This document shows, in pieces, positions 1 to 64,000 of a stretch of 64,000 nt of DNA. Location: NCBI GenBank assembly GCA_900316105.1, contig ONBR01000003.1:1-64000 (forward strand), read 5' to 3'. Below the pieces are notes generated by a model. That model saw nothing but the letters and a program-made list of their open reading frames with translations, was not told where the DNA came from and did no database searches. A program made the position numbers and the translations under genes. This stretch comes from an uncultured Olsenella sp. (GTDB lineage: Bacteria; Actinomycetota; Coriobacteriia; Coriobacteriales; Atopobiaceae). The first letter of the stretch is position 1. Every line of letters begins with the position of its first letter.

Positions 1-271
1 AGAGATGAAAGCCCGGCGCCTGGCCCCGTATAGCTGCAGGTTGTCGCGTCAAGTCGGGCCGGCCCGAGTGCCGCGGTGCATGTTCCCAGACGGCTGGCCC
101 TCCTATAGCAACATCTATAATAAGAAACTTCTGTTCTGTAATCAAGGAAAATAGTGAAAAATATTACTCAATATTATGGTACATTAGTTCCTGTACAGAG
201 CTTGAGTTGTCTTGTATTAGACAAGGTTTATGGCTGCAAACCAGTTTCAGTCGGGATGCGAGGGCGATATA

Positions 272-1264
272 ATGACTTACCACGATACGTTCGAGGAGTT
301 TTGCATGCAGATTGCCACACCATCGGCTGTCATGTTCGATGATATTCACGACCTGACAAAGATGACCAACAAGGAGATGGCCATCGTCCTTTTGACCGAC
401 AAGCCAGTGGATGCCGGCAGGTCTCCGCGCCAGCGTGCCATCGAGCAACGCTCTACCCTTACTCGCATGTTTAAGCAGGCGGAGCCTGGCGAACGCTTCG
501 CCTCCTTCTTCAATGACCTCTCGACGGCATCGCTCACCCTGTTTTCCAGGATGTTGGATCTCATCATGCAACGTGGCGGCTTGGACGAGAAGGCTGCCCG
601 CAAGGAACTGGAGACTCACTACGCTGGTGAGGCGGCTACCGCAATGTGCAACGCGTTGGAGGCCTACGAGATTGATCCGGGCCCCTACCGCAATGCCCTC
701 GAGCAGATTCGCAACCGCGAGCTCTTCGACGAGTCCGATCGTGCGCCGCTCTACCTGATGCTCTTTGTCGCCACGGGGTGTCTCGGTGATCCACGTCAGG
801 CCAGTGACATCGTGGAAGGCTATGTCAACGAAAGCGGCATTAGCGCCATGGAGTTCAATGCCACCACGCCCTTTGCCGACTCCGCTACGGCCCAGCTCAG
901 AAAGAAACCCGGCAATACTCGCCTTGGTATCGTGCAGCTAGCTCCCGCGGAGCCCGACATGCGTGTGGAGCTCCTCTCTACAGACCCCGAGGGTACGGTG
1001 CTCGGTCGCGACCCTGGTGTTGCCCACTGTCTTTATGTGGGCGACGGTACTGTCTCCCGTCGTCACCTGCGTATCTGGCGCGATTCTGCGGGACATTGGT
1101 TCGCCCAGGACCTGGGCTCGAAACATGGAACCAAGCTCGTTCGTGCCGATACGGGCGAGACTTTGAATGTCGGTAGCGAAGGCGTCGAGGTCTTTGCCCG
1201 CGACATCCTAGCCCTGGGCAGCGGGGTCACTCGCCTACAGTTGCTTGGAGTGGGGATTTCCTAG
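272..1264 (+). CDS. FHA-domain protein
   Basis: A 330-residue protein. The C-terminal ~95 residues form a forkhead-associated domain, with GRDP near residue 246, SRRHLRI near 271 and GSKHGT near 291, the usual phosphothreonine-binding loops. The N-terminal two thirds are predicted helical and soluble and match no family I recognise. FHA domains read Ser/Thr kinase output, but no kinase or phosphatase gene is in this window, so the partner is unknown. ATG at 272 is chosen because GAGGGC lies 6-7 nt upstream; an in-frame ATG at 230 has no ribosome site. The gene stands alone, followed by about 130 bp with nothing recognisable. The FHA call is strong; the biological role is open. Confidence 0.85.
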   Translation: MTYHDTFEEFCMQIATPSAVMFDDIHDLTKMTNKEMAIVLLTDKPVDAGRSPRQRAIEQRSTLTRMFKQAEPGERFASFFNDLSTASLTLFSRMLDLIMQRGGLDEKAARKELETHYAGEAATAMCNALEAYEIDPGPYRNALEQIRNRELFDESDRAPLYLMLFVATGCLGDPRQASDIVEGYVNESGISAMEFNATTPFADSATAQLRKKPGNTRLGIVQLAPAEPDMRVELLSTDPEGTVLGRDPGVAHCLYVGDGTVSRRHLRIWRDSAGHWFAQDLGSKHGTKLVRADTGETLNVGSEGVEVFARDILALGSGVTRLQLLGVGIS

Positions 1265-1394
1265 ACTGCTTTCCTTCCTCGTCGTGTGACGGTTTGGCTC
1301 GTGTTGTGCAACAACTTTGTAGTTTCCCAATGTGTTCTCTGCCTGTCAGAGCTTTTGACCTCGTTTGGCGTTTGGACTGCTGGAGGGCGGACGC

Positions 1395-2591
1395 ATGAAG
1401 GAAAAGAATCTCAACACAGCGACAAAGGGCACCGCAATGAATCGTGGCCGTAGCCAGCAGGGTTCTGCTGCTGTCGTAATTCTTGTCATCCTAGCGGTTG
1501 TCGCCCTTGGCGCCTTCTTCGTTGTCCGACAGGATGGGCAATTCGGACAGATTGAGCATCCGGGAGCTCAGACGCAGCCTATCGAGGTTAACGATGACAG
1601 TCACAATGTCCAGCTGGACGTGAGCCTTCCTGACGGTGTGAGCAGCCAGGGAATGCTGCTTCCCGTAAGGGCCGTAGGCACTGACGCGGACAACAATTCG
1701 GTTGATTTGACGGTGGCGGTAAAGGCAGACGGAACTGGTCTCTCGCTCAAGAAGGGTACCTATACCGTAGCCGCTGCGGCTGGTGCCATAGCCAGTGATG
1801 GCAGCTACTACGAACCCAACGGGGCCACAATTAGCGTATCCATCAATAGTGACGTAGAGCCAGGGGATACGGTTGAGGCAACGACTCTACCCCTGGCATA
1901 TCAGGCGGTTGATGAGTCCCAGCTGACCGACGACCAGATTTCCCGTGCCTGTGATGCATTGACCACCGCAGGTGTTGATAGCGGTGAGGTTTCATCCCTC
2001 AGACAGAAGGCGGTTTCGGTCAGAGACTCTGCGGTTGCCAAGGCAAAGGCGGACGCCGAGGCAAAAGCCAAGGCAGAAGCGCAGGCCAAAGCAGAAGCTG
2101 AGGCAAAGGCGAAAGCCGATGCCGAGGCAAAGGCCAAGTCAGCAATGCATGTCGAGACGGCCTACTTTTCCGTCGACCTTCCCACGAGTTGGTATGGTCA
2201 GGTCAATGTGGTAAAGGATTCCGACGAGTCCGTTGGGGTCTACGACAAGACCTCCAACCAGATGCTCGTGAGCTTTAGCGTTGTGCCCTCTTCGGAGGAG
2301 CTGAACATGGGTGACTATTCGGCCAGTATGGTGGACTACAGGGACAATGGTAGCCGTCGCGTGGAGATGTGGCTGCATGATTGGGCTGCCGTCTACGCCG
2401 TGGAAGTGAAGGCGGGGAATAATTACGCAGGCCTCGATGAGACGACCTACGACAGGCTGATTAGACTCCAGACCAACGGGACGATGTCGACGGCAGATTT
2501 CCCGACAGCCATGGATACCACCAACCAGAAGGTCTTTTCCGGAAGGTCCTTCTATGAGAACTCCGTCTTTCCCACTCTGCGTTTGAAGTAG
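1395..2591 (+). CDS. Membrane-anchored coiled-coil extracytoplasmic protein
   Basis: A 398-residue protein with one N-terminal transmembrane segment (about residues 25-43, AAVVILVILAVVALGAFFVV) after a short basic tail, so the bulk is probably outside the membrane. Residues about 215-250 are a low-complexity Ala/Lys/Glu/Asp repeat (AKAKADAEAK type), predicted to be a charged coiled-coil stalk. A C-terminal domain of about 140 residues begins YFSVDLPTSWYG, a style often seen in exported Coriobacteria proteins of unknown role. There is no lipobox. The start at 1395 follows GGAGGGCGG. Function is unknown; a surface or envelope role is inferred from topology only. Confidence 0.75.
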   Translation: MKEKNLNTATKGTAMNRGRSQQGSAAVVILVILAVVALGAFFVVRQDGQFGQIEHPGAQTQPIEVNDDSHNVQLDVSLPDGVSSQGMLLPVRAVGTDADNNSVDLTVAVKADGTGLSLKKGTYTVAAAAGAIASDGSYYEPNGATISVSINSDVEPGDTVEATTLPLAYQAVDESQLTDDQISRACDALTTAGVDSGEVSSLRQKAVSVRDSAVAKAKADAEAKAKAEAQAKAEAEAKAKADAEAKAKSAMHVETAYFSVDLPTSWYGQVNVVKDSDESVGVYDKTSNQMLVSFSVVPSSEELNMGDYSASMVDYRDNGSRRVEMWLHDWAAVYAVEVKAGNNYAGLDETTYDRLIRLQTNGTMSTADFPTAMDTTNQKVFSGRSFYENSVFPTLRLK

Positions 2592-2609
2592 GGGAGAGCT
2601 CTCCGAAAG

Positions 2610-2622
2610 CTTTCGTTCGTAA
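2610..2622. promoter_or_regulatory. Putative DeoR operator upstream of its own gene
   Basis: CTTTCGTTCGTAA is the exact reverse complement of the 13-mer at 4470-4482 in front of the glycyl-radical enzyme gene. It lies directly upstream of a TATACT -10-like box (2623-2628), which suggests autoregulation. TTTCGTT-type sites are typical of DeoR-family repressors. Confidence 0.65.
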
Positions 2623-2670
2623 TATACTGTGCGGACAGAAGAAAGCAACGATAAGCAAAACGGAGCGCCC

Positions 2671-3417
2671 ATGTCCAAGCGAGACAACCAGATTCTGGAA
2701 ATCCTGACACAGGAAAAGAAGATCGAGGTCGCCGACCTTGCCCAACGTCTGGGTGTCTCCAACGTCACCACCCGCAAGGACCTGGACGCCCTGCAGGCTC
2801 GTGGCCTGGTCCAGCGCGAGCATGGCTACGCCCTCCTGTCAAACCCCAACGACCTGAGTGGTCGCCTGGCCTTCCATTACGAGGAGAAGCGCCGCATCGC
2901 CCGCCGCGCGGCGGGGCTGGTGCCGGACGGTTCCACCGTGATGATCGAGAACGGCTCCTGTTGTGCCCTTCTGGCTCGCGAGCTCGCGGACACAAAGACC
3001 AACGTGAGCATCATCACGAACAGTGCCTTCATTGTGGGCTACGTTCGCGATAGCGCGAACGTCCAAACTACCCTCCTGGGTGGTGTCATGCAGCGGGACT
3101 CCCAGGTGACGGTGGGTCCCCTGGTGCGTCTCTGCGCCCAGAACTTCCTGGTGGACCGCCTCTTCATTGGCACTGACGGTTGGATCGAATCTGCCGGCTT
3201 TACCAACACCGACCAGATGCGTGCGGATGCCATCCATGCCATGGCAGAGCGTGCCGGTGAGGTCGTGGTGGTCACGGAGTCCAGCAAGTTCGGCCAGCAC
3301 GGGTCCTCTCAGCTGCGGCTGGACGGCTTCAGGCTGGCAGTGGTGACCGACGATGGCCTGGGCGAAGGGTATCGCCAGAAGCTGGAACAGCAGGGGGTTG
3401 GCGTCCTGCTGGCCTAA
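2671..3417 (+). CDS. DeoR/GlpR-family transcriptional regulator
   Basis: A 248-residue protein. An N-terminal DeoR helix-turn-helix (residues 5-57, KKIEVADLAQRLGVSNVTTR) is followed by a ribose-5-phosphate-isomerase-like sensor domain with IITNS, LLGG, DRLFIGTDG and VVTESSKFG, the usual sugar-phosphate-binding motifs. It is convergent with the activase gene and is inferred to control the divergent activase and glycyl-radical promoters, because an identical 13-nt site occurs at both places. The likely inducer is a phosphorylated sugar or polyol, such as the substrate of the neighbouring enzyme. The start at 2671 gives the normal family N-terminus; the longer frame to 2629 adds an unrelated leader. 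Confidence 0.9.
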   Translation: MSKRDNQILEILTQEKKIEVADLAQRLGVSNVTTRKDLDALQARGLVQREHGYALLSNPNDLSGRLAFHYEEKRRIARRAAGLVPDGSTVMIENGSCCALLARELADTKTNVSIITNSAFIVGYVRDSANVQTTLLGGVMQRDSQVTVGPLVRLCAQNFLVDRLFIGTDGWIESAGFTNTDQMRADAIHAMAERAGEVVVVTESSKFGQHGSSQLRLDGFRLAVVTDDGLGEGYRQKLEQQGVGVLLA

Positions 3418-3428
3418 GCCAGGTGGTA

Positions 3429-3449
3429 CCTGGGGGAGTACCCCCTAGG
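3429..3449. repeat. Short GGGAGTACCCC palindrome
   Basis: CCTGGGGGAGTACCCCCTAGG is an imperfect palindrome between two convergent genes. It shares the GGGAGTACCCC core of the R1 family found at 8.5, 9.8, 10.4, 44.6 and 46.8 kb, but lacks the flanking TTATCC arms. Confidence 0.6.
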
Positions 3450-3472
3450 TGTCAGGGCGTGCTCTCGGCGTC

Positions 3473-4381
3473 CTAGAAGAATGCCCTTACGCCCTCCTCG
3501 GCGTAGACCTTCGCAAAGTCAGCCAGGTCCTCTTCCCGCAGGTTCTTTGCCCCATGCAGGCGATAGTCCAGGTCCAGGAGGTCGTACTTGCTCTCTCCGA
3601 AGTTGTGGAAGGGGAGGAGCTGGACGCGGTCCAGGCCGACCGAGCGGATGATGCGTGCCATGCCTCGGGCGTCCTCGGCGGAGTCGTTGAAACCGGGGAT
3701 GACTGGCGTCCGCACCAGCACGTCCTTTCCCGCTGCTACCGCCCAGCGAAGGTTGGCCAGAATCAGGTCCAGGCTCACGCCCGTGCCCTCGCGGTGGCGT
3801 GCGTCATCCCAGTGCTTGAGGTCGATCAGCATGTGGTCCAGGTGGGCCGCCACGGCCTGGAACTGAGCCTCTGACACGCATGCTTCGGTCTCGATGCAGG
3901 TGTTCACGCCCTCCTCGTGCAGACGACTCAGAAGCTCGATGTCAAACTCGGGCCAGGTCATGGCCTCGCCGCCGCTCAGCGTGACACCGCCATTCGAGTC
4001 CTCGTAGAAGGGCTTGTCTTGCAGGCAGACCTTCAGTACCTCGTCCACTGTCTTTGTTTCGCCCGCAAGGGTGAGGGCACGCCCCGGACATTCTGCGATG
4101 GCGCGCGTGGCCTCGGGGGAGTCGCCCGCCAGCTTGCGGACGTCCACGTGCCTCTTTCCGTCGCGTTCGACCGATCCGGCTTCGGGACAGAGCTCGACGC
4201 AATGGCCACAGGCCACGCAGGCGCTCTCCTTCCATTCCACCTGGGAAGCACGTGCCTGCCCCTCGGGATTCGCGCACCAGAAGCAACGCAGGGGGCAGCC
4301 CTTCAGAAAGACGACCGTGCGGATGCCGGGACCGTCGTTGAGGCTGAACTTCTGGATGTTAAAGACCCTTGCGGACTCCAT
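3473..4381 (-). CDS. Glycyl-radical enzyme activating enzyme (radical SAM)
   Basis: A 302-residue member of the PflA/PflC class. The radical-SAM cluster motif CPLRCFWC is at residues 29-36, and a ferredoxin-like CVACGHCVELCP insert at about 55-66 marks the subgroup that activates dehydratase- or lyase-type glycyl-radical enzymes rather than pyruvate formate-lyase. TLSGGEAM is the SAM-binding GGE motif. The protein would abstract H from the Gly of the divergently encoded 804-residue enzyme using S-adenosylmethionine. A GGGAG ribosome site precedes ATG 4381. The genes are divergent, with 147 bp between them carrying promoter and operator. Confidence 0.9.
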   Translation of the reverse strand: MESARVFNIQKFSLNDGPGIRTVVFLKGCPLRCFWCANPEGQARASQVEWKESACVACGHCVELCPEAGSVERDGKRHVDVRKLAGDSPEATRAIAECPGRALTLAGETKTVDEVLKVCLQDKPFYEDSNGGVTLSGGEAMTWPEFDIELLSRLHEEGVNTCIETEACVSEAQFQAVAAHLDHMLIDLKHWDDARHREGTGVSLDLILANLRWAVAAGKDVLVRTPVIPGFNDSAEDARGMARIIRSVGLDRVQLLPFHNFGESKYDLLDLDYRLHGAKNLREEDLADFAKVYAEEGVRAFF

Positions 4382-4407
4382 GTACTCTCCCGTGTGCTCG
4401 ATGTCTG

Positions 4408-4426
4408 ATCGGGGGCTATCCCCGAT
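4408..4426. promoter_or_regulatory. Inverted repeat in the divergent activase/enzyme promoter region
   Basis: ATCGGGG-GCTAT-CCCCGAT is a perfect 7-bp inverted repeat 27 bp upstream of the activase start. It could be an operator or a small hairpin in the activase leader. No T-tract follows on either strand. Confidence 0.4.
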
Positions 4427-4438
4427 TAGACAATCTGC

Positions 4439-4467
4439 TTGACTTACTGTCGATAAAAGAATACATT
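4439..4467 (+). promoter_or_regulatory. Promoter of the glycyl-radical enzyme gene
   Basis: TTGACT (4439-4444), a 17-bp spacer and TACATT (4462-4467) form a sigma-70-type promoter. The putative DeoR operator begins 3 bp downstream and would cover the transcription start. Confidence 0.65.
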
Positions 4468-4469
4468 AC

Positions 4470-4498
4470 TTACGAACGAAAGTAAATGTACTTCGTAA
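4470..4498. promoter_or_regulatory. Putative DeoR operator
   Basis: TTACGAACGAAAG (4470-4482) is an exact copy, in opposite orientation, of the site upstream of the deoR-type gene. The segment also contains an inverted repeat, TTACGAA (4470-4476) and TTCGTAA (4492-4498), with a 15-nt centre. Its position over the start of transcription fits repression. Confidence 0.7.
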
Positions 4499-4528
4499 CG
4501 GAGCTTCAAAGCCGACAAGGAGCGCACC

Positions 4529-6943
4529 ATGGAGAATACCGAGCACTTTGGCAAGCTGACGCCACGCATGCAGGCCTTCCGCGAGGAGGTCCTGGACGAG
4601 AAGCCCTTCGTCGACGCCGAGCGTGCCGTCCTCTGCACCGAGTCCTACCGTGAGCACATGGAGCAGCCGCCCGTGATGCGTCGTGCTCTCTCCCTGGCTC
4701 ACATCCTGGACAACATGACCATCTATATCGAGGACAAGACCCTCCTTGCCGGTAATCAGGCTACCAAGAACTGCAACGCCCCGGTCTTCCCCGAGTACAC
4801 CATGGGCTTCATCATCGATGAGCTGGACAAGTTCGAGAAGCGCGACGGCGACGTCTTCTACGTGACCGACGAGGACAAGATGCGCCTGCGCGAGCTTGCC
4901 CCCTTCTGGGAGGGAAAGACCCTGCGCGAGAAGGGCGGCGCCCTCCTTCCCGACGAAGTCCAGGTCTTCATGGAGACGGGCCTCTTTGGCATGGAGGGAA
5001 AGCTCAACGCCGGTGACGCCCACCTCGCGGTGAACCACGCCCGCATCCTTCGCGAGGGCCTGTGCGGTTACGAGAAGCGTGCCCGTGAGGCCCAGGCCGC
5101 CCTGGACCTCACCAAGGGCGACGCCCCCGCCAAGTACGTCTTCTACAAGGCAGTCCTAATCGTGATTGACGCCGTTCGTCGCTTCAGCCTGCGCTACTCA
5201 AAGCTTGCCTCCCAGCAGGCTGCCGCCTGTACCGATCCCGCCCGCAAGGCAGAGCTTGAGCTAATGTCTTCCATCTGTGACAAGGTTCCCTACGAACCAG
5301 CCAGCAGCTTCCGCGAGGCCGTCCAGGCCTGCTGGTTCCTCCAGGTGGTCCTGCAGATCGAGTCCAACGGCCACTCACTCTCCTTCGGACGCCTGGACCA
5401 GTACCTCTACCCCTACTACCAGGTGGACATTGACAACGGCGAGATCACCCGCGACCAGGCTCTGGAGCTCCTGACCAATCTGTGGATTAAGCTCCTGACC
5501 GTGCAGAAGATTCGCTCCCAGTCCCACACCCTGTCCTCCGCGGGCTCACCCATGTACCAGAACGTGACCATCGGCGGCCAGACCCCCGAGGGCCACGACG
5601 CCGTGAACCCCCTGTCCTACCTGGTCCTCCAGTCCGTCGCCCAGACTCGCCTGACCCAGCCCAACCTGACCGTTCGCTATCACAAGAACATCGACAAGCG
5701 CTTCTTCGACGAGTGCGTCGAGGTCATGAAACTGGGCTTTGGCATGCCCGCCCTCAATAACGACGAGGTCATCATCCCCTCCTTCATCGCCTGGGGCGTT
5801 GACCCGAAGGATGCCTACAACTACTCCGCCATCGGTTGCGTGGAGACCGCCGTTCCCGGCAAGTGGGGCTATCGCTGCACCGGCATGTCCTACCTGAATT
5901 TCCCCCGCCTGCTCCTCTGCCTCATGAACGGCGGCGTGGACCTAACCACGGGCAAGCGCTTCACCAAGGACTACGGCCACTTCACCGAGATGACCTCCTT
6001 CGACCAGCTTATGAATGCCTGGGACAAGACTATCCGCGAGATGACCCGCTACTCCGTGATCGTGGAGAACTTCATTGACAAGGCCTCCGAGCGTGAGGTG
6101 CCCGACGTTCTCTGCTCCGCCCTCGTGGACGACTGCATCGCCCGCGGCAAGACCATCAAGGAGGGCGGCGCCCACTACGACTTCATCAGTGGCCTGCAGG
6201 TGGGTATCGCAAACATGGCCGACTCCCTGGCTGCCATCAAGAAGCTCGTCTTTGAGGAGAAGAAGCTCACACCCCAGCAGCTCTGGGACGCCATCCTAGA
6301 CGACTTCACCAGTCCCGAGAGTCAGCGTGTCCAGCAGATGCTGATCGACGACGCCCCCAAGTATGGTAACGACGATGACTACGTGGACAGCCTGGCCGTG
6401 GAGTGCTACGAGCCCTACATCGAGGAGATCGAGAAGTACCCCAATACCCGCTACGACCGCGGACCCATCGGCGGTATCCGCTACGCTGGCACCTCTTCCA
6501 TCAGTGCAAACGTCGGCCAGGGCATGGGCACCATGGCCACGCCCGACGGTCGTCGTGCCCACGAGCCCCTGGCAGAGGGTTGCTCGCCTGCGCACAACTG
6601 TGACAAGCAGGGCCCCACGTCTGTCTTCAAGAGCATCAGCAAGCTGCCGACCGAGAAGATCACCGGCGGCGTCCTCCTCAACCAAAAGATGGCCCCCTCC
6701 ATGCTGGCTCGCGAGGAGAACAAGCAGAAGCTGGAGATGATGCTGGGCACCTTCTTCAACCGTCTGCATGGCTATCACGTCCAGTACAACATCGTCTCGC
6801 GCGAGACCCTGCTGGACGCCCAGAAGCATCCCGAGGCTCACAAGGACCTGATCGTGCGTGTGGCAGGATATTCGGCCTTCTTCAACGTCCTGAGCAAGGC
6901 CACCCAGGACGACATCATAGGTCGCACGGAGCAGACGCTCTAG
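4529..6943 (+). CDS. Glycyl-radical enzyme, PflD/YbiW-like
   Basis: An 804-residue glycyl-radical enzyme. The C-terminal radical loop is RVAGYSAFF (about residues 775-783), with Gly as the radical site. The active-site thiyl motif is SAIGCVETAVPGK (about 435-447): the single Cys followed by Val-Glu is the signature of dehydratase/C-O lyase members, whereas true pyruvate formate-lyase has two adjacent cysteines. It is therefore not PFL. The adjacent gldA and the lack of acyl-CoA or microcompartment genes point to E. coli PflD/YbiW-type enzymes, which I recall being shown to open 1,5-anhydrohexitol 6-phosphates. The substrate here is inferred, and glycerol or another polyol remains possible. 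GGAGC lies before the ATG. Confidence 0.88.
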   Translation: MENTEHFGKLTPRMQAFREEVLDEKPFVDAERAVLCTESYREHMEQPPVMRRALSLAHILDNMTIYIEDKTLLAGNQATKNCNAPVFPEYTMGFIIDELDKFEKRDGDVFYVTDEDKMRLRELAPFWEGKTLREKGGALLPDEVQVFMETGLFGMEGKLNAGDAHLAVNHARILREGLCGYEKRAREAQAALDLTKGDAPAKYVFYKAVLIVIDAVRRFSLRYSKLASQQAAACTDPARKAELELMSSICDKVPYEPASSFREAVQACWFLQVVLQIESNGHSLSFGRLDQYLYPYYQVDIDNGEITRDQALELLTNLWIKLLTVQKIRSQSHTLSSAGSPMYQNVTIGGQTPEGHDAVNPLSYLVLQSVAQTRLTQPNLTVRYHKNIDKRFFDECVEVMKLGFGMPALNNDEVIIPSFIAWGVDPKDAYNYSAIGCVETAVPGKWGYRCTGMSYLNFPRLLLCLMNGGVDLTTGKRFTKDYGHFTEMTSFDQLMNAWDKTIREMTRYSVIVENFIDKASEREVPDVLCSALVDDCIARGKTIKEGGAHYDFISGLQVGIANMADSLAAIKKLVFEEKKLTPQQLWDAILDDFTSPESQRVQQMLIDDAPKYGNDDDYVDSLAVECYEPYIEEIEKYPNTRYDRGPIGGIRYAGTSSISANVGQGMGTMATPDGRRAHEPLAEGCSPAHNCDKQGPTSVFKSISKLPTEKITGGVLLNQKMAPSMLAREENKQKLEMMLGTFFNRLHGYHVQYNIVSRETLLDAQKHPEAHKDLIVRVAGYSAFFNVLSKATQDDIIGRTEQTL

Positions 6944-7118
6944 GAGTCAGGACGCCGGGGTGACCGTGGACGTCGGGGAGTTCCCCTCTGGGACTCGGAC
7001 AGCTGCTGCGCAGAACTCGCCCTTCTTTGTCACAGCCGTTCGCGTTCTCCCTGCGCCTGTTGCGGCGGTCATCTGTCACACTGGTGCGCGTGGTCAAACC
7101 GCAAGGAAAGGAAGGCTC

Positions 7119-8213
7119 ATGGCACGAATCTTCATCTCTCCCTCCAAGTACGTCCAGGGTCCCGGCGAGCTTGCCAAGCTGGGCTCCTACGTCAAGGCTT
7201 ACGGAAAGAAGGCCCTGGTCATCATCTCCGAGGGCGGCATGAGAAGGTCGGGCGACCTCATCTCCACCTCCTTCGCCCAGGAGGGCGTGGGCCTGGTCTA
7301 CAATGCCTTCAAGGGGGAGTGCTCCCAGGACGAGATTGACCGCCTGACCACCGCCGCTACGGACGCCCAGGCCCAGGTGATCGTCGGTGTGGGCGGCGGC
7401 AAGATCTTTGACACGGCCAAGGCCGTCGCCGCTGCCGTGGAGGTCTCCGTCGTGGTGGTGCCCACCATCGCCGCCACGGACGCTCCCTGTTCGGCCCTCT
7501 CGGTGGTCTACACGCCCGAGGGCCAGTTCAAGGAGTACCAGTTCTTCAAGCAGAACCCCAACCTGGTCCTCATGGACACCGACGTTATCGCAAAGAGTCC
7601 CGTTCGCCTGACGGTCTCGGGCATGGGCGACGCCCTTGCCACCTACTTCGAGGCTCGGGCCTGCACCCAGTCTGACGCCACGACCTGCGCCGGCGGCAAG
7701 GTGACCCAGGCCGCCATGGCCCTGGCCCGCCTGTGCTACGACACCCTCATGGAGGACGGCGTCAAGGCCAAGCTGGCCCTTGAGGCCGGCGCCTCAACTC
7801 CGGCCGTGGACCACATCATCGAGGCCAACACCCTCCTTTCGGGCCTGGGCTTCGAGTCGGCGGGCCTTGCCGGTGCCCATGCCATCCACAACGGCCTGAC
7901 CGCCATGCCCGAGACCCACGCCATGTACCATGGCGAGAAGGTCGCCTTTGGCACCCTGACCCAGCTGGTCATGGAGGACGCTGACGAGCTGGGCGAGGTC
8001 CTGGACTTCTGCCTGGCCGTGGGCCTGCCCGTGACCTTCCGGCAGCTGGGCGTCAAGGACAAGAGCTACGACCGGGTCCTGGAGGTGGCCAAGCTGGCCT
8101 GCGCCCCCAATGACACCCTGGGCAACATGCCCTTCGAGGTGACGCCCGAACTGGTTGCCAACGCCATGCTGGCAGCCGACGCCTACGGCAGGGAGGCCCT
8201 GGCGGACCTTTAA
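7119..8213 (+). CDS. gldA: Glycerol dehydrogenase (iron/zinc ADH family)
   Basis: A 364-residue GldA-type protein. It contains the nucleotide-binding GVGGGKIFDTAKA (about residues 91-103), PTIAATDAPCSAL and the metal-binding histidines in AGAHAIHNGL and MYHGEKVAFG. The family oxidises glycerol or reduces dihydroxyacetone and hydroxyacetone with NAD(H). Its place behind the glycyl-radical enzyme suggests it disposes of a C3 ketone made by the pathway. The start at 7119 follows AAGGAAAGGAAGG; the 175 bp before it hold no other gene. A strong terminator follows. No aldolase or transaldolase is present locally. Confidence 0.92.
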   Translation: MARIFISPSKYVQGPGELAKLGSYVKAYGKKALVIISEGGMRRSGDLISTSFAQEGVGLVYNAFKGECSQDEIDRLTTAATDAQAQVIVGVGGGKIFDTAKAVAAAVEVSVVVVPTIAATDAPCSALSVVYTPEGQFKEYQFFKQNPNLVLMDTDVIAKSPVRLTVSGMGDALATYFEARACTQSDATTCAGGKVTQAAMALARLCYDTLMEDGVKAKLALEAGASTPAVDHIIEANTLLSGLGFESAGLAGAHAIHNGLTAMPETHAMYHGEKVAFGTLTQLVMEDADELGEVLDFCLAVGLPVTFRQLGVKDKSYDRVLEVAKLACAPNDTLGNMPFEVTPELVANAMLAADAYGREALADL

Positions 8214-8262
8214 GGAAAACTTTCCTGGCGCAAGTCCAAGAGCATTGTTGAAACAAAAAGTC

Positions 8263-8296
8263 GAGGGCCAGTCCATGGGGGCTGGCCCTCTTTTTT
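8263..8296 (+). terminator. Rho-independent terminator after gldA
   Basis: GAGGGCCAG and CTGGCCCTC pair around a short loop, followed by six T residues (8291-8296). It closes the glycyl-radical/gldA transcription unit. Confidence 0.9.
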
Positions 8297-8431
8297 CGTG
8301 TGATGAATCTACATATAATAGGAAATTACTTGGAATGTTGGATGTGATACCCTTCAACATCCAGTAAACTTGAAAACTACCTGATTCTCATCGGCTGTCG
8401 TTTCAATGGTTGTTTCTTGGGGGTAACTTTT

Positions 8432-8551
8432 ATGACAAAAGCTCTATGGAGGCGGGCCCGTTCCCGTCATGCCGTACGCGCATCGAGGGCTCTGACGATC
8501 CTGATGGTCCTGGTGGCCCTGACCTTGACTGCCCTGACTAAGTATCCATAG
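8432..8551 (+). CDS. Possible 39-residue membrane peptide
   Basis: A short ORF in an otherwise empty 380-bp gap. ATG 8432 follows CTTGGGGGTAAC. The peptide has an Arg-rich N-terminus (RRARSRHAVRASR) and a hydrophobic stretch, ILMVLVALTLTALT, as in small single-pass membrane proteins. Its stop, TAG, is inside the R1 palindrome. There is no homologue that I recognise; it may be fortuitous. Confidence 0.35.
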   Translation: MTKALWRRARSRHAVRASRALTILMVLVALTLTALTKYP

Positions 8552-8590
8552 GGGGTACTCCCTTATGGATAAGGGGTACTCCCTTATGGC
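8541..8590. repeat. R1 palindromic repeat (double unit)
   Basis: Two adjacent copies of the motif TATCCATAGGGGGTACTCCC / GGGGTACTCCCTTATGG between the end of the small ORF and the stop of the XRE-type gene. The family core is GGGGTACTCCC. Confidence 0.8.
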
Positions 8591-8593
8591 TAT

Positions 8594-9637
8594 TTAGGCG
8601 ATGGCCCTCTTCGCCCTTGCTCGCAGGATTATGCAGATTACACCATAGGTGACTCCTGCCACGGGCCAGATGACCCAGGAGATGGGCCAGGTAAAGGTGA
8701 GGAAGCTCCAGGCCAGGTAGATGGCCGTGACGGTGAGCCAATAAACCCCAGGGAACCAGCTCAGGCTCTTGTTGACCTTTTTGTCGTCCACGGAGAACTC
8801 GCCCTCCTGCAGGAGCCTCTGGTAGCTGTCGGACACCATGCCATTGCGAACAAAGAGGTTGACGGCGATGCCTATCAGGGCTAGCAACAGCGAGACGCAC
8901 AGGCTGCTGGCGGCGTCGCTTCCCGTCAGCTCAGATACCACGAGCAGGGGGATGACGCCAGCGATGATCAGCGCCACGCCGACGCCGCTTGCCAGCCTCT
9001 GACTGGGCGCATGGGCCTCTTGACGGCGACGGATTACTGCCTCCACGCCGTATTCCAGGTTCAGGGGCTCTGTCTCCAGGAACGCATAGGAGCTCAGCTG
9101 CGAACCTTGGGTGTTGAAGATGAAGACGGCCACGGCGATGAAGGCCAGAAGGATGCCGATGCCGACGCCGCCGAAGCTGTCCTCGGGTGCGCCGTTGAGC
9201 GCTGCCAGACTGTTGACCAGAATCAGGGTGGCGGGGGCCCAGATGCAGAGCGACACGCCCAGGGCTTGCTTGGGGGCCACACGCTGGACCAGATCCATGT
9301 AGGCATTTGCCTCGTCCAGGCTCATGGAGCGACCCTGTGGTGCGGGAGCTGCCGGTGCGGTTGACGATTCAATATGGTCGGTTGTGCTCTCTGCCGCCGT
9401 AGTGGCGGGCTCGGCAAAGGGCATGACCTCTTCGTCGTCTGGGCTGTCAAAAAGAAGGTAGTCGGTGGTCACGCCAAAGAGCTTGCTCATCTGGGTGATC
9501 TTGGTGACGTCGGGAATCGACTGCGCGGCCTCCCACTTCGACACGGACTGACGACTGACGCCCAGCTGACGAGCGAGCTCTTCCTGGGACCAACCCATGC
9601 GCTTGCGCAGACTCATGATTTTCTCTGAGAGGATCAT
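8594..9637 (-). CDS. XRE-family transcriptional regulator with membrane domain
   Basis: A 347-residue protein. A Cro/C1-type helix-turn-helix (residues 6-60, LARQLGVSRQSVSKWE) is joined through an acidic/Ala-rich linker (about 70-110) to a membrane domain with about six hydrophobic segments (near 130-150, 155-175, 212-232, 235-255, 290-312 and 315-335). Such HTH-membrane fusions often sense envelope stress or regulate a neighbouring membrane gene, here possibly the YcxB-like gene on the other side. ATG 9637 follows GGAAGGAAC; a longer reading to 9679 has no ribosome site. Confidence 0.85.
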   Translation of the reverse strand: MILSEKIMSLRKRMGWSQEELARQLGVSRQSVSKWEAAQSIPDVTKITQMSKLFGVTTDYLLFDSPDDEEVMPFAEPATTAAESTTDHIESSTAPAAPAPQGRSMSLDEANAYMDLVQRVAPKQALGVSLCIWAPATLILVNSLAALNGAPEDSFGGVGIGILLAFIAVAVFIFNTQGSQLSSYAFLETEPLNLEYGVEAVIRRRQEAHAPSQRLASGVGVALIIAGVIPLLVVSELTGSDAASSLCVSLLLALIGIAVNLFVRNGMVSDSYQRLLQEGEFSVDDKKVNKSLSWFPGVYWLTVTAIYLAWSFLTFTWPISWVIWPVAGVTYGVICIILRARAKRAIA

Positions 9638-9778
9638 CTTCGTTCCTTCCTCGTGAGTATTTGGGTCGTGCCTTGGCATCCGATGCGGTTTTTACCTTAC
9701 GACCCTGGGCGGTTGCTTGCTACCAAGGACGCTTGGAAATGTGTCAACTGACGGTTGCGCAAGCCGTTTACCTGCGAA

Positions 9779-9809
9779 TTATCCAAAAGGGAGTACCCCT
9801 TTTGGATAA
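9779..9809. repeat. R1 palindromic repeat
   Basis: TTATCCAAAAGGGAGTACCCC followed by TTTTGGATAA is a near-perfect 31-nt palindrome about 45 bp upstream of the YcxB-like start, in the region shared by two divergent genes. Confidence 0.85.
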
Positions 9810-9853
9810 CGGTGGATAATGATTGCGTAAGCTAGCAAACGGAGGACCGCGGT

Positions 9854-10351
9854 ATGGTGACCTACGAATTCCAGAACGACGCAGAGGCCATAGACGCCTT
9901 GGCTGGTGTAAATCTGACCATCGACCCCGAGAAGGGAATCGTGAGGCGTGCGCGCATTCTGTCTGTGGTCGCTGCGGCCCTCTTTTGTCTGGCCGCAGTG
10001 CTGAGCAAGGAACCGCTGATCTACCTTGCCGGTGCCGCGGCCCTTCTGGTGTTGGGCTACTTGACCAAGTCCATCAGAAAACGGGTTATCGTGAAGACCA
10101 TCATGAAGAAGAGCGGAGACTACTTGAATGGTCACGCCACCTGGACCTTTGCCGAGGACAAGATCCATACTGAGTCAAATCTGGGTGACGGCGATGCCTA
10201 CTGGTCGGCCGTCCAGGACTATGGCGACTACGACCGCTACCTCTACATCAGGCGCAAGGATGGATCGATGTACCTGTTGGACAGGACTCGACTCTCGGAC
10301 CAGGACCTGACCGAGCTGCGCGACCTCCTCACGCGGAAGGTCGCTGCGTAA
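9854..10351 (+). CDS. YcxB-like membrane protein
   Basis: A 165-residue protein with two transmembrane segments (about residues 34-50 and 54-70) and a C-terminal cytoplasmic domain, GHATWTFAEDKI...YWSAVQDYGDYDRYLYIRRKDGSMYLLDRTRLS, matching the YcxB-like family (a PH-like fold of unknown function). GGAGG precedes ATG 9854 by 9 nt. The TAA stop directly abuts an R1 palindrome. Role unknown. Confidence 0.7.
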   Translation: MVTYEFQNDAEAIDALAGVNLTIDPEKGIVRRARILSVVAAALFCLAAVLSKEPLIYLAGAAALLVLGYLTKSIRKRVIVKTIMKKSGDYLNGHATWTFAEDKIHTESNLGDGDAYWSAVQDYGDYDRYLYIRRKDGSMYLLDRTRLSDQDLTELRDLLTRKVAA

Positions 10352-10404
10352 TTATCCGAAAGGGAGTACCCCTTATCCATAAGGGAGTACCCCCTTTGGA
10401 TAGT
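10351..10404. repeat. R1 palindromic repeat (double unit) between convergent genes
   Basis: Two GGGAGTACCCC cores with TTATCC arms. On the minus strand it encodes the last nine residues (YPKGVLPYG) and the TAA stop of the ketopantoate-reductase-like gene; on the plus strand it starts at the stop of the YcxB-like gene. Confidence 0.85.
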
Positions 10405-11314
10405 TCATGCGGGCTGCCACCTTGCGGTATTCCGGAAGTTCCAGGCCGTACTGGTCGGCCAGGCGAACGACTTGGTAGATAAGACCGTCGATCTCGGACT
10501 GCTTGCCCGCGTAGATGTCGCGCTGCATGGAGGTCGTCGCATCGGCGTTCAGACCAGCCAGGATGTCCAGGTTCCTCTGGACGATGTCCTCCTGGAACTG
10601 GATGCCCATGGCATGGGCCAGCTCGTCGATCTCGTGGACCAGCTCCTTGAAGGACTCACGCGCGGGTCCTGGTTTCTGGATTTCTCCTGCGGCGCAGTGG
10701 TGGTAGAGACCGCATGCCCCCTGGGCCGAGACGTAGGAGAATTTGAGCAGGGCGTCGCGCTGGATGTTGTCGGACAAGAGGCCCACCGCGCCGCTCTCGT
10801 TGAGCTCGTCGCGGATCTGCTCCAATTCGGGTCGGTAGTCCTCGGGGGTGCGGACGCCAAAGACCACGCGGAGGATGGCGCCGTTCATCTGGATGACACC
10901 GGGCTCCTTGATTTGGGCTGCCACGTAGATGCAGCCATCCGTTACCAGGACCTTGGGGAGCTTCTCCTGCATGCGGCCGCCCGTTCCGTAGATGTTCAGG
11001 ATGGGGATGACGATGGTCTGGGGCCCGGCGACGCGTTGGATGAAGGGGATGGTGTCGTCCAGGGAGTAGCCCTTCACGCAGACAAAGATCACGTCCGGTG
11101 AGTCCTGATGCCCGTGTTGGTACTCGTCCATGTCGAATACCTTGGCGGGCTGGATGAGGAAGCTGTCCTCCGGTCGCTTCAGACGCAGGCCGTTCTGTCG
11201 CATGGCCGCCTTCGTCCTGCCGCGGGCTATGAAGGTGATGTCCTTGCCAGCGTGAGCTAGGTAAGCTCCCAGGGTTCCGCCCGTTCCACCCGCACCAATG
11301 ACCAGGTATCTCAT
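10373..11314 (-). CDS. Ketopantoate reductase family protein (PanE/ApbA-like)
   Basis: A 313-residue protein. It has an N-terminal Rossmann motif, GAGGTGGTLGAYLA (residues 6-19), the catalytic-region Lys in VCVKGYSLDD, Lys in DALLKFSYVS, and TSMQRDIYAGKQSEIDGL, the family C-terminal signature. It would reduce 2-dehydropantoate to pantoate with NADPH in pantothenate synthesis. Some motifs deviate (NIYGTGG in place of the usual LQNG), so another 2-oxo acid is possible. This matters because the DUF2520 gene in the pan operon is frameshifted. The last nine residues are encoded by an R1 repeat, so the natural C-terminus has been extended or replaced. GGGAGG precedes ATG 11314. Confidence 0.8.
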   Translation of the reverse strand: MRYLVIGAGGTGGTLGAYLAHAGKDITFIARGRTKAAMRQNGLRLKRPEDSFLIQPAKVFDMDEYQHGHQDSPDVIFVCVKGYSLDDTIPFIQRVAGPQTIVIPILNIYGTGGRMQEKLPKVLVTDGCIYVAAQIKEPGVIQMNGAILRVVFGVRTPEDYRPELEQIRDELNESGAVGLLSDNIQRDALLKFSYVSAQGACGLYHHCAAGEIQKPGPARESFKELVHEIDELAHAMGIQFQEDIVQRNLDILAGLNADATTSMQRDIYAGKQSEIDGLIYQVVRLADQYGLELPEYRKVAARMNYPKGVLPYG

Positions 11315-11417
11315 CCCTGCTGCCTCCCCGTCGTGGACTTCGGTCATCCCATTCTGTCATACGTCAATCGGACGGCGGGCCTTGGGCGGCAAACCGTCAC
11401 AGAGCTGTTGCACGGGG

Positions 11418-12185
11418 CTAGACCATCAGACAGGCGAGGACGATGAGGGCAAGCAAGGCGGCCATGCAGAGCCAGGAGCTGGGATGGGCCCAGTTGTTGG
11501 TCCAACCTACGCCAAAGCGCTTTGGCACAAAGACGGCCGTGTCCTTGGGGTTGTAGTAAAAGACGCCCGCGCGCCAGTGGGCGGCTTTGCCCGGGGTCGC
11601 TTGGGTGCTCTTTCGCGCCTGAGCCCAGCCCGTCTTGCGTGAGGCGAATAGCAGGGCGACCAGAAGGAGTGCGGCCACGATGGCCATGACCGTGCCGCCC
11701 AGACCGAGTGGGACAAGGTCCAAGGCGCTGGCATAGAAGCAGAAGGCGAAGACTGCGCAGATGACGGTCCCGCCAACGAGCATGACCCAGGACGTGGCGC
11801 GGGTGAAACTTGCATAGGCCTGGGCGGTCGGTGCGGGGGTGTTCTTTCCCAGGGGTTCCCCAGAGCGGATCATGGCCACATGGGCGAGGGTGAAGCTGAT
11901 GCCAATGATGGCGCAAAAGAGGACGGGGAGCAGCAGGGACCCTGGGGAGAGGGAGCGCCCGACCCAGGCGTTGACCTGCCCGTCGAGGCCGGCGTGCGTG
12001 GGGATGCGACTGGGGAAGCTGTCGAAGTTGCCGACGGCAAAGACGGTACAGATAAGTGCGATCAACAGGTAGGAGAGGTTGACGGACAGCGGCAGGGGGC
12101 GGGGCAGGACATCGGTCTGATTGCCAGCGTCCTTCTGTGCCTGAACATCATGCCTGCCCTGCTGACCTGGGGAAACAATGCGCAT
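11418..12185 (-). CDS. DUF5808-type membrane protein
   Basis: A 255-residue protein with four to five hydrophobic helices (about residues 25-43, 70-95, 125-145, 150-172 and 237-255) and the C-terminal signature YYNPKDTAVFVPKRFGVGWT, which is the DUF5808 motif usually found after a DUF1648 membrane region. The function is unknown; relatives are often encoded beside GntR or SdpR-like regulators. ATG 12185 follows GGAGGCGAG; longer readings would run into the divergent HAD gene. Confidence 0.7.
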   Translation of the reverse strand: MRIVSPGQQGRHDVQAQKDAGNQTDVLPRPLPLSVNLSYLLIALICTVFAVGNFDSFPSRIPTHAGLDGQVNAWVGRSLSPGSLLLPVLFCAIIGISFTLAHVAMIRSGEPLGKNTPAPTAQAYASFTRATSWVMLVGGTVICAVFAFCFYASALDLVPLGLGGTVMAIVAALLLVALLFASRKTGWAQARKSTQATPGKAAHWRAGVFYYNPKDTAVFVPKRFGVGWTNNWAHPSSWLCMAALLALIVLACLMV

Positions 12186-12330
12186 TTCGCTCGCCTCCAC
12201 TTGGACGGCCCAAGCCATGCTCCAAGAGAATCGATTGGACAGTTGTGCAAAGATATTCCCCTTTTGCAAGCGTGCCATACACTGTGACAGAATGGCATTG
12301 CCAAAACGTCGCAGTGCGGTAGGGAGCCAC

Positions 12331-13182
12331 ATGATTCGCCTTGTTCTCTCTGACATGGACAACACCCTCGTGCCCTTCGGTCGGCCGAAGGCATCGCAGA
12401 GAACCATCGATGCCATTCACGCCTGCCAGGAGCAGGGCATCGACTTTGGCCCTGCGAGCGGTCGTGACAGCGGCGAGCTTGCGCGCTTCTTTGACGATGA
12501 CGCGAGCTGCTTCAATACGGGCGTGCTTGTGAATGGTCAGCGCGTCTGCTTCCTGGGTGAGGTCGTGTACGAGAAGTCCCTGCCCTACGACCAGCTCCAT
12601 CGTGTCGAGCGGGTCGTGCAGGAGATTGGCCGCTGCGCCCTTCTTACCTACCGAGACAACGGCTTTGCCGATTGGGTGGGGGAGACACGCGAGCAGATGG
12701 GCCCGATTTTCGAGAGCGTCTTTAAGTGCGGCGGCGCCTATCATGAGTTCCTGCCCGACTATCCCGTGATCAAGGCTGGGATCGTCTTTCACGACGACGA
12801 GACCAGGCGGAAGTTGGAAGACGCCGTGGAGCAGCGCTGTCCCGACCTCATGCTGCTGAACACGGTGGACGAGTGGCTGGACGTTGCCCTGGACAACTGG
12901 ACCAAGGCCGACGGCGTCAGGATTCTCCAGCGCGTGCTGGGACTGGCGCCTGAGGAGGTCTGTGTCTTTGGCGACGCGGAGAATGACCTGGCCATGTTGA
13001 GTACCTTCCCCAACTCCTGCGCCGTGGCAAACGCGAGCAAGGAGGCCTCCGAGGCCGCCCACTGGCATGTGGGGGCGAGCGCTGATGACGGGGTAGCCAT
13101 AGCCCTGGAGCAGATTGCCGAGGCTGGCCGCGTTTTCAACGAGACGGGCGACGACGTCCTGCCCGCCTTCATGAGACATTAG
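12331..13182 (+). CDS. HAD-superfamily hydrolase, Cof-like
   Basis: A 283-residue HAD phosphatase. Motif I is LSDMDNTLVP (residues 6-15, with both catalytic Asp), followed by the motif II-region PASGRDSGEL and motif IV GDAENDLAML (about 215-224). The large type-IIB cap domain places it with Cof/YidA sugar-phosphate or pyridoxal-phosphate phosphatases; the substrate cannot be read from sequence. AGGGAGCC precedes ATG 12331. The stop TAG lies in the first R3 repeat (ATGAGACATTAGGGACG). Confidence 0.85.
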   Translation: MIRLVLSDMDNTLVPFGRPKASQRTIDAIHACQEQGIDFGPASGRDSGELARFFDDDASCFNTGVLVNGQRVCFLGEVVYEKSLPYDQLHRVERVVQEIGRCALLTYRDNGFADWVGETREQMGPIFESVFKCGGAYHEFLPDYPVIKAGIVFHDDETRRKLEDAVEQRCPDLMLLNTVDEWLDVALDNWTKADGVRILQRVLGLAPEEVCVFGDAENDLAMLSTFPNSCAVANASKEASEAAHWHVGASADDGVAIALEQIAEAGRVFNETGDDVLPAFMRH

Positions 13183-13185
13183 GGA

Positions 13186-13242
13186 CGTGAGACATTAGGG
13201 ACGGAGCACTTTGTCTCAGAGACAAAGGGGACGGAGCAATAA
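13186..13242. repeat. R3 dispersed repeat (GGGACGGAGCA family)
   Basis: GTGAGACATTAGGGACGGAG, then CACTTTGTCTCAGAGACAAA, then GGGGACGGAGCA. The centre TTTGTCTCAGAGACAAA is a palindrome. GGGACGG-type intergenic palindromes of this look are typical of REP elements moved by REP-associated transposases; no such transposase is in the window. Confidence 0.75.
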
Positions 13243-13287
13243 TCGGCGCGCCAGGAGGCGACCTCCCCGGCGCGTCATTCTTGCCGT

Positions 13288-13402
13288 TGTGACAGTGGCG
13301 CCTTGTGACAGTAGTGCCTGGCGCCTGCGTCCCAAAATGTGACAGTAGTGCCTGGCGCCTGCGTCCCAAAATGTGACAGTAGTGCCTGGCGCTATTGTCA
13401 CA
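13288..13402. repeat. R2 repeat cluster (TGTGACA...GCCTGGCGC family)
   Basis: Three successive units of TGTGACAGTAGTGCCTGGCG with the spacer CTGCGTCCCAAAA, ending in GCTATTGTCACA. The last unit supplies the TGA stop of the minus-strand tocopherol-cyclase-like gene. Confidence 0.85.
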
Positions 13403-14561
13403 TCCCGTAGGGACCCGCGGCGTCGTACTCTCCGTACTCGCAGCCCAGGTTGGCCGCGTCCATGTCGTCGATCAGGATCTCGTTTCCGTGCTCCAGCGAG
13501 AAAAGCTGCACGCGTGCGGTTCCGTCACCGCCGTTCCAGAGGCGGTTGTGATGCCGACTTCCGTCTGGCGCCTCGTAGTTCACGAGGAGCATGTGGCTCT
13601 TCTTACAAGAGGCATCCGTGACCATACGGGCGCCAAGGACGCTCTGCTCCACGTGCCAGATCAGCTCGTCCTCGGTCTCGCGTGCCCAGAAGCTGGTCCG
13701 ACAGTGAGTCCAAGGCTTGGAGAAGTTGAACTCGTAGGGCACCCCCTCGTGCCAGAGGGCCGAAAGCAGCTGACGTGGTAGGGCGCGGTGGAAGACCTTT
13801 GGGCAGCCGCCGCCGATGTCAAAGCATGTGTCGGTCAGCTTCTTGCCGGTAAGTCGGCTTGTCAGGTTGGATGACGCCAGCCAGACCCAGGGACTGGTGA
13901 AGTCGTCGCCCCAGTTCTTGTCCGCGTAACCGTAACTGGTCTGGGGGTCCACCACGTACTCGCAGCCGTCTAAGGTGACGGTGCCTGAATACCTGGTCCG
14001 CATGCCCTCGGCGTGCCAGTACATGTCAAAGGCCTCGGTGTCGCGCATGGGCTTGCTGGCGCCATAGCCCACGTTGAAGGCAACCTCCTTGTCCAGGGTA
14101 AGATTCCAGCTCATGGAACCGGTGTTGCACATGTGGGCAGGGTCCGCCGCGTCCTCGGGAGTCACGTTCACCGAGCCTCGAAGCGCGACATCGCTGGCAT
14201 AGCAGTCGTCCGCGTCCACGAAGTAGGGTGCGCCGTCGGCGATGAGGACGTCGTCCCAGGCAAAGAAGCGATGGAGCTGGATGGGGGAGTGGCCGGCGTC
14301 GTCTCCCCAGGCACCGGCCTTGATCATGAGGTAGGAGGGTTTCTTGCCCGCGGCACGGATGGCGGGGTCCTGACCCAAGACTGGCGCAGCGCCTCCAAGG
14401 GCGGGGTTGATGGTGTAGAACTCGATGAAGAAGGCCCGTGCCTCGCCGGTCTGCGCGTCGTGTGCTGTGAAAGAGTGCCACCACCAGTCGTAGCCATTCT
14501 GGGCAAAGTCGCCCGTCAGCATGAAGGCGTTGCGCTCGGGATCTTTCTGGTTGAAGCTCAT
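13398..14561 (-). CDS. Tocopherol-cyclase-like protein
   Basis: A 387-residue soluble protein of the tocopherol-cyclase-like family (a lipocalin-like double barrel) found in anaerobic Firmicutes and Coriobacteria. Recognisable stretches are YDWWWHSFTAHD, QLHRFFAWDD, CNTGSMSWNL, FDMYWHAEGM, GYADKNWGDDFTSPWVWL and NYEAPDGSRHHNRLWNGG. No bacterial substrate is established; since these organisms make no tocopherol, a hydrophobic ligand or a hydration or cyclisation reaction on a lipid is only a guess. The start at 14561 gives the family N-terminus. The stop TGA lies in the R2 repeat. Confidence 0.75.
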   Translation of the reverse strand: MSFNQKDPERNAFMLTGDFAQNGYDWWWHSFTAHDAQTGEARAFFIEFYTINPALGGAAPVLGQDPAIRAAGKKPSYLMIKAGAWGDDAGHSPIQLHRFFAWDDVLIADGAPYFVDADDCYASDVALRGSVNVTPEDAADPAHMCNTGSMSWNLTLDKEVAFNVGYGASKPMRDTEAFDMYWHAEGMRTRYSGTVTLDGCEYVVDPQTSYGYADKNWGDDFTSPWVWLASSNLTSRLTGKKLTDTCFDIGGGCPKVFHRALPRQLLSALWHEGVPYEFNFSKPWTHCRTSFWARETEDELIWHVEQSVLGARMVTDASCKKSHMLLVNYEAPDGSRHHNRLWNGGDGTARVQLFSLEHGNEILIDDMDAANLGCEYGEYDAAGPYGM

Positions 14562-14588
14562 AGTTCTGCCTCCGATGAGATATCGATA

Positions 14589-14640
14589 GTGAGACATTAG
14601 GGACGGAGCATTTTGTCTCAGAGACAAAGGGGACAGAGCA
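14589..14640. repeat. R3 dispersed repeat
   Basis: GTGAGACATTAGGGACGGAG...TTTGTCTCAGAGACAAAGGGGACAGAGCA, the same unit as at 13186, here upstream of the tocopherol-cyclase-like start. Confidence 0.75.
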
Positions 14641-14659
14641 GGCGGGACGGTGCACGTCG

Positions 14660-14727
14660 AATGTGACAGTAGTGCCTGGCGCCTGCGTCCCAAAATGTGA
14701 CAGTAGCGCCTGGCGCTATTGTCACGT
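14660..14727. repeat. R2 repeat
   Basis: Two TGTGACAGTAGTGCCTGGCG half-units closing with GGCGCTATTGTCACG. The minus-strand DUF218 gene takes its TGA stop from it. Confidence 0.85.
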
Positions 14728-15582
14728 CAGGGGGCCGGACCAGCGGGAATCGCCAAAGCTGCCTGCGACGCCGCAGAGGGACTGGAGCTCCCGCGCGGCG
14801 TCCTTCACTTCTGTTGGCACTTCCAAATGGACGATAAAGTCCCGCCCCCGCGGGCCATAACCCTGGGCGTCATCCGTCAGCCGAGCGACTTCTGCGACCA
14901 GCATATCCAGGTACTCGGATAAGGGCCACATTCCGCGTGGCGCTGGTTCGGCATAGGTGAGCTCGCCGTGCACGTCGTCCCAAACCACTCGCGCCTCGTA
15001 GCCAGAGTAGGAGAGGACCCTCATCTGCGAGAACGCGGGGCGATCCTGGACCTGCCGCGCCAGTGTCGCGACCATGCGGCGCTGCATCACGGCATCCTGG
15101 CAGAGGAGAACGGAGCGCGGCCGAAATCCCTGCGCATCGATCAGGTCCAACAGAAAGCTGATGTTGTTCCCACAGTTGGTGGACCGTTCCTCCAGCCAGT
15201 CGGGGGAGAGCTGGTAGCGTTCCTGCAGGTAAGAGGCCATCATACGCGCCTCGCTGGAGCTTTCCAGGTCGAGCATCCGCAGGGCGGAGCCGGCGGGTGA
15301 CTTTGCCTGCAAGGGACGCATGCACCTGCGTAGGCCCTCCGTGGAGTGGCCGATGCCGCCGACGATTGCGTAGCGCTGCGCGAGACCAACCCGCATGGCC
15401 TCGGCAAGGGTGTCCGCTACCTGGATGACCCCGCCGCCGAAGGCAACCATCAGGTCCAGCTGGGCCTCGCCCGAGACGCGACGGGTCTCTTCCTGCGTCA
15501 GCGCGGACAGGTCGCGCACGGAGCACCATGCGGCAATCCTGTTCGCGCTTTCTGCGACCTTGGGTCCGGTCAAGTTGTCCAT
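14722..15582 (-). CDS. DUF218 (YdcF/ElyC-like) protein, soluble
   Basis: A 286-residue protein without a membrane segment. It contains the DUF218 glycine motif MVAFGGGVIQVADT, an acidic SSSEARMMASYL and LEERSTNCGNN, equivalent to the family E.S.NT.EN motif. Family members (SanA, ElyC, YdcF) are linked to envelope or lipid-carrier metabolism, but the biochemistry is unsettled. A second DUF218 protein with a membrane region is encoded at 61.5 kb. GGAGG precedes ATG 15582 by 7 nt. Confidence 0.75.
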   Translation of the reverse strand: MDNLTGPKVAESANRIAAWCSVRDLSALTQEETRRVSGEAQLDLMVAFGGGVIQVADTLAEAMRVGLAQRYAIVGGIGHSTEGLRRCMRPLQAKSPAGSALRMLDLESSSEARMMASYLQERYQLSPDWLEERSTNCGNNISFLLDLIDAQGFRPRSVLLCQDAVMQRRMVATLARQVQDRPAFSQMRVLSYSGYEARVVWDDVHGELTYAEPAPRGMWPLSEYLDMLVAEVARLTDDAQGYGPRGRDFIVHLEVPTEVKDAARELQSLCGVAGSFGDSRWSGPLT

Positions 15583-15599
15583 GCGTGACCCTCCTCGAA

Positions 15600-15691
15600 T
15601 GAGTCATTGGGGACGGAGCACTTTGTCTCTGAGACAAAAGGCTCCGTCCCTACCGTCTCAGAGACAAAGTGCTCCGTCCCTAGTGTCTCAT
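15600..15691. repeat. R3 dispersed repeat (double unit)
   Basis: TGGGGACGGAGCACTTTGTC, TCTGAGACAAAAGGCTCCGTCCC, then GTCTCAGAGACAAAGTGCTCCGTCCC. This forms a larger hairpin with complementary GGGACGGAGC/GCTCCGTCCC arms. Its end gives the TGA stop of the methyltransferase gene (TGAGACA). Confidence 0.8.
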
Positions 15692-16581
15692 GTGCGGCGG
15701 AGGACCAGGTAGGAATTTAGGTTGCTGGTGCGGCCGTCTGACTGGAAACGCGCTACCGGCTGGGCAAGGTCGCTCACGCTGGAAAGAAGCCCGTCCACCT
15801 CGGCCTCGTCGAAGTGATGACAGTAGCGCCAGGCTCCAGCTTGCCCCTGCCAGCCAAGCAGGTAGTCGCCCGAGTCCAGGTCGTCAGCCGACAATCCCAG
15901 CCCATCCAAAGCCTCGGTCGTGGTAGCTCGTGCCTTCGTAGCCAGGTGCTCGTTGGCCATGAAGCGCCAGAAAGAGACACAGCAGAGTCCTCCCGGCCTC
16001 GTGGCCAAAAGCAGCGCCCTCAGCAGCCTGGCCCTAGCCGTACCAGTTGGCACATGGTGCATGAATCCAAAGCAAACCACGAGGTCATAGCAGCTCCCAC
16101 CGAGCACCTGGCCCAGCCCATCGGCGAGCAGGCAGCTGATCACATCAATGTCATCGACTTTGGCCTGCAGATTTCCTGGCAGCCCGTCACGGTCTGCTTC
16201 GCTCAGCCCTGGGCAGTTGTCCACGCCGCGGTAGCCGATCTGAGTCACGGGAAGCGCTCCTGCCAAGAACCGCGCGAAGCGGAGGTTTCCGCAGGCCAGG
16301 TCCAGCACGCGTAGGGTTGTGCCATCGTCCACCGGGCACGCATCTCTTGCCAGGTCCAGCACGCGTAGGCTTGCGCCACCGTCCACCGGACACGCATCTC
16401 TTGCCAGGTCCAGCACGCGTAGGGTTGCGCCACCGTCCACCGGGCACGCGTCTCTTGCCAGGTCCAGGCAGCGCTCCCAACCTGGCCAGGCGCTCTGCCT
16501 GGTCTGCCCGAAGCTCACGGCATTCTGTGCGTAAAAGCGCGTGTTGAGCGCGACCATCTGCCGCGCGACCTCTGGTGTCAC
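15688..16581 (-). CDS. SAM-dependent methyltransferase, Trm9/ALKBH8-like
   Basis: A 297-residue class I methyltransferase. The N-terminus (FYAQNAVSFGQTRQSAWPGW) resembles Trm9 (HFSQTRYKPWP), motif I is VLDLACGNLRF, and the C-terminus (WRYCHHFDEAEVDGLL...NLNSYLVLRR) aligns with the Trm9 ending (RYYHLYREGELEE...NWWVVAQK). Trm9 methylates the carboxymethyl group that the Elp3 pathway places on tRNA U34, and the divergent neighbour here is Elp3, so an mcm5U34 methylase role is inferred. A 54-nt in-frame tandem duplication just before motif I adds three copies of an LDLARDACPVDGGATLRV unit. GTG 16581 follows AAGGGGG. Other small-molecule substrates cannot be excluded. Confidence 0.7.
   Translation of the reverse strand: MTPEVARQMVALNTRFYAQNAVSFGQTRQSAWPGWERCLDLARDACPVDGGATLRVLDLARDACPVDGGASLRVLDLARDACPVDDGTTLRVLDLACGNLRFARFLAGALPVTQIGYRGVDNCPGLSEADRDGLPGNLQAKVDDIDVISCLLADGLGQVLGGSCYDLVVCFGFMHHVPTGTARARLLRALLLATRPGGLCCVSFWRFMANEHLATKARATTTEALDGLGLSADDLDSGDYLLGWQGQAGAWRYCHHFDEAEVDGLLSSVSDLAQPVARFQSDGRTSNLNSYLVLRRT
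16295..16474. repeat. 54-nt in-frame tandem repeat inside the methyltransferase gene
   Basis: Unit starts at 16295, 16349, 16403 and 16457 (period exactly 54). Each begins GCCAGGTCCAG; the first three continue CACGCGTAGG and the fourth diverges. Eighteen codons per unit keep the frame. The units are nearly identical, so the expansion is recent, and copy number could vary between strains. Confidence 0.9.
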
Positions 16582-16675
16582 CGCCCGCCCCCTTCTTCTT
16601 GTGGTCCTTCTGCGATTGGTGGCATGCCGCTGTCACCAAAGCCCTCACGCCCCTCTTGCATTCTAAGCGACCGCC

Positions 16676-16790
16676 ACCCTCGCCGCCCGTCACCGCCCCT
16701 CGCCACCCTCGCCTCCCGTCTCCACCCGTCGCCGCTCGTCGCCTCCCGTCTCCACCCGCCGCCGCCCGTCGCCGCCCCTCGCCTCCCGCA
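16676..16790. repeat. C-rich degenerate short-tandem tract upstream of elp3
   Basis: About 115 bp of repeated CGCCRCCCGTC / CTCGCCTCC words with almost no A on the plus strand, ending just before the -10 box of elp3. No gene is supported here. It may be slippage-prone. Confidence 0.7.
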
Positions 16791-16796
16791 CCCCGC

Positions 16797-16802
16797 TATA
16801 AT
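16797..16802 (+). promoter_or_regulatory. -10 box of elp3, probably leaderless
   Basis: A perfect TATAAT sits 7 nt before ATG 16810. Transcription would be expected to start at or within a base or two of that ATG, and no Shine-Dalgarno sequence exists, so a leaderless mRNA is inferred. No clear -35 is seen in the C-rich tract. Confidence 0.6.
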
Positions 16803-16809
16803 GGCCCCC

Positions 16810-18675
16810 ATGGAAGACCTACTTTTGGACATAGTCGCCCAGCTCCGCACCTGGGACGACGCCAGCAGCGAGCGCGCACACGCCGAGGGCCTGGGCGTCG
16901 ATGCCATGGTCGAGCGTTGCGTCCGCAGGCACAACCGCGGCAAGGCCAACAATGCCCAGCACTTCTCCAAGCGCCACCTCTTGCCCTTCTACCTGCGGGT
17001 GAGAGAACAGGAGCCCGAACGCTGGCGCAGCTGGGACATCGACCCCGATCTGGAGCACCGCCTCCTGCAGGCCCTGCGCATGAAGCCCCGTCGCACCGCC
17101 TCGGGCGTGGCCACCATCACGGTGATCACCCGCCCCCAGCCCTGCTCCAGCAACTGCGTCTACTGCCCCTGCGACCTCCGCATGCCAAAGAGCTACCTCT
17201 ACAGCGAGCCTGCCTGCCAGCGTGCGGAACACAACTTCTTTGACCCTTACCTGCAGGTGGCTCTGCGCTTGCGAGCTTTGGACCAAATGGGTCACGCCAC
17301 CGACAAGGTCGAGCTCATTGTCCTTGGTGGCACCTGGACCGACTACCCCCGCGCCTACCAGATCTGGTTCGTCCGTGAGCTCTTCCGTGCCCTCAACGAG
17401 TACCCAACTCCCGAGGAGGCCCTGCGACGCCGCTACCAGTTCTATCGCGAACGGGGTTTCAGCAACGACGCCACCGAGCTGGCACACTTCGTGGCGGGCG
17501 AGCAGGCTCGTGTCGACGCGGGGGAGGAGACCTACAACCAGGGCTTCTCTCACCTGTATGAGACGCCGCGCTACCAGGAGGCGGCCGCACATATGACGGC
17601 GACGCCCGAGGAGCTGGCATACGAGCAGCATGTCAACGAGACGGCTGCCCACCGCGTGGTAGGCCTGGTGGTGGAGACCCGTCCCGATGCCATCGACCCG
17701 GAATCCCTGACTCTGGCCCGTCGCCTGGGTTGTACGAAGATTCAGGTGGGCATCCAGTCCACCCGCCAGGACGTCCTGGATGCCTGCCAGCGAAAGACCA
17801 CGATTGCCCAGGTCAAACGTGCCTTCTCCCTCATCAGGCTCTTTGGCTTCAAGATTCACTCCCACCTCATGCTCAACCTGCCCACGGCGACGCCCGCCCA
17901 GGACAAGGATGACTTTGCCAACTTCGTGACCGACCAGGGTTTCCTGCCCGACGAGATCAAGCTCTACCCATGCTCGCTGGTGGCTGGCACCCAGCTGGTG
18001 CGCCGCTATAAGCAGGGCCTCTGGCGTCCCTACACCGAGGACGAGCTCATGGACGTCCTTTGCGCGGATGTCCTGGCCACCCCTCCCTACGTGCGCATTT
18101 CTCGCATGATCAGGGACATCGGGGCCGACGACATCCTGGTGGGCAACAAGAAGGCCAACCTCCGCCAAATGGTGGAGACCCGCATCAATCGCCAGGGCCA
18201 GGCAGGCCAGGTGGAGGACATGCGCTTTCGCGAGATCGCTCGCTCCGAGGTGGACCTGAATAGCTTGCGGCTGGCTGACTATACCTATCGGACCTCGACC
18301 ACGACGGAGCACTTCCTCCAGTGGGTCACGCCCGAGAATCGCATCGCTGGCTTCCTTCGCCTGTCCCTCCCGGACTGGGATGGGTTGTCTGCGGGCCTGC
18401 TGGACGTGGCGGCTGACGAGCTTCCGGTCCAGCCAGGGGATGCCATGATCCGAGAGGTGCACGTCTACGGCCAGGCGGCCCATCTGGGCAGGGAGGACTC
18501 ATCCAGCCAGCACCAGGGTCTGGGGACGAAGCTCGTGCACGAGGCCTTCCGGATTGCGGGGGTCGAGGGCTACGAGAGCGTGAACGTGATTAGCTCCGTG
18601 GGGACGCGCGAATGGTATCGGCAGCTGGGCTTCGAGGACGTCGGGCTCTATCAGAAGGCGCTTCTATCACGGTAA
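16810..18675 (+). CDS. Elp3-like tRNA U34 carboxymethyltransferase (radical SAM/GNAT)
   Basis: A 621-residue bacterial Elp3. The radical-SAM cluster CSSNCVYCPC (about residues 111-120) has CX3CX2C spacing. It is followed by the Elp3 motif DPYLQVALRLRAL, LIVLGGTW, VVGLVVETRPD, LGCTKIQVGIQS and KIHSHLMLNLP. A C-terminal GNAT domain has HVYGQAAHLG, QHQGLGTKLV (acetyl-CoA loop) and ISSVGTREWYRQLGF. The enzyme uses acetyl-CoA and SAM chemistry to build the cm5 group on wobble uridine of tRNA; bacterial Elp3 acts without the other Elongator subunits. It is divergent from the Trm9-like methyltransferase. The start is set by the TATAAT at 16797; an alternative ATG at 16801 overlaps that box. Confidence 0.9.
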   Translation: MEDLLLDIVAQLRTWDDASSERAHAEGLGVDAMVERCVRRHNRGKANNAQHFSKRHLLPFYLRVREQEPERWRSWDIDPDLEHRLLQALRMKPRRTASGVATITVITRPQPCSSNCVYCPCDLRMPKSYLYSEPACQRAEHNFFDPYLQVALRLRALDQMGHATDKVELIVLGGTWTDYPRAYQIWFVRELFRALNEYPTPEEALRRRYQFYRERGFSNDATELAHFVAGEQARVDAGEETYNQGFSHLYETPRYQEAAAHMTATPEELAYEQHVNETAAHRVVGLVVETRPDAIDPESLTLARRLGCTKIQVGIQSTRQDVLDACQRKTTIAQVKRAFSLIRLFGFKIHSHLMLNLPTATPAQDKDDFANFVTDQGFLPDEIKLYPCSLVAGTQLVRRYKQGLWRPYTEDELMDVLCADVLATPPYVRISRMIRDIGADDILVGNKKANLRQMVETRINRQGQAGQVEDMRFREIARSEVDLNSLRLADYTYRTSTTTEHFLQWVTPENRIAGFLRLSLPDWDGLSAGLLDVAADELPVQPGDAMIREVHVYGQAAHLGREDSSSQHQGLGTKLVHEAFRIAGVEGYESVNVISSVGTREWYRQLGFEDVGLYQKALLSR

Positions 18676-18849
18676 GCGCGCAGGCCAAACCGTTTGGCGC
18701 TTGTCGGATACCTGAAAGCTCTGTCGTGCGCTACTGTGGTAATAATTAATGTCAGTCCTTTTTTCTGTTTGAAATACTTTTTGTTAGCATGTCGCGCAGG
18801 GCATGGATTCTGTGCGTGACATTGGTTTTGAGAGGGAGCGGGGGACTCT

Positions 18850-19353
18850 ATGTCAAAGAAAGCACTTGTCGTTTACTACAGCCAAAGCGTGGGAAACACA
18901 AAGAGGCACGCCGAGCAGGTGGCCGAGGTCACGGGGGCGGACATCGCTCGAATCGAGACCGCCGAGCCATATCCCACGGACTTCAACCTCATGGCCGACC
19001 AGGCAAAGCACGAGGTGGACGAGGGAATCGAGCCTGAGCTCAAGCCCCTGGACAAGGACGTGGCGGACTACGACGTTATCATCGTCGGTACGCCTGTCTG
19101 GTGGTACACCATGGCTCCTGCTATGAGGAGCTGGCTGAACAGCGTTGACTTTACGGGCAAGATTCTCGTTCCCTTTGTGACGAGCGGTGGCTGGGAAGGC
19201 GACGTGGTGGAGGAGATCGAGGGCACCGCAAAGGGTGCCGAGATTGACTGCCCCATGGACATCGTCTACCAGGACCAGGACTCAAAGATTCGCGTGACGA
19301 CGGACCGAGAGATCAACATGTGGCTGGCTGACCTGCGCGACCTCCTGGGGTAA
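18850..19353 (+). CDS. Flavodoxin
   Basis: A 167-residue flavodoxin of the flavodoxin_4 type. The FMN phosphate loop is YYSQSVGNTKRHA (residues 9-21), with the isoalloxazine-binding GTPVWWYTMAPAMRSWL (about 79-95) and FVTSGGWEGD. It carries low-potential electrons in the cytoplasm and could serve the radical-SAM enzymes of this window (activase, NrdG, Elp3), which is an inference from need, not from linkage. AGGGAGCGGGGG precedes ATG 18850. Downstream is a long hairpin (19378-19454). Confidence 0.9.
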   Translation: MSKKALVVYYSQSVGNTKRHAEQVAEVTGADIARIETAEPYPTDFNLMADQAKHEVDEGIEPELKPLDKDVADYDVIIVGTPVWWYTMAPAMRSWLNSVDFTGKILVPFVTSGGWEGDVVEEIEGTAKGAEIDCPMDIVYQDQDSKIRVTTDREINMWLADLRDLLG

Positions 19354-19377
19354 GCTCGTTTCCAAGCTAAGGGCCGG

Positions 19378-19454
19378 GGTCCCGGCAATCTTTATCCATT
19401 GCTCAAACAGCTCGCTTCGCGAGAACTGCGCCTGGACAAAGATTGCTGGGACCC
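19378..19454. repeat. Conserved-loop palindrome, copy A
   Basis: Arms GGTCCCGGCAATCTTT (ending 19393) and AAAGATTGCTGGGACC (19438 on) pair with one mismatch. The loop contains GCTCAAACAGCTCGCTTCGC and then GAGAACTGCGCCTGG. The arms are specific to this site; the loop recurs elsewhere. The minus-strand membrane gene ends inside it. Confidence 0.85.
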
Positions 19455-20083
19455 TCTTTCATTTGGAGCAGGCTTTCGTAAGGAGGTCGCGCTGGCCATC
19501 TCAGCGTAACGGGGGAGGAGATTGGCGCGCGTCTTGCTTGATAGAGCAGGGCCACCAGAACCAGGGAAGTTATTCCTACGCCGACTAGGGGGATGCAACC
19601 GGCTATGAAGCCGGGCCAGGCGTCCAGCCGGTAGTAGAGGCAGTAGCAGACCATGCTCGACACAAAGAGTGCGGCGGTTACCAGCAGGAAGATGACCATC
19701 TTTGCGCCTGCAAGCGATCCCGTGCTGGCCAGGCAGCTTGCGCAGGCCATCTCCAGCGCCAGCCAGCCCACGATCAGAAAGAGCTCGGTCGTGATGGGGC
19801 GCCCCATGAGGCCACGCGTTACCAGGGCCAGGACGAGGTAGGCGACGATGCCTGCCAGCCATATCCGATTGAGCGGAACCATGGGCTCCACCTGGCCAAA
19901 TGCCCTGGAACACAGGTAGACCGCCAGGACTCCCAGGGCAAAGGCCCCCAGAATCAGGGCCACGCCAATGCCCTTCAGGAGGGGTGATGGATTTCCCTCG
20001 GGCCTGAAGTAGATCCACCACCAGATCAGGTAGCAGACGGCACATCCTGCCAATGCGCAATGTCCTTGTTCAATCAGCTGCAT
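19403..20083 (-). CDS. Multi-pass membrane protein, unknown
   Basis: A 226-residue protein with about six hydrophobic helices (near 8-25, 38-58, 73-92, 98-120, 126-148 and 155-180) and no family signature I recognise. The last residues (NLCPGAVLAKRAV) are encoded by the arm and loop of palindrome copy A, so the C-terminus has been shaped by that element. The start at MQLIEQG (20083) is preferred; a longer reading to 20128 enters the R4 repeat. Confidence 0.6.
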   Translation of the reverse strand: MQLIEQGHCALAGCAVCYLIWWWIYFRPEGNPSPLLKGIGVALILGAFALGVLAVYLCSRAFGQVEPMVPLNRIWLAGIVAYLVLALVTRGLMGRPITTELFLIVGWLALEMACASCLASTGSLAGAKMVIFLLVTAALFVSSMVCYCLYYRLDAWPGFIAGCIPLVGVGITSLVLVALLYQARRAPISSPVTLRWPARPPYESLLQMKEGPSNLCPGAVLAKRAV

Positions 20084-20104
20084 GATGTCCTCACGAAAAC
20101 AATT

Positions 20105-20166
20105 GTGCCACTTGGGGCTAGCCCCCAAGTGGCACTTTGCTACCTAGGGGGCTACCCCCAAGTGGC
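20105..20166. repeat. R4 palindromic repeat (CCCCAAGTGGCAC family)
   Basis: GTGCCACTTGGGG paired with CCCCAAGTGGCAC (20105-20135), then a second half-unit, CTAGGGGGCTACCCCCAAGTGGC. A related copy is at 41210-41308. Confidence 0.8.
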
Positions 20167-20179
20167 GGAGCAGACTCAG

Positions 20180-21871
20180 CTACAGCGAAAGCAGGATCGT
20201 GACGAGGGCGATGATGACGCCGACGATCGACTCGCCGCCCAGGACGCCGGATGCAACGACGATGCCGTCCTGCTGGGTCTTTGCCTCGTGTGCGGCAAGC
20301 TCGTCCTTGCCGATGCCGGCCTTCTCGGCGCGGCTACGCGTGACCTTGTCAAAGACGACCTTGACCAAGGCGCCCAGGAAGGCCGAGAAGGTCATGTAGA
20401 AGGGCAGGTAGACACCCAGTCCCACCATCATGGCAGGCAGGCCCAGGAAGTAGAGGGCGATGCCAGCGACCAGGCCGATCACGAAGGCAGGAACGCTGGG
20501 GATGCCCGAGACCATGGTTGCGACGACGCTGGCCTGCGTGGACACGAAGGCCTTGCCCAGGCCAAAGGCCTCGGGACCGTACGCCTGCTCCAGGGCGACC
20601 ATGGTGCCAACGGCGACGAAGACGCCGACGCAGGCGCCCAGGGCCTGGGCCTTCCACAGGGTGCGGGGGTTGCTGCCCAGGATGGAGCCCGTCTTGAAGT
20701 CGCTCATCACGTCACCGGCGAGGCCGCATGCCACGGTGATGATGCCAGCCACAAAGAAGAGCGAAAGCTCGGACAGGTCAGAGATGGCGGCGACGATTAG
20801 GAGCACGATCAGGCCAAAGATCTCCATGGGGTCGATGCCGGTCTGGCCGACCGACTGCGCGCTCATGATGGTGGTCACGAAGGAGAAGAGGACCACGACG
20901 ATGGTGGGGATGGGGCCAAAGCCCAGACCGACGCCGGCAACCAAGGCAGCGATGGCCACGAGGATGGCGAGAAGGCCGGCCTCGGACTTGCTCTGGACGT
21001 CTCCGGCAAAGCCGCTGGACTCGTTCGAGTCCTTCTTGCTCAGACCGTGAACCAGCTGGGGCAGGACATCCTTGAGCACGACGGCGATGCCCGCGCCCAT
21101 CATGAGGCCCATGCCCAGGCTGCTCACGATGCCCTGAGCGGTCTCGACGGACCAGATGCCTGCGGCAGAGCCGCCGACGATGAGGCCGAAGTTGGCGAAC
21201 ACGGCACCGCCGAACCAGAAGGCCACGGGCACGAAGCCCACCAGGAAGCCGACGGAGAGCATCATGGGCGAGTTGAAGATGCCAAAGCTCACACCGGGAA
21301 TGGGCAGGGCCAGGAGCATGGGGGGAATGGCTCCCAGGGCGTCACGCAGGACGCTCCAAAGACCGGCCAGGGCCATGGAGCCAAAGAGCTTCTTGCCCGT
21401 GGAGCCGCCCACCTGGGCTGCCTGCAGGGTCTCGGCCGCTGCGGTGCCGATGGGGTACTCAAGGCTGGACTTCTCCACCATGCGCTCGCGGATGAGGCCG
21501 GTGCAGACCAGGCCCAGAAGGGTGCCGGCCAGGGCGACGAAGAACATCTGCCAGATGGAGACCTCGTCGGTCAGGCCCAGCATCCAGATGCCAGGGATGG
21601 TGAAGGCCAGGCCGCCGGCGACCATGGAGCCGGCGGACATGACAATCTGAGTGATGTTTGCCTCGTTGATGCTCCTACGACCAAAGGCGCGCAGGAGCAG
21701 GAGGGCGGCGATGGAGGTAAAGATGGTGGGCCAGGGAAGAGATCCCAGCTTGAGGGCCGTGTAGGCAGACGCGGCCGTGAGGATGACGCAGCCGACGATG
21801 CCGATGATGAAGCCAGGGATGCTCAACTCATCGCGCAGGCGGCCTGTCTGTGGTGCTTTTGGTTGACTCAT
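20180..21871 (-). CDS. OPT-family oligopeptide transporter
   Basis: A 563-residue integral membrane protein with about 14 hydrophobic helices. OPT motifs include the N-terminal SIPGFIIGIVGCVILTAASA, SSLEYPIGTAAAETLQA (the EYP..TA signature) and GLMMGAGIAVVLKDVLPQL. OPT carriers import oligopeptides, or metal-chelate conjugates in some branches, by proton symport. No peptidase is adjacent. The gene is monocistronic. ATG 21871 is chosen over the codon at 21877 because it gives a normal spacing to AAAAGGAG. Confidence 0.9.
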   Translation of the reverse strand: MSQPKAPQTGRLRDELSIPGFIIGIVGCVILTAASAYTALKLGSLPWPTIFTSIAALLLLRAFGRRSINEANITQIVMSAGSMVAGGLAFTIPGIWMLGLTDEVSIWQMFFVALAGTLLGLVCTGLIRERMVEKSSLEYPIGTAAAETLQAAQVGGSTGKKLFGSMALAGLWSVLRDALGAIPPMLLALPIPGVSFGIFNSPMMLSVGFLVGFVPVAFWFGGAVFANFGLIVGGSAAGIWSVETAQGIVSSLGMGLMMGAGIAVVLKDVLPQLVHGLSKKDSNESSGFAGDVQSKSEAGLLAILVAIAALVAGVGLGFGPIPTIVVVLFSFVTTIMSAQSVGQTGIDPMEIFGLIVLLIVAAISDLSELSLFFVAGIITVACGLAGDVMSDFKTGSILGSNPRTLWKAQALGACVGVFVAVGTMVALEQAYGPEAFGLGKAFVSTQASVVATMVSGIPSVPAFVIGLVAGIALYFLGLPAMMVGLGVYLPFYMTFSAFLGALVKVVFDKVTRSRAEKAGIGKDELAAHEAKTQQDGIVVASGVLGGESIVGVIIALVTILLSL

Positions 21872-22059
21872 GAACAAACTCCTTTTGCATATCCGCCCTT
21901 CCTTGGTTGGGTGAAGGGTCGGGTTGTGGGGACGTCTGCCGTATGCGAAATGCCCAGGAGAGTTGCGCCTTTCAGGTACATACGGACAAACTTGCTACAG
22001 TGTAATAAAGAGAAACCCATACGGCAAAATTCCACGAATCGAAGACTGTAAGGTGAGAC

Positions 22060-22959
22060 ATGACTGATTTTCTGTCCAGCACAAAGGGCCTTCCCATGAT
22101 GCCTCGAATTGGTCAGGGGGCAGGTACCCTTGGACTGGGTGCGGAGGTGCCCGGTCCGATCTTTGAGGATGGTGCGGTTTTGGCCATCGACGTGGGCAAT
22201 ACCATCACCACCATCGGCCTCTTCCAAAAGGATGCTGACGGGTCAGACGACCCGGTCCTGCGATGGGAGATCACGACGCCCGAGCATCTGACGGCTGACG
22301 AGGCGCTTCTTGTCCTTGCCCAGCTGGCAGGCCCCGAAAAGGTCGTCGGAGCGATACTGTCCTGTGTCATTCCCACCCAGGTTGGCGTCTGGGAGCGGGC
22401 CCTCACGCGCGCAAGCCAGACTCGCCCCTTCGTGGTTGGACCCGGACTCAAGACGGGCCTCAAGATGCGCTATCGCGACCCGGCGGAGGTTGGCCCCGAC
22501 CGCATTGCGGATGCCGTCGCCGTACGTGAGCGCTATCAGCTGCCGGCGATTTCGGTGGACTTTGGCACATCCATGAACATCGAGGTCATAGGTGCCGATG
22601 GTGCCTTTTTGGGCGGGCTCATCGCGCCGGGCCTGGCCTTGGGCGCCCAGGCCCTCAACCGTCGCACCGCACGGCTGCCCCTGATCGAGATCGAGATGCC
22701 AAAGGAGGTCATCGGCCGCTCCACCCGGGAGGCAATGCTCTCCGGTGTCGTCTTTGGCGAGGTGGCCCGCATCGATGGGCTGATCGACAGGGTCTTTGCC
22801 GCTCTGGACAGCGTGGCTACCGTGGTCCTCACTGGCGACGGAGCGCACGAGATGGCGTCCTGTCTGTCTCACGACGCGACGGTGGACGAGACCCTGGCCC
22901 TGAGGGGCCTGCACCAGCTGTACAAACTCAACGCGGGAAGAGGACCTCGGCGAAGCTGA
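22060..22959 (+). CDS. coaX: Type III pantothenate kinase
   Basis: A 299-residue CoaX. After a ~38-residue N-terminal extension comes AIDVGNTITTIGLF (phosphate loop, Asp catalytic), then VVGPGLKTGLKM, GPDRIADAVA, SVDFGTSMNIEVI and GGLIAPGLALGAQAL, all family motifs. It phosphorylates pantothenate, the first step to CoA; type III kinases are not inhibited by acetyl-CoA and need a monovalent cation. The pantothenate operon lies 36 kb away. AAGGTGAG precedes ATG 22060. The N-terminal extension is longer than usual, so an internal start is possible. Confidence 0.9.
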   Translation: MTDFLSSTKGLPMMPRIGQGAGTLGLGAEVPGPIFEDGAVLAIDVGNTITTIGLFQKDADGSDDPVLRWEITTPEHLTADEALLVLAQLAGPEKVVGAILSCVIPTQVGVWERALTRASQTRPFVVGPGLKTGLKMRYRDPAEVGPDRIADAVAVRERYQLPAISVDFGTSMNIEVIGADGAFLGGLIAPGLALGAQALNRRTARLPLIEIEMPKEVIGRSTREAMLSGVVFGEVARIDGLIDRVFAALDSVATVVLTGDGAHEMASCLSHDATVDETLALRGLHQLYKLNAGRGPRRS

Positions 22960-22969
22960 CGTAGGGACG

Positions 22970-23047
22970 GGCCCTGCGATGCGTTGCCTCAGTGCTCAAA
23001 CAGCTTGCTCCGCAAGAACTGCGCCTGAGACAACGCATCGCGGGGCC
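22970..23047. repeat. Conserved-loop palindrome, copy B
   Basis: Arms GGCCCTGCGATGCGTTGCCTCA and TGAGACAACGCATCGCGGGGCC; the loop contains GCTCAAACAGCTTGCTCCGC and AAGAACTGCGCC. The arms share nothing with copy A while the loop is nearly the same. Confidence 0.85.
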
Positions 23048-23362
23048 TTGCCTCGACAGCGAATTCGCCATGGCCCAGGCTCTTCTTAACGGGGGGCGAG
23101 GTTGGTGCGCTTCGCGCCCAATGGAGGCTTGCTTCGCAAGAACTGCGCCTGAGACAACGCATCGCGGGGCCCTTGCCTCGACAGCGAATTCGCCATGGCC
23201 CAGGCTCTTCTTAACGGGGGGCAAGGTTGGTGCGCTTCGCGCCCTATGGAGGTGCGCTTCGCGCGAACTGCGCCTGGGAAATACAAACGGCCCCCTCACC
23301 CCAGGAACTCGCTATGGCCCAGGCTCTTCTTAACGGGGGCAAGGTTGGTGCGCTTCGCGCCC
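23047..23362. repeat. Three-copy tandem repeat, period about 125 bp
   Basis: CCATGGCCCAGGCTCTTCTT followed by AACGGGGG and GGTTGGTGCGCTTCGCGCCC occurs three times; the shared TGGCCC word is at 23071, 23196 and 23315. Right halves of palindrome B are carried along in copy 1-2. Nothing in this 620-bp stretch codes for a recognisable protein. Confidence 0.85.
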
Positions 23363-23459
23363 TTTATGCATGGGGCCCGGGAACGGCTTGGCCGTTCCCG
23401 GGCTACCAACTTCTCTCCCCTTTGGCATCATCGATGTGATTCTGGCCCAGCGAAGCGAC

Positions 23460-23550
23460 GGCCCCCATCCCCTTGTCCAGGCGCAGTTTCGCAGCGGCGC
23501 GCTTTGCGCGACGCGAGAATGTTTGAGCACTGGGCAAGGGGATGGGGGCC
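23460..23550. repeat. Conserved-loop palindrome, copy D
   Basis: Perfect 16-bp arms GGCCCCCATCCCCTTG (23460-23475) and CAAGGGGATGGGGGCC (23535-23550). On the minus strand the loop reads GCTCAAACATTCTCGCGTCG...GCGAAACTGCGCCTGG, the family loop in inverted orientation with a GCGC-rich inner hairpin. Confidence 0.85.
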
Positions 23551-23581
23551 ATCCCTCAGGTGAGCGCGAGGCGAGCCAGAC

Positions 23582-24151
23582 TTACATCGTGTGCGTCTCG
23601 TAGAGTGGGTCGTCGTGCCAGAGGACTGCCCTGTCCTGCTTCAGGGACTCAGGGACATCGATCAGGCGCTGGTTTTCCGATCCGCGGAATCGCAGGGAGA
23701 TGTCCTTCTTCTCCTGCACGAAGGGGCCGTCTACCAGGACGTCAAGAAGCCCCAGGATGCGCTTGGTGTCCTCCGTCACGGGCGACTCCTTGTAGGGGGC
23801 TGCCGCGGGTCTCTTGCCACGCAGCTCTTCCCAGGTAAAGCCCGAATAGAGCCAGATGTTCTTGTGTGGGAAGCGCTCGCGCACGCGCTCGAGGAAGTCG
23901 GCCACGGCAGCCTGGTTCCTGCGCTCCATGGGCTCGCCGCCCAGGATGGAGAAACCGTCCACGTAGGGAGGCTCCATGCTGTCCAGGATCTGCTCCTGCG
24001 TTGCCTCGTCGAAGGGCTTTCCTGCCTCAAAGTCCGCGGCCTCCTGGTTGAAGCAGAAGGGGCAATGGCGCTGACAGCCCGAGACAAAGAGCGTGGTGCG
24101 TACGCCGATGCCGTTGGCGATGTCGCAATACTTGATGGCAGAGTAGTTCAT
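23582..24151 (-). CDS. nrdG: Anaerobic ribonucleotide reductase activating protein
   Basis: A 189-residue NrdG. The radical-SAM motif CQRHCPFC is at residues 26-33, followed by FSILGGEPM (SAM-binding GGE) and IWLYSGFTWEEL, typical of NrdG. It generates the glycyl radical on class III ribonucleotide reductase (NrdD) for deoxynucleotide synthesis without oxygen. nrdD would be expected upstream on the same strand but is not here; the next upstream gene is the PRD regulator, so nrdG appears separated from nrdD. AAGGAG precedes ATG 24151. Confidence 0.92.
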   Translation of the reverse strand: MNYSAIKYCDIANGIGVRTTLFVSGCQRHCPFCFNQEAADFEAGKPFDEATQEQILDSMEPPYVDGFSILGGEPMERRNQAAVADFLERVRERFPHKNIWLYSGFTWEELRGKRPAAAPYKESPVTEDTKRILGLLDVLVDGPFVQEKKDISLRFRGSENQRLIDVPESLKQDRAVLWHDDPLYETHTM

Positions 24152-24334
24152 GGCAAGGCTCTCCTTAGAGTGGCGAAGTTGTCATTCTAGCAGACGTGCA
24201 TGTGCCCCAAGTGGCGCTAGAGGAGGCCGACCAGCTGGAGGAGGGGGACGATTGCCATGGCACCCGTGCAAGATTTGATGTGCCTGGACATTATGCACGT
24301 GTCGGTGAGCCCCTGGAGCAGTTGCCTAGCCGCA

Positions 24335-26236
24335 CTAACCGCAGTTCATAATCATGTCATTCAGACGGTCGGTGAAGTCCTCGTAGTCCTTGCTCCTGAT
24401 AAGGCGGCTGACATTGGCGGGCTCTCCCAGAACCTCCAGGAGGTTGTCGAAGAGGACACGGAAGGCGTTACGGTCCTTGGACGAGACACCCATGAGCATG
24501 ATGATGTTGACGGGAATGCCTCCCCAGTTCATGGGCTTCTCGTTGATGACCACATAGAGGAAGGACTTCTTGGTAAAGGCGCCCATGCTGTGTGGAACGG
24601 CGAAGCGGTCGCCAAAGGCCGTGGGCGAGAGCGCCTCGCGGTCCAGGACCTCCTCGGCATAGCTGGGATCGCAGAGGCCCTGTTCGGCGCAGCGACCAGC
24701 CAAGGTTTCGATCATGGTTTTCTGGTCCGACACGATGAGGTTCTTGTCAAAGAGCTTGGGAGAGAGGAAGGTCTGGATGATGCCATAGGCCTGCCTACCC
24801 GCCTTCCTTGCACGCAAGGCGGCCGCTGCTTGTCTGACCGCGTCTACGTCTCGGGATCCAAAGAGGGGGCTGACCACGACAACCTTGCCCGCTCCGGGCG
24901 CCTGAACCTCGACGGGGGTCACCAGAAGGTCGCACTCGACCTTCTCCGGGTCGAACTCGCTCACCGCATAAGATGCCCTGACCTCCACTAGGTCGCCCAC
25001 CATGGCCCGGATCTTCTCGATTGCCGCATGGTGCATGCCGTGATAGTCGGCATAGAGGAAGACAAGCGAGAGGCGCTTTGCCCACTTGTCGTCCTGCCCC
25101 AGGTAGGAGCCCAGGTGGAAGGCCAGAAAGGAGATCTCGTCCTCGTTGAGGCGCAGTCCTGCCTCTTCCTCCAGACGTCGAGCCAGAAAGACAGCCATGT
25201 CGTATACCAGGGGATATTGCTCCTTGACGCCGGTCCCAAGGGGATTGTGCGCATAGACCTTGTGGGGAATCCGCTGCGCAAGGCCATGTATATGCACCGC
25301 AATCCTTGAAATGAAGGCGTCGTCGAAGGGGGGAAGGAGGTATGCCTGCTCGAGCTCGTGAACCACGCTCCTGGTGAGCTCGACGTGGTCTTCACCCACG
25401 AGCTTTGCTATCTTGCGTCCTCCCGAGGTGTCGCTAAGGGTGCCCTGGGCGTTTGCAGCAATGATGAGGGTCAGATAGGCGGTGTCGCCATTGCCGATAC
25501 CTATCCCATAGTCCCTCTCGAGTCTCTTGCAGATGGCTTGGGCCGCCAGCCAGGCAGGCTGGTCGTGGCCAACGGGTTGGTCGTTGGACTCGGGCATACG
25601 TCCGCCCTTGCTGATGCGCTCAACCAGGACCACCATGTGCATAACGATGGCGTTGAGGCCATAGTCGTCAGTGGCCAGGCCAAATTCTTTCAGAGCTGAC
25701 GTAGCGGTTCTGGTAAGGGCTGCCGTGTTGTAGCCCTCACCGACAATCCTGCTCCCGGCAAATGCCACGAAGTTCTCGGGGTTCTCCGAGATGAGCATCT
25801 GCCCGACCAGCCTGCGCTTGTCACGCTCGGAACCCTCGAGCGAGACGGTGTCACGGTGGCGCTCTATGGTGAGGTCAAAGAGGCGCACTGCGTCTCGCAC
25901 GTGGCGAAGGTCGGTCTCTACGGTAGATTCCGACACATAGAGCTCGTCGGCGAGGTCATAGATGCTGATGGGCTCCTGGGCGGAAACCAGCCTGCGCAGG
26001 ATGGCATCGCTTCGGCTTTCATCCGAAGAGGATGATAGGGGTGCCTGTGACGCCGTCAAGCGATAGCCCCTGTGGGATGACTCGATTACGGGCTTGTCGG
26101 ATGCGTCGTTGATGCGACGCACATAGTTGCGAATCGTACGCGTGGTGACGCCCAGGGTGTCCGCAAGGTACTTGGCATCTATCCAGGCCCCGTCTGAGCC
26201 AAGCGCCTTCAGGAGGTCTGTTTCGTCTAGAGCCAT
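24335..26236 (-). CDS. PRD-domain transcriptional activator with EIIB/EIIA modules (MtlR/LicR type)
   Basis: A 633-residue BglG/MtlR-like regulator. In order it has HTH (residues 8-45, LADTLGVTTRTIRNYVRRIN), a second winged helix (about 75-125), PRD1 (about 165-260), PRD2 (about 275-375, with HIHGLAQRIPH), a GatB-like EIIB (about 385-455, without the usual Cys) and a C-terminal EIIA of the fructose/mannitol class (about 480-633, with FAVPHS). Phosphorylation of the PRDs by the PTS sets activity. It is divergent from the yjbQ-gat operon, whose upstream region carries TTCCGC/GCGGAA palindromes, so it is inferred to activate that operon. AAAGGAACG precedes ATG 26236. Confidence 0.88.
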   Translation of the reverse strand: MALDETDLLKALGSDGAWIDAKYLADTLGVTTRTIRNYVRRINDASDKPVIESSHRGYRLTASQAPLSSSSDESRSDAILRRLVSAQEPISIYDLADELYVSESTVETDLRHVRDAVRLFDLTIERHRDTVSLEGSERDKRRLVGQMLISENPENFVAFAGSRIVGEGYNTAALTRTATSALKEFGLATDDYGLNAIVMHMVVLVERISKGGRMPESNDQPVGHDQPAWLAAQAICKRLERDYGIGIGNGDTAYLTLIIAANAQGTLSDTSGGRKIAKLVGEDHVELTRSVVHELEQAYLLPPFDDAFISRIAVHIHGLAQRIPHKVYAHNPLGTGVKEQYPLVYDMAVFLARRLEEEAGLRLNEDEISFLAFHLGSYLGQDDKWAKRLSLVFLYADYHGMHHAAIEKIRAMVGDLVEVRASYAVSEFDPEKVECDLLVTPVEVQAPGAGKVVVVSPLFGSRDVDAVRQAAAALRARKAGRQAYGIIQTFLSPKLFDKNLIVSDQKTMIETLAGRCAEQGLCDPSYAEEVLDREALSPTAFGDRFAVPHSMGAFTKKSFLYVVINEKPMNWGGIPVNIIMLMGVSSKDRNAFRVLFDNLLEVLGEPANVSRLIRSKDYEDFTDRLNDMIMNCG

Positions 26237-26328
26237 TGAGTGCGTTCCTTTCACCTGGACCAGATTCGGGGGTCGTCCGTTCAATAAAAAATTTATCGCC
26301 CGTCTCCCTTTATGGACAGGCGAAGATT

Positions 26329-26383
26329 TTCCGCAATTGCGGAAAGCAGTTCCTTCCGCGAATTTTCCTCGTTGGCGGAAGGG
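26329..26383. promoter_or_regulatory. Paired TTCCGC/GCGGAA operator-like palindromes
   Basis: TTTCCGCAATTGCGGAAA (26329-26346) is a perfect 18-bp palindrome. CCTTCCGC (26353-26360) and GCGGAAGG (26376-26383) form a second inverted repeat with the same half-site and a 15-nt centre. They lie between the regulator and the operon it probably controls. Confidence 0.65.
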
Positions 26384-26495
26384 AGTCAGTTGGTGGACAT
26401 CCGGGGAGAGTGGGATAACGGTTTGTGACGGGGAGATGGATGCGTGTTTTCTCGAAGCATCTGATAGGTCATCTGATGGAGTCTGGAGTCATTTC

Positions 26496-27017
26496 ATGGC
26501 AGTCTACAAGGATTTCGTAGGCTTTACCAGCTGTGCTGGCAAGCCTGACTATCACGACATAACTCAAGACGTTGCCCAGGTGGTCGAGGCCAGCGGAATC
26601 CAGGAGGGCACCGTCACTGTTATTTCCTGTCATACGACCTGTGCCGTCTTTTCCGAGGAATACGACCACGACCATACTCCCGCAGGCGACACCTTCCTCC
26701 AGGCGGACCTCACCGACGGTCTGCGGAAGGTCTTTCCCGACCAGGGGGACTGGAGCACCTACCGGTATCCGGGGCTTGAACACTTTGAGGAGGTAGAGTC
26801 CTGGCCGAACCTGGAGAAAAATCTTCCTGGCGGCGATCGCGAGATGCTCTGGAACGGAGACGCACACCTGCGCTCAACCCTTATCGGCTCCTCGGGGACC
26901 TACGAAGTTGCCGAGGGAAGGCTCGAGATGAACGGACTGGCAAGCATCTACTTCGTTGATTTCGACCGCACTCATCCACGCGACAGACGTGCTCGCGTAA
27001 TCGTGATGGGAGAGTAG
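26496..27017 (+). CDS. YjbQ/UPF0047 family protein
   Basis: A 173-residue protein of the UPF0047 family. It contains VTVISCHTTCAVFSEEYDHD (equivalent to the HTSA..NEN segment), a conserved His in NGDAHLRSTLIGSS and the ending FVDFDRTHPRDRRARVIVMGE. E. coli YjbQ has weak thiamine-phosphate synthase activity, but the physiological role is not settled. Here it opens a PTS operon, which suggests a link to sugar-phosphate handling rather than to thiamine. The start at 26496 follows CTGGAGTC. The coding region is intact. Confidence 0.75.
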   Translation: MAVYKDFVGFTSCAGKPDYHDITQDVAQVVEASGIQEGTVTVISCHTTCAVFSEEYDHDHTPAGDTFLQADLTDGLRKVFPDQGDWSTYRYPGLEHFEEVESWPNLEKNLPGGDREMLWNGDAHLRSTLIGSSGTYEVAEGRLEMNGLASIYFVDFDRTHPRDRRARVIVMGE

Positions 27018-27115
27018 GGAGCTCCGATTTTTCTCCGAAGGTAGTTTGTCTCCGATGACAAGAAGGAATTAACGCGGGGCAAGGGCTCCACGTGACAACA
27101 GAAAGGAAGCTACTC

Positions 27116-27403
27116 ATGGCAAAGACAATCATCGTCGCATGTGGTTCTGGCGTTGCGACCTCCACGGCCGTCACCGCCAAGGTCAAGGATCTTCTGGACT
27201 CCAACGGCTATGCCGGCGAGTACAGGATCGAGCAGTGCGCCATCGCCGAGGCAGTTGTCAAGTCCAAGTCTGCCGACATGGTGATCGCCACCACCGTCAA
27301 GCCGAACGGCATTGACTGCACCTACATCTCGGGCATTCCCTTCCTGACTGGCATGGGCAAGGCCAACGCCGAGAAGCAGATTCTGGCGGAGATGGCCAAG
27401 TAG
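27116..27403 (+). CDS. gatB: PTS galactitol-type EIIB
   Basis: A 95-residue EIIB. The phosphorylation-site loop VACGSGVATST (residues 7-17, Cys-9) is characteristic of GatB. It accepts phosphate from the EIIA encoded at 29819 and passes it to the sugar bound by the EIIC at 27631. AGAAAGGAAG precedes ATG 27116. A 227-bp gap to gatC contains an AAAGAA...TTCTTT hairpin near 27518 that might tune relative expression. Confidence 0.9.
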   Translation: MAKTIIVACGSGVATSTAVTAKVKDLLDSNGYAGEYRIEQCAIAEAVVKSKSADMVIATTVKPNGIDCTYISGIPFLTGMGKANAEKQILAEMAK

Positions 27404-27630
27404 CAGGGCCATCGCTTGCAGTCAATCCTGGCCGCAATGCCATGCGACAGAGTTCTGTCGGTAAGAAATCCAGAGGAGAGCGGGCCCGGTAGCAGGGTCC
27501 CCTCCAAATCAAAGAAGGCCTTTCTTTTCCTTAGGCTTGCTTGAGCGGAAGCATTCCAAAGGGAAGTGGCAGGGGAGGGGTAACCGTCCCCCATTTATAC
27601 TTGTACGAAAATCAGAGGAGATAAGACACA

Positions 27631-29046
27631 ATGGACGCAATTGTTGCTTTCTTCGGCGGCCTGTCCAGCCTGGGTGTCTCCGTGGTCATGCCCATCGTGC
27701 TGACCATCATTGGATGCATCTTTGGCGCTGGTTTTGGCAAGAGCCTTAAGGCCGGCCTCACGGTTGGCATTGGCTTCATCGGTCTGAACCTGGTCATCAA
27801 CCAGCTCATGGGTACCGACCTTGCTGCCGCCGTCACCGCCATGGTCGAGAGGTTCGGCCTCCAGCTGTCCGTCATGGACGTGGGCTGGCCCGCCGCCTCC
27901 GCCATCGCCATGGGTTCCATCGTCGGCACGATCATCATCCCGCTTGGCCTTCTGGTCAACATCGTGATGCTGGTCACCAACACGACCCAGACCGCTGACG
28001 TGGACATCTGGAACTACTGGCACTTCGCCTTCACCGGCGCCCTGGTCGCCATCGTCACCAACAACGTGGCCCTGGGCATCTGCGCCGCCATCATCAACGA
28101 GGTCGTCGTCCTCGTGATTGGCGACCGCACGGCCAAGTCCGTCCAGGAGTCCCTGGGCTTCCCCGGCATCTCCATCCCTCACGGCTTCGCTGGTGCCTAT
28201 GCCCCCATCGCCTGGGCCCTCAACTGGGTCATCGAGAAGATCCCTGGACTGCGTGACATCAACTGGGACGTCCGCAGCATGCAGAAGAAGTTCGGCGTCT
28301 TCGGCGACCCCGTCATGCTGGGCTCAATCATCGGCCTGGTCATCGGCATCCTGGCCGGCTACGGCCTCCTGCCCGTTACCAACGCTGACGGCACCACCAC
28401 CCAGGGCTTCCTCTACATTGCCGTGGCAATGGGCGCCGTTATGGTCCTCATCCCCCGCATGGCAGCCCTGCTGATGGAGGGCCTGATCCCCGTGTCTGAC
28501 GCTGCTTCCGAGTTCATCCAGAAGCACTTCTCCAACCGCGCCAACATCTACATCGGCATGGACTCCGCCATTGGCACCGGCCACCCCGTGACCCTAACCC
28601 TGGCTCTGATCCTGGTCCCCGTCGCCGTCTTTGAGGCCTTCATCCTTCCTGGCAACAAGATGGTTCCTCTGGCTGACCTTGCCTGCATTCCCTACATGCT
28701 GGTCCTTATCACCCCGCTGGTTCATGAGAACGGCTTCCGTGGCATCCTCTGCGGCATCATCATCCTCGCCGTGGGCTTCTACATCGCCACCGACCTCTCG
28801 CCCCTCATCACCTCCGCTGCGGCCAATGTCAGCTTCGACATGAACGGTGCTGCTGCCATCTCCTCCATCTGTGATGGCGCAAACCCGCTTACCTGGCTCC
28901 TGGTTCGCTTTGGCACCCTGGGCACCTTCGTTGGCCTGGTCATCCTGGCCTGCGGTGCCGTCGCCCTTGCCCTCTGGAACCGCAAGCTCATCCTCAAGGA
29001 GGCCGCGGAGATGCACGAGGCCGAGGCTGCCACCGAGGCCGAGTAG
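27631..29046 (+). CDS. gatC: PTS galactitol-type EIIC permease
   Basis: A 471-residue integral membrane protein of the galactitol (GatC/SgcC) EIIC family. It begins VAFFGGLSSLGVSVVMPIVL, has GFIGLNLVINQLMG and IGTGHPVTLTLALILVPVAVFEAFILPGNKM-region motifs typical of the family, and about ten helices. It translocates and phosphorylates a hexitol or related sugar. No galactitol-phosphate dehydrogenase or tagatose-phosphate enzyme is nearby, so the substrate is open. AGAGGAG precedes ATG 27631. Confidence 0.9.
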   Translation: MDAIVAFFGGLSSLGVSVVMPIVLTIIGCIFGAGFGKSLKAGLTVGIGFIGLNLVINQLMGTDLAAAVTAMVERFGLQLSVMDVGWPAASAIAMGSIVGTIIIPLGLLVNIVMLVTNTTQTADVDIWNYWHFAFTGALVAIVTNNVALGICAAIINEVVVLVIGDRTAKSVQESLGFPGISIPHGFAGAYAPIAWALNWVIEKIPGLRDINWDVRSMQKKFGVFGDPVMLGSIIGLVIGILAGYGLLPVTNADGTTTQGFLYIAVAMGAVMVLIPRMAALLMEGLIPVSDAASEFIQKHFSNRANIYIGMDSAIGTGHPVTLTLALILVPVAVFEAFILPGNKMVPLADLACIPYMLVLITPLVHENGFRGILCGIIILAVGFYIATDLSPLITSAAANVSFDMNGAAAISSICDGANPLTWLLVRFGTLGTFVGLVILACGAVALALWNRKLILKEAAEMHEAEAATEAE

Positions 29047-29122
29047 CTCACTTTGCTGGAAGTGACGGTCCGTTTGGGAACAACCATCCGCTCTGGAAGC
29101 CCTGAACGGACTGCTTGATAGG

Positions 29123-29160
29123 ACAGGGCCTCGTGTGGAGACACATGAGGCCCTGTTTAT
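29123..29160 (+). terminator. Hairpin after gatC
   Basis: ACAGGGCCTCGTGTG pairs with CACATGAGGCCCTGT, followed by TTATG. The T-tract is short, so it may be a partial terminator or an mRNA-stabilising hairpin before the downstream genes. Confidence 0.65.
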
Positions 29161-29184
29161 GAAAAGCGAGGATGGGACTGAAGC

Positions 29185-29727
29185 ATGAAGTCACAGGAAG
29201 AGCATGAGGCAGAGCGCGTACGGGAGATGACGGATCTCATGAGGAAGGCGCGCGAGGCGGGTGACAAGACCTACACCTATCGCCACGGAAAGTTCCTCTG
29301 GGATGTGGTGGGGCAGGGGGTAATCACGGCCTTGCTGGCGCTTGTGGCCCTCTACGGAATCGCTGTCGGTTGGCTGAGGCCCCTCATGGCCGTGGTTCTG
29401 GTGGTTTCGCTCTATTCGGTGTGGAACACCTTCGTCTCGCGGTCGTACGTGCATTCCGTCCGTATCAACGACGAGGCCATCACCTTCGAGTGCTTTGGCA
29501 GGGAGCGAACCTATCTCCTGGACCAGGTACACCATATGAGGCTTCGTGAGTTTCCCGGTACCTACAAGCTCTATGTGCGCATGGACGACGAGGGTGTCTT
29601 CCATGGACGTTATTGGGTGCGTGGCTGGTGGATGAGCGACGGAGACGAGCTTTTCTATCGCCTGACCGACCTGGAAACCCGGCTCAACCCCGATTCGCTG
29701 AAGGCCCACGCCCGTCGAGCCAACTAG
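29185..29727 (+). CDS. Membrane protein of unknown function inside the gat operon
   Basis: A 180-residue protein with a charged N-terminal helix, two transmembrane segments (about residues 44-63 and 66-83) and a C-terminal domain of about 90 residues that looks PH-like (SYVHSVRINDEAITFECFG...YKLYVRMDDEG). The topology resembles the YcxB-like protein at 9.9 kb. It sits between gatC and gatA, an unusual position for a non-PTS gene. No function can be assigned. Confidence 0.6.
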   Translation: MKSQEEHEAERVREMTDLMRKAREAGDKTYTYRHGKFLWDVVGQGVITALLALVALYGIAVGWLRPLMAVVLVVSLYSVWNTFVSRSYVHSVRINDEAITFECFGRERTYLLDQVHHMRLREFPGTYKLYVRMDDEGVFHGRYWVRGWWMSDGDELFYRLTDLETRLNPDSLKAHARRAN

Positions 29728-29818
29728 GGCTGGAAGGAACGAGCACTTCTTTGATAATGGATGAAAGAGGTGCCGTCCCTTTCCCAAGGAACATCTCACA
29801 AGAATGGAAAGGATACGC

Positions 29819-30274
29819 ATGATTCTGAAGGAAGAGCTCATCAAGGTTGGCCTTGAGGCCAAGGATGCCGAGGGCGCCCTACGCCAGGTGGCCCAGGGCT
29901 TCGTGGACGCCGGCTATGCCAAGGAGACTTATCCCCAGGCCATCGTGGACCGCGAGGGGGTCTATCCTACGGGCCTTCCCGTCGAGGCCTACGACATCGC
30001 CATCCCGCACTGCAATGCTGACAACCTTAACTCCACGGCCGTTGCCATCGCCACGCTCAAGGAGCCCGTGGAGATGAGGATGATGGGCGACCCCGACACG
30101 GTTGTGCATCCCCGGGTCTTCTTCATGCTGGGCATCGCGGAGGCTCACAGCCAGGTGGAGATGCTCCAGAGGGTCATCGGCTGCATCCAGGATTCCGACC
30201 TGCTCAAGCAGCTCTATGCCTGCAAGACGCCCCACGAGGTCTACGAGCTCATGGCCGACAAGATCGGCGAGTAG
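29819..30274 (+). CDS. gatA: PTS fructose/galactitol-type EIIA
   Basis: A 151-residue EIIA. The phosphorylatable His is in AYDIAIPHCN (His about 63), and LGIAEAHSQVEMLQ is the second conserved segment. It takes phosphate from HPr for the EIIB/EIIC pair upstream. The start at 29819 follows GGAAAGG; an earlier ATG at 29804 lacks a site. The 21-bp perfect hairpin at 30297 closes the operon. Confidence 0.88.
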   Translation: MILKEELIKVGLEAKDAEGALRQVAQGFVDAGYAKETYPQAIVDREGVYPTGLPVEAYDIAIPHCNADNLNSTAVAIATLKEPVEMRMMGDPDTVVHPRVFFMLGIAEAHSQVEMLQRVIGCIQDSDLLKQLYACKTPHEVYELMADKIGE

Positions 30275-30296
30275 GACTTCCGAGAAAGAACTGACG

Positions 30297-30350
30297 GAGG
30301 AGGTCATCTTGGACAAGGAGCGTGTCGTTCTTGTCCAAGATGACCTCCTC
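30297..30350. repeat. Perfect 21-bp hairpin after gatA
   Basis: Arms 30297-30317 and 30330-30350 are exact complements (GAGGAGGTCATCTTGGACAA... and its complement) around a 12-nt loop, GAGCGTGTCGTT. No T-tract follows, so it is not a classical terminator. Confidence 0.85.
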
Positions 30351-30360
30351 TGCTGCAAGA

Positions 30361-30426
30361 TGTGACAATGGTGCCAGGCACTACTGTCCCAAAATGTGAC
30401 AGTAGTGCCTGGCACTATTGTCACAT
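30361..30426. repeat. R2 repeat
   Basis: TGTGACAATGGTGCCAGGCA...CTGTCCCAAAATGTGACAGT...GCCTGGCACTATTGTCACA. The minus-strand membrane gene ends at its TGA. Confidence 0.85.
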
Positions 30427-31356
30427 CGGCCACCAGGAGGGGCGGACGCCGGGAAAGATGACCAGCGCCGCCAGGGTCCAGACGGCAGACCCTACGGCGA
30501 CCTCCACGGCGTAGAGCATGGGGTTTGGCACCGGCGCCAGGAGGGCCAGGAGTACGGCGGCCCCTGCCGGGGGCATCCATGCCCGCATGCGGTCCCAGAG
30601 GAGGACCAGGAGGCCGAAGCCGCATGCCGCGGCCAGGACGACCGGTGCCACACCGGAGTTGACCGCAGCCCTGGCGAGGGCCCCTATTGCTCCCGCTCCG
30701 GCCATGGTTGCCCAGGCACGCAGGGGTCGGGTCCTCAGGGTAAAGTCCGGTCGCGTGAGCTCCGTATAGGCCACGATCAGCGGCGGCACCGCCAGGAAGG
30801 TGAGGCCACTCAGGTAGGCCGGCACCGCTATCAGGCCAAAGACCAGGAGTCTCTTTCCCCAGAAGGGGATGGCCTCCTTCCAGGGCAGGTTCAGTCTCTG
30901 GTAGTCGATGGGCTCTCGCTCGCCGATGCGCTCCAGCCACATCTGTCCCAGACATACGGCAATCACCAAGCTCACGACGGCCGCGGGATAGGCCCAGGAG
31001 TCAGTACCCAGGAGCATGGGCAGGATGGCGGCGGAGAGCATGGGCGTCATGTCGGCGCCGATGGCATTCATAACGGTGGCACAGACGGCGTAGCCGATTA
31101 GGATGCGGACGGCCAGGGGCAGGGGAAGCCAGAGGTTGGACGCCAGGCCCAGTACCGAGGCAAAGGCCATCAGGACCAGCATCCGGGGCCGGTCGACGTT
31201 CCAGGCTTGACTGGGCTGAATCCACGCACCGCAGAGGATGGCTGCCATCTCGGGAAAGAGAATCTCGGGACAGCCCAGTCCCTGGGCCAGGCCTACCATG
31301 ATGGTCACGAATATTCCCGCCAGCAGGATGGGGAACCAGCGCCTGCGAAAAGACAT
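30421..31356 (-). CDS. HPP-like integral membrane protein
   Basis: A 311-residue membrane protein with about ten hydrophobic segments in two similar halves. The repeated motif TPMLSAAILPML / PPLIVAYTELT resembles HPP-family membrane domains, which are proposed (for plant and cyanobacterial members) to carry nitrite; the bacterial role is unknown. The C-terminus ends WPM, followed by the TGA of an R2 repeat. ATG 31356 follows AAGGAGC. The family call is tentative. Confidence 0.55.
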   Translation of the reverse strand: MSFRRRWFPILLAGIFVTIMVGLAQGLGCPEILFPEMAAILCGAWIQPSQAWNVDRPRMLVLMAFASVLGLASNLWLPLPLAVRILIGYAVCATVMNAIGADMTPMLSAAILPMLLGTDSWAYPAAVVSLVIAVCLGQMWLERIGEREPIDYQRLNLPWKEAIPFWGKRLLVFGLIAVPAYLSGLTFLAVPPLIVAYTELTRPDFTLRTRPLRAWATMAGAGAIGALARAAVNSGVAPVVLAAACGFGLLVLLWDRMRAWMPPAGAAVLLALLAPVPNPMLYAVEVAVGSAVWTLAALVIFPGVRPSWWPM

Positions 31357-31553
31357 GCATGCTCCTTGTAGTCGTTTTGCTGCGAATCAGCCCGTGCTGT
31401 TATCTAGCTGAAAGTCTAGCGTACTCGTTTGGCGACTTGTTTTGTCGATGGCCCCCTTGACGAAAAGACGGAACATACCAATTCAATTGCTATAGTGGAA
31501 GAACAATACTTCGATGGAGTGTCCCTACACCCTTGGGGGAGGTGGGTAGTCCC

Positions 31554-33434
31554 GTGTGGTCGTTCGATTTCACCATGCCTACGGTCGTCGCCTTTGGCCT
31601 GCTTATCTACCTCTTTCTCTCAAAGAAGCGCCTGCCGATTCAGCTGAGCAGGCTCTTCTTTGCATTGATGGGCATCGACCTGCTCACCATGGGCTTTGAC
31701 TACCTCTCCACCTATATGGACCAGAACTTTGCCTCGTACTCCCAGGGCGAGCTCTATATGGCGAACGGTCTCTTCTTCCTCTGCTTCTTGCTGCGTGCCT
31801 TTTACTTTGCCACCCTGTCGGTCGACCTCTTTGACGCGCGAGGCAGGCGGGCGAGGAAATACGTGAGCTTTCTGGGTACGATGCTTGCCGCCTTCATGGT
31901 CCTGCTCCTCCTGAACACCTGGACTGGCTGGATTTTCTCCATTGGTGCCGAAGGCTACGTCAGCGGTCCCCACTACCAGCTCATCAATGTGTTTCTCCTC
32001 TTGAACGTGCTGGTGGCCTTTGTCTACCTGGCGGGGATTCCCGACGAGACACGGACCAACAAGGTTGGTGCCTATCTCTACAACAGCTTCCTCCTCCTGG
32101 GCATCGTCGTGCGCTATGTCATGCCTCGTCTCATCGTGATGAACCTCTTCTGCCTCTTTGCCCTGATGGTGATCTTCTTCCATTACCTGAACCCTGACGC
32201 TCACATGGATCACTCGACCGGGCTCTTCAATCTGGATGGCCTGGCCGCCGTGGCGGATGCACGGTCGCGGGGCGACAGCTATCACATGGTCGGATTTGCC
32301 ATCAGGGGCTATGGCGAGCTCGATGACCTCCACGGCGTGACTAACGTGCGCAAGGTGCTCGGCAAGATCGGTCACTTCGTGAGCGAGAAGTTCCCCTGGC
32401 TTTACTGCTTCTACCTGCACAACGGCTGGTTCGTCCTCCTGAGCTATCGGGAGTTTGACCGCGATTTGGTCATACGGACCCTGCGGGACCGCTTTTCCCG
32501 GGGCTGGGAGGTGGACGGCAACACCATATTCCTGAGCGTCGACTACATAGAGGTCACCGACCAGGACTTTCTGAGCTCGGACCACTTCATGGGCTGTCTG
32601 CGCACCATGCTGGAGGAGGCTTCCACGCCTGGGCGGCCCGAGGTCCAGGTCTTGGACAAGGTGGTCTTGGACCAATACAGTCGCTACGTGGAGGTCGAGC
32701 AGGCCCTACAGTATGCTCTCGCCAACGATGGGGTGCACATGTATCTGCAGCCGATCACGAGGAACGATGGCAGATTGGTCGGCGCGGAGGCCCTGGCAAG
32801 GATAGAGGACAAGGAGGGGAAGCTGATCGGCCCCGGTGAGTTCATCCCCCTGGCCCTGCGAGACGGCAGCATATCGGACCTGGGCTTTGCCATGTTCTCC
32901 AGCGCCTGCGCCCTGCTGAGCGATACCAGCATCGACACGTCCAGGCTGGACTTCATCAACGTCAACGTTGCCCCGATGCAGTTCCTGAATCCAAATATGG
33001 CCAGTACCTTCCTGGGGATATTGGACTCGTTTGGCCTAGACGCGCAGAAAATCCGCTTGGAGGTAACCGAGGAGGACCAGGTACAGCTTGCGACTCTGAA
33101 GGACCAGATGGCCGTCCTGCAAGAGAGAGGCGTGTTGTTCGTCCTGGACGACTTTGGTACCGCCTATGCAAACGTGTCCAGGCTCAAGCACTATTCCTTC
33201 GTGTCGGTAAAGATTGACAAGAGCATCGTGTGGGAGCACTTCGAACAACCCGACACGGTGATGGCCCACATCATCGCCATCTGCCACGACCTGGGCGTAA
33301 CGGTGACGGCAGAGGGCGTGGAGACCCAGGAGATGGCCGATGGCCTTCGAGAGATGGGCTGCGACTACTTCCAGGGATACCTCTACGACAAGCCCCTCCC
33401 CGCCAAGACCTTCGTCCGCCGCTACCTAATGTGA
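31554..33434 (+). CDS. Membrane-bound EAL phosphodiesterase with degenerate GGDEF
   Basis: About 626 residues. Seven predicted helices (about residues 8-25, 33-50, 66-85, 103-122, 142-160, 178-196 and 203-218) are followed by a GGDEF-like domain in which the signature is replaced by HNGWFVLL, so it is probably inactive. The EAL domain (about 385-626) keeps EALAR, NVNVAPMQF, EVTEE, LDDFGTAYAN, VKIDKS, AEGVET and FQGY, the full metal and catalytic set. It should hydrolyse cyclic di-GMP at the membrane. The start is uncertain: GTG 31554 has GGAGG 11 nt upstream. The stop TGA is within an R2 repeat. Confidence 0.85.
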   Translation: MWSFDFTMPTVVAFGLLIYLFLSKKRLPIQLSRLFFALMGIDLLTMGFDYLSTYMDQNFASYSQGELYMANGLFFLCFLLRAFYFATLSVDLFDARGRRARKYVSFLGTMLAAFMVLLLLNTWTGWIFSIGAEGYVSGPHYQLINVFLLLNVLVAFVYLAGIPDETRTNKVGAYLYNSFLLLGIVVRYVMPRLIVMNLFCLFALMVIFFHYLNPDAHMDHSTGLFNLDGLAAVADARSRGDSYHMVGFAIRGYGELDDLHGVTNVRKVLGKIGHFVSEKFPWLYCFYLHNGWFVLLSYREFDRDLVIRTLRDRFSRGWEVDGNTIFLSVDYIEVTDQDFLSSDHFMGCLRTMLEEASTPGRPEVQVLDKVVLDQYSRYVEVEQALQYALANDGVHMYLQPITRNDGRLVGAEALARIEDKEGKLIGPGEFIPLALRDGSISDLGFAMFSSACALLSDTSIDTSRLDFINVNVAPMQFLNPNMASTFLGILDSFGLDAQKIRLEVTEEDQVQLATLKDQMAVLQERGVLFVLDDFGTAYANVSRLKHYSFVSVKIDKSIVWEHFEQPDTVMAHIIAICHDLGVTVTAEGVETQEMADGLREMGCDYFQGYLYDKPLPAKTFVRRYLM

Positions 33435-33460
33435 CAATAGCGCCTGGCCCTTTTGTCACC
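33430..33460. repeat. R2 repeat, short form
   Basis: TGTGACAATAGCGCCTGGCC followed by CTTTTGTCACC. It supplies the stop of the EAL gene. Confidence 0.8.
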
Positions 33461-33472
33461 ACCTACAAAAAC

Positions 33473-33500
33473 GTCCCTCTTCGCACAAGCGAAGAGGGAC
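33473..33500. terminator. Hairpin between convergent EAL and AICAR transformylase genes
   Basis: GTCCCTCTTCGC and GCGAAGAGGGAC form a perfect 12-bp stem with a 4-nt loop. It is preceded by AAAAA, which gives a T-tract on the minus strand, so it could terminate the minus-strand purine transcript. Confidence 0.6.
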
Positions 33501-33541
33501 ACCAAGATTGAAACATGTTGGGCAGCCTTGCTGCCGTTCGA

Positions 33542-33615
33542 GGGCCAGTGGGTGATTGCCAGAGCGAGTTCTTGCGTAGCGAGCTGTTTGAGCTCGGGCG
33601 ATCACCCACTGGCCC
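33542..33615. repeat. Conserved-loop palindrome, copy F
   Basis: Perfect 15-bp arms GGGCCAGTGGGTGAT (33542-33556) and ATCACCCACTGGCCC (33601-33615). On the minus strand the loop reads GCTCAAACAGCTCGCTACGC and AAGAACTCGCTCTGG. It lies between convergent genes. Confidence 0.85.
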
Positions 33616-33631
33616 CAGGCGCTAGATGCGA

Positions 33632-34813
33632 TTAATGGTGGAAGAGACGCATGCCGGTGAAGCACATTGCCATCTTGTACTTGTCGGCCGTCTCGATCAC
33701 GTTGTCGTCGCGGATGGAGCCGCCGGGCTCGGCAATGTAGGTGACGCCAGACTTGTGGGCGCGCTCGACGTTGTCGCCAAAGGGGAAGAAGGCATCGGAG
33801 CCCAGGGTGACGCCGGTCTGCGTGGCGATCCAGGCCTTCTTTTCCTCGGCAGTCAGGACCTCGGGCTTCTCGGCAAACCACTTCTGCCACTCGCCCTCGG
33901 CCAGGACGTCGTCGTGCTCGTCGGAAATGTAGACGTCGATGGCGTTGTCACGGTTGGCGCGACGGATGCCGTCGACGAACTTCAGGCCCAGTACCTTGGG
34001 GTGCTGGCGGAGGAACCAGGTGTCGGCCTTGTTGCCTGCCAGACGGGTGCAGTGGACGCGGCTCTGCTGGCCGGCGCCGACGCCGATGGTCTGGCCGTTC
34101 TTCACGTAGCAGACGGAGTTGGACTGCGTGTACTTCAGGGCAATCAGGGAGACGATCATGTCGGTGATGGCGTCCTCGGGGATGTCCTGGTTCTTGGTCA
34201 CCACGTTCTGAAGGAGCTCGCGGTTGATCTTGAAGTTGTTGTGGCCCTGCTCGAAGGTGATGCCAAAGACGTCCTTCTGCTCGACGGGGGCGCACTCGTA
34301 GTTGGGGTCAATCTGGACGACGTTGTAGTTGCCCTTCTTCTTTTGGGCCAAGATCTGCAGGGCCTCGTCGGTGAAGCCGGGGGCGATGACACCGTCGGAG
34401 ACCTCGTGCTTCAGGACCAGGGCGGTGCGGGCGTCGCAGACGTCGGAGAGGGCTGCCCAGTCGCCGTAGGAGCTCATACGGTCGGCGCCGCGGGCACGGA
34501 TGTAGGCTGCGGCGATGGGGGTCACGGGACCGTCGGCCTCGTCGACGAAGTAGATCTGCTTGTCCACGTCGGAGAGGGGCTTGCCCACTGCGGCTCCGGC
34601 AGGGGAGACGTGCTTGAAGGAGGCGGCGGAAGGCATGCCGGTGGCCTCCTTGAGCTCCTTGACCAGCTGCCAGGAGTTGAGGGCGTCCAGGAAGTTGATG
34701 TAGCCGGGCTTGCCCGAGAGGACGGTAACGGGCAGGTCAGACCCATCCTTCATGAAGATTCGGGAGGGCTTCTGGTTGGGGTTGCAGCCGTACTTGAGCG
34801 CGAGTTCGTTCAT
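33632..34813 (-). CDS. Stand-alone AICAR formyltransferase (PurH transformylase domain)
   Basis: A 393-residue protein equal to the AICAR transformylase half of PurH: MNELALKYGCNPNQKPS, SFKHVSPAGAAVG (the catalytic KH pair), NSVCYVKNGQTIGVGAGQQSR, GSDAFFPFGDN and AEPGGSIRDD. It transfers the formyl group from 10-formyl-THF to AICAR, the penultimate step of IMP synthesis. The cyclohydrolase half is absent and is supplied by the PurO-type protein upstream. AAAGGAAC precedes ATG 34813. It is expected to be co-transcribed from the ZTP-riboswitch leader at 35.9 kb. Confidence 0.92.
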   Translation of the reverse strand: MNELALKYGCNPNQKPSRIFMKDGSDLPVTVLSGKPGYINFLDALNSWQLVKELKEATGMPSAASFKHVSPAGAAVGKPLSDVDKQIYFVDEADGPVTPIAAAYIRARGADRMSSYGDWAALSDVCDARTALVLKHEVSDGVIAPGFTDEALQILAQKKKGNYNVVQIDPNYECAPVEQKDVFGITFEQGHNNFKINRELLQNVVTKNQDIPEDAITDMIVSLIALKYTQSNSVCYVKNGQTIGVGAGQQSRVHCTRLAGNKADTWFLRQHPKVLGLKFVDGIRRANRDNAIDVYISDEHDDVLAEGEWQKWFAEKPEVLTAEEKKAWIATQTGVTLGSDAFFPFGDNVERAHKSGVTYIAEPGGSIRDDNVIETADKYKMAMCFTGMRLFHH

Positions 34814-34830
34814 GTGAGGTTCCTTTCGTG

Positions 34831-34919
34831 GGGGCTCGTCGATGTGCCGCCTTGCTCGAACAGTCCTCGCCGCGCTTTGTGCGGCTGCGGAACTCGCCGG
34901 CGACACATTGACGAGCCCC
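34831..34919. repeat. Conserved-loop palindrome, copy G
   Basis: Arms GGGGCTCGTCGATGTG (34831-34846) and CACATTGACGAGCCCC (34904-34919), one mismatch. The loop carries GCTCGAACAGTCCTCGCCGC and TGCGGAACTCGCCGG. It sits in the leader just before the AICAR transformylase ribosome site. Confidence 0.8.
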
Positions 34920-35084
34920 ATGAGAGGGTCTTCGCTTGCGGGAGCTCGCACTTGAGTGCGGAGGTACGAACCCCAACGCCGCGAAGAATAATAGCTAGGT
35001 ATTATTTAAATATTGCTCATAAGATAATCACTTTATACTGAAATGATGACTCGGTGGCTTCACGCAATCCTGGTAAGGCAATCA

Positions 35085-35161
35085 CATTGTCGCGGGGATT
35101 GTCGCGGAGCGAGTTCCGCAGCACGTACTTTGCGCGAGGATGTCTGGGCCCCGTGGCAATG
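35085..35161. repeat. Conserved-loop palindrome, copy H (diverged)
   Basis: Imperfect arms CATTGTCGCGGGG and CCCCGTGGCAATG. On the minus strand the loop reads CAGACATCCTCGCGCAAAGT...GCGGAACTCGCTCCG. With copy G it occupies most of the 364-bp gap between the two purine genes; no gene is seen there. Confidence 0.65.
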
Positions 35162-35177
35162 CGACGACCTCCTCGGG

Positions 35178-35828
35178 TTACTTGTTCTTGTTGTAGAGCG
35201 TGACCGTGCCGTCGACGTTTGCGTACAGCGAGACCTTGTTGTCTGCGTTCAGGGCCTCCCAGACCTGGTCGGAACCGGGCATGTTTACGCAGATGGGCTC
35301 GCCGGCAAAGCTGGGCAGGGGGTTGCCGTCGGTCTGGTAGGTGCTGATGAAGTAGCCCACGCCAGCGTCGGCACCCTCGTAGGCAAAGAACTCGCGGAGG
35401 CAGCGGTCCTCTGCGGAGTTGGGGTCGTGCTTGAGGATGGAGAGCTCGAAGGAGCCGTCGGGGTGGATGATGGAAGAGATGCGCGGGGTCCAGTTGGGTT
35501 CATCGGGCTCGTACTCGCGAGTCATGCAGCCCTCGCGGAAGCCCTTCTCTACAATGGTGTCGGTCTGGTCGCCGTTGGTTACGACCAGGTCGTCACCGGA
35601 AGTGCGGACGGGGTGGTAGATGATCAGGCTGGGGTCCTCAAGCTTGGACTCGTCGAAGGCCTTGGTACGGATGCCGTCATCGGTGAGCTCAAAGACGCGG
35701 TTGCGGCTGTTGGCGCTGCGGCCCATGATCCAGTAGTAGACCGCCGGCTTGCCGTCGGCGCTCGTGCCTACGACGATGCCGCGTCCGGGGTAGGGGTTTG
35801 CCTGCAGAAGTTCGACCAAGTCCCTCAT
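35178..35828 (-). CDS. purO: IMP cyclohydrolase, PurO-like
   Basis: A 216-residue protein of the IMP cyclohydrolase family first known from archaea. NPYPGRGIVVG (residues 11-21), YYWIMGRSANSRNR and SLIIYHPVRTSGDDLVVTNGDQTD are family motifs, and the length fits. It closes FAICAR to IMP, replacing the N-terminal half of bacterial PurH. It is encoded directly upstream of the stand-alone transformylase and behind a ZTP riboswitch, which supports the call. AAAGGAC precedes ATG 35828. Confidence 0.88.
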   Translation of the reverse strand: MRDLVELLQANPYPGRGIVVGTSADGKPAVYYWIMGRSANSRNRVFELTDDGIRTKAFDESKLEDPSLIIYHPVRTSGDDLVVTNGDQTDTIVEKGFREGCMTREYEPDEPNWTPRISSIIHPDGSFELSILKHDPNSAEDRCLREFFAYEGADAGVGYFISTYQTDGNPLPSFAGEPICVNMPGSDQVWEALNADNKVSLYANVDGTVTLYNKNK

Positions 35829-35888
35829 ACGCTTGTCCTTTCACTCTGCCTTCTACGTTTGCGCACGTAAAGAGCACAAAACGCAAAA

Positions 35889-35919
35889 GGCAAGCCACCC
35901 CTGTGCGAGGTGACTTGCC
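35889..35919 (-). terminator. Expression-platform terminator of the ZTP riboswitch
   Basis: On the minus strand GGCAAGTCACC pairs with GGTGGCTTGCC and is followed by TTTTGCGTTTT. Its 5' arm overlaps the CTGGGCA end of the aptamer, so ligand binding would block the terminator and switch purine genes on. Confidence 0.8.
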
Positions 35920-35992
35920 CAGACGGTCGGCTTTGCTTATGTAGACGCTGCTCCACCGTGGTATCCCACGAATCTCCGTCAGTCACAGCGCA
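35914..35992 (-). promoter_or_regulatory. ZTP (pfl-motif) riboswitch aptamer
   Basis: Read on the minus strand, GTGACTGACGGAGATTCGTG, GGATACCACGGTGGAGCAGC and the 3' hairpin GCCGACCGTCTGGGCA fit the ZTP/ZMP riboswitch pattern (conserved 5' GACUG.CGG helix and 3' CCGNCUGGGC). It leads into purO and the AICAR transformylase gene, enzymes that consume ZMP (AICAR), the ligand precursor. This is motif recognition by eye, not a covariance search. Confidence 0.82.
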
Positions 35993-36122
35993 CTGTTGAT
36001 TCCAGTATAGCCGTGGGCAGTTCAGCGCGGAGCGCCTACGAAAATCTTCCATGCTGCGCCGCTGGGCTTCAGGTTGGTGCGGGTGGTGCGGGTATTTTAT
36101 TTTCGCCCCTGACGATATGGGC

Positions 36123-36152
36123 GAGGGGTCGTGCGCCCCGCGCACGCCCCTC
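36123..36152. terminator. GC-rich hairpin in the purO-argC intergenic region
   Basis: GAGGGGTCGTGCG pairs with CGCACGCCCCTC, and AAATTT follows. The role is unclear: possibly a terminator, or part of the upstream leader. The 697-bp region 35829-36525 otherwise holds the riboswitch, palindrome E and the argC promoter. Confidence 0.45.
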
Positions 36153-36206
36153 ACAAATTTTCCTCCCCTTAGAAGACCCTCGAGCCAGGACAAATCCGCG
36201 AGCGTC

Positions 36207-36295
36207 CCGACCCTGCCTCCTTGTCTCGAGCGCAGTTTCGCAGCGCGCCTTTTGCGCGAGAATGTCCGAGCAGTGGGGCAAGGAGGCAGGGTCGG
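36207..36295. repeat. Conserved-loop palindrome, copy E
   Basis: Perfect 17-bp arms CCGACCCTGCCTCCTTG (36207-36223) and CAAGGAGGCAGGGTCGG (36279-36295). The minus-strand loop reads GCTCGGACATTCTCGCGCAA...GCGAAACTGCGCTCG, the family loop. Confidence 0.85.
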
Positions 36296-36525
36296 CCGAA
36301 GGCGTTTGTGTAGGTTTTCTTCCTACATTTCGAATTAATAAACTATCTCGCATGATTGCGTCAACAAAAACTGATGAATGTCCTCAATTACGAGCTAAAA
36401 GGGCATAATTTAGCGACGGTCAGGTCAGAAACTGTATATTTACGCGCAAAATGAGCACTCTGAAACTTACGCTATGGTAGCCTGAACCAATTTCCCGAAT
36501 GTTAAAGAAAGGGTGGAAGAGAGCC

Positions 36526-37614
36526 ATGGATGCAAGCAAGCAGACGCGTGTGTGCGTAGTTGGGGCGACCGGTTTCGCAGGAGTCGAAGTCGTCCGCCTG
36601 GTTCTGAACCATCCCCAGCTGCGCCTCGCCATGGCTACTGACCGCAAGGCCGCTGGCACGCCAATCTCGCAGGTATATCCCGCACTCGCTGGTGCCACTG
36701 ACCTGAAGCTCTCCCTGCCCGAGCCCGATGCCATCGCTGCCGCGGCAGACATTGCCTTCCTGGCGGTGCCCCATACGGCGTCCCTCTCCCTGACACCCGA
36801 CCTCATTGCCCGCGGGGTGTCGGTCATCGACCTTTCTGCAGACTATCGTCTGCGTGACCCAAAAATATACGAAAAATGGTATGAAACGCCTCACACCAGT
36901 GTGGACCTCCTCAAGGATGCGGTCTACGGCCTGCCCGAGCTCTTTCGTCCCCAGCTCCAGGACCTGGCGCAAAAGCTGGCGTCTGGCCAGGGTCCCGTCC
37001 TAGTGGCAGCTCCAGGCTGCTATCCCACGTCCACGGCCCTTGCCGCGACTCCCGCGATCAAGGCGGGCCTCGTTGCCGACACCCTGGTGATTTCCGACTG
37101 CATCTCGGGCGTCACGGGCGCCGGCCGTACCCCCTCCGCCCGCACCCACTTCTGCCACTCCAACGAGTCCGTGGAGGCCTACGGCGTGGCCAAGCACCGC
37201 CACACCCCCGAGATCGAGCAGACCCTCTCCATCATCGCGGGCCAGCCCGTGGATGTGGTCTTTACCCCGCACCTGGCACCCCTCAACCGTGGCCTTCTTT
37301 CCACGGTCTACCTGCAGGCAAAGCCCGACGTGACGGCCCAGGACGTGCAGGCGGCCTACGAGGACTTCTTTGCAGACGAACCCCTGGTCACCATGCTGCC
37401 GGCGGGGCAGATGCCCCAGACGGGATCCGTCGCGGGATCGGCGCGTGCCCAGGTGGGCGTGGCCTTGGACGCACGACGACGCACCACCATCGTCGCCTCC
37501 TGTGCCATCGACAACCTTGGCAAGGGAGCGGCAAGTCAGGCCGTCCAGTGCGCAAATGCTGTGCTGGGTTATCCCGAGACGACGGGCTTGGACTTCGTGG
37601 CGCCCGTCCTCTAA
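36526..37614 (+). CDS. argC: N-acetyl-gamma-glutamyl-phosphate reductase
   Basis: A 362-residue ArgC. The NADP-binding VVGATGFAGVEVVRL (residues 10-24), the catalytic Cys in VAAPGCYPTSTAL (about 155-167), ISGVTGAGRTPS and FTPHLAPLNRGLLSTVY are all present. It reduces N-acetylglutamyl phosphate to the semialdehyde, step three of arginine synthesis. It is first gene of argCJBD, the classical compact order. GGAAGAGAG precedes ATG 36526. No clear ArgR box was found upstream by eye. Confidence 0.95.
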   Translation: MDASKQTRVCVVGATGFAGVEVVRLVLNHPQLRLAMATDRKAAGTPISQVYPALAGATDLKLSLPEPDAIAAAADIAFLAVPHTASLSLTPDLIARGVSVIDLSADYRLRDPKIYEKWYETPHTSVDLLKDAVYGLPELFRPQLQDLAQKLASGQGPVLVAAPGCYPTSTALAATPAIKAGLVADTLVISDCISGVTGAGRTPSARTHFCHSNESVEAYGVAKHRHTPEIEQTLSIIAGQPVDVVFTPHLAPLNRGLLSTVYLQAKPDVTAQDVQAAYEDFFADEPLVTMLPAGQMPQTGSVAGSARAQVGVALDARRRTTIVASCAIDNLGKGAASQAVQCANAVLGYPETTGLDFVAPVL

Positions 37615-37636
37615 CACCCGTGCGAGGAGAGAAATA

Positions 37637-38932
37637 ATGAAAGCATATGAACCCCTGACCATCCCCCAGGAGGATGGCTTTGCCGAGGGCTATGGATTCG
37701 TGCCCTGCGAGGGTGGCGTCTGCGCTGCCGAGGGCGTGAAGGCTGCAGGCATCTCCGCAGGTTTCAGGCGCAATCCCGAAAGGCGCGACCTGGCCCTGGT
37801 GGTCGCCGACGAGGAAGCCGTCTGCGCCGGCACCTTCACCCAGAATCGTTTCTGTGCGGCTCCCGTCCAGGTCTCCCGTCCCCGTGCCGCCTCCGGTCAC
37901 GCCCGGGCAGTCGTCCTGAACTCGGGCAACGCAAACGCCGCCACCGGCCAGCAGGGCCTGGAGGTTGCCCAGGCCTCTTCTCAGATCGTGGCAGATGCCC
38001 TGGGCTGCCAGCCCGAGGACGTCCTGGTGGCCTCCACCGGCGTCATCGGCGTCCAGCTCTCCCTTGACTGCTTCAAGACGGGCGTGCCCGCCTGCGCGGA
38101 CCTGCTGGAGCACTCCGCCGCCGCTGCCCATCATGCCGCGCGCGCGGTCATGACCACTGACACCCACTCCAAGCAGGCTGCCTTCGTGGGCCAGGTACCT
38201 GCGAGCGCGACGGCAGATGGCCAGCAGGTCACCGTTCATGTGGGCGGCTTCTGCAAGGGCTCCGGCATGATTCAGCCAAACATGGCCACCATGCTGGCGG
38301 TCCTCTCCACTGATGCCCCGCTGACCCCCGCTGCCGCTCACGAGGCCCTTCTTCATGCGGTCAAGAACACCTTCAACAAGGTGACCGTCGACTCCGACAC
38401 CTCGACCAACGACACCTGCATCCTCCTGGCTACGGGCAAGGCCGGCGGTGACCCCATCGACCTGGACTCTCCCGCCTATCCCGCCGTGGCAGCAGCCGTC
38501 CGCTCCGTCTGCGAGAACCTGGGCAGGCAGATCGCGGCCGACGGCGAGGGCGCGACGAAGCTCGTGACCGTGGACGTGATGGGTGCCGACTCCCCCGAGG
38601 CGGCCGACACCGTTGCCCGCTCCATCGCCAACTCGCCCCTGGTAAAGACCGCAATCTTTGGACACGATGCAAACTGGGGCCGTGTGGCTGCGGCCGCCGG
38701 AAAGTGTGGCGTACCCTTTGATCAGACCCAGGTGGACATCGACTTCCTGGGCCAGCCCGTCTGCCGCGGTGGCCTGACCGTCCCCATGGACGAGGACCTG
38801 ATGCTGAAGCTCTTCAAGCAGGCGGAGATTCCCATTGCCATCGACCTGGGGATGGGGGACTGCCATGCCCGCGTGTGGACCTGCGACCTGACCCACGACT
38901 ACGTGACCATAAACGGAGACTACCGCACCTAG
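37637..38932 (+). CDS. argJ: Glutamate N-acetyltransferase / ornithine acetyltransferase
   Basis: A 431-residue ArgJ. NSGNANAATGQQGLE, the autocleavage site in KGSGMIQPNMATML (the Thr becomes the N-terminal nucleophile of the beta chain), VDSDTSTNDTC and GHDANWGRVAAAAGK are diagnostic. It transfers the acetyl group from acetylornithine to glutamate, making the pathway cyclic; whether it also uses acetyl-CoA cannot be read here. GAGGAGAG precedes ATG 37637, 22 bp after argC. Confidence 0.95.
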   Translation: MKAYEPLTIPQEDGFAEGYGFVPCEGGVCAAEGVKAAGISAGFRRNPERRDLALVVADEEAVCAGTFTQNRFCAAPVQVSRPRAASGHARAVVLNSGNANAATGQQGLEVAQASSQIVADALGCQPEDVLVASTGVIGVQLSLDCFKTGVPACADLLEHSAAAAHHAARAVMTTDTHSKQAAFVGQVPASATADGQQVTVHVGGFCKGSGMIQPNMATMLAVLSTDAPLTPAAAHEALLHAVKNTFNKVTVDSDTSTNDTCILLATGKAGGDPIDLDSPAYPAVAAAVRSVCENLGRQIAADGEGATKLVTVDVMGADSPEAADTVARSIANSPLVKTAIFGHDANWGRVAAAAGKCGVPFDQTQVDIDFLGQPVCRGGLTVPMDEDLMLKLFKQAEIPIAIDLGMGDCHARVWTCDLTHDYVTINGDYRT

Positions 38933-39002
38933 TCGGCCCGACCCTCTTTGTCGGCGCGTGTCCCAACAGGAAACTCCAGTCCATGAAGCGAGGATGCCTA
39001 CC

Positions 39003-39872
39003 ATGCATAACAACGACAGGACAAAGGTGGCTCAGGACCGGGCCCAGGTACTCATCGAGACCCTGCCCTGGATTCACTCCGCGAACGGAAAGACGATCGT
39101 GGTCAAATACGGCGGCGCGGCAATGGAGAGCCCCGAGCTTGCCCGCCAGGTCATGGCGGACATCGAGCTCCTCAAGCTCACGGGTGTGCGCGTGGTCCTG
39201 GTGCACGGCGGCGGAAAGGCCATCAACCGCATGCTCAAGGCCCTTGACCTGCCCGTTTCCTTCAAGGATGGCCTGCGTGTCACCGACGACGCGACCATGG
39301 ACGCCGTCCAGGAGGTTCTGATCGGCAAGGTCAACCAGCAGCTGGTCTGGCTCCTCAACGAGTATGGGGCCAATGCCGTGGGCATCTCTGGCGCGGACGG
39401 AAAGACCCTGGGCTGTCAGCAGCTGGACCCCGACCTGGGGCACGTGGGCGAGGTCATCGACGTAAAGACCGGCCTCATCGAGTCCATCCTGGACGATGGG
39501 TACGTGCCGGTGGTCGCCTCGGTGGGCTGCGGTCCCGACGGCTTCTACAACGTGAACGCCGACGTTGCCGCGAGCAAGGTCGCCCAGGGCCTGAAGGCCG
39601 ACACCCTGGTCTACCTGACCAACGAGGACGGACTCTACCGCAACTACGGTGACCCGGACAGCCTGATCTCGCGTCTGACTGCGGCAGAGACCCGCATGAT
39701 CCTGAGCTCCGGCATCCTGGCCGAGGGGATGATTCCCAAGGTCAGCTCCATCGCCGAGGCCCTGAAGGCGGGCGTGAACGACGTCCGTATCATCAACGGC
39801 ACCTTCCCGCACGCCCTGCTGGTAGAGCTCTATACCGACGCCGGCATCGGCACCATGTTCACGCAGAACTAG
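39003..39872 (+). CDS. argB: N-acetylglutamate kinase
   Basis: A 289-residue ArgB with TIVVKYGGAAM (residues 27-37), VLVHGGGKAINRML, ISGADGKTLGCQQL, NVNADVAASKVAQGL and MIPKVSSIAEALKAGV. It phosphorylates N-acetylglutamate, the step usually controlled by arginine in cyclic pathways. The start at 39003 puts GCGAGG about 10 nt upstream; an in-frame ATG at 38994 is possible. It is the third gene of the arg operon. Confidence 0.94.
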   Translation: MHNNDRTKVAQDRAQVLIETLPWIHSANGKTIVVKYGGAAMESPELARQVMADIELLKLTGVRVVLVHGGGKAINRMLKALDLPVSFKDGLRVTDDATMDAVQEVLIGKVNQQLVWLLNEYGANAVGISGADGKTLGCQQLDPDLGHVGEVIDVKTGLIESILDDGYVPVVASVGCGPDGFYNVNADVAASKVAQGLKADTLVYLTNEDGLYRNYGDPDSLISRLTAAETRMILSSGILAEGMIPKVSSIAEALKAGVNDVRIINGTFPHALLVELYTDAGIGTMFTQN

Positions 39873-39938
39873 CTTCCCGACTGAACACCGCGCGCGAGCG
39901 GCGTGCGGCGACGCCCCCACATAGAAAGAGGCCCACTC

Positions 39939-41219
39939 ATGGCTATCACCGACACGGACTATCACATCACGCCAGCCCTGCCACCTGAGGCAAAGGCCCT
40001 GGACGACAACTACCTCATGCACACCTACGGCCGCCTGCCCGTCGAGTTCGTGGATGGTCACGGTGCCGTCCTGGTAGACGCCGACGGCCAGGAGTACCTG
40101 GACTTTCTTGGCGGCATCGGCGCTGTCAGCCTGGGCTACTCTCATCCAAAGCTGGTCAATGTCCTGACCGACCAGGCCCAGAAGGTCTGGCAGGTGGGCA
40201 ACTACTACTACGTGCAGAACCGTGGCGAGCTGGCACGCGACCTGTCCGAGCTCCTGTCAAAGACGACCGACGCCAAGGGCCACATCACGGGGTCCACAGG
40301 CGAGACCTGGAAGACCTTCTTTGCGAACTCTGGCGCCGAGGCCAATGAGGGTGCCATCAAGCTGGCCCGTCGTTGGGGCGAGGTCAAGCTGGGCGGGGCC
40401 ACGGGCGTCGTCACGGCAAAGAAGAGCTTCCATGGCCGTACCCTGGCGACCCTGGCGGCTACGGGTCAGGACGTCTTTCACAAGAGCTTCCTGCCCATGC
40501 CGGCTGGCTTTGGCGTTGCCGAGTACAACGACCTGGACTCCCTGAGGGAGGCCGTCGACCACCCGACGTCTGAGTGCGGGCCCGTCTGCGCCGTGATGCT
40601 GGAGTGCGTCCAGGGCGAGAGCGGCGTCTGGCCGGCGACGGCCGAGTACCTGCAGGGAGTGTCCGAGCTCTGTCACGAGCGCGGGCTGCTGATGATTGTG
40701 GACGAGGTCCAGGCGGGCATCTTCCGTTGCGGTGCGCCCTACGCCTACCAGCTGGCGGGCATCACGCCGGACATCGTCAGCATGGCCAAGGGCATCGGCG
40801 GCGGCTTCCCCATGGGTGCCTTCTCCGCCCGTGCAGAGGTGGCAGGCCTGCTGGCGCCGGGTGATCACGGATCGACCTTTGGCGGGAACGCCCTGGCGGC
40901 TGCCGTGGGCCGCGCGGCCATCGAGACCCTGGTGGAGGAGGAGATCGGCGAGCACGTGATCGAGGTGGGCGACCATCTGGCAGAGGTCTTGGCGGGGCTG
41001 CCCCACGTCGTGGAGGTCCGCGGCCATGGCCTCATGAGGGCCGCACAGTTCGACGTGCCCGTAGCGAACGACCTGGTGGAACAGGGCCTGGGCGTCGGCC
41101 TGGTCCTCAACCACATCGGTGACTCGATCCTCCGCTTCCTCCCGCCCCTGGTGGTGACGGAGGAGCAGGTCGACACCATGGCCGCCCGCCTACGTGCCCT
41201 GCCGCCGCTTAGGGGGTAG
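39939..41219 (+). CDS. argD: Acetylornithine aminotransferase
   Basis: A 426-residue class III PLP aminotransferase: FFANSGAEANEGAIKLAR, KKSFHGRTLATLAATG, LMIVDEVQAGIFRCG, and the PLP-binding Lys in SMAKGIGGGFPMGAF (about residue 282). It converts the semialdehyde to acetylornithine and ends the argCJBD operon; carbamoyltransferase and later genes are not here. AGAAAGAGG precedes ATG 39939. The protein ends LRG, and the TAG stop belongs to the R4 repeat (GGGGGTAGACCCC). Confidence 0.94.
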   Translation: MAITDTDYHITPALPPEAKALDDNYLMHTYGRLPVEFVDGHGAVLVDADGQEYLDFLGGIGAVSLGYSHPKLVNVLTDQAQKVWQVGNYYYVQNRGELARDLSELLSKTTDAKGHITGSTGETWKTFFANSGAEANEGAIKLARRWGEVKLGGATGVVTAKKSFHGRTLATLAATGQDVFHKSFLPMPAGFGVAEYNDLDSLREAVDHPTSECGPVCAVMLECVQGESGVWPATAEYLQGVSELCHERGLLMIVDEVQAGIFRCGAPYAYQLAGITPDIVSMAKGIGGGFPMGAFSARAEVAGLLAPGDHGSTFGGNALAAAVGRAAIETLVEEEIGEHVIEVGDHLAEVLAGLPHVVEVRGHGLMRAAQFDVPVANDLVEQGLGVGLVLNHIGDSILRFLPPLVVTEEQVDTMAARLRALPPLRG

Positions 41220-41308
41220 ACCCCAAGTGTCAGGGGTAGCCTCCCCAAGTGCCAAAGCGCCATCTGGGGGGGTAGTGCCACCTGGGGGGTAGACCCTCAA
41301 GTGGCGAT
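41210..41308. repeat. R4 palindromic repeat cluster
   Basis: GGGGGTAGACCCCAAGTGTC, GGGGTAGCCTCCCCAAGTGC, CATCTGGGGGGGTAGTGCCA and CCTGGGGGGTAGACCCTCAA in succession, all built on CCCCAAGTG/CCTGGGGGGTA words. It provides the stop of argD. Confidence 0.75.
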
Positions 41309-41383
41309 TTCTCGTATTGGTGTAGCTTTGCCCTGCTTGGGGGTACACTCTCCCAGATGACAACCTACCAGTACGGAGAAACC

Positions 41384-42517
41384 ATGGCCCAAACCGAACC
41401 CGTAAAGATCATCCTGCTCACCGGTTACCTGGGAGCGGGCAAGACGACCCTGCTCAACCACATCCTCAGCAACGAGGAGGGCATCCGCGCCGCCGTTATC
41501 GTCAATGACATCGGCGAGGTCAACGTGGACGCCAGCCTGATCCAGGACGGCGGCCTGTCCGAAACGGACGACCTCATCCCCATGACCAACGGCTGCATCT
41601 GCTGCACCCTCTCCAACGACCTGACCGACCAGCTCCAGTCCATCGCCGACTCGGGCAAGTTCGACTACATCATCATCGAGGCCTCCGGCATCTGCGAGCC
41701 CATCCCCATCGCCTACACCATCAGCGCCTTCTGTGACCAGGAGAAGAACGGCGGCAACGCACCCCTGGCCCTGGACAACATCGTCGCCGTGGTGGACTCC
41801 AAGCGCATGTTCGACGAGTTCAACGGTGGCCACGACCTGGTCGAGGGCGAGATCGACGAGGACGATATCGAGAGCCTCCTGATCCAGCAGATCGAGTTCT
41901 GCTCCACCCTGATCCTCAACAAGTCCGACCTGGTGAACCCCGACCAGCTGGCCGAGCTGCGCGCCATCGTCCGCAGCCTCCAGAAGGACGCAAGGATCAT
42001 CGAGGCCGAGAAGGGCGACGTTTCCCTGGACGAGCTTCTTAACACCGGCCGCTTTGACTTCGAGAAGGCCTACGGCTCCCAGGCCTGGCAGGAGGCCATG
42101 GCCCACCCCGAGGAGCACGAGGATCCCGAGGTCCTGGAGTACGGCATCAACACCTTCATCTACGAGCGTCGCCATCCCTTTGACATCAACAAGTTCAGCG
42201 ACTACGTGCAGACTTGGCCCGACGAGGTCATCCGCTGCAAGGGCATGCTCTGGGCCAGCCAGGACCCCGACATGTGCTACATCTTTGAGCAGGCCGGCCG
42301 CCAGGTGAGCCTGTCCGAGGGCGGCCTCTTTGTGGCCTCCGCACCCGAGGACGAGCTTGAGCAGATCATCAAGGCAAACCCCGACGTCCTCAATGACTGG
42401 GATCCCGTCCTGGGCGACCGCATGACCCGCCTCTGCTTCATTGGCAAGGGTATGGACCAGGCCGAACTGGAGAAGGGTCTGGACGCCACCCTGGTAGACT
42501 GGAAGCCCGAGCGCTAA
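41384..42517 (+). CDS. CobW/P47K-family G3E GTPase
   Basis: A 377-residue GTPase. The Walker A GYLGAGKTTLLNHIL is at about residues 15-29, the metal-binding NGCICCTLSNDL is the CxCC motif of metallochaperones, EASGICEP is the Walker B region, LNKSDLV is the guanine-specificity motif, and a CobW C-terminal domain follows. Such proteins insert or deliver Zn, Co or other metals; the metal is not predictable, and no cobalamin or zinc gene is adjacent. Two starts are possible: ATG 41384 with CGGAGA, or ATG 41357, which would be leaderless behind TACACT (41344-41349). Confidence 0.85.
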   Translation: MAQTEPVKIILLTGYLGAGKTTLLNHILSNEEGIRAAVIVNDIGEVNVDASLIQDGGLSETDDLIPMTNGCICCTLSNDLTDQLQSIADSGKFDYIIIEASGICEPIPIAYTISAFCDQEKNGGNAPLALDNIVAVVDSKRMFDEFNGGHDLVEGEIDEDDIESLLIQQIEFCSTLILNKSDLVNPDQLAELRAIVRSLQKDARIIEAEKGDVSLDELLNTGRFDFEKAYGSQAWQEAMAHPEEHEDPEVLEYGINTFIYERRHPFDINKFSDYVQTWPDEVIRCKGMLWASQDPDMCYIFEQAGRQVSLSEGGLFVASAPEDELEQIIKANPDVLNDWDPVLGDRMTRLCFIGKGMDQAELEKGLDATLVDWKPER

Positions 42518-42521
42518 AAAA

Positions 42522-42587
42522 TGTGACAGTAGTGCCAGGCGCCAGTGTCCCAAAATGTGACAATAGCGCCTGGCGCTACTGTCACAC
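42522..42587. repeat. R2 repeat
   Basis: TGTGACAGTAGTGCCAGGCG, then CCAGTGTCCCAAAATGTGAC, then GCGCCTGGCGCTACTGTCACA. It lies between the CobW-type gene and the deformylase-like gene, ending 18 bp before the latter's start. Confidence 0.85.
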
Positions 42588-42605
42588 CCGATGAAAGGAA
42601 CGACT

Positions 42606-43025
42606 GTGATCAAAGAGCTGGTCAAGGACGAGGCAATTCTTTCCGCCCGCTGCGAGAACGCAACCCCCGAGGATGCCCCCGTGGCCCAGGACCTCATCGA
42701 TACCCTGCAGAGCATCGAGGACGGCGCCTGCCTGGCTGCCAACCAGATTGGTGTGACCAAGAAGGTCGTCGTCTTCATGGACGACGACAAGCAGCCCCAC
42801 GTAATGTACAACCCCCACATCATGATGGGCCTGGGTGCCCAGCGCGTGGAGGAGGGCTGCCTGACCCGCGACGAGGTGTCCAAGGTCACCCGCTATGCAA
42901 AGGTCAAGGTCTCCTACGACGAGCTCGTGGATGGCGCCTTCAAGCAGCGCAAGCGCGACTACACCGGCTGGACCGCCCAGATGATCCAGCACATGGTGGA
43001 CCACTGCAAGGGCAAGCTGGTCTAG
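42606..43025 (+). CDS. Peptide-deformylase-like protein, catalytic Glu replaced
   Basis: A 139-residue deformylase fold. Motif 1 is GACLAANQIG, motif 2 is EEGCLT (metal-binding Cys), but motif 3 reads QHMVDHCKG where active enzymes have HExxH: both His ligands remain and the general-base Glu is Met. It is probably not an ordinary formyl-Met deformylase; divergent PDF-like proteins are known whose role is unclear. Another def gene must exist elsewhere if this one is inactive. GTG 42606 is chosen because AAAGGA lies 7 nt upstream, which gives the usual N-terminus VIKELVKDEAIL; ATG 42591 has no ribosome site. Confidence 0.8.
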   Translation: MIKELVKDEAILSARCENATPEDAPVAQDLIDTLQSIEDGACLAANQIGVTKKVVVFMDDDKQPHVMYNPHIMMGLGAQRVEEGCLTRDEVSKVTRYAKVKVSYDELVDGAFKQRKRDYTGWTAQMIQHMVDHCKGKLV

Positions 43026-43148
43026 CAGTTGGCGCCCGACGGCTGGCGGCTCGCGGCAGGCGACCTGGTTTCGTGCCGTCGCCCAGCTGTGCCGTCGCCC
43101 AGCCGTGCCCGTCGTCCGGCCAGCACGGCAACATAACGAACGGCCCAA

Positions 43149-43199
43149 CCAGGGGACGGTCCTCTTGACGCATGATGCTACCAGGGGACCGTCCCCTGG
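43149..43199. repeat. GGGGACGGTCC inverted repeat (REP-like)
   Basis: CCAGGGGACGGTCC (43149-43162) and GGACCGTCCCCTGG (43186-43199) are perfect 14-bp complements with a T-rich tail (TTTCCTTTT). It may act as a terminator. Together with a 15-bp tandem (GTGCCGTCGCCCAGC, near 43070-43110) it fills most of the 336-bp gap 43026-43361. Confidence 0.75.
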
Positions 43200-43361
43200 T
43201 TTCCTTTTGGCTCGCTGGCAGAGGAAGCACCCACCTAATGCGACTCTGACGTTACAATAGGGTGGACTGACACGCGATGCAGCTACGCGCCGCATCGTCT
43301 TTTCGCAGCACCCCAGGTGTATGACCGTTGTCCCGCACGACGATGTCCCAAGGAGGACCGC

Positions 43362-44600
43362 ATGGAAGTTGCTAACTACACGCTCACCAGCAAGGAAGCA
43401 CAAAAGGACTTTGACCTGGTAGTCTATGGCACCAAGGGGCAGCCGGTCATCGTCTTTCCCGAGGGCGACTCCTCCTGCATGAGCTGGGAGAACAACGGCA
43501 TGCTGGATGCCGTGCGTGACCTTGTGGAGGACGGCACGATCCGCCTGGTCTGCGTGGACTCCTCCGACGACGAGACCTGGTATGCGCGCGGAGCCCTGAA
43601 TCCCTATCGCCTGGAGAACCTGGAGAATTTCTTTGCCTTCGTAGGGAAGGACCTCCTGCCCTTCGTGCGCAAGGTCAGCTCCAACGCCAGGAAGAAGACC
43701 CCACTTCTTGCTGGCGTGGGCATCGGCGCCCTCAACGCCACGATCGCCCTTCTGCGCAAGCCCGCCTCCTATGCCGGCCTCCTGGCGCTTTCCGGCACCT
43801 ATGACCTCCAGTACTTCTTCGACGAGGCGCTCGATTCTGCCTGGCAGGCCTACGCGCCCTATGACCTGGTGGATGGCCTGATGCTGGACGGCTCCTCGGC
43901 AAAGAAGCTCTCGAGCCTGCCCATTGCCTTTGCCTGCGGACAGGAGGGAAGCGAGACCGGCATCGGTACCCAGCGCGCCCTCCAGGAGAAGCTTGCCCAG
44001 AAGAACATCCAGGCCACCTTCGAGTACTGGGGTTACGACGTGAGCCACGACTGGTACTGGTGGCAGGAAGAGACCCGTCAGCTCCTGCCTTGCCTGCTGG
44101 AGAAGGGCGGCTTGGACAAGCGCGCAAAGGACGCGGAGATCGCGGCTGCCCAGGCCGAGGCCGACCATGCGGCCGACATCGCCAACCAGCGCCAGCAGGA
44201 GCTTGTGGCCGCGCGCGACTCTCTGGAAGACGCGAAGCTGGTGGTAAAGAAATCCAACGAGCGCTATCACCACGAGGAAGAGCAGGTACAGGCCAAGCAG
44301 GCCAACGCTGCCAAGTACGCCCAGATTGCCACTGAGGCCTGGATCGAGCGCGACCGCATTGCCGCACTGCTCAACGAGGCCATCAGGAAGGGCGACGAGG
44401 CCCAGGCCCAGGCAGATGCTGCGGCAAAGGAGCTCTCGGACGCGGAGTGGATTGCCGGCGAGGCCAGGGCAGATGCCCATCACGCGGTGGTCGGGCTCAA
44501 GGATGCCGTCCAGCGCCTGGTGGACTGCGAGCAGGCCAGCGTCGCTGCCGACGAGGACAAGGTTGCGGCGGACAAGGCCCTCAAGGACCTGCTGGGGTAG
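43362..44600 (+). CDS. Esterase-fold protein with C-terminal coiled coil, nucleophile missing
   Basis: A 412-residue protein. Residues 1-240 resemble the putative-esterase (EstD/antigen-85-like) family: VIVFPEGDSSCMSWENNGM, ALSGTYDL and DVSHDWYWW match, but the nucleophile elbow reads LLAGVGIGALNA, with Gly where GxSxG needs Ser. Residues about 250-412 are an Ala/Glu/Lys-rich coiled coil. It is likely a non-catalytic binding or scaffold protein. AAGGAGG precedes ATG 43362 ideally. Nothing like it is adjacent, and the partner is unknown. Confidence 0.75.
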   Translation: MEVANYTLTSKEAQKDFDLVVYGTKGQPVIVFPEGDSSCMSWENNGMLDAVRDLVEDGTIRLVCVDSSDDETWYARGALNPYRLENLENFFAFVGKDLLPFVRKVSSNARKKTPLLAGVGIGALNATIALLRKPASYAGLLALSGTYDLQYFFDEALDSAWQAYAPYDLVDGLMLDGSSAKKLSSLPIAFACGQEGSETGIGTQRALQEKLAQKNIQATFEYWGYDVSHDWYWWQEETRQLLPCLLEKGGLDKRAKDAEIAAAQAEADHAADIANQRQQELVAARDSLEDAKLVVKKSNERYHHEEEQVQAKQANAAKYAQIATEAWIERDRIAALLNEAIRKGDEAQAQADAAAKELSDAEWIAGEARADAHHAVVGLKDAVQRLVDCEQASVAADEDKVAADKALKDLLG

Positions 44601-44616
44601 GCTGCCCGATACACGT

Positions 44617-44680
44617 TATCCGAAAGGGGTACTCCCTTATGGCTGAAACCACAGCCATAAGGGAGTACCCCTTTCGGATA
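44617..44680. repeat. R1 repeat, 28-bp perfect inverted repeat
   Basis: Arms 44617-44644 and 44653-44680 are exact complements (TATCCGAAAGGGGTACTCCC + TTATGGCT), with an 8-nt loop. It lies between convergent genes and is the cleanest member of the family. Confidence 0.9.
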
Positions 44681-44694
44681 CCCTTGTGGATGTC

Positions 44695-45309
44695 CTAGAC
44701 CTCGGGATCGTAGGTGCAGGCGTACTTGGAAAAGAGCCTATCAAAGAGGTAGCTCACACCGTAGGTGGCGTAGATGCGGTGCAGGGCTGTACCCTCCTCG
44801 GCGCCCGTGCCCATGGACAGGACCTCGTCGAAGTGGCTGTGGAGCTCGGGATCGTCGCTTGCCGTGACGATGACCTTGTGTGCCTGGCTACGGATGATGT
44901 TCGTACGCTGGCGGCGGGCAAAGCCGTTGGAGGTGGTGACCACGATCAGCAGGTCGTTGGGGCTCAGGGCGCCGATGCCGTTGACGTCGGAGGAGTCCTC
45001 GGTCACCAGACGGACCTTGCGGCCCTCGACGCGCATGCCCAGCTGGAACTCGATCAGGGAGATCTGCGAGGCCTCGGTGGCAAAGAGGACCACGTGGGCG
45101 CTGGTGTGCAGGAGGCTGATGAGCCTCTCCACCTTTTCGGTCTGCATGAGCTCGTCGACCGTACCGTAAATCTGGTTGAGCTCCTTGTGCAGGTCTGCGG
45201 CGCCGGCATTCTCTGCCTTCACGTAGGAGAGGTAGTGGCGGCGCAGCTGCTGGCGCTGCTCATCGGAAAGATCGTCGTACTGCGAAAGATCAAAACTCAG
45301 GCTGGCCAT
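44695..45309 (-). CDS. SIS-domain protein (RpiR-like without HTH)
   Basis: A 204-residue protein whose second half is a sugar-isomerase (SIS) domain: VVLFATEASQISLIEFQLGM, GIGALSPNDLLIVVTTSNG and KVIVTASDDP. RpiR regulators carry this domain after a DNA-binding domain; here the N-terminal ~60 residues are helical but show no complete RpiR helix-turn-helix, so it may be a reduced regulator or a sugar-phosphate binding protein. AAAGGAG precedes ATG 45309. Confidence 0.7.
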   Translation of the reverse strand: MASLSFDLSQYDDLSDEQRQQLRRHYLSYVKAENAGAADLHKELNQIYGTVDELMQTEKVERLISLLHTSAHVVLFATEASQISLIEFQLGMRVEGRKVRLVTEDSSDVNGIGALSPNDLLIVVTTSNGFARRQRTNIIRSQAHKVIVTASDDPELHSHFDEVLSMGTGAEEGTALHRIYATYGVSYLFDRLFSKYACTYDPEV

Positions 45310-45512
45310 GGTGCTCCTTTGAACCGAACGCGACGCGTCCCGCAACATCTAGACTGAAAGCTATTGTACGACGACCCAGGCTTCAAAGATGGCGCACAAG
45401 TTATCATCAGCGTGGATGTGCTTCCCAGTGGGGTATCATTCGTATCACGCATAACTCGCATGCGCCAACTGCATGCTCATTCGTTGCTTCGAAGGTATTG
45501 AAGGAGACAATC

Positions 45513-46796
45513 GTGGCAAGCATCCGCCAGATCGCACAGAACATGAAGCTCCAGAGTCCCGCCATGGCATCGGCCTCGCTGGACCAGCGCAATGACGCCC
45601 TCCGTCGCATCAAGCAGGCACTGCTGGACAACAAGGACCAGATCTTTGCGGCGAACGCCCAGGACCTGGCAGCGGCTGACCAGAAGGGCGTAGCCCCTGC
45701 GGTCAAGAAGCGCCTGCGCTTCGACGAGCACAAGCTGGCAGACGTCTGCGCGGGCATCGACTCCCTGCTCGGCCTGCCCGACCCGGTAGGCCGTGTCCTC
45801 TTGCACAGGGAGCTGGACGAAGGCCTGGAGCTCTCGCGCGTGACCTGCCCCATCGGCGTGATTGGCGTGATCTTTGAGGCTCGTCCCGACGCCCTGGTGC
45901 AGATTTCCACCCTATGCATAAAGAGCGGCAACGTTGCCATCCTCAAGGGCGGATCCGAGACCACCAACTCCAACCGTGCCCTCTTTGCCCTGATTCACGA
46001 TGCCGCCGTGGCTGCGGGACTACCCGAGTGCTGTCTGGAGCTGGCCGAGTCCCATGCGGAGATCGACGAGCTCCTGGACTGCTACGGCCTGGTAGACCTC
46101 CTGATTCCCCGTGGCTCCAACGCCTTCGTCCGTCACATCATGGACAACACGAAGATTCCCGTGATGGGTCACTCTGACGGCATCTGCCACATCTACGTGG
46201 ACAAAGCGGCTGACGTCCAGAAGGCAGTCCCCATCTGCGTGGACGCAAAGTGCCAGTACACCGCAGCCTGCAATGCCGTGGAGACCCTGCTCGTGCACAA
46301 GGACATTGCGGGCGACTTCCTGCCTGCCATGGCCGAGGCTTACACGCAGAACGGCGTGACCATCCGCGGAGACGAGCGCTGCCAGGCAGTCATCGACTGT
46401 GAGCCTGCGACCGATGAGGACTGGGACACCGAGTACCTGGCCCTGACCATCTCCATCAAGGTCGTGGACTCCCTGGACGAGGCAATCGACCACATCAATC
46501 GCCACGGCTCCCACCACACCGACGCCATCATGAGCGAGGACGACGCCGCAGCGCAAAAGTTCATGAGTCTGGTGGATTCGGCCGGCGTCTACCAGAACGC
46601 CTCGACCCGCTTTGCCGATGGCTTCCGCTATGGCTTTGGCGCCGAGGTGGGCATCTCCACGGGCAAGCTCCACGCTCGCGGTCCCGTGGGTCTGGACGGT
46701 CTGGTGACCTACAAGTACCAGCTCCGCGGCCATGGCCAGATTGTGGGCGACTACGCCGAGGGTAGGAGCCAGTTCCACTTCAAGGACCTAGCCTAG
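45513..46796 (+). CDS. proA: Glutamate-5-semialdehyde dehydrogenase
   Basis: A 427-residue ProA: SCPIGVIGVIFEARPDA-type motif (here TCPIGVIGVIFEARPDAL), KGGSETTNSNRAL, LLIPRGSNAFVRHI, the catalytic Cys in CVDAKCQYTAACNAVETLL, and GAEVGISTGKLHARGPVGL. It reduces glutamyl-5-phosphate in proline synthesis. proB is not adjacent. GTG 45513 is chosen because AAGGAG lies 7 nt upstream; the in-frame TTG at 45498 overlaps that site. Confidence 0.95.
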   Translation: MASIRQIAQNMKLQSPAMASASLDQRNDALRRIKQALLDNKDQIFAANAQDLAAADQKGVAPAVKKRLRFDEHKLADVCAGIDSLLGLPDPVGRVLLHRELDEGLELSRVTCPIGVIGVIFEARPDALVQISTLCIKSGNVAILKGGSETTNSNRALFALIHDAAVAAGLPECCLELAESHAEIDELLDCYGLVDLLIPRGSNAFVRHIMDNTKIPVMGHSDGICHIYVDKAADVQKAVPICVDAKCQYTAACNAVETLLVHKDIAGDFLPAMAEAYTQNGVTIRGDERCQAVIDCEPATDEDWDTEYLALTISIKVVDSLDEAIDHINRHGSHHTDAIMSEDDAAAQKFMSLVDSAGVYQNASTRFADGFRYGFGAEVGISTGKLHARGPVGLDGLVTYKYQLRGHGQIVGDYAEGRSQFHFKDLA

Positions 46797-46816
46797 GCAA
46801 GTGGCCGAATGCAAGG

Positions 46817-46911
46817 CTTATCCACAGGGGGTACCCCCTTTTGGCTAAAAAAATAGCCAAAAGGGAGTACCCCCTGTGGATAAGCCAAAAGGGAGTACCC
46901 CCTGTGGATAA
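46817..46911. repeat. R1 repeat, 31-bp inverted repeat plus extra unit
   Basis: Arms 46817-46847 and 46854-46884 pair with one mismatch around AAAAAA; a third unit (46885-46911) follows in direct orientation. It occupies the whole gap between two convergent genes. Confidence 0.9.
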
Positions 46912-47979
46912 CTAGTTCCCTTCCCACTTCTCGAGCTCCCTTATGTACTCGGCGTACTCGCGCAGGGTCTCTTCGTACTCGTTGAAGTTCTGCTCCCAGT
47001 TGGTCGGGCGGGCGGTGGGGAAGGCCCGCATCAGGCGGCGCTGCTGCTTGTTGAGGCGGGCGGCAAAGCTCTCGGCCAGCTCGCGAACGGCGGGCAGCTC
47101 TCGCAGGCCGGGGATGTCGCGCAGGGAAGGCAGCGAAGGCAGGTGCAGGTAGGACAGGGAGTCTGGGCTTTCCGCACGCATGCGGTAGATGTTCTGGACC
47201 GTGGACTCCTGCATGGGGTGGGGAGCCACCTCGCCCAGGGTCGAGAGGGTCTCTTGCGCCGCCTGGGTGGCAGACTCCATGCGGGGCCTCAGGTAGGTGT
47301 CCACCACGCCGTCCAGGCTGGGCAGGTCGATCTCGGGACGCTCGTGCAGCTCGGGTACATGTAGGCTCGGCAGGGACTCGCGTAGGGCGTGCAGACGGGA
47401 GCTGGTCTCCAGGCGGAGGAAGTCCATGTTCTCTCGCAGGGTGGCAGTGCCCACGTTGGTTACCACGACGTCGCTGACAAAGACTGCGGCGGTCACCAGG
47501 CTGGCGCCAAAGATCATGTCCTCTGGCAGGGCCTCGATGGCCTCCACGATGAAGGGGTTGACCAGGAGGACTCCCACGCAGCAGCCGCCGAACTCGGCAA
47601 AGCCGCCAATCCAGATGCGACCATTTAGGTTGAGCGGGCGCCGCGAGTAGTCCCACCAGCGGGCGTGGTAGAGCCTCTCCATAGCCCAGGAAGTGACATA
47701 CTCCACGACGCAGCTCAGGGTCCCACCCAGGAGGAAGGCACCCAGGTAGCCAGAGATGTCTCCCAGGTAGCGGGGGATGCCGGACAGGATGATCACGGCG
47801 ATCATGGCGCCTGTCCCGTAGATGGGGATGTAGGGTCCGTTGAGGAAGCCCCTGTTGATGAAGTGGCCCTCTGGCACGGAGCAGTAGGTGGTCTCGATCA
47901 CCCAGCCGATCATGCTGTACAGAAAGAAGAGCAGCCAGAGGACGGCCAGGCTCAGGAGGGGAGTGGACATGCTAGGCAT
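46912..47979 (-). CDS. CmpB-type putative ABC transporter permease family membrane protein
   Basis: A 355-residue protein. The N-terminal 190 residues form five helices with motifs of the CmpB/ABC-permease-like family (FLYSMIGWVIETTYCS, HFINRGFLNGPYIPIYGTGA, EYVTSWAMERLYHARWWDYS and LNLNGRIWI). The C-terminal ~160 residues are hydrophilic with predicted helices. Despite the family name there is no ABC ATPase nearby, and the true role is unknown. The start at 47979 overlaps the HD-domain gene by 8 bp, so translation is probably coupled. Confidence 0.75.
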   Translation of the reverse strand: MPSMSTPLLSLAVLWLLFFLYSMIGWVIETTYCSVPEGHFINRGFLNGPYIPIYGTGAMIAVIILSGIPRYLGDISGYLGAFLLGGTLSCVVEYVTSWAMERLYHARWWDYSRRPLNLNGRIWIGGFAEFGGCCVGVLLVNPFIVEAIEALPEDMIFGASLVTAAVFVSDVVVTNVGTATLRENMDFLRLETSSRLHALRESLPSLHVPELHERPEIDLPSLDGVVDTYLRPRMESATQAAQETLSTLGEVAPHPMQESTVQNIYRMRAESPDSLSYLHLPSLPSLRDIPGLRELPAVRELAESFAARLNKQQRRLMRAFPTARPTNWEQNFNEYEETLREYAEYIRELEKWEGN

Positions 47980-48490
47980 TGGCACGGTCCTCTTGGCGTA
48001 GGCGGAGCTTGCGGGCAAAGCCAGCCGCGGTCTCCCGTGTGGCCACCTGCTTGTCGGCCAGGCAGAGGATCCAACCCTCGCGACAGGTAGGCGGGGTGGG
48101 TGTGAGGGGCCACATGTGGTGGCGGACCATGCTCTGCTCCAGGGGGCTGATGCCAAAGTCGCGGACGGCGTTCTTGCAGGCAAAGCCTGGGTGGCGGTAG
48201 CCGTGGAGGCGGTGGCTGGGGTCGGGCACGTGCCAGTCGTAGAGGAAGTAGTCGTGCAGGAGGGTTCCGCGGACCAGGGAGCGCTCGTTGACGGGGATCT
48301 GGTGGTCCTGGGCAAACTCGATGGCTCTGATTGTCACGGCCCAGGAGTGGGCAAAGATGCTGGTCGTCCCATGCTGGATGCAGCGGCGTTCGACATCCAT
48401 TCCGGGGGAGGACAGGATGTCGGCGCAGTGGCGTTCGATGAGCTGGGTGGCTGTGACCTGCCGAGAGATGGGACGGCGGGTGGACTTCAT
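47972..48490 (-). CDS. HD-domain protein
   Basis: A 172-residue HD-type metal-dependent phosphohydrolase: HSWAVTIRAIEFA, GTLLHDYFLYDWH (the HD pair) and RHHMWPLTP fit a compact HD domain of the kind acting on nucleotides or unknown phosphoesters. It overlaps and is probably co-expressed with the CmpB-type membrane protein. GGAGAT precedes ATG 48490. Substrate unknown. Confidence 0.75.
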   Translation of the reverse strand: MKSTRRPISRQVTATQLIERHCADILSSPGMDVERRCIQHGTTSIFAHSWAVTIRAIEFAQDHQIPVNERSLVRGTLLHDYFLYDWHVPDPSHRLHGYRHPGFACKNAVRDFGISPLEQSMVRHHMWPLTPTPPTCREGWILCLADKQVATRETAAGFARKLRLRQEDRANA

Positions 48491-48572
48491 GGCGGGAAAT
48501 CTCCTAGGGTGCGCCGATGGCGCGTCAGTACATAATTCGCCTCATTATACTGGAAGAGGCTAGGCGCGGCAG

Positions 48573-48638
48573 TGTGACAATAGTGCCAGGCACCACTGTC
48601 CCAAAATGTGACAATAGCGCCTGGCGCTATTGTCACAC
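48573..48638. repeat. R2 repeat upstream of the UvrA-like gene
   Basis: TGTGACAATAGTGCCAGGCA, CCACTGTCCCAAAATGTGAC, GCGCCTGGCGCTATTGTCACA. It ends 20 nt before the GTG start and would form a leader hairpin; a TATACT (48546-48551) lies upstream of it. Confidence 0.85.
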
Positions 48639-48657
48639 CGCAGAGAAAGGACAAGCA

Positions 48658-51165
48658 GTGCCTTCAAGGATTCAGGTTCGCGGTGCACGCGTTCACAACC
48701 TAAAGAACGTCGACGTCGACATCCCCCTGGGCGAGCTCGTGGGCATCGCCGGCGTCTCGGGCTCGGGCAAGTCCTCCCTGGCCCTGGGCGTCCTCTACGC
48801 CGAGGGAAGCCGCCGCTACCTGGAGGCACTTTCCACCTACACCCGGCGTCGCATCAGCCAGTCCGCCCGCGCGGACGTGGACGAGGTCCTGCACGTGCCG
48901 GCTGCCCTGGCCCTGCGCCAGCGCCCGGGCATCCCCGACGTGCGCTCCACCTTTGGTACCTCCACGGAGCTCCTCAACCACCTGCGCCTGCTCTTCTCGC
49001 GCGTGGGCACCTACCGCTGCCCCAAGTGTGGCCACGACGTGGGGCCCTCCATGAACGTGTCCCTGGAGCGACCCCTGGTCTGCCCCGAGTGCGGCAACGA
49101 GTTCTACGGTTTCGGCGCGGAGGAGATGGCCTTCAACTCCCAGGGTGCCTGCCCCACCTGCCAGGGCCTGGGCGTCCGCCGCGTGGTGGACCGGGATTCC
49201 CTGGTGGACGAGAACCTGACCATCGACGAGGGTGCCGTGAAGCCTTGGGGCTCCCTGATGTGGAGCCTGATGAAGGACCTGGCCCGTCAGCTGGGTGTCC
49301 GCACGGACGTGCCCTTCCGGGACCTGACGGACAAGGAGAAGGACTTCGTCTTCAACGGCCCCGCCAAGAAGCACCACATGTTCTATCACAATGAAAAGAC
49401 CAACACCGCAGGCGAGATGGACTTCACCTACTACAACGCGGTCTACTCCGTGGAGAACGCTCTCTCCAAGGTCAAGGACGAGAAGGGACTCAAACGCGTC
49501 TCTCGCTTTCTCAAGGAGGAGGTCTGTCCCGACTGCGGCGGCACCCGTCAGTCTGCGGAAAAGAGGACCGTCCGTGTCTGCGGCGAGGACCTGGGCCAGG
49601 TGACGGCAAAGACCCTGGACGAGCTGGCGGCTTGGTTGCCCGGTGTGGCACCCAGCCTACCCGATGACGTCCGCCCCATGGCCGAGGCAATCATTGCGGA
49701 GATGCAAGAGCCCATCCAGCGCCTCCAGGAGTTGGGCCTTGGCTATCTGTCCCTAGACCGCGCGAGTTCGACCCTCTCCACGGGCGAGCGCCAGCGCGTG
49801 GAGCTGACCCGCGCCGTGCGCAACCGCACGACGGGCGTCCTCTACGTCCTGGATGAGCCCTCCATCGGTCTGCATCCCTCCAACGTGGACGGACTTCTGG
49901 GCGTGATGGACGACCTGGTGGCCGATGGAAACTCCGTCCTGGTGGTGGACCACGACGTCCGCGTCCTGCGCAAGGCCGACCACCTCATAGAGGTTGGCCC
50001 CGCCTCGGGAGCCAATGGCGGACAGATCATTGCCCAGGGAACGATCGAGGAGGTGGAGGCCACGCCCGGCTCCCGCATCGCCCCCTTCCTCTCGGGCGAG
50101 CACAAGGTTCGTGCGCGCAGGCGTGCGGCCATCGAGGACGTCTTTGCTGCGGGCTCCATCCACATGGAGACGGATGCCCTGCACACGGTGAAGCCCCTCA
50201 CTGTGGACGTGCCGCGCGGGATGCTGACCTGCGTGACGGGTGCCTCGGGCTCGGGAAAGACGACCATGGTCCTGGAGAGTCTGATTCCCGGCCTCCAGGC
50301 TGCTATCGCGGGGGAGAGGCTGCCCAGCCACGTGCGGGTCATTGACGCTGACGGCATCAAGCGCGCCAGTCTCATCGATGCCACACCCATCGGAGCCAAC
50401 GTCCGCTCCACCGTGGCCACCTACTCCGGTGTCCTGGACGACCTCCGCCGCGCCTATGCTGCGACGAACGACGCCAAGGAGCGCGGGCTCAAGATGGGTG
50501 CCTTCTCATACAACACGGGCAAGCTCCGCTGCCCCACCTGCGACGGTACGGGGCAGATCTCCCTGGACGTGCAGTTCCTGCCCGACATCGACATTCCCTG
50601 CCCCGACTGCCGGGGTTCTCGCTATGCTCCCGAGGCCTGGGAGATCAAGCGCCACATGTCCCGCAACGCGGCAGGCGAGAAGGAGGACTACGTATCCCTG
50701 CCCGAGCTCATGGCCATGACCGTGGACGAGGCCCTGGTCCGTGTGGGTCGGCTCAAGAAGGCGGCAAAGAAGCTCCAGACCCTGTCTGACCTGGGCCTGG
50801 GCTACCTGACCCTGGGCGAGGCCACGCCGGCGCTCTCTGGAGGCGAGGCCCAGAGGCTCAAGCTGGCCAGCGAGATGGGGCGGCGCCAGGACGACGCGCT
50901 CTTTGTCTTTGACGAGCCGACGATTGGCCTGCATCCCCTGGACGTGGAGGTCCTCATCGGCGTCCTGCAGAAGCTGGTGGACGCGGGCGCTACGGTGGTC
51001 GTGATCGAGCACGACCTGGACATGATCGCAAACGCGGACTGGATCATCGACATGGGTCCCGGCGGCGGAGCGGCAGGCGGCACCATCGTCTGTGCCGATA
51101 CTCCCGAGGGCGTGGCCGCCTGCGAGGCCAGCGTGACGGGCAAGTACCTGGCCCAGGAGCTGTGA
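48658..51165 (+). CDS. UvrA-like ABC ATPase, class II (UvrA2)
   Basis: An 835-residue UvrA paralogue. Two ABC modules have Walker A GVSGSGKSSLALGVLYAEG (about residues 32-50) and TGASGSGKTTMVLESLIPG, signatures STGERQRVEL and SGGEAQRLKL, and zinc-finger pairs CPKCGHD...CPECG, CPTCQG and CPTCDG...CPDC. Canonical UvrA is about 940 residues and carries a UvrB-binding domain; this shorter form lacks most of it and belongs to the UvrA2 group linked to resistance to DNA-binding antibiotics or DNA-damage tolerance. GTG 48658 follows AAAGGA; upstream in-frame codons are in an R2 repeat. The TGA stop opens another R2-like repeat. Confidence 0.88.
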   Translation: MPSRIQVRGARVHNLKNVDVDIPLGELVGIAGVSGSGKSSLALGVLYAEGSRRYLEALSTYTRRRISQSARADVDEVLHVPAALALRQRPGIPDVRSTFGTSTELLNHLRLLFSRVGTYRCPKCGHDVGPSMNVSLERPLVCPECGNEFYGFGAEEMAFNSQGACPTCQGLGVRRVVDRDSLVDENLTIDEGAVKPWGSLMWSLMKDLARQLGVRTDVPFRDLTDKEKDFVFNGPAKKHHMFYHNEKTNTAGEMDFTYYNAVYSVENALSKVKDEKGLKRVSRFLKEEVCPDCGGTRQSAEKRTVRVCGEDLGQVTAKTLDELAAWLPGVAPSLPDDVRPMAEAIIAEMQEPIQRLQELGLGYLSLDRASSTLSTGERQRVELTRAVRNRTTGVLYVLDEPSIGLHPSNVDGLLGVMDDLVADGNSVLVVDHDVRVLRKADHLIEVGPASGANGGQIIAQGTIEEVEATPGSRIAPFLSGEHKVRARRRAAIEDVFAAGSIHMETDALHTVKPLTVDVPRGMLTCVTGASGSGKTTMVLESLIPGLQAAIAGERLPSHVRVIDADGIKRASLIDATPIGANVRSTVATYSGVLDDLRRAYAATNDAKERGLKMGAFSYNTGKLRCPTCDGTGQISLDVQFLPDIDIPCPDCRGSRYAPEAWEIKRHMSRNAAGEKEDYVSLPELMAMTVDEALVRVGRLKKAAKKLQTLSDLGLGYLTLGEATPALSGGEAQRLKLASEMGRRQDDALFVFDEPTIGLHPLDVEVLIGVLQKLVDAGATVVVIEHDLDMIANADWIIDMGPGGGAAGGTIVCADTPEGVAACEASVTGKYLAQEL

Positions 51166-51227
51166 CAAATAGCCCGGGGGGGAGCGTTCCCATTTTGGGA
51201 CAATCACCCCTGGGGTAAATGTCACAC
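51163..51227. repeat. Diverged R2 repeat
   Basis: TGTGACAAATAGCCCGGGGG...CATTTTGGGACAATCACCCC...AAATGTCACAC keeps the TGTGACA ends and the TTTTGGGACA spacer but has a changed centre. It supplies the UvrA2 stop and abuts the PIN remnant stop. Confidence 0.65.
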
Positions 51228-51229
51228 CC

Positions 51230-51570
51230 TTACAGCAGGTTCTCTAGCGAGTAGCGGACGCCGGTGGTGTCAAAGACGTACTCCATGAAATCGCTGGCAG
51301 TGCCTGATGGGATGAGGGACTTCTTGAAGCCGTTTGCGTCGCGGGTGATGATGTAGTCTGCAGACAGCTTCTGCGCACAGGTGCTGGCCAGGCAATCCTC
51401 GAAGTCGGGCCATCGCTCGGCCAGAGCTGCCTGGACGTCCGTGCCGTCTATGGAGCAGGCGTGCGTCCAGGTGAAGGTATCCTCCAGGAGCTCCTGCGCC
51501 GCCTGGCTTCCCAGCTCCTTGCGCATCAGGTAGAAGTAGTAAGTCAAGCAGGTGTGCCAGATTGTTTGCG
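51230..51570 (-). pseudogene. PIN-domain toxin remnant (5' end lost)
   Basis: The readable protein, from about IWHTCLTYYFYLMRKEL to SADYIITRDANGFKKSLIPS and its end, matches the C-terminal two thirds of PIN-domain proteins (the acidic DFEDCL and ITRD motifs). The N-terminal first strand with the conserved Asp is missing, and sequence beyond 51570 is unrelated, with repeated GCGTGGGAATCGCCTCTGG words. No start codon or ribosome site fits. It is a broken VapC-like toxin or an orphan PIN nuclease. Confidence 0.7.
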
Positions 51571-51596
51571 TGGGAAAGTCCCTTGCCGCTAGCTGG

Positions 51597-51776
51597 TGGC
51601 GTGGGAATCGCCTCTGGAGACCGTGGGAATTGTCTCTGGGATGGCGCCCTGGCGACAGCAGAGGCAAATCCTACGTCAGGCAAAATCTAGCACCCCATCT
51701 GAACAGCAGTTTTACAAACCACCCGTGTGGAATTTGCCTCTAGAGTGCACAGTTCTGCGTGGGAATCGCCTCTGGA
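51597..51776. repeat. Direct repeat GCGTGGGAATCGCCTCTGG
   Basis: Copies at about 51599 and 51759, with a related CGTGGGAATTGTCTCTGG between them and GAGGCAAAT / ATTTGCCTC inverted words. It is non-coding debris between the PIN remnant and the restriction gene; the 400-bp gap 51668-52070 holds only this and the helicase-like fragment. Confidence 0.6.
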
Positions 51777-51910
51777 AAAGAAGAGGCGTCCTTCATAGTG
51801 ACGCACCGGTGGGGCCTCCTGCCGGTGCACTCCCGGGTTGCGATCTTGACAGGTCTACCAGGTCGCTTACGGTGGGGATAGCCCGCCTGACAAACCTGGG
51901 AGGTTATGCG

Positions 51911-51984
51911 TGAGTTTCCTCAAGCCTGGAATCTATGAGCAGCCAATTAGCCGCAACGTCAGTTTTCGAAAGTCTTGGCTGTGA
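51911..51984 (+). pseudogene. Possible N-terminal remnant of a DUF3427-type helicase
   Basis: GTG 51911 has a perfect GGAGG site and encodes VSFLKPGIYEQPISRNVSF before a stop after 24 codons. The PGIYEQ start resembles N-termini of DEAD/DEAH helicases that end in DUF3427. A C-terminal DUF3427 fragment lies at 57017, on the other side of the restriction-modification genes. Short, so tentative. Confidence 0.4.
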
Positions 51985-52070
51985 AGTTGTTGATGCAGTA
52001 GATTTTTCTAGGTACGATTTTTTGCTATAGAGATGACGCTGTGTCCAGTAGAGTGCTGGAAGTCTGGCTA

Positions 52071-53522
52071 ATGGGAACTAATTCAACTGCTTATGACCAG
52101 AGCGACAAATGGTCGATAACCGCATATGCGGAGCGTTTGGTAGGCATGACCTTCCGTGATGTCTTGGATTTGGGGATAATCTCTCCGCGCATGAGGCCGG
52201 AGGATGCTCAGAAGACATACGGTCGCAAGAAGTACAAAGGCGGTATGGGCAATCTTCTTGAAGAGCGGTACTTCGGTTACGACGCCAATAGCGTGGATGA
52301 AGCTGACTTCGCTGAGGCGGGAATCGAGCTCAAGGCTACCTGCTATGACACACTGAAGGATGGGAGTCTTTCTGCCGGCGAGCGTTTGGTCTTGACGATG
52401 ATTCCAAACGATAAACCAGTGGAAGCGGAGCTTGAAGACTCCCATATGTGGCACAAGAGCCAGGAGATTCTGCTCGTTTACTACGGGCGAAACAAATCGA
52501 TTCCCAGCTATGACCAGAAAATTAGCTTTGTCTCGCTATTCACTCCTCCGAAGTCAGACTTGGCGGTCATCGAGGAAGACTACCGACAGATTGCCTCGCT
52601 CGTTCGAGCGGGAAGGGCAGACGAACTCTCGGAATCCCTTACAAGTTATCTTGGCGCTTGTACGAAAGGGTCGAATAGGGGGAAGAGCACGCAACCCCAG
52701 CACTACTATGCTCCCGACAAGTTGGCTCGTCGCCGTGCGTGGTGCTACAAGCGCAACTACATGGATTATGTGCTGCACCACTACGTGATGGGCCAGGCAA
52801 AAGCCGAGTCGCTTGGCGTCTGGGGAAGCGAGCTAAAACGGTACGTCGAGGACATAATCAACTCCCATGCGGGTGAGACTGACGTTCAACTCTGCATCGA
52901 GCTCGGCATGCCTTACACGGGCAACAAGGCCCAATGGTCCTCCATCGCCTACCGCCTCTTGGGCGTAAGGGGGGATAGGGCTGACGAGTTTGAGAAGGCG
53001 GGTATCATCGTGCGAGCTATCCGCGAGGAGTCTGACGGCAGAGTGAGGGAGAGCGTACCTTTCCCGCCGTTCCGTTTTGCGGATCTTGCGGCAGAGGAAT
53101 CTTGGGAGGAATCGCAGCTCAAGGAATACGTTGAGGATACCCGGTACCTGTTCGTGGCCTTTCGCAAGCAGGAGGACGGCACATCGGTCCTGCGCGGATG
53201 CCTCCTGTGGCATATGCCGGAAAAGGATGTCGAGGGCCCTTTGCGAGAATGCTGGGAAAGGACCGCCAAAACGGTTCGTGCTGGAGTCTCCATCATTCGT
53301 GATGGTAAGAGGTTCCACAACGACCTACCTAAGATGGCGGAAAATCCCGTGGCACATGTTCGTCCCCACTCAACGAGGTCGGCCTATCGAATTGGCCAGC
53401 TTGAGGTGGGTAACGTCCAAAGCGATGCCGATGAGCTCCCTGACGGCAGATGGATGACACGGCAAAGCTTCTGGCTCAATCATGACTACATCGCCAAGGT
53501 GCTGAGGGATGCGGGACTATAG
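52071..53522 (+). CDS. Sau3AI-like type II restriction endonuclease
   Basis: A 483-residue protein similar in length and layout to Sau3AI: a MutH-like catalytic half with KGGMGNLLEERYFGYDANS (about residues 57-75) and DFAEAGIELKATCYD (the D...ExK active site), then a second MutH-like half (from about 250, with DVQLCIELGMPYTGNKAQW). Sau3AI cuts GATC without needing dam-type protection, so GATC is the inferred site. GC content is clearly below that of the genome. ATG 52071 follows GGAAG; GTG 52041 is an alternative. The partner methylase is at 54830. Confidence 0.85.
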   Translation: MGTNSTAYDQSDKWSITAYAERLVGMTFRDVLDLGIISPRMRPEDAQKTYGRKKYKGGMGNLLEERYFGYDANSVDEADFAEAGIELKATCYDTLKDGSLSAGERLVLTMIPNDKPVEAELEDSHMWHKSQEILLVYYGRNKSIPSYDQKISFVSLFTPPKSDLAVIEEDYRQIASLVRAGRADELSESLTSYLGACTKGSNRGKSTQPQHYYAPDKLARRRAWCYKRNYMDYVLHHYVMGQAKAESLGVWGSELKRYVEDIINSHAGETDVQLCIELGMPYTGNKAQWSSIAYRLLGVRGDRADEFEKAGIIVRAIREESDGRVRESVPFPPFRFADLAAEESWEESQLKEYVEDTRYLFVAFRKQEDGTSVLRGCLLWHMPEKDVEGPLRECWERTAKTVRAGVSIIRDGKRFHNDLPKMAENPVAHVRPHSTRSAYRIGQLEVGNVQSDADELPDGRWMTRQSFWLNHDYIAKVLRDAGL

Positions 53523-53552
53523 GCTGCAACCAAATCGCTAAAGGGGGATGCG

Positions 53553-54257
53553 GTGCCAAAGAGCAGATTTCAATAAGACGTCAACGTATCAGTGGAGACC
53601 GAAAAACTGGTAATAAGCGTCTTGGAACGTTGTGGGAATATTTCCCCGAACCAAATTCACGTTGCAGGATTCGATTATCACGCTGGGCTCCAGATGGAGG
53701 GTTGTGACATCGTAATCGACGTTCCGAGAAGGTACGGTGGCACGAAAAACGGTTCACGCGTCTATATCGACGTTAAAGCGGCGACAAACTATCTTGGGCG
53801 TCCTCTAGATACATTTGCGCAGGAAATCGCCTAGAAGAAGGCAGGAAAGATACACAGAGGATGGCTGGTGGACCCCAGTAAAAGGACCGACATCTATGCG
53901 TATTGCTGGTTCCCTGAGGCTCGCCAGAAATCGTGAAAGTCGAACGGTTATCTGAATAAGGTTACTGATGCGGTGACTGCGGACATCGCCTTCGTATGTA
54001 GTGAAGACCTCCGAAACCTGATATTGGATGCATATGAAACCGGAGGTGGACGCGTAGTTCATTCCGAAGACGGCTTCGTCCGGCTGGCAGACACCTTGGT
54101 TCAATATGCAGAAGAGCACTATGTGGATGGTACAGAAGTGAAAGTGGGCGGATATCGACTTTTTAAGACAAAGTCAAGACATCTCAATGAAGAGCCGTGG
54201 AACCTGCTCGTAAAAAAGGTGATTTGCAGAAAATATCTCTGTTCAATTGCAGGATAA
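53553..54257 (+). pseudogene. Restriction-island accessory gene with three in-frame stops
   Basis: One reading frame of about 234 codons runs from GTG 53553 (with AAGGGGGATG upstream) to TAA 54257. It is interrupted by TAA 53574, TAG 53832 and TGA near 53934, with the frame and protein-like sequence otherwise intact: GGTKNGSRVYIDVKAATNYL, LDTFAQEIA, GWLVDPSKRTDIYAYCWFPE, and a C-terminal half from VTADIAFVCSEDL. Each stop is one C-to-T change from a sense codon (CAA, CAG, CGA). The DVKAAT...TFAQE...DIYAYCWF pattern is nuclease-like but unassigned. It lies between REase and methylase. Confidence 0.65.
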
Positions 54258-54748
54258 ACATACAGGCACATGGTGACAGTGAGTACCAATGGTCTATTGA
54301 TAACGCTCATGCGCGCACGAAAGGTCCTTTTTGCTGGATATTCAAGGGGGCAGTTTCTGATGACCAGCCGATATCCTCAGCCGTTGATAAACCGGACGTT
54401 AGTTGCGAATCAGCTGAGTTGATCAAAGAAGATCCTTGCTTACAGCACGCTAGCATTAACCAGGGAAATGCTGATGATTGTACTAGTCAAAGCAAAAGTT
54501 TGACTCCGAAACAGCTGATTAATCGCCCTGGATTTGAGGGTTTCAAGAACACAATGGAGCTAAGGGAGAGACTACTTCACCTTGGTCTCGCTTGCCGTGC
54601 TGGTGACGGAGGATGGCAGCCAACTGAGGTAGGAGAGAACCTTGGTATTGAGAAAGCCGTTAATAAAAACTCTTACTGCCGATTCCGCTTCGAGATGTTG
54701 GACTATATCCGTGTCGCTATGGGGATGGGTAGTGCTGACGATGACTAA
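54197..54748 (+). CDS. Hypothetical protein between REase and methylase
   Basis: About 183 residues with low GC codon use; no family recognised. The C-terminal part (LTPKQLINRPGFEGFKNTME, LLHLGLACRAGDGGWQPTEVG) resembles small DNA-associated helical domains seen at phage antirepressor ends, but this is weak. Its start overlaps the preceding pseudogene by about 60 bp, and the first codon is uncertain (GTG 54197 has no clear site), so it may be the shifted tail of a single broken gene. Confidence 0.4.
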   Translation: MEPARKKGDLQKISLFNCRINIQAHGDSEYQWSIDNAHARTKGPFCWIFKGAVSDDQPISSAVDKPDVSCESAELIKEDPCLQHASINQGNADDCTSQSKSLTPKQLINRPGFEGFKNTMELRERLLHLGLACRAGDGGWQPTEVGENLGIEKAVNKNSYCRFRFEMLDYIRVAMGMGSADDD

Positions 54749-54829
54749 TTGGGGCCTTTGCGTTCTACTTGTCGCACCGATCGGCTAAGATTGATCGCAC
54801 GACGGGACACAGTCAGCGATTGGAGAAAC

Positions 54830-56110
54830 GTGCCCGAGAAGATCAAGGTTGCCGAGCTCTTTGCGGGGGTCGGCGGGTTCAGGCTGGGCCTGGACGGCTA
54901 CCACAGCGACGAGCGCCCCGAGTGGGACCTGCCCGCAGCGGGTCCCTTCGAGACCGTGTGGGCGAACCAGTGGGAGCCTCCAGGAACGAAGACCAGGCAG
55001 TTCGCGGCCAGGTGCTACGAGGAGCGCTTCGGCGAGGGCTCCGTGGTGAACGAGGACATACACGAGGTCCTGGAGGCCGTGGACGCGGGCAAGAGGGACG
55101 TGCCCGACGTGGACATGGTCGTCGGCGGCTTCCCCTGCCAGGACTACTCCGTGGCCAGGACCCTCGCCGACGCCAAGGGCATCGAGGGCAAGAAGGGCGT
55201 CCTCTGGTGGGACATCTACAATTTCCTGGAGATACAGATCTCCAAGTCCCCGAACAACGCGAGGTACTGCCTCTTCGAGAACGTGGACCGGCTCCTGAAG
55301 TCGCCCGCCAGGCAGCGCGGCCGCGACTTCGCGATCATCCTCTCCTGCCTGGCGAGGCTGGGCTACTCCGTGGAGTGGAGGGTCGTGAACTCCGGGGAGT
55401 ACGGCTTCCCGCAGAGGAGGAAGCGCACCTACATCTACGCGGTGAGGAACGCCGGCACCTGGGACCTGGAGGAGCGCGTGCGCACGGGGGTCATGGCCTC
55501 GGCCTTCCCCATGGAGGACCCCACTGAGTACGGCGGGCTCGACATACCCGAGGACCCCTACTCGATCACCCTGCACTTCAACGACGGGGGCAGGGTCTCG
55601 CCCTTCCGCGACTGCGGGGCCATGCAGGGCTACCGCGTGGCCACGGCGAAGGTCACGGAGGCATACGAGGAGAGGCCGGGCAGGCTGGCCGACGTGCTGG
55701 TGCCCGAGGGGGAGGTGCCCGAGCAGTTCTACGTGGACGGGGCGAGCCTCCCCAGGTGGACCTACCTCAAGGGCGCCAAGCACGAGCCAAGGGTTGCCCG
55801 CAACGGCCACGAGTACATGTACTCCGAGGGCGCCATGTCCTTCCCTGACAGCCTGGAGAAGCCGTCCAGGACCATCCTCACCGGCGAGGGCGGCACCAGC
55901 CCCTCGCGCTTCAAGCACGTGATCGAGGTAAACGGCCGCCTGCGACGCCTGGTGCCCGACGAGCTGGACCAGCTCCAGGGCTTCCCCAGGGGCTGGACCT
56001 CCGGCATGACCGACGGCCACAGGGCCTTCTGCATGGGAAACGCGCTCGTCGTGGGGATACCGCACAGGATCGGGGTGGAGATTGCCCATAGAATAGAGTC
56101 CGGCGACTAG
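54830..56110 (+). CDS. DNA (cytosine-5) methyltransferase
   Basis: A 426-residue C5 methylase. Motif I is VAELFAGVGGFRLGLDG (residues 6-22), motif IV is VVGGFPCQDYSVAR with the catalytic Cys, motif VI is FENVDRLL, motif VIII is QRRKRTYIYA, motif IX is RRLVPDELDQLQGFP and motif X is GNALVVGIPHRIG. The target-recognition region lies between VIII and IX. Paired with the Sau3AI-like nuclease it should protect GATC at the C. Composition is strikingly different from the REase: very high GC with AGG for Arg and ATA for Ile, so the halves of the system have separate histories. GTG 54830 follows GGAG. Confidence 0.9.
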   Translation: MPEKIKVAELFAGVGGFRLGLDGYHSDERPEWDLPAAGPFETVWANQWEPPGTKTRQFAARCYEERFGEGSVVNEDIHEVLEAVDAGKRDVPDVDMVVGGFPCQDYSVARTLADAKGIEGKKGVLWWDIYNFLEIQISKSPNNARYCLFENVDRLLKSPARQRGRDFAIILSCLARLGYSVEWRVVNSGEYGFPQRRKRTYIYAVRNAGTWDLEERVRTGVMASAFPMEDPTEYGGLDIPEDPYSITLHFNDGGRVSPFRDCGAMQGYRVATAKVTEAYEERPGRLADVLVPEGEVPEQFYVDGASLPRWTYLKGAKHEPRVARNGHEYMYSEGAMSFPDSLEKPSRTILTGEGGTSPSRFKHVIEVNGRLRRLVPDELDQLQGFPRGWTSGMTDGHRAFCMGNALVVGIPHRIGVEIAHRIESGD

Positions 56111-56146
56111 TTACCCACGCCCGGCTACCGGATCGAAAATGCTACG

Positions 56147-56195
56147 GAAACCCCCTTGGATATCCTGGAAACAGGGGTCCGAGGGGGTTTCTTTA
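56147..56195 (+). terminator. Terminator after the methylase gene
   Basis: GAAACCCCCTTGGA pairs with TCCGAGGGGGTTTC, followed by TTTAT. The stem has one internal mismatch. Confidence 0.8.
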
Positions 56196-56230
56196 TGGCT
56201 AACGCGAACTAGAGCGAGGATGAAACGCTG

Positions 56231-56968
56231 ATGGCGTTTACCCTCTACCAACGTCTTGATGCCAGTGAGATTTCCACATCCAACAAGGAAGTTAAGCGCC
56301 TTGCCGCCATTACCGGCAGGAGTGAGAACTCGGTAAAACTAAAGCTTTGGAACCTGTCCAGCTTCGACCCATACCGCGTCGCCCAGGGAAAACGAGGCAT
56401 GGGGCATGCGAGCAAGAAGGACAGGGCAATCTGGGACCGCTACCTGCAGGAGGGCGACGCTCTTGTGGCGAGGGGCATAGAGCTGCTGAACCGCAACTAC
56501 CACGAGAGGCAGTTGCTCGGGCCCAACGAGTCGTTCCTCGATATCGAGCTTCCTGAGGGCGGGAACGTGCTCGTCCTGGCCACGCAGCGTGTGCACCAGA
56601 ACTTCTTCCGAAAGTCCCTGCTAGAGAACTATCGGCATAGGTGCTGCGTCACGGGCATCGACAACGATACGCTGCTCATCGCGAGCCACATCAAGCCCTG
56701 GGCTGACTCGGACCCCTTCGAGGAGCGCACGTCTCCAGCAAATGGTCTCTTGCTCAATGCCCTCCACGACAAGGCCTTCGACAAGGGCTTGATGACAATC
56801 GACCAGGACTACCACATACACGTCTCGCACAAGGTCAAGGACCACGGTGCCCTGCACGACTGGCTCTGGGCCTACGACGGCAGACGGATTGCCCTGCCAG
56901 AAAACGCGCGATGGCGTCCCAGGCGTGATTTTATCGAGTACCACAACGACGTGATTTGGCAGGGATAG
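56231..56968 (+). CDS. HNH endonuclease (HNH_2 type)
   Basis: A 245-residue protein. The C-terminal HNH_2 domain has YRHRCCVTGIDNDTLLIASHIKPWAD, then SPANGLLLNALHDKAFDKGLMTID, with the His-Asn-His and zinc Cys residues. The N-terminal ~90 residues carry a helical DNA-binding-like region (STSNKEVKRLAAITGRSENS). Such proteins flank restriction-modification loci as extra nucleases that may act on differently modified DNA. AGGATG lies upstream of ATG 56231. The locus has its own terminator before it, so it is expressed separately from the methylase. Confidence 0.85.
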   Translation: MAFTLYQRLDASEISTSNKEVKRLAAITGRSENSVKLKLWNLSSFDPYRVAQGKRGMGHASKKDRAIWDRYLQEGDALVARGIELLNRNYHERQLLGPNESFLDIELPEGGNVLVLATQRVHQNFFRKSLLENYRHRCCVTGIDNDTLLIASHIKPWADSDPFEERTSPANGLLLNALHDKAFDKGLMTIDQDYHIHVSHKVKDHGALHDWLWAYDGRRIALPENARWRPRRDFIEYHNDVIWQG

Positions 56969-57016
56969 TCTTTAGAAAGAGTATGAATAGTAATTTTATC
57001 AGGAGGTCGTCGGCTA

Positions 57017-57199
57017 GTGCTCTTTTGTCGTGAGCACAAGAAGGACTCCTTTGGTCTCACGGAAACCTACTGCTTCCTGGGCAAGGTGAATTACGTGCAG
57101 CATGAGGGCAGCTGTCCGATGAGCATCATCTGGAAGTTGGAGCAGCCGATTCCTGCCAAGCTCCTGGGCGAGACGAGCAAGCTCGCCGCCGTGGGGTAG
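57017..57199 (+). pseudogene. C-terminal remnant of a DUF3427 helicase
   Basis: The 60 codons encode CREHKKDSFGLTETYCFLGK then VNYVQHEGSCPMSIIWKLEQPIPAKLL, a clear match to the end of DUF3427 domains found at the C-terminus of large DEAD/DEAH restriction-associated helicases. No helicase core lies upstream; the HNH gene ends 48 bp before. It is a deletion or replacement remnant. Confidence 0.75.
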
Positions 57200-57282
57200 G
57201 GGACGAAAGGCCTTTCCGTACGGCCAGTGCGCCCGAGACTCACCCGTCTGCGCGGGGAGATGCGCCCACTGTTTTTTCTTGG

Positions 57283-57396
57283 CTGCCGAAAGGCCGGACA
57301 ATCCATCGACAAGCGGACGATGGCCAGGATTCTAGACCTCGTTGGTGGCACATTCGGCATCTGACCGTGTGACGAAATCCCCGGGGGAGATTGTCT
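57283..57396. repeat. Direct repeat flanking mazEF, left copy (mazF 3' remnant)
   Basis: About 114 bp, over 90% identical to 57961-58075 (offset 678). It encodes the last residues of MazF (QSIDKRTMARILDLVGGTFG) and its TGA, followed by the same CCGGGGG downstream sequence. It marks the end of a lost or recombined first mazF. Confidence 0.9.
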
Positions 57397-57443
57397 TACG
57401 GAAGTATATACTATGTTTATACAATGTGACCGAGGGGGCAGTC

Positions 57444-57704
57444 ATGCAGACCACGCTACGCAAATGGGGCAACAGCCAGGGGATTCTCATTCCCCGCGAA
57501 ATCTGTGTCTCTGTCGACATCAACGTTGGGGACACGTTTGAGTTCGAAATAGGGGAGGACCGAACTATCCTTCTTCGACCCGAAGCCTCGCACTACCATC
57601 GCAATACTCGGGCAAGCCTAGAGGAGCTAACGGCTGGCTGGGCAGGGCCAAGGGCTGGCGAGGAGTGGGGTGGCCACGATGTGGGCAATGAGGTGGTCGC
57701 ATGA
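57444..57704 (+). CDS. mazE: MazE-type antitoxin (AbrB fold)
   Basis: An 86-residue protein. The N-terminal swapped-hairpin DNA-binding domain reads TTLRKWGNSQGILIPREICV, typical of MazE/PemI, and the acidic/Gly-rich C-terminal tail would bind the toxin. It neutralises the MazF encoded next and represses its own promoter. CGAGGGGG precedes ATG 57444. Its stop overlaps the toxin start (ATGA), so the two are translationally coupled. Confidence 0.9.
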   Translation: MQTTLRKWGNSQGILIPREICVSVDINVGDTFEFEIGEDRTILLRPEASHYHRNTRASLEELTAGWAGPRAGEEWGGHDVGNEVVA

Positions 57705-58042
57705 TCTTTGACCAGGGAGAGTACATCTGGATGGACTTCGACCCTACGGTAGGTCATGAGCCCCAGAAAATGAGGCCTGCCTTGGTGATGAGCGTGGGCT
57801 ACTTTAACAACGTATTGTCGTCGTTGGTCATGGTCTGCCCGATTACCAGCACAGTGAATGGCCATCCGCTCCATGTGGAGCTTCCTGCCGACGCACCGGT
57901 CCAGGGCTGTGTGTGCGTTGAAGGACTGCGCGCCGTCGACCTCAATAGCCCCTATAGGCACTGTCGAAAGGTCGGACAATCCATCGACAAGCGGACGATG
58001 GCCAGGATTCTAGACCTCGTTGGTGGTACATTCGGCATCTGA
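57701..58042 (+). CDS. mazF: MazF/PemK-type mRNA interferase toxin
   Basis: A 113-residue toxin: GEYIWMDFDPTVGHEPQKMRPALVMS (the conserved beta hairpin with PxxGxEpxkxRPalV), VCPITSTVNGHPLHVEL and VEGLRAVDLNSPYR. It cleaves mRNA at short single-strand motifs. Its last 25 codons and following ~35 bp are duplicated at 57283, upstream of mazE. Confidence 0.92.
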   Translation: MIFDQGEYIWMDFDPTVGHEPQKMRPALVMSVGYFNNVLSSLVMVCPITSTVNGHPLHVELPADAPVQGCVCVEGLRAVDLNSPYRHCRKVGQSIDKRTMARILDLVGGTFGI

Positions 58043-58075
58043 TCGTGTGACGAAATCCCCGGGGGGAAATCGTCT
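57961..58075. repeat. Direct repeat flanking mazEF, right copy
   Basis: The 3' end of mazF and its downstream CCCCGGGGGG sequence; partner of 57283-57396. Confidence 0.9.
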
Positions 58076-58148
58076 AAGTGATGGTGATTTTTCCTCACGC
58101 TATAACGATGCGGCACGACCTCCGCTTGAAGTGCACGTAGCTATGCAA

Positions 58149-58179
58149 GTGGGGTGCGAAGCCAAGCCTCGCACCCCAC
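58149..58179. terminator. Hairpin downstream of mazEF
   Basis: GTGGGGTGCGA and TCGCACCCCAC are perfect 11-bp complements with a 9-nt loop. No T-tract follows. Confidence 0.55.
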
Positions 58180-58222
58180 CGATTTCCCCAACCTTTATCG
58201 ACTCGGGAAGACGTGCAGTTGC

Positions 58223-58306
58223 GCCCTGGATGTGGGCTCAGCAAGCTGTGCAGGGACGCCTGCCCTTCAAAGCCAATGCGCAGCTTGCGAGGCCCACATC
58301 CAGGGC
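58223..58306. repeat. Long inverted repeat downstream of panD
   Basis: Perfect 15-bp outer arms GCCCTGGATGTGGGC (58223-58237) and GCCCACATCCAGGGC (58292-58306), with an inner CAGCAAGCTG/CAGCTTGCG pair. The layout resembles the conserved-loop palindromes, but the loop sequence is different. It probably ends the panB-panD transcript. Confidence 0.75.
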
Positions 58307-58314
58307 CCTTGCGA

Positions 58315-58704
58315 CTACATGTCTTCGAGCCGCCCGTGCTTCTCGTAGCGGGTCAGGCGGGAGATCTTGTTCTGGTCATCCACAAAGACGACCTTGGGCT
58401 GGAAGCTCTCGGCCTCCTTTTCGTCCATCAGCGCATAGCACATGATGATGACCTTGTCGCCCACCTCGACGCAGTGCGCGGCGGCACCGTTGAGACAGAT
58501 CATGCCAGAGCCGGGCTCACCGGCAATGACGTAGGTCTCCAGACGGTTGCCGTTGTTGACGTCGGCAATCTGGACCTTCTCGTACTCCCTGATGCCAGCG
58601 GCATCCATGAGCTCCTGGTCGATGGTGATGGAGCCCACGTAATCTAGCTCGGCCTGAACGACCGTGGCGCGGTGGATCTTACCTTTGAGCATCTGCAGAA
58701 TCAT
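58315..58704 (-). CDS. panD: Aspartate 1-decarboxylase
   Basis: A 129-residue PanD. The Gly-Ser self-cleavage site that makes the pyruvoyl group is in DYVGSITID (Ser-26), with [11 protein letters not shown] and [17 protein letters not shown] typical. It makes beta-alanine for pantothenate. ATG 58704 overlaps the TGA of the DUF2520 gene (ATGA), so it is the last gene of panB-panC-DUF2520-panD. AAGGG lies upstream. Confidence 0.95.
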
Positions 58705-59590
58705 GCATTACCCTTCTGATGGTCGATCGCATCGGCGCAGGCCTTCTGGGCCTCGTGCGCGCGCCTCCGCTTTGCAATGTCCAGGAGCTCCTTGGTGAGC
58801 AGCTGGTAAATCTCCTTGTCGTCGCCGTCGAGCACACCCAGGTGCGCCTCGATGGTTTGCATGTCCCCGCGCTGTGCGGGGCCGGTCAGCGCAGCCTCCA
58901 CGCCGTCTGCGGCCAGGTGCCGGGCGTTTCCCAAAAAGAGGGGGACCAGCGCCTGCTCCGCCGCCTCGGGCGAGTAGCCACAAAGCTCCAGTTCGGCGGC
59001 TGCACGTGAATACAGACCCACGACGAGGTTCGACGCCATGACCGCAGCGGCATGGTAGCGGACCTTCTCGCTGGTCTGGATGGACTCGACGTGCAAGCCA
59101 ATCTGTCGGAAGGCATCGGCCAGCAGCCCGGCCGCCTCGCCCTCTCCCTCGACGCAGAACCAGGCGTCCGCAAGCTCCTTCCACACGTCGCGTGAGCTCA
59201 CGGCATAGAGGGGGTGGACGGTGGCAGTGTCCACGCCCTCTCATCCGCACCAGCGAAGACTGCGGATGAGAGGGCGCCGGAACAGTGACAGACCGTCTTT
59301 CCCTCCAGGGAGAGCTGGCCTGCGCGCACAGCGTCGACCAGCTCCCTCCAGACCTGGGCGATGACGCCGTCCTGCGTGGTGATGAAGATGATGTCCGCCT
59401 GCCTGGCTGCCTCGACGGCAGAGTCAAAGACGGACGCCCCCACGAAGTCCGCGGCGCGCTGGGCCGAGGCCGCGGTGCGCGAGCTGAAGCCCGCGACCGT
59501 CAGCCCCGCGTCAGCGCCACGCTCCGAAAGGAGCTTAGCCAGTGCCGAGCCCACGCGCCCGGCACCGATGAATGAGATCTTCTTGCTCAT
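58701..59590 (-). pseudogene. Rossmann/DUF2520 protein, frameshifted (PanG-like position)
   Basis: Two pieces of one protein. The N-terminal part begins MSKKISFIGAGRVGSALAKL and reaches CHCSGALSSAVFAGADER; the continuation VDTATVHPLYAVSS to the end is in another frame. One extra G in the GGG run at 59236-59238 (plus-strand CCC) would restore DERGVDTATVHPLY. This family next to panC/panD includes, as I recall, the Francisella ketopantoate reductase PanG. A 15-bp perfect inverted repeat sits on the break. It could be a sequencing indel or real inactivation; a PanE-like protein at 10.4 kb might compensate. Confidence 0.75.
59235..59275. repeat. 15-bp inverted repeat inside the DUF2520 gene
   Basis: GCCCTCTCATCCGCA and TGCGGATGAGAGGGC are perfect complements with an 11-nt loop, within the coding sequence and touching the frameshift. 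Confidence 0.85.
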
Positions 59591-59617
59591 CGAAATTCGA
59601 ATTCCGACTCTCGGCGC

Positions 59618-60505
59618 CTAGGCCAGGGTGCCATCAGGCGTGCTGGGGTCAAAGATGAAGTTGTCGATGAGGCGGGTCTTGCCGATGTAGACGGCCATGG
59701 CGCACAGGATGGGACGGTCCTCGATCTGCTCGATCTGGACGATGTTCTCGAAGTCGACCATCTTGACGTAGTCGATCTTTGCCAGGGGCTCGGCCTCGAT
59801 GATCTGCTTCATGGCGTCCAGGACGGGAGCGGCCTTGCGCTCGCCGGCCTTGACCATCTCCTGGCCCTTGAAGACGGCGCGGGACAGGCACAGTGCAGCC
59901 TTGCGCTCCTCCTCGGATAGGTAGGTGTTGCGCGAGCTCTTTGCCAGGCCGTCATCCTCGCGGATGATGGGGCAGCCCACCACGGTGATGGGGAAGTTGA
60001 GGTCGCGGACCATGCGGCGGATGACGGAGAGCTGCTGGGCGTCCTTCTGACCGTAGTAGACGCGGTCGGGCTGGACGATGTTGAAGAGCTTGGAGCAGAC
60101 GGTCATGACGCCACGGAAGTGGATGGGGCGGGTGAGGCCGCAGAGCTCGTGGGTGAGGGCGGTCATGTCCACGAAGGTGCAGGCATCGGGAGCGTACATG
60201 TCGGAGGGCTCGGGATGAAAGACCAGGGCGGCACCGGCGTCAGCGCAGAGCTTGCAGTCGCGGTCGAAGTCGCGGGGGTAGGACTCCAGGTCCTCGGTGG
60301 GGCCGAACTGGGTGGGGTTCACGAAGTCGGAGACGACCACGCGGTCGTTCTCGGCGACGGCGCGGGTAATCAGGGACTTGTGGCCTTCGTGCAGGAAGCC
60401 CATGGTGGGGACCAGGCCCACGGTCAGGCCCTCCTTGCGCCAGGCGCGGACGTGCTCGCGGACCTCGTCGACGGTCTTTGCGGTTGCGATTACGGAATCT
60501 GCCAT
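59618..60505 (-). CDS. panC: Pantothenate synthetase
   Basis: A 295-residue PanC: VGLVPTMGFLHEGHKSLI (ATP-binding HxGH-type motif, residues 29-46), SDFVNPTQFGPTEDL, RPIHFRGVMTVCSKLFNI, YYGQKDAQQL and LAKSSRNTYLS (KMSKS-like). It joins pantoate and beta-alanine with ATP. GGAAGGG precedes ATG 60505; it follows panB by 4 bp. The reading frame is intact, unlike its two neighbours. Confidence 0.95.
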   Translation of the reverse strand: MADSVIATAKTVDEVREHVRAWRKEGLTVGLVPTMGFLHEGHKSLITRAVAENDRVVVSDFVNPTQFGPTEDLESYPRDFDRDCKLCADAGAALVFHPEPSDMYAPDACTFVDMTALTHELCGLTRPIHFRGVMTVCSKLFNIVQPDRVYYGQKDAQQLSVIRRMVRDLNFPITVVGCPIIREDDGLAKSSRNTYLSEEERKAALCLSRAVFKGQEMVKAGERKAAPVLDAMKQIIEAEPLAKIDYVKMVDFENIVQIEQIEDRPILCAMAVYIGKTRLIDNFIFDPSTPDGTLA

Positions 60506-60509
60506 TGGA

Positions 60510-61351
60510 TTAACCCTTCCTGATCTCGTCCATCACGGCGTCGTCGATCTTGAAGGTGTTCTCCTTTGCGGGGAATGAGCCATCGTTCACAGCGGCGATG
60601 TAGTCTGCGTATGCACCCTTGATGGCCTCGCCGACCTGGGCAAACTGACGCACGAACTTGGGCTTGAAGCCACCGGTGGTCATGCCCAGGAGGTCCTGGC
60701 AGACCAGCACCTGGCCATCGGTGCCATTGCCGGCGCCGATGCCGATGGTGGTTGCGGTGGTGAGCTGCTCGGTGATGTAGGTGGCCAGGGGTGCGGGCAC
60801 GCACTCCAGGGTGATGGAGAAGACGCCGGCCTCCTCGAGCTTCAGGGCGTCCTCCACGATGCGCTTGGCCGCGTCCACGGACTTGCCCTGGACCTTGAAG
60901 CCGCCAAACATGTTCTGGGACTGGGGGTCATGCCAATGTGACCCATGACGGGAATGCCAGAATCAACGATGGCCTTTACCTGGGGGAAGATGTCAACGCC
61001 GCCCTCCAGCTTGATGGCCTGGGCGCGTCCCTCCTTCATCAGGCGACCGGCGTTGTGCACGGCCTCCTTGACGCTGGCCTGATAGGACATGAAGGGCATG
61101 TCGCCCACGACGAAGGTGTCGTGGGTTGCGCGCGTCACGCAGCGCGTGTGGTGAACCATGTCGTCCATGGTGACGGGCAGGGTATCCTCGTAGCCCATCA
61201 TGGTCATTCCCAGGGAGTCGCCAACCAGAATCATGTTGACGCCTGCCTCTTCCACGAGGGAAGCCATCGTATAGTCATACGAAGTGACCATAGTCAGCTT
61301 GCCACCCTCGTCGACCAGCTTGCGCATGGTCTTGACGGTGTTCTTCGCCAT
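60510..61351 (-). pseudogene. panB: 3-methyl-2-oxobutanoate hydroxymethyltransferase, frameshifted
   Basis: The N-terminal piece (MVTSYDYTMASLVEEAGVNM, LVGDSLGMTMMGY, IKLEGGVDIFPQ, VMGHIGMTP) and C-terminal piece (MFGGFKVQGKSVDAAKRIVE, ITLECVP, TIGIGAGNGTDGQVLVCQDLLG) together make a complete PanB of about 280 residues. The frame is lost at a run of five G (60923-60927, plus strand); six would restore MTPQSQNMFGGFKVQ. PanB makes ketopantoate from ketoisovalerate and methylene-THF. AAAGGAAT precedes ATG 61351. Either a homopolymer sequencing error or a real loss of pantothenate synthesis. Confidence 0.85.
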
Positions 61352-61499
61352 CGCTATTCCTTTCGCGTCGTGTCGTCCCGCTGGCTGTCAGCCCTGCGCT
61401 GACTGCGGGTACGGCCGTCGTCCGCGCAGTAGTATAGCGCGCCGTTGACACATGGCGAGACTTTGCCTAATAAGCCCACAGAGGGCGATTCTGGATGCC

Positions 61500-61557
61500 C
61501 ACCTGGCGCCCTACCTGGATCCCTACCTGGCGCCCTACCTGGCTCCCTACCTGGCGC
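61500..61557. repeat. 12-bp tandem repeat after a DUF218 gene
   Basis: About five units of CTGGCGCCCTAC / CTGGATCCCTAC directly after the stop of the minus-strand DUF218 gene. Non-coding. Confidence 0.8.
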
Positions 61558-62404
61558 CGGAGAGCCAGTCCTTGATGATGCAGAGGCTCTCGCGCAGGAG
61601 GTTGTTGGGCATGTAGGCGGGGATGGAGTAGGCGGAGATCCCGACCGCGTGGGTGAAGCCCTCGCGCCGGGCGATTTTGAGCGAGCGGTAGAGGTGGAAG
61701 TCGTTGGTCACGATGCCCACGCGCTCGGCGGCGGGGACGATGCCCCGCTGGGACAGGAGGACGCCACAGAAGCGCAGGTTCTCGATGGTCGTTGTGGACC
61801 GATCCTCCAGGAGGATGCGGCTGGCGGAGATGCCCCTGGCCTGGAGCTCGCGTGCCATGCATGCCGCCTCGGATATGGGTTCGTTCGGCCCCTTGCCGCC
61901 CGACACGATGACATGGCAGTCGGGGTGGGTCTCCAGGCAGCGTGCCGCCGCGTCGATACGAAAGGCCAGGACGCGGCTGGGGCGCTGGTCGGGACGGACC
62001 TGGGCGCCCAGGATAATCAGCCAGGAGAGGGGGTCGGACGCGGGGTCTGCGTCTGCGGCTGCCACGAGCTTCTTTCCTGCCTGTGCCGCGACCATGGCCC
62101 TGACCGATATGGCTATCAGCAGGACGGCCACTGCCAGAAATACGACGTTCAGAGAGACCCTCAGGGCCTGGGGCAGACCTTGCCAGACGCCGGTGACGCG
62201 CACCAGGCCTGCCAGCAGCAGGAATGCCGCCAATCCGTACCAGGCCAGGTGAAAGTGCGTGCCCGACCGCATGGACATGATGACGGTGCCGTAGATCGCG
62301 CATGCGATGGCGAAGGCTATGAGGATGCCTGCTTGCAAGATGGGGAACCTCTCTTCTCTATCCTCGGCTTGCCTGGCGCTCACGTAATCACGGTCGCTAT
62401 TCAC
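61547..62404 (-). CDS. DUF218 (YdcF-like) protein with membrane anchor
   Basis: About 285 residues. An N-terminal region with three to four helices (from about 18-38, 48-68 and 78-100) precedes a DUF218 domain: WLIILGAQVRPDQ, VSGGKGPNEPISEA, LEDRSTTTIENL and IVTNDFHLYRSL, the full family motif set. This layout is that of ElyC/YdcF-type envelope proteins. The start is uncertain: GTG 62404 is used, and no good ribosome site is seen. A soluble DUF218 paralogue is at 14.7 kb. Confidence 0.75.
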   Translation of the reverse strand: MNSDRDYVSARQAEDREERFPILQAGILIAFAIACAIYGTVIMSMRSGTHFHLAWYGLAAFLLLAGLVRVTGVWQGLPQALRVSLNVVFLAVAVLLIAISVRAMVAAQAGKKLVAAADADPASDPLSWLIILGAQVRPDQRPSRVLAFRIDAAARCLETHPDCHVIVSGGKGPNEPISEAACMARELQARGISASRILLEDRSTTTIENLRFCGVLLSQRGIVPAAERVGIVTNDFHLYRSLKIARREGFTHAVGISAYSIPAYMPNNLLRESLCIIKDWLSGAR

Positions 62405-62520
62405 GGAAAGCCATGTCTGTCGGCTTTGCTGACAGGAAAAATTTAAACCAACTGGGACGGTTATCTCGGCGAAAGGAGAAAAACAGGTACACCGAGGAGG
62501 CAATCGTGGAGTGCAGCGCG

Positions 62521-62688
62521 TAGTACGTGCTTTGGTTCGATGATCTGAGGAGAGAGGACGTCGACCTGGTAGGCGGCAAGTCGTCTTCGTTGGGGGAGAT
62601 GACCAGCGCTACGAAGGTTCCCGTACCCTACGGCTTTGCCACGACGGCTCATGCCTATCTAGGACGGCTCACGCCTACCTAGATGCGC
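62521..62688 (+). pseudogene. N-terminal remnant of PEP synthase
   Basis: About 50 codons reading YVLWFDDLRREDVDLVGGKS and then SLGEMTSATKVPVPYGFATT match the start of phosphoenolpyruvate synthase (VGGK and PVPxGFATTA motifs). A stop precedes it and a 20-bp tandem duplication (ACGGCTCATGCCTATCTAGG at 62644 and its copy at 62664) breaks the frame; the rest of the gene is missing. Confidence 0.75.
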
Positions 62689-62692
62689 TGGA

Positions 62693-62761
62693 ATGTCGAT
62701 TAAGGTCGAGTTTGGGGCGGAAAAGGGCCTTTTTGCGCTCAAACTCGACCTTAATCGACAT
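62693..62761. repeat. Perfect 22-bp inverted repeat with 25-nt loop
   Basis: ATGTCGATTAAGGTCGAGTT TG (62693-62714) is the exact complement of 62740-62761. The loop contains AAAAGGGCCTTTT. It follows the ppsA remnant and precedes the nuclease-like gene; it may be an element end or a leader hairpin. Confidence 0.85.
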
Positions 62762-62884
62762 AAGCATTTCCGCCAGTGGTAGCCAAGAGACAAAGTTTCG
62801 GCCGCCAGTCCCCGATTGCCATCCAAAGAGTTCGAACCTAGGACTATCGTAGGTACTCCATACGCCTTGGGGATTGGGGTGCCT

Positions 62885-64000
62885 ATGCAACCTGTTGTCA
62901 TTAGCCATGGTTCTGCAATCGAAGTTCTCGATGCCATGCGCACCGACGCTGACAGTCGATCCAAGCCCCTGGGTGCTAGCCCGAGCATCGAAGGTAACTT
63001 CGTCGTTCATAGAGAGCTGGCACCATTCATCAGTCCTGACGCGGGCAAGCGTCTTTCGGACGTCAGCTGGCTTCCCCGGCCGATCGATCTCCTTACATCG
63101 AAGCGAAACGGTGCCAGGAATACAAAATCAATTCACCCTCATAACTGGGAACTTCCAAATACCTATGATGACCTGGTCGGATTCTGGTTGCCAGCTACTA
63201 ATAGGCGCTCTCCAGCATACGCATTTGTCTGTCCGCCCGAGCTCGCTACGATGCAGTTGACACGTGGATTGAATCGAGCGAATGTTGCAGACCTGATTAA
63301 CCAACTCTCAGGAACCTATCGCACGATTCGTCCTACTGCGCTGCCCTTGTATCGCGGCATTTCCAACGTGCATATTGAGCTATACCCGAAAGATTCGACA
63401 GACGGGAACTGCCAATCGGCAACTGTCTACGGACTCCATGCGCTTACAAACGTCAGTCTGATCAAGTCGTTTATAGACTCATACAAAAGCGCAGGTCGGC
63501 GACAGGGGTCCTACGGTGCGGAGCTTGTTCGCCAGGCCCTGCCCCTGTCCTGCGACGGGCTGGCCTCGCCTTTCGAGTCGCAGATATGGATGCTGGCATT
63601 CTGCTCGCGCCGACAGGGCTCGCTTGGGCTGCCCCGGCCGGAGGTCAACAGTCCCCTGAGGCTCACCGACGAGGCCGGGAGATTCGTCGACGGGGAGCGC
63701 ATCATACCCGACTTCTACTGGCTGGAGCACAGGGTCGCGCTCGAGGCGAACGGGAGGCTCTACCATGGGAAGGCCTCCGACATCACGGACACCTCCCTGC
63801 GCGACAAGGCCTACCGGGCGATGGACATCGCCTGCGTTACACTCACGCCCGCGGAGGTCCGCGACGAGCGCAGGTTCCAGGCGGCGATGGAGGAGGTCGC
63901 TCGGCTGATCGGACATCGGCTGCCCGCAGAGACGGCTGCCTTCCAAAAGCAGCGGACACGCCTGCGGAGCGAGCTTTTCGGCGAGGTCAAGGACGCTGCT
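62885..64000 (+). CDS. Nuclease-like protein (DUF559/Vsr-type C-terminus), partial at window end
   Basis: An open frame of 372 codons without a stop, so the gene continues past the window. Residues about 210-340 look like a DUF559/PD-(D/E)xK domain: SPFESQIWMLAFCSRRQGSLG, IPDFYW and VALEANGRLYH (the D...ExN/K pattern), and TLTPAEVRDE. The N-terminal half (VISHGSAIEVLDAMR, HPHNWELPNTYDDL) recalls AbiEi-like or prophage-associated proteins of Coriobacteria, tentatively. The gene is a mosaic: the first ~600 bp are moderate GC, the last ~520 bp are very GC-rich with AGG and ATA codons like the methylase at 54.8 kb. Confidence 0.6.
   Translation, partial: MQPVVISHGSAIEVLDAMRTDADSRSKPLGASPSIEGNFVVHRELAPFISPDAGKRLSDVSWLPRPIDLLTSKRNGARNTKSIHPHNWELPNTYDDLVGFWLPATNRRSPAYAFVCPPELATMQLTRGLNRANVADLINQLSGTYRTIRPTALPLYRGISNVHIELYPKDSTDGNCQSATVYGLHALTNVSLIKSFIDSYKSAGRRQGSYGAELVRQALPLSCDGLASPFESQIWMLAFCSRRQGSLGLPRPEVNSPLRLTDEAGRFVDGERIIPDFYWLEHRVALEANGRLYHGKASDITDTSLRDKAYRAMDIACVTLTPAEVRDERRFQAAMEEVARLIGHRLPAETAAFQKQRTRLRSELFGEVKDAA

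Follow-up and report, generated by a model that had tools for sequence, protein, structure and literature searches.

A probable decayed accessory gene flanked by the endonuclease gene and the methyltransferase gene in a Sau3AI-like restriction–modification system of an uncultured Olsenella

The space between the endonuclease gene (R) and the methyltransferase gene (M) of a Sau3AI-like restriction–modification (R-M) system in an uncultured Olsenella sp. appears to harbour the remains of a third gene. It lies at 53553-54748 of the window, the whole stretch of 64,000 nucleotides analysed here. There is good reason to regard it as a pseudogene, about 399 codons long, that extends from GTG 53553 to the TAA ending at 54748, with three nonsense codons and one -1 change of frame near a run of six adenines (A6), and to see in it an acquired accessory gene which decayed in the R-M slot. 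It resembles an ordinary dead gene, not a recoded one.

Extent of the broken gene and its lesions

The 5' part of the gene comprises 222 codons of frame 0 on the forward strand (53553-54218). It begins with GTG 53553, 5 bases downstream of AAAGGGGG (53540-53547, forward strand), which was recognised from the sequence as Shine-Dalgarno-like. Inside this frame lie TAA 53574, TAG 53832 and TGA 53934, and a further TAA follows at 54255-54257. TAA 53574 is relevant only if translation begins at GTG 53553; a second in-frame GTG, with no ribosome site visible before it, is located 3' of this stop, at 53592. The 3' part continues on the same strand in the -1 frame (54218-54748), is open to TAA 54746-54748 and encodes a C-terminal region of no known family. 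Counted from its first start codon at 54197, the open reading frame of the -1 frame ends at 54748 and comprises 183 aa.

When the two frames are connected at the A6 run (54212-54217), a single path of about 399 codons results, which contains four stops, the terminal one included. The best paths through 500 dinucleotide-preserving shuffles of 53553-54748, with one frame change permitted, contained 13.6 stops on average (sd 2.4, minimum 7). This scarcity of stops implies that 53553-54748 is a real coding remnant. It carries more than one disabling lesion, namely a -1 change of frame in addition to the three internal stops, in a frame that is otherwise open beyond chance. The sequence-only reading had correctly placed one stop of each kind in the frame and a ribosome site upstream of its start. 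It had also described a 234-codon frame, otherwise intact to 54257 and free of indels; this was wrong because coding goes on to 54748 in the -1 frame after a change at or near the A6 run. A seemingly "clean" frame concealed a frameshift. The claim that an accessory gene has been inactivated is now better founded than when it was first made, since the frame break adds to the nonsense codons.

The same stretch could be divided into two or three short genes, of 80 aa from 53592, 94 aa from 53973 and 183 aa from 54197, each with a possible start codon. This arrangement is very unlikely, considering that the three pieces combine into one collinear frame path, that none of them has a usable family match of its own and that the only relative found, a Psychrobacillus protein described below, runs through the TAG in a single aligned block. 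It is also highly improbable that assembly or sequencing errors made an intact gene look broken. The source is indeed a 42-contig assembly that is 91.6% complete, and the A6 run is a classic error site that could by itself account for the frameshift. However, three stop substitutions and the shift would all have to be errors within 1.2 kb, right beside intact genes for R (1.5 kb), M (1.3 kb) and an HNH protein (0.7 kb) that agree with their families or relatives.

The frame switch can be confined to the interval between the last stop of the -1 frame (54188-54190) and the frame-0 stop at 54255. At the A6 run on the forward strand, frame 0 reads GTA AAA AAG (54210-54218), which contains the heptamer A AAA AAG, a known slippery type. 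This coincidence could point to a living gene, in which the stops are read through and A AAA AAG serves as a programmed -1 frameshift site, so that scant full-length protein is made, a brake on a nuclease. The path read through the stops, with far fewer of them than in shuffles, would suit such a gene. Conserved in-frame stops of bacterial genes, possibly read through, were reported in 2021 (PMC7918605). Recoding is nevertheless extremely improbable here, as ribosomes would need to get past three stops of three kinds and a shift on the same mRNA. No stimulatory structure was seen after the A6 run, where the RNA (54211-54300; pseudoknot-free folding) folds no better than its shuffles (z -0.29). 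The stops and the shift are common to no relative, and a conserved frame switch was not seen in the Psychrobacillus protein, the one relative, which is a single open frame throughout. The earlier suggestion of stops read through under some condition found no positive evidence.

Compared with the same relative over 12 residues without gaps, the -1 continuation scores -3 and the frame-0 tail -22. At the frame break, SRHLNEEPWNLLVKKGDL of the -1 reading is collinear with SKDLPEQPINIVMTRDEL (local score 34, p 621/10000), and the frame-0 reading gives a local score of 29 (p 1853/10000). On these scores, the -1 tail appears to match the sole relative slightly better than the frame-0 tail does.

The genetic code places every TAA, TAG or TGA, in any genome, a single C-to-T step away from CAA, CAG or CGA, and the pattern therefore carries no information on cytosine deamination. 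The earlier observation that each stop is a single C-to-T change is thus formally true but empty. Inactivation by one mutation class, as expected from deamination, had been derived from it; this finds no support, given the tautology and the frameshift, which is a different class. An apparent single-mutation-class pattern of stops can, as here, be a tautology of the code. That all three stops arose by deamination, perhaps at cytosines methylated by the product of the adjoining cytosine methyltransferase gene, is very unlikely, even though all are formally one C-to-T step away. In no case is the T of the stop directly preceded by GAT, as 5-methylcytosine deamination in GATC would leave it; that the adjoining methyltransferase acts on GATC is presumed from the Sau3AI-family match. 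Moreover, deamination cannot account for the frame change. The glutamine, glutamine and arginine anticipated at the stops are not confirmable because the Psychrobacillus relative is too distant (23% identity). In this alignment, at 23% overall identity, Leu, or Tyr beside a gap, stands opposite TAG 53832, no column sets a Gln of the relative against a stop, and TAA 53574 and TGA 53934 fall in non-significant parts.

Relatives and presumed function

A close intact copy, by which the supposedly recent lesions might be dated, was found in none of 200 related, 140 family, 396 class and 396 phylum genomes, overlapping sets that each include the genome itself; for this reason, functional loss by decay is read from the lesions themselves. 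The protein occurs in its own genome only among the 200 relatives and the 140 family genomes. A two-row profile of the broken gene and its Psychrobacillus relative likewise returned only the own genome from the 396 class and 396 phylum genomes. The protein search of the phylum gave matches in 14 other genomes (15 of 396 in all, E 0.004-0.09). The ten of them that a local search re-found are taken as chance from their alignments, because they are, as far as we recognise them, PafA-like, an AAA ATPase and other unrelated proteins. No relatives were found in phages or in genome and viral contig scans.

Family scans, with Pfam, NCBIfam and PADLOC among the libraries, gave no usable match to the broken gene, and faint matches in Pfam, NCBIfam and PHROG, with E from 0.047 to 0.22, were put down to chance. 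Six matches from a PDB sequence search (E up to 5) were discarded: the best added up repeats that each lay below the threshold, and the remaining five were weak and concerned unrelated proteins. The two-row profile found no relative in the PDB. In a wide DNA search of plasmids, the locus matched over short stretches of its methyltransferase and HNH genes and nowhere else, and promoter and terminator scans at the locus gave no more than in shuffles. None of the libraries used gave a match to the C-terminal part at 54480-54748 (LTPKQLINRPGF...GWQPTEVGENLGI), and the Psychrobacillus relative lacks it; this part could be a domain of its own.

The sole weak match among 72,556 plasmid records (E 0.5) is WP_151702168.1 (PB01_RS20725), a hypothetical protein of 222 aa encoded by an intact single open frame on plasmid pPB01 of Psychrobacillus glaciei. 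Overall identity is 23%, and a block of 73 aa with 32% identity spans TAG 53832. For this stop, the homologue thus neither ends at it nor starts after it, the two outcomes that the sequence-only reading had named as contrary to its own view. The local alignment score is 95, compared with a null of 30.5 ± 4.5, and was reached by 0 of 2000 shuffles, a figure that overstates the case because the pair was chosen from a large search. The flanks of the block are not significant alone (N flank p 2021/5000, C flank p 933/5000); in local alignment, the values are p 9569/10000 for the N flank and p 621/10000 for the C flank. The island around WP_151702168.1 comprises dcm, a PLD family gene, a BglII/BstYI-type restriction endonuclease gene, HNH and Abi.

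The 5' part of the broken gene contains CDIVIDV...VYIDVKA, which we take to resemble the active-site block of PD-(D/E)XK nucleases; IDEK stands at the same place in the Psychrobacillus relative. Judged by this motif, the gene probably once encoded a nuclease of the PD-(D/E)XK type. The assignment is drawn from one motif because no family or PDB match was obtained (no PD-(D/E)XK profile in Pfam, NCBIfam or PADLOC, nor a PDB entry by sequence) and because the AlphaFold single-sequence model, with a mean pLDDT of 35.9, is too poor for a structure search.

The R-M genes and the space between them

Upstream of the broken gene lies an intact gene for a type II restriction endonuclease of the Sau3AI family (GATC) at 52041-53522 (forward strand; NF040973, 452 bits, cut-off 300), whose product is 70% identical to that of L042/L058, from the related loci, over nearly its whole length. 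Downstream, on the same strand, an intact cytosine-5 DNA methyltransferase gene is found at 54812-56110 (PF00145, E 1.3e-48; TIGR00675; PADLOC MTase_II); its open reading frame opens at 54749, and the Pfam match starts near 54842. An endonuclease above the cut-off and a cytosine-5 methyltransferase thus make up a Sau3AI-type R-M system. It is followed at 56231-56968 (forward strand) by an intact HNH endonuclease gene that resembles those for restriction of PT-DNA (PF13391; PADLOC HNH, 221 bits; NF045808, 80 bits, below the cut-off of 180). In 500-base steps, the GC content is 46-52% in 53250-54749, against 60-70% in 48000-51499 and 54750-56249.

Repeats were observed on both sides of this region. 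A direct repeat of 105 nt (57283-57387 and 57961-58065; 96% identical, 678 apart) flanks a small gene pair at 57342-58042, presumably a toxin–antitoxin pair of the MazEF type, and contains the 3' end of its second gene; the repeat is a remnant of a duplicated unit. An inverted repeat of 35 nt (48569-48641; 83% complementary, 3-nt loop) lies at the start of an open reading frame at 48517-51165, which we assume to be UvrA-like, and a related inverted copy follows this frame at 51188-51227.

A match to the Sau3AI family occurs in 49 of the 200 related genomes. Thirty loci were compared. The starting set, also of 30, included the own locus, which was dropped; longer cuts at the same positions were used instead of eight short loci, and a second place in one genome was added. 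M is present in 29 of the 30, the exception (L059) being a contig of 4.3 kb. The gap between R and M measures 72-221 nt in 22 of these 29 loci, five of which have R and M on opposite strands, and 765-3689 nt in the remaining seven. R is at least 55% identical to that of the window in eight loci, seven of which contain M, and in six of these seven the gap is long; in the locus of the nearest R (L058, 70%) it is short.

The long gaps differ in content. L053 carries a Schlafen-type helicase, which also matches GIY-YIG weakly, and a protein of 282 aa, L054 carries GmrSD, and L061 carries DUF4238 and AbiH. Recognised defence-type families are thus present in three of the seven, and the others hold proteins with no assigned function: a lipoprotein-like protein of 198 aa in L055, two near-identical copies (98.5%) of a 396-aa protein in L056 and L057, and a relative of the latter (44%) in L041. 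The defence families in three long gaps make it likelier that the broken gene had a defence role.

A protein of roughly 375-403 aa, here called "ELKK", recurs beside or inside R-M pairs (L056:3526-4716, L057:3571-4761, L060:284-1495 and L041 from about 2780). The versions of L056/L057, L041 and L060 are 39-45% identical and share the block ELKK ... MKYV.WV..EYA.GDYS. By motif, we assume it to be nuclease-like; neither Pfam nor PADLOC matched the two members scanned (L056, L060). The broken gene was compared with this family and is not a member.

In one branch of the Sau3AI-like systems of this order, the R-M space may tentatively be regarded as a turnover slot, where unrelated defence-type genes arrive, persist under the protection of the addictive pair and disappear by decay, with the broken gene as a dying tenant from a nuclease family new to description; this is a serious possibility but falls short of a probable one. 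Its tenants would include GmrSD, AbiH with DUF4238, a Schlafen-type helicase and the undescribed "ELKK" family. In the literature, which was available in part, no description was found of a slot for passengers separating R from M in Sau3AI-like systems. As a dead gene, the broken gene matters little. The slot is the better lead: should it be confirmed, undescribed defence genes could easily be sought there.

Decay and comparison with known systems

The intact ancestor would have been a laterally acquired accessory gene of low GC content, whose product was probably a nuclease of the PD-(D/E)XK type that bore a C-terminal extension. This gene would have settled between the endonuclease and methyltransferase genes of the Sau3AI-like system, in a slot that appears to carry other passengers in related loci, some of them defence genes. 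Once the gene no longer paid its way, or turned harmful, it would have been subject to ordinary mutational decay. R and M would have been kept intact meanwhile, because loss of M alone would be lethal and loss of R would remove protection.

Like the broken gene, ordinary pseudogenes in R-M loci and defence islands have several independent lesions and intact neighbours, and there is no evident difference between them. With the PD-(D/E)XK superfamily, the broken gene would share the order D ... D-V-K, taken here as the motif of that superfamily, in predicted strands followed by a helix, according to the low-confidence model. WP_151702168.1 resembles it in the 73-aa block at 32% identity, with an ID.K / DVK-like motif, and in its position in an R-M island that comprises a cytosine methyltransferase gene and an HNH gene. 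Unlike the broken gene, the Psychrobacillus gene is intact, and its product of 222 aa is without the C-terminal extension of about 150-170 aa. The restriction endonuclease near it is of the BglII/BstYI type, whereas that near the broken gene belongs to the Sau3AI family.
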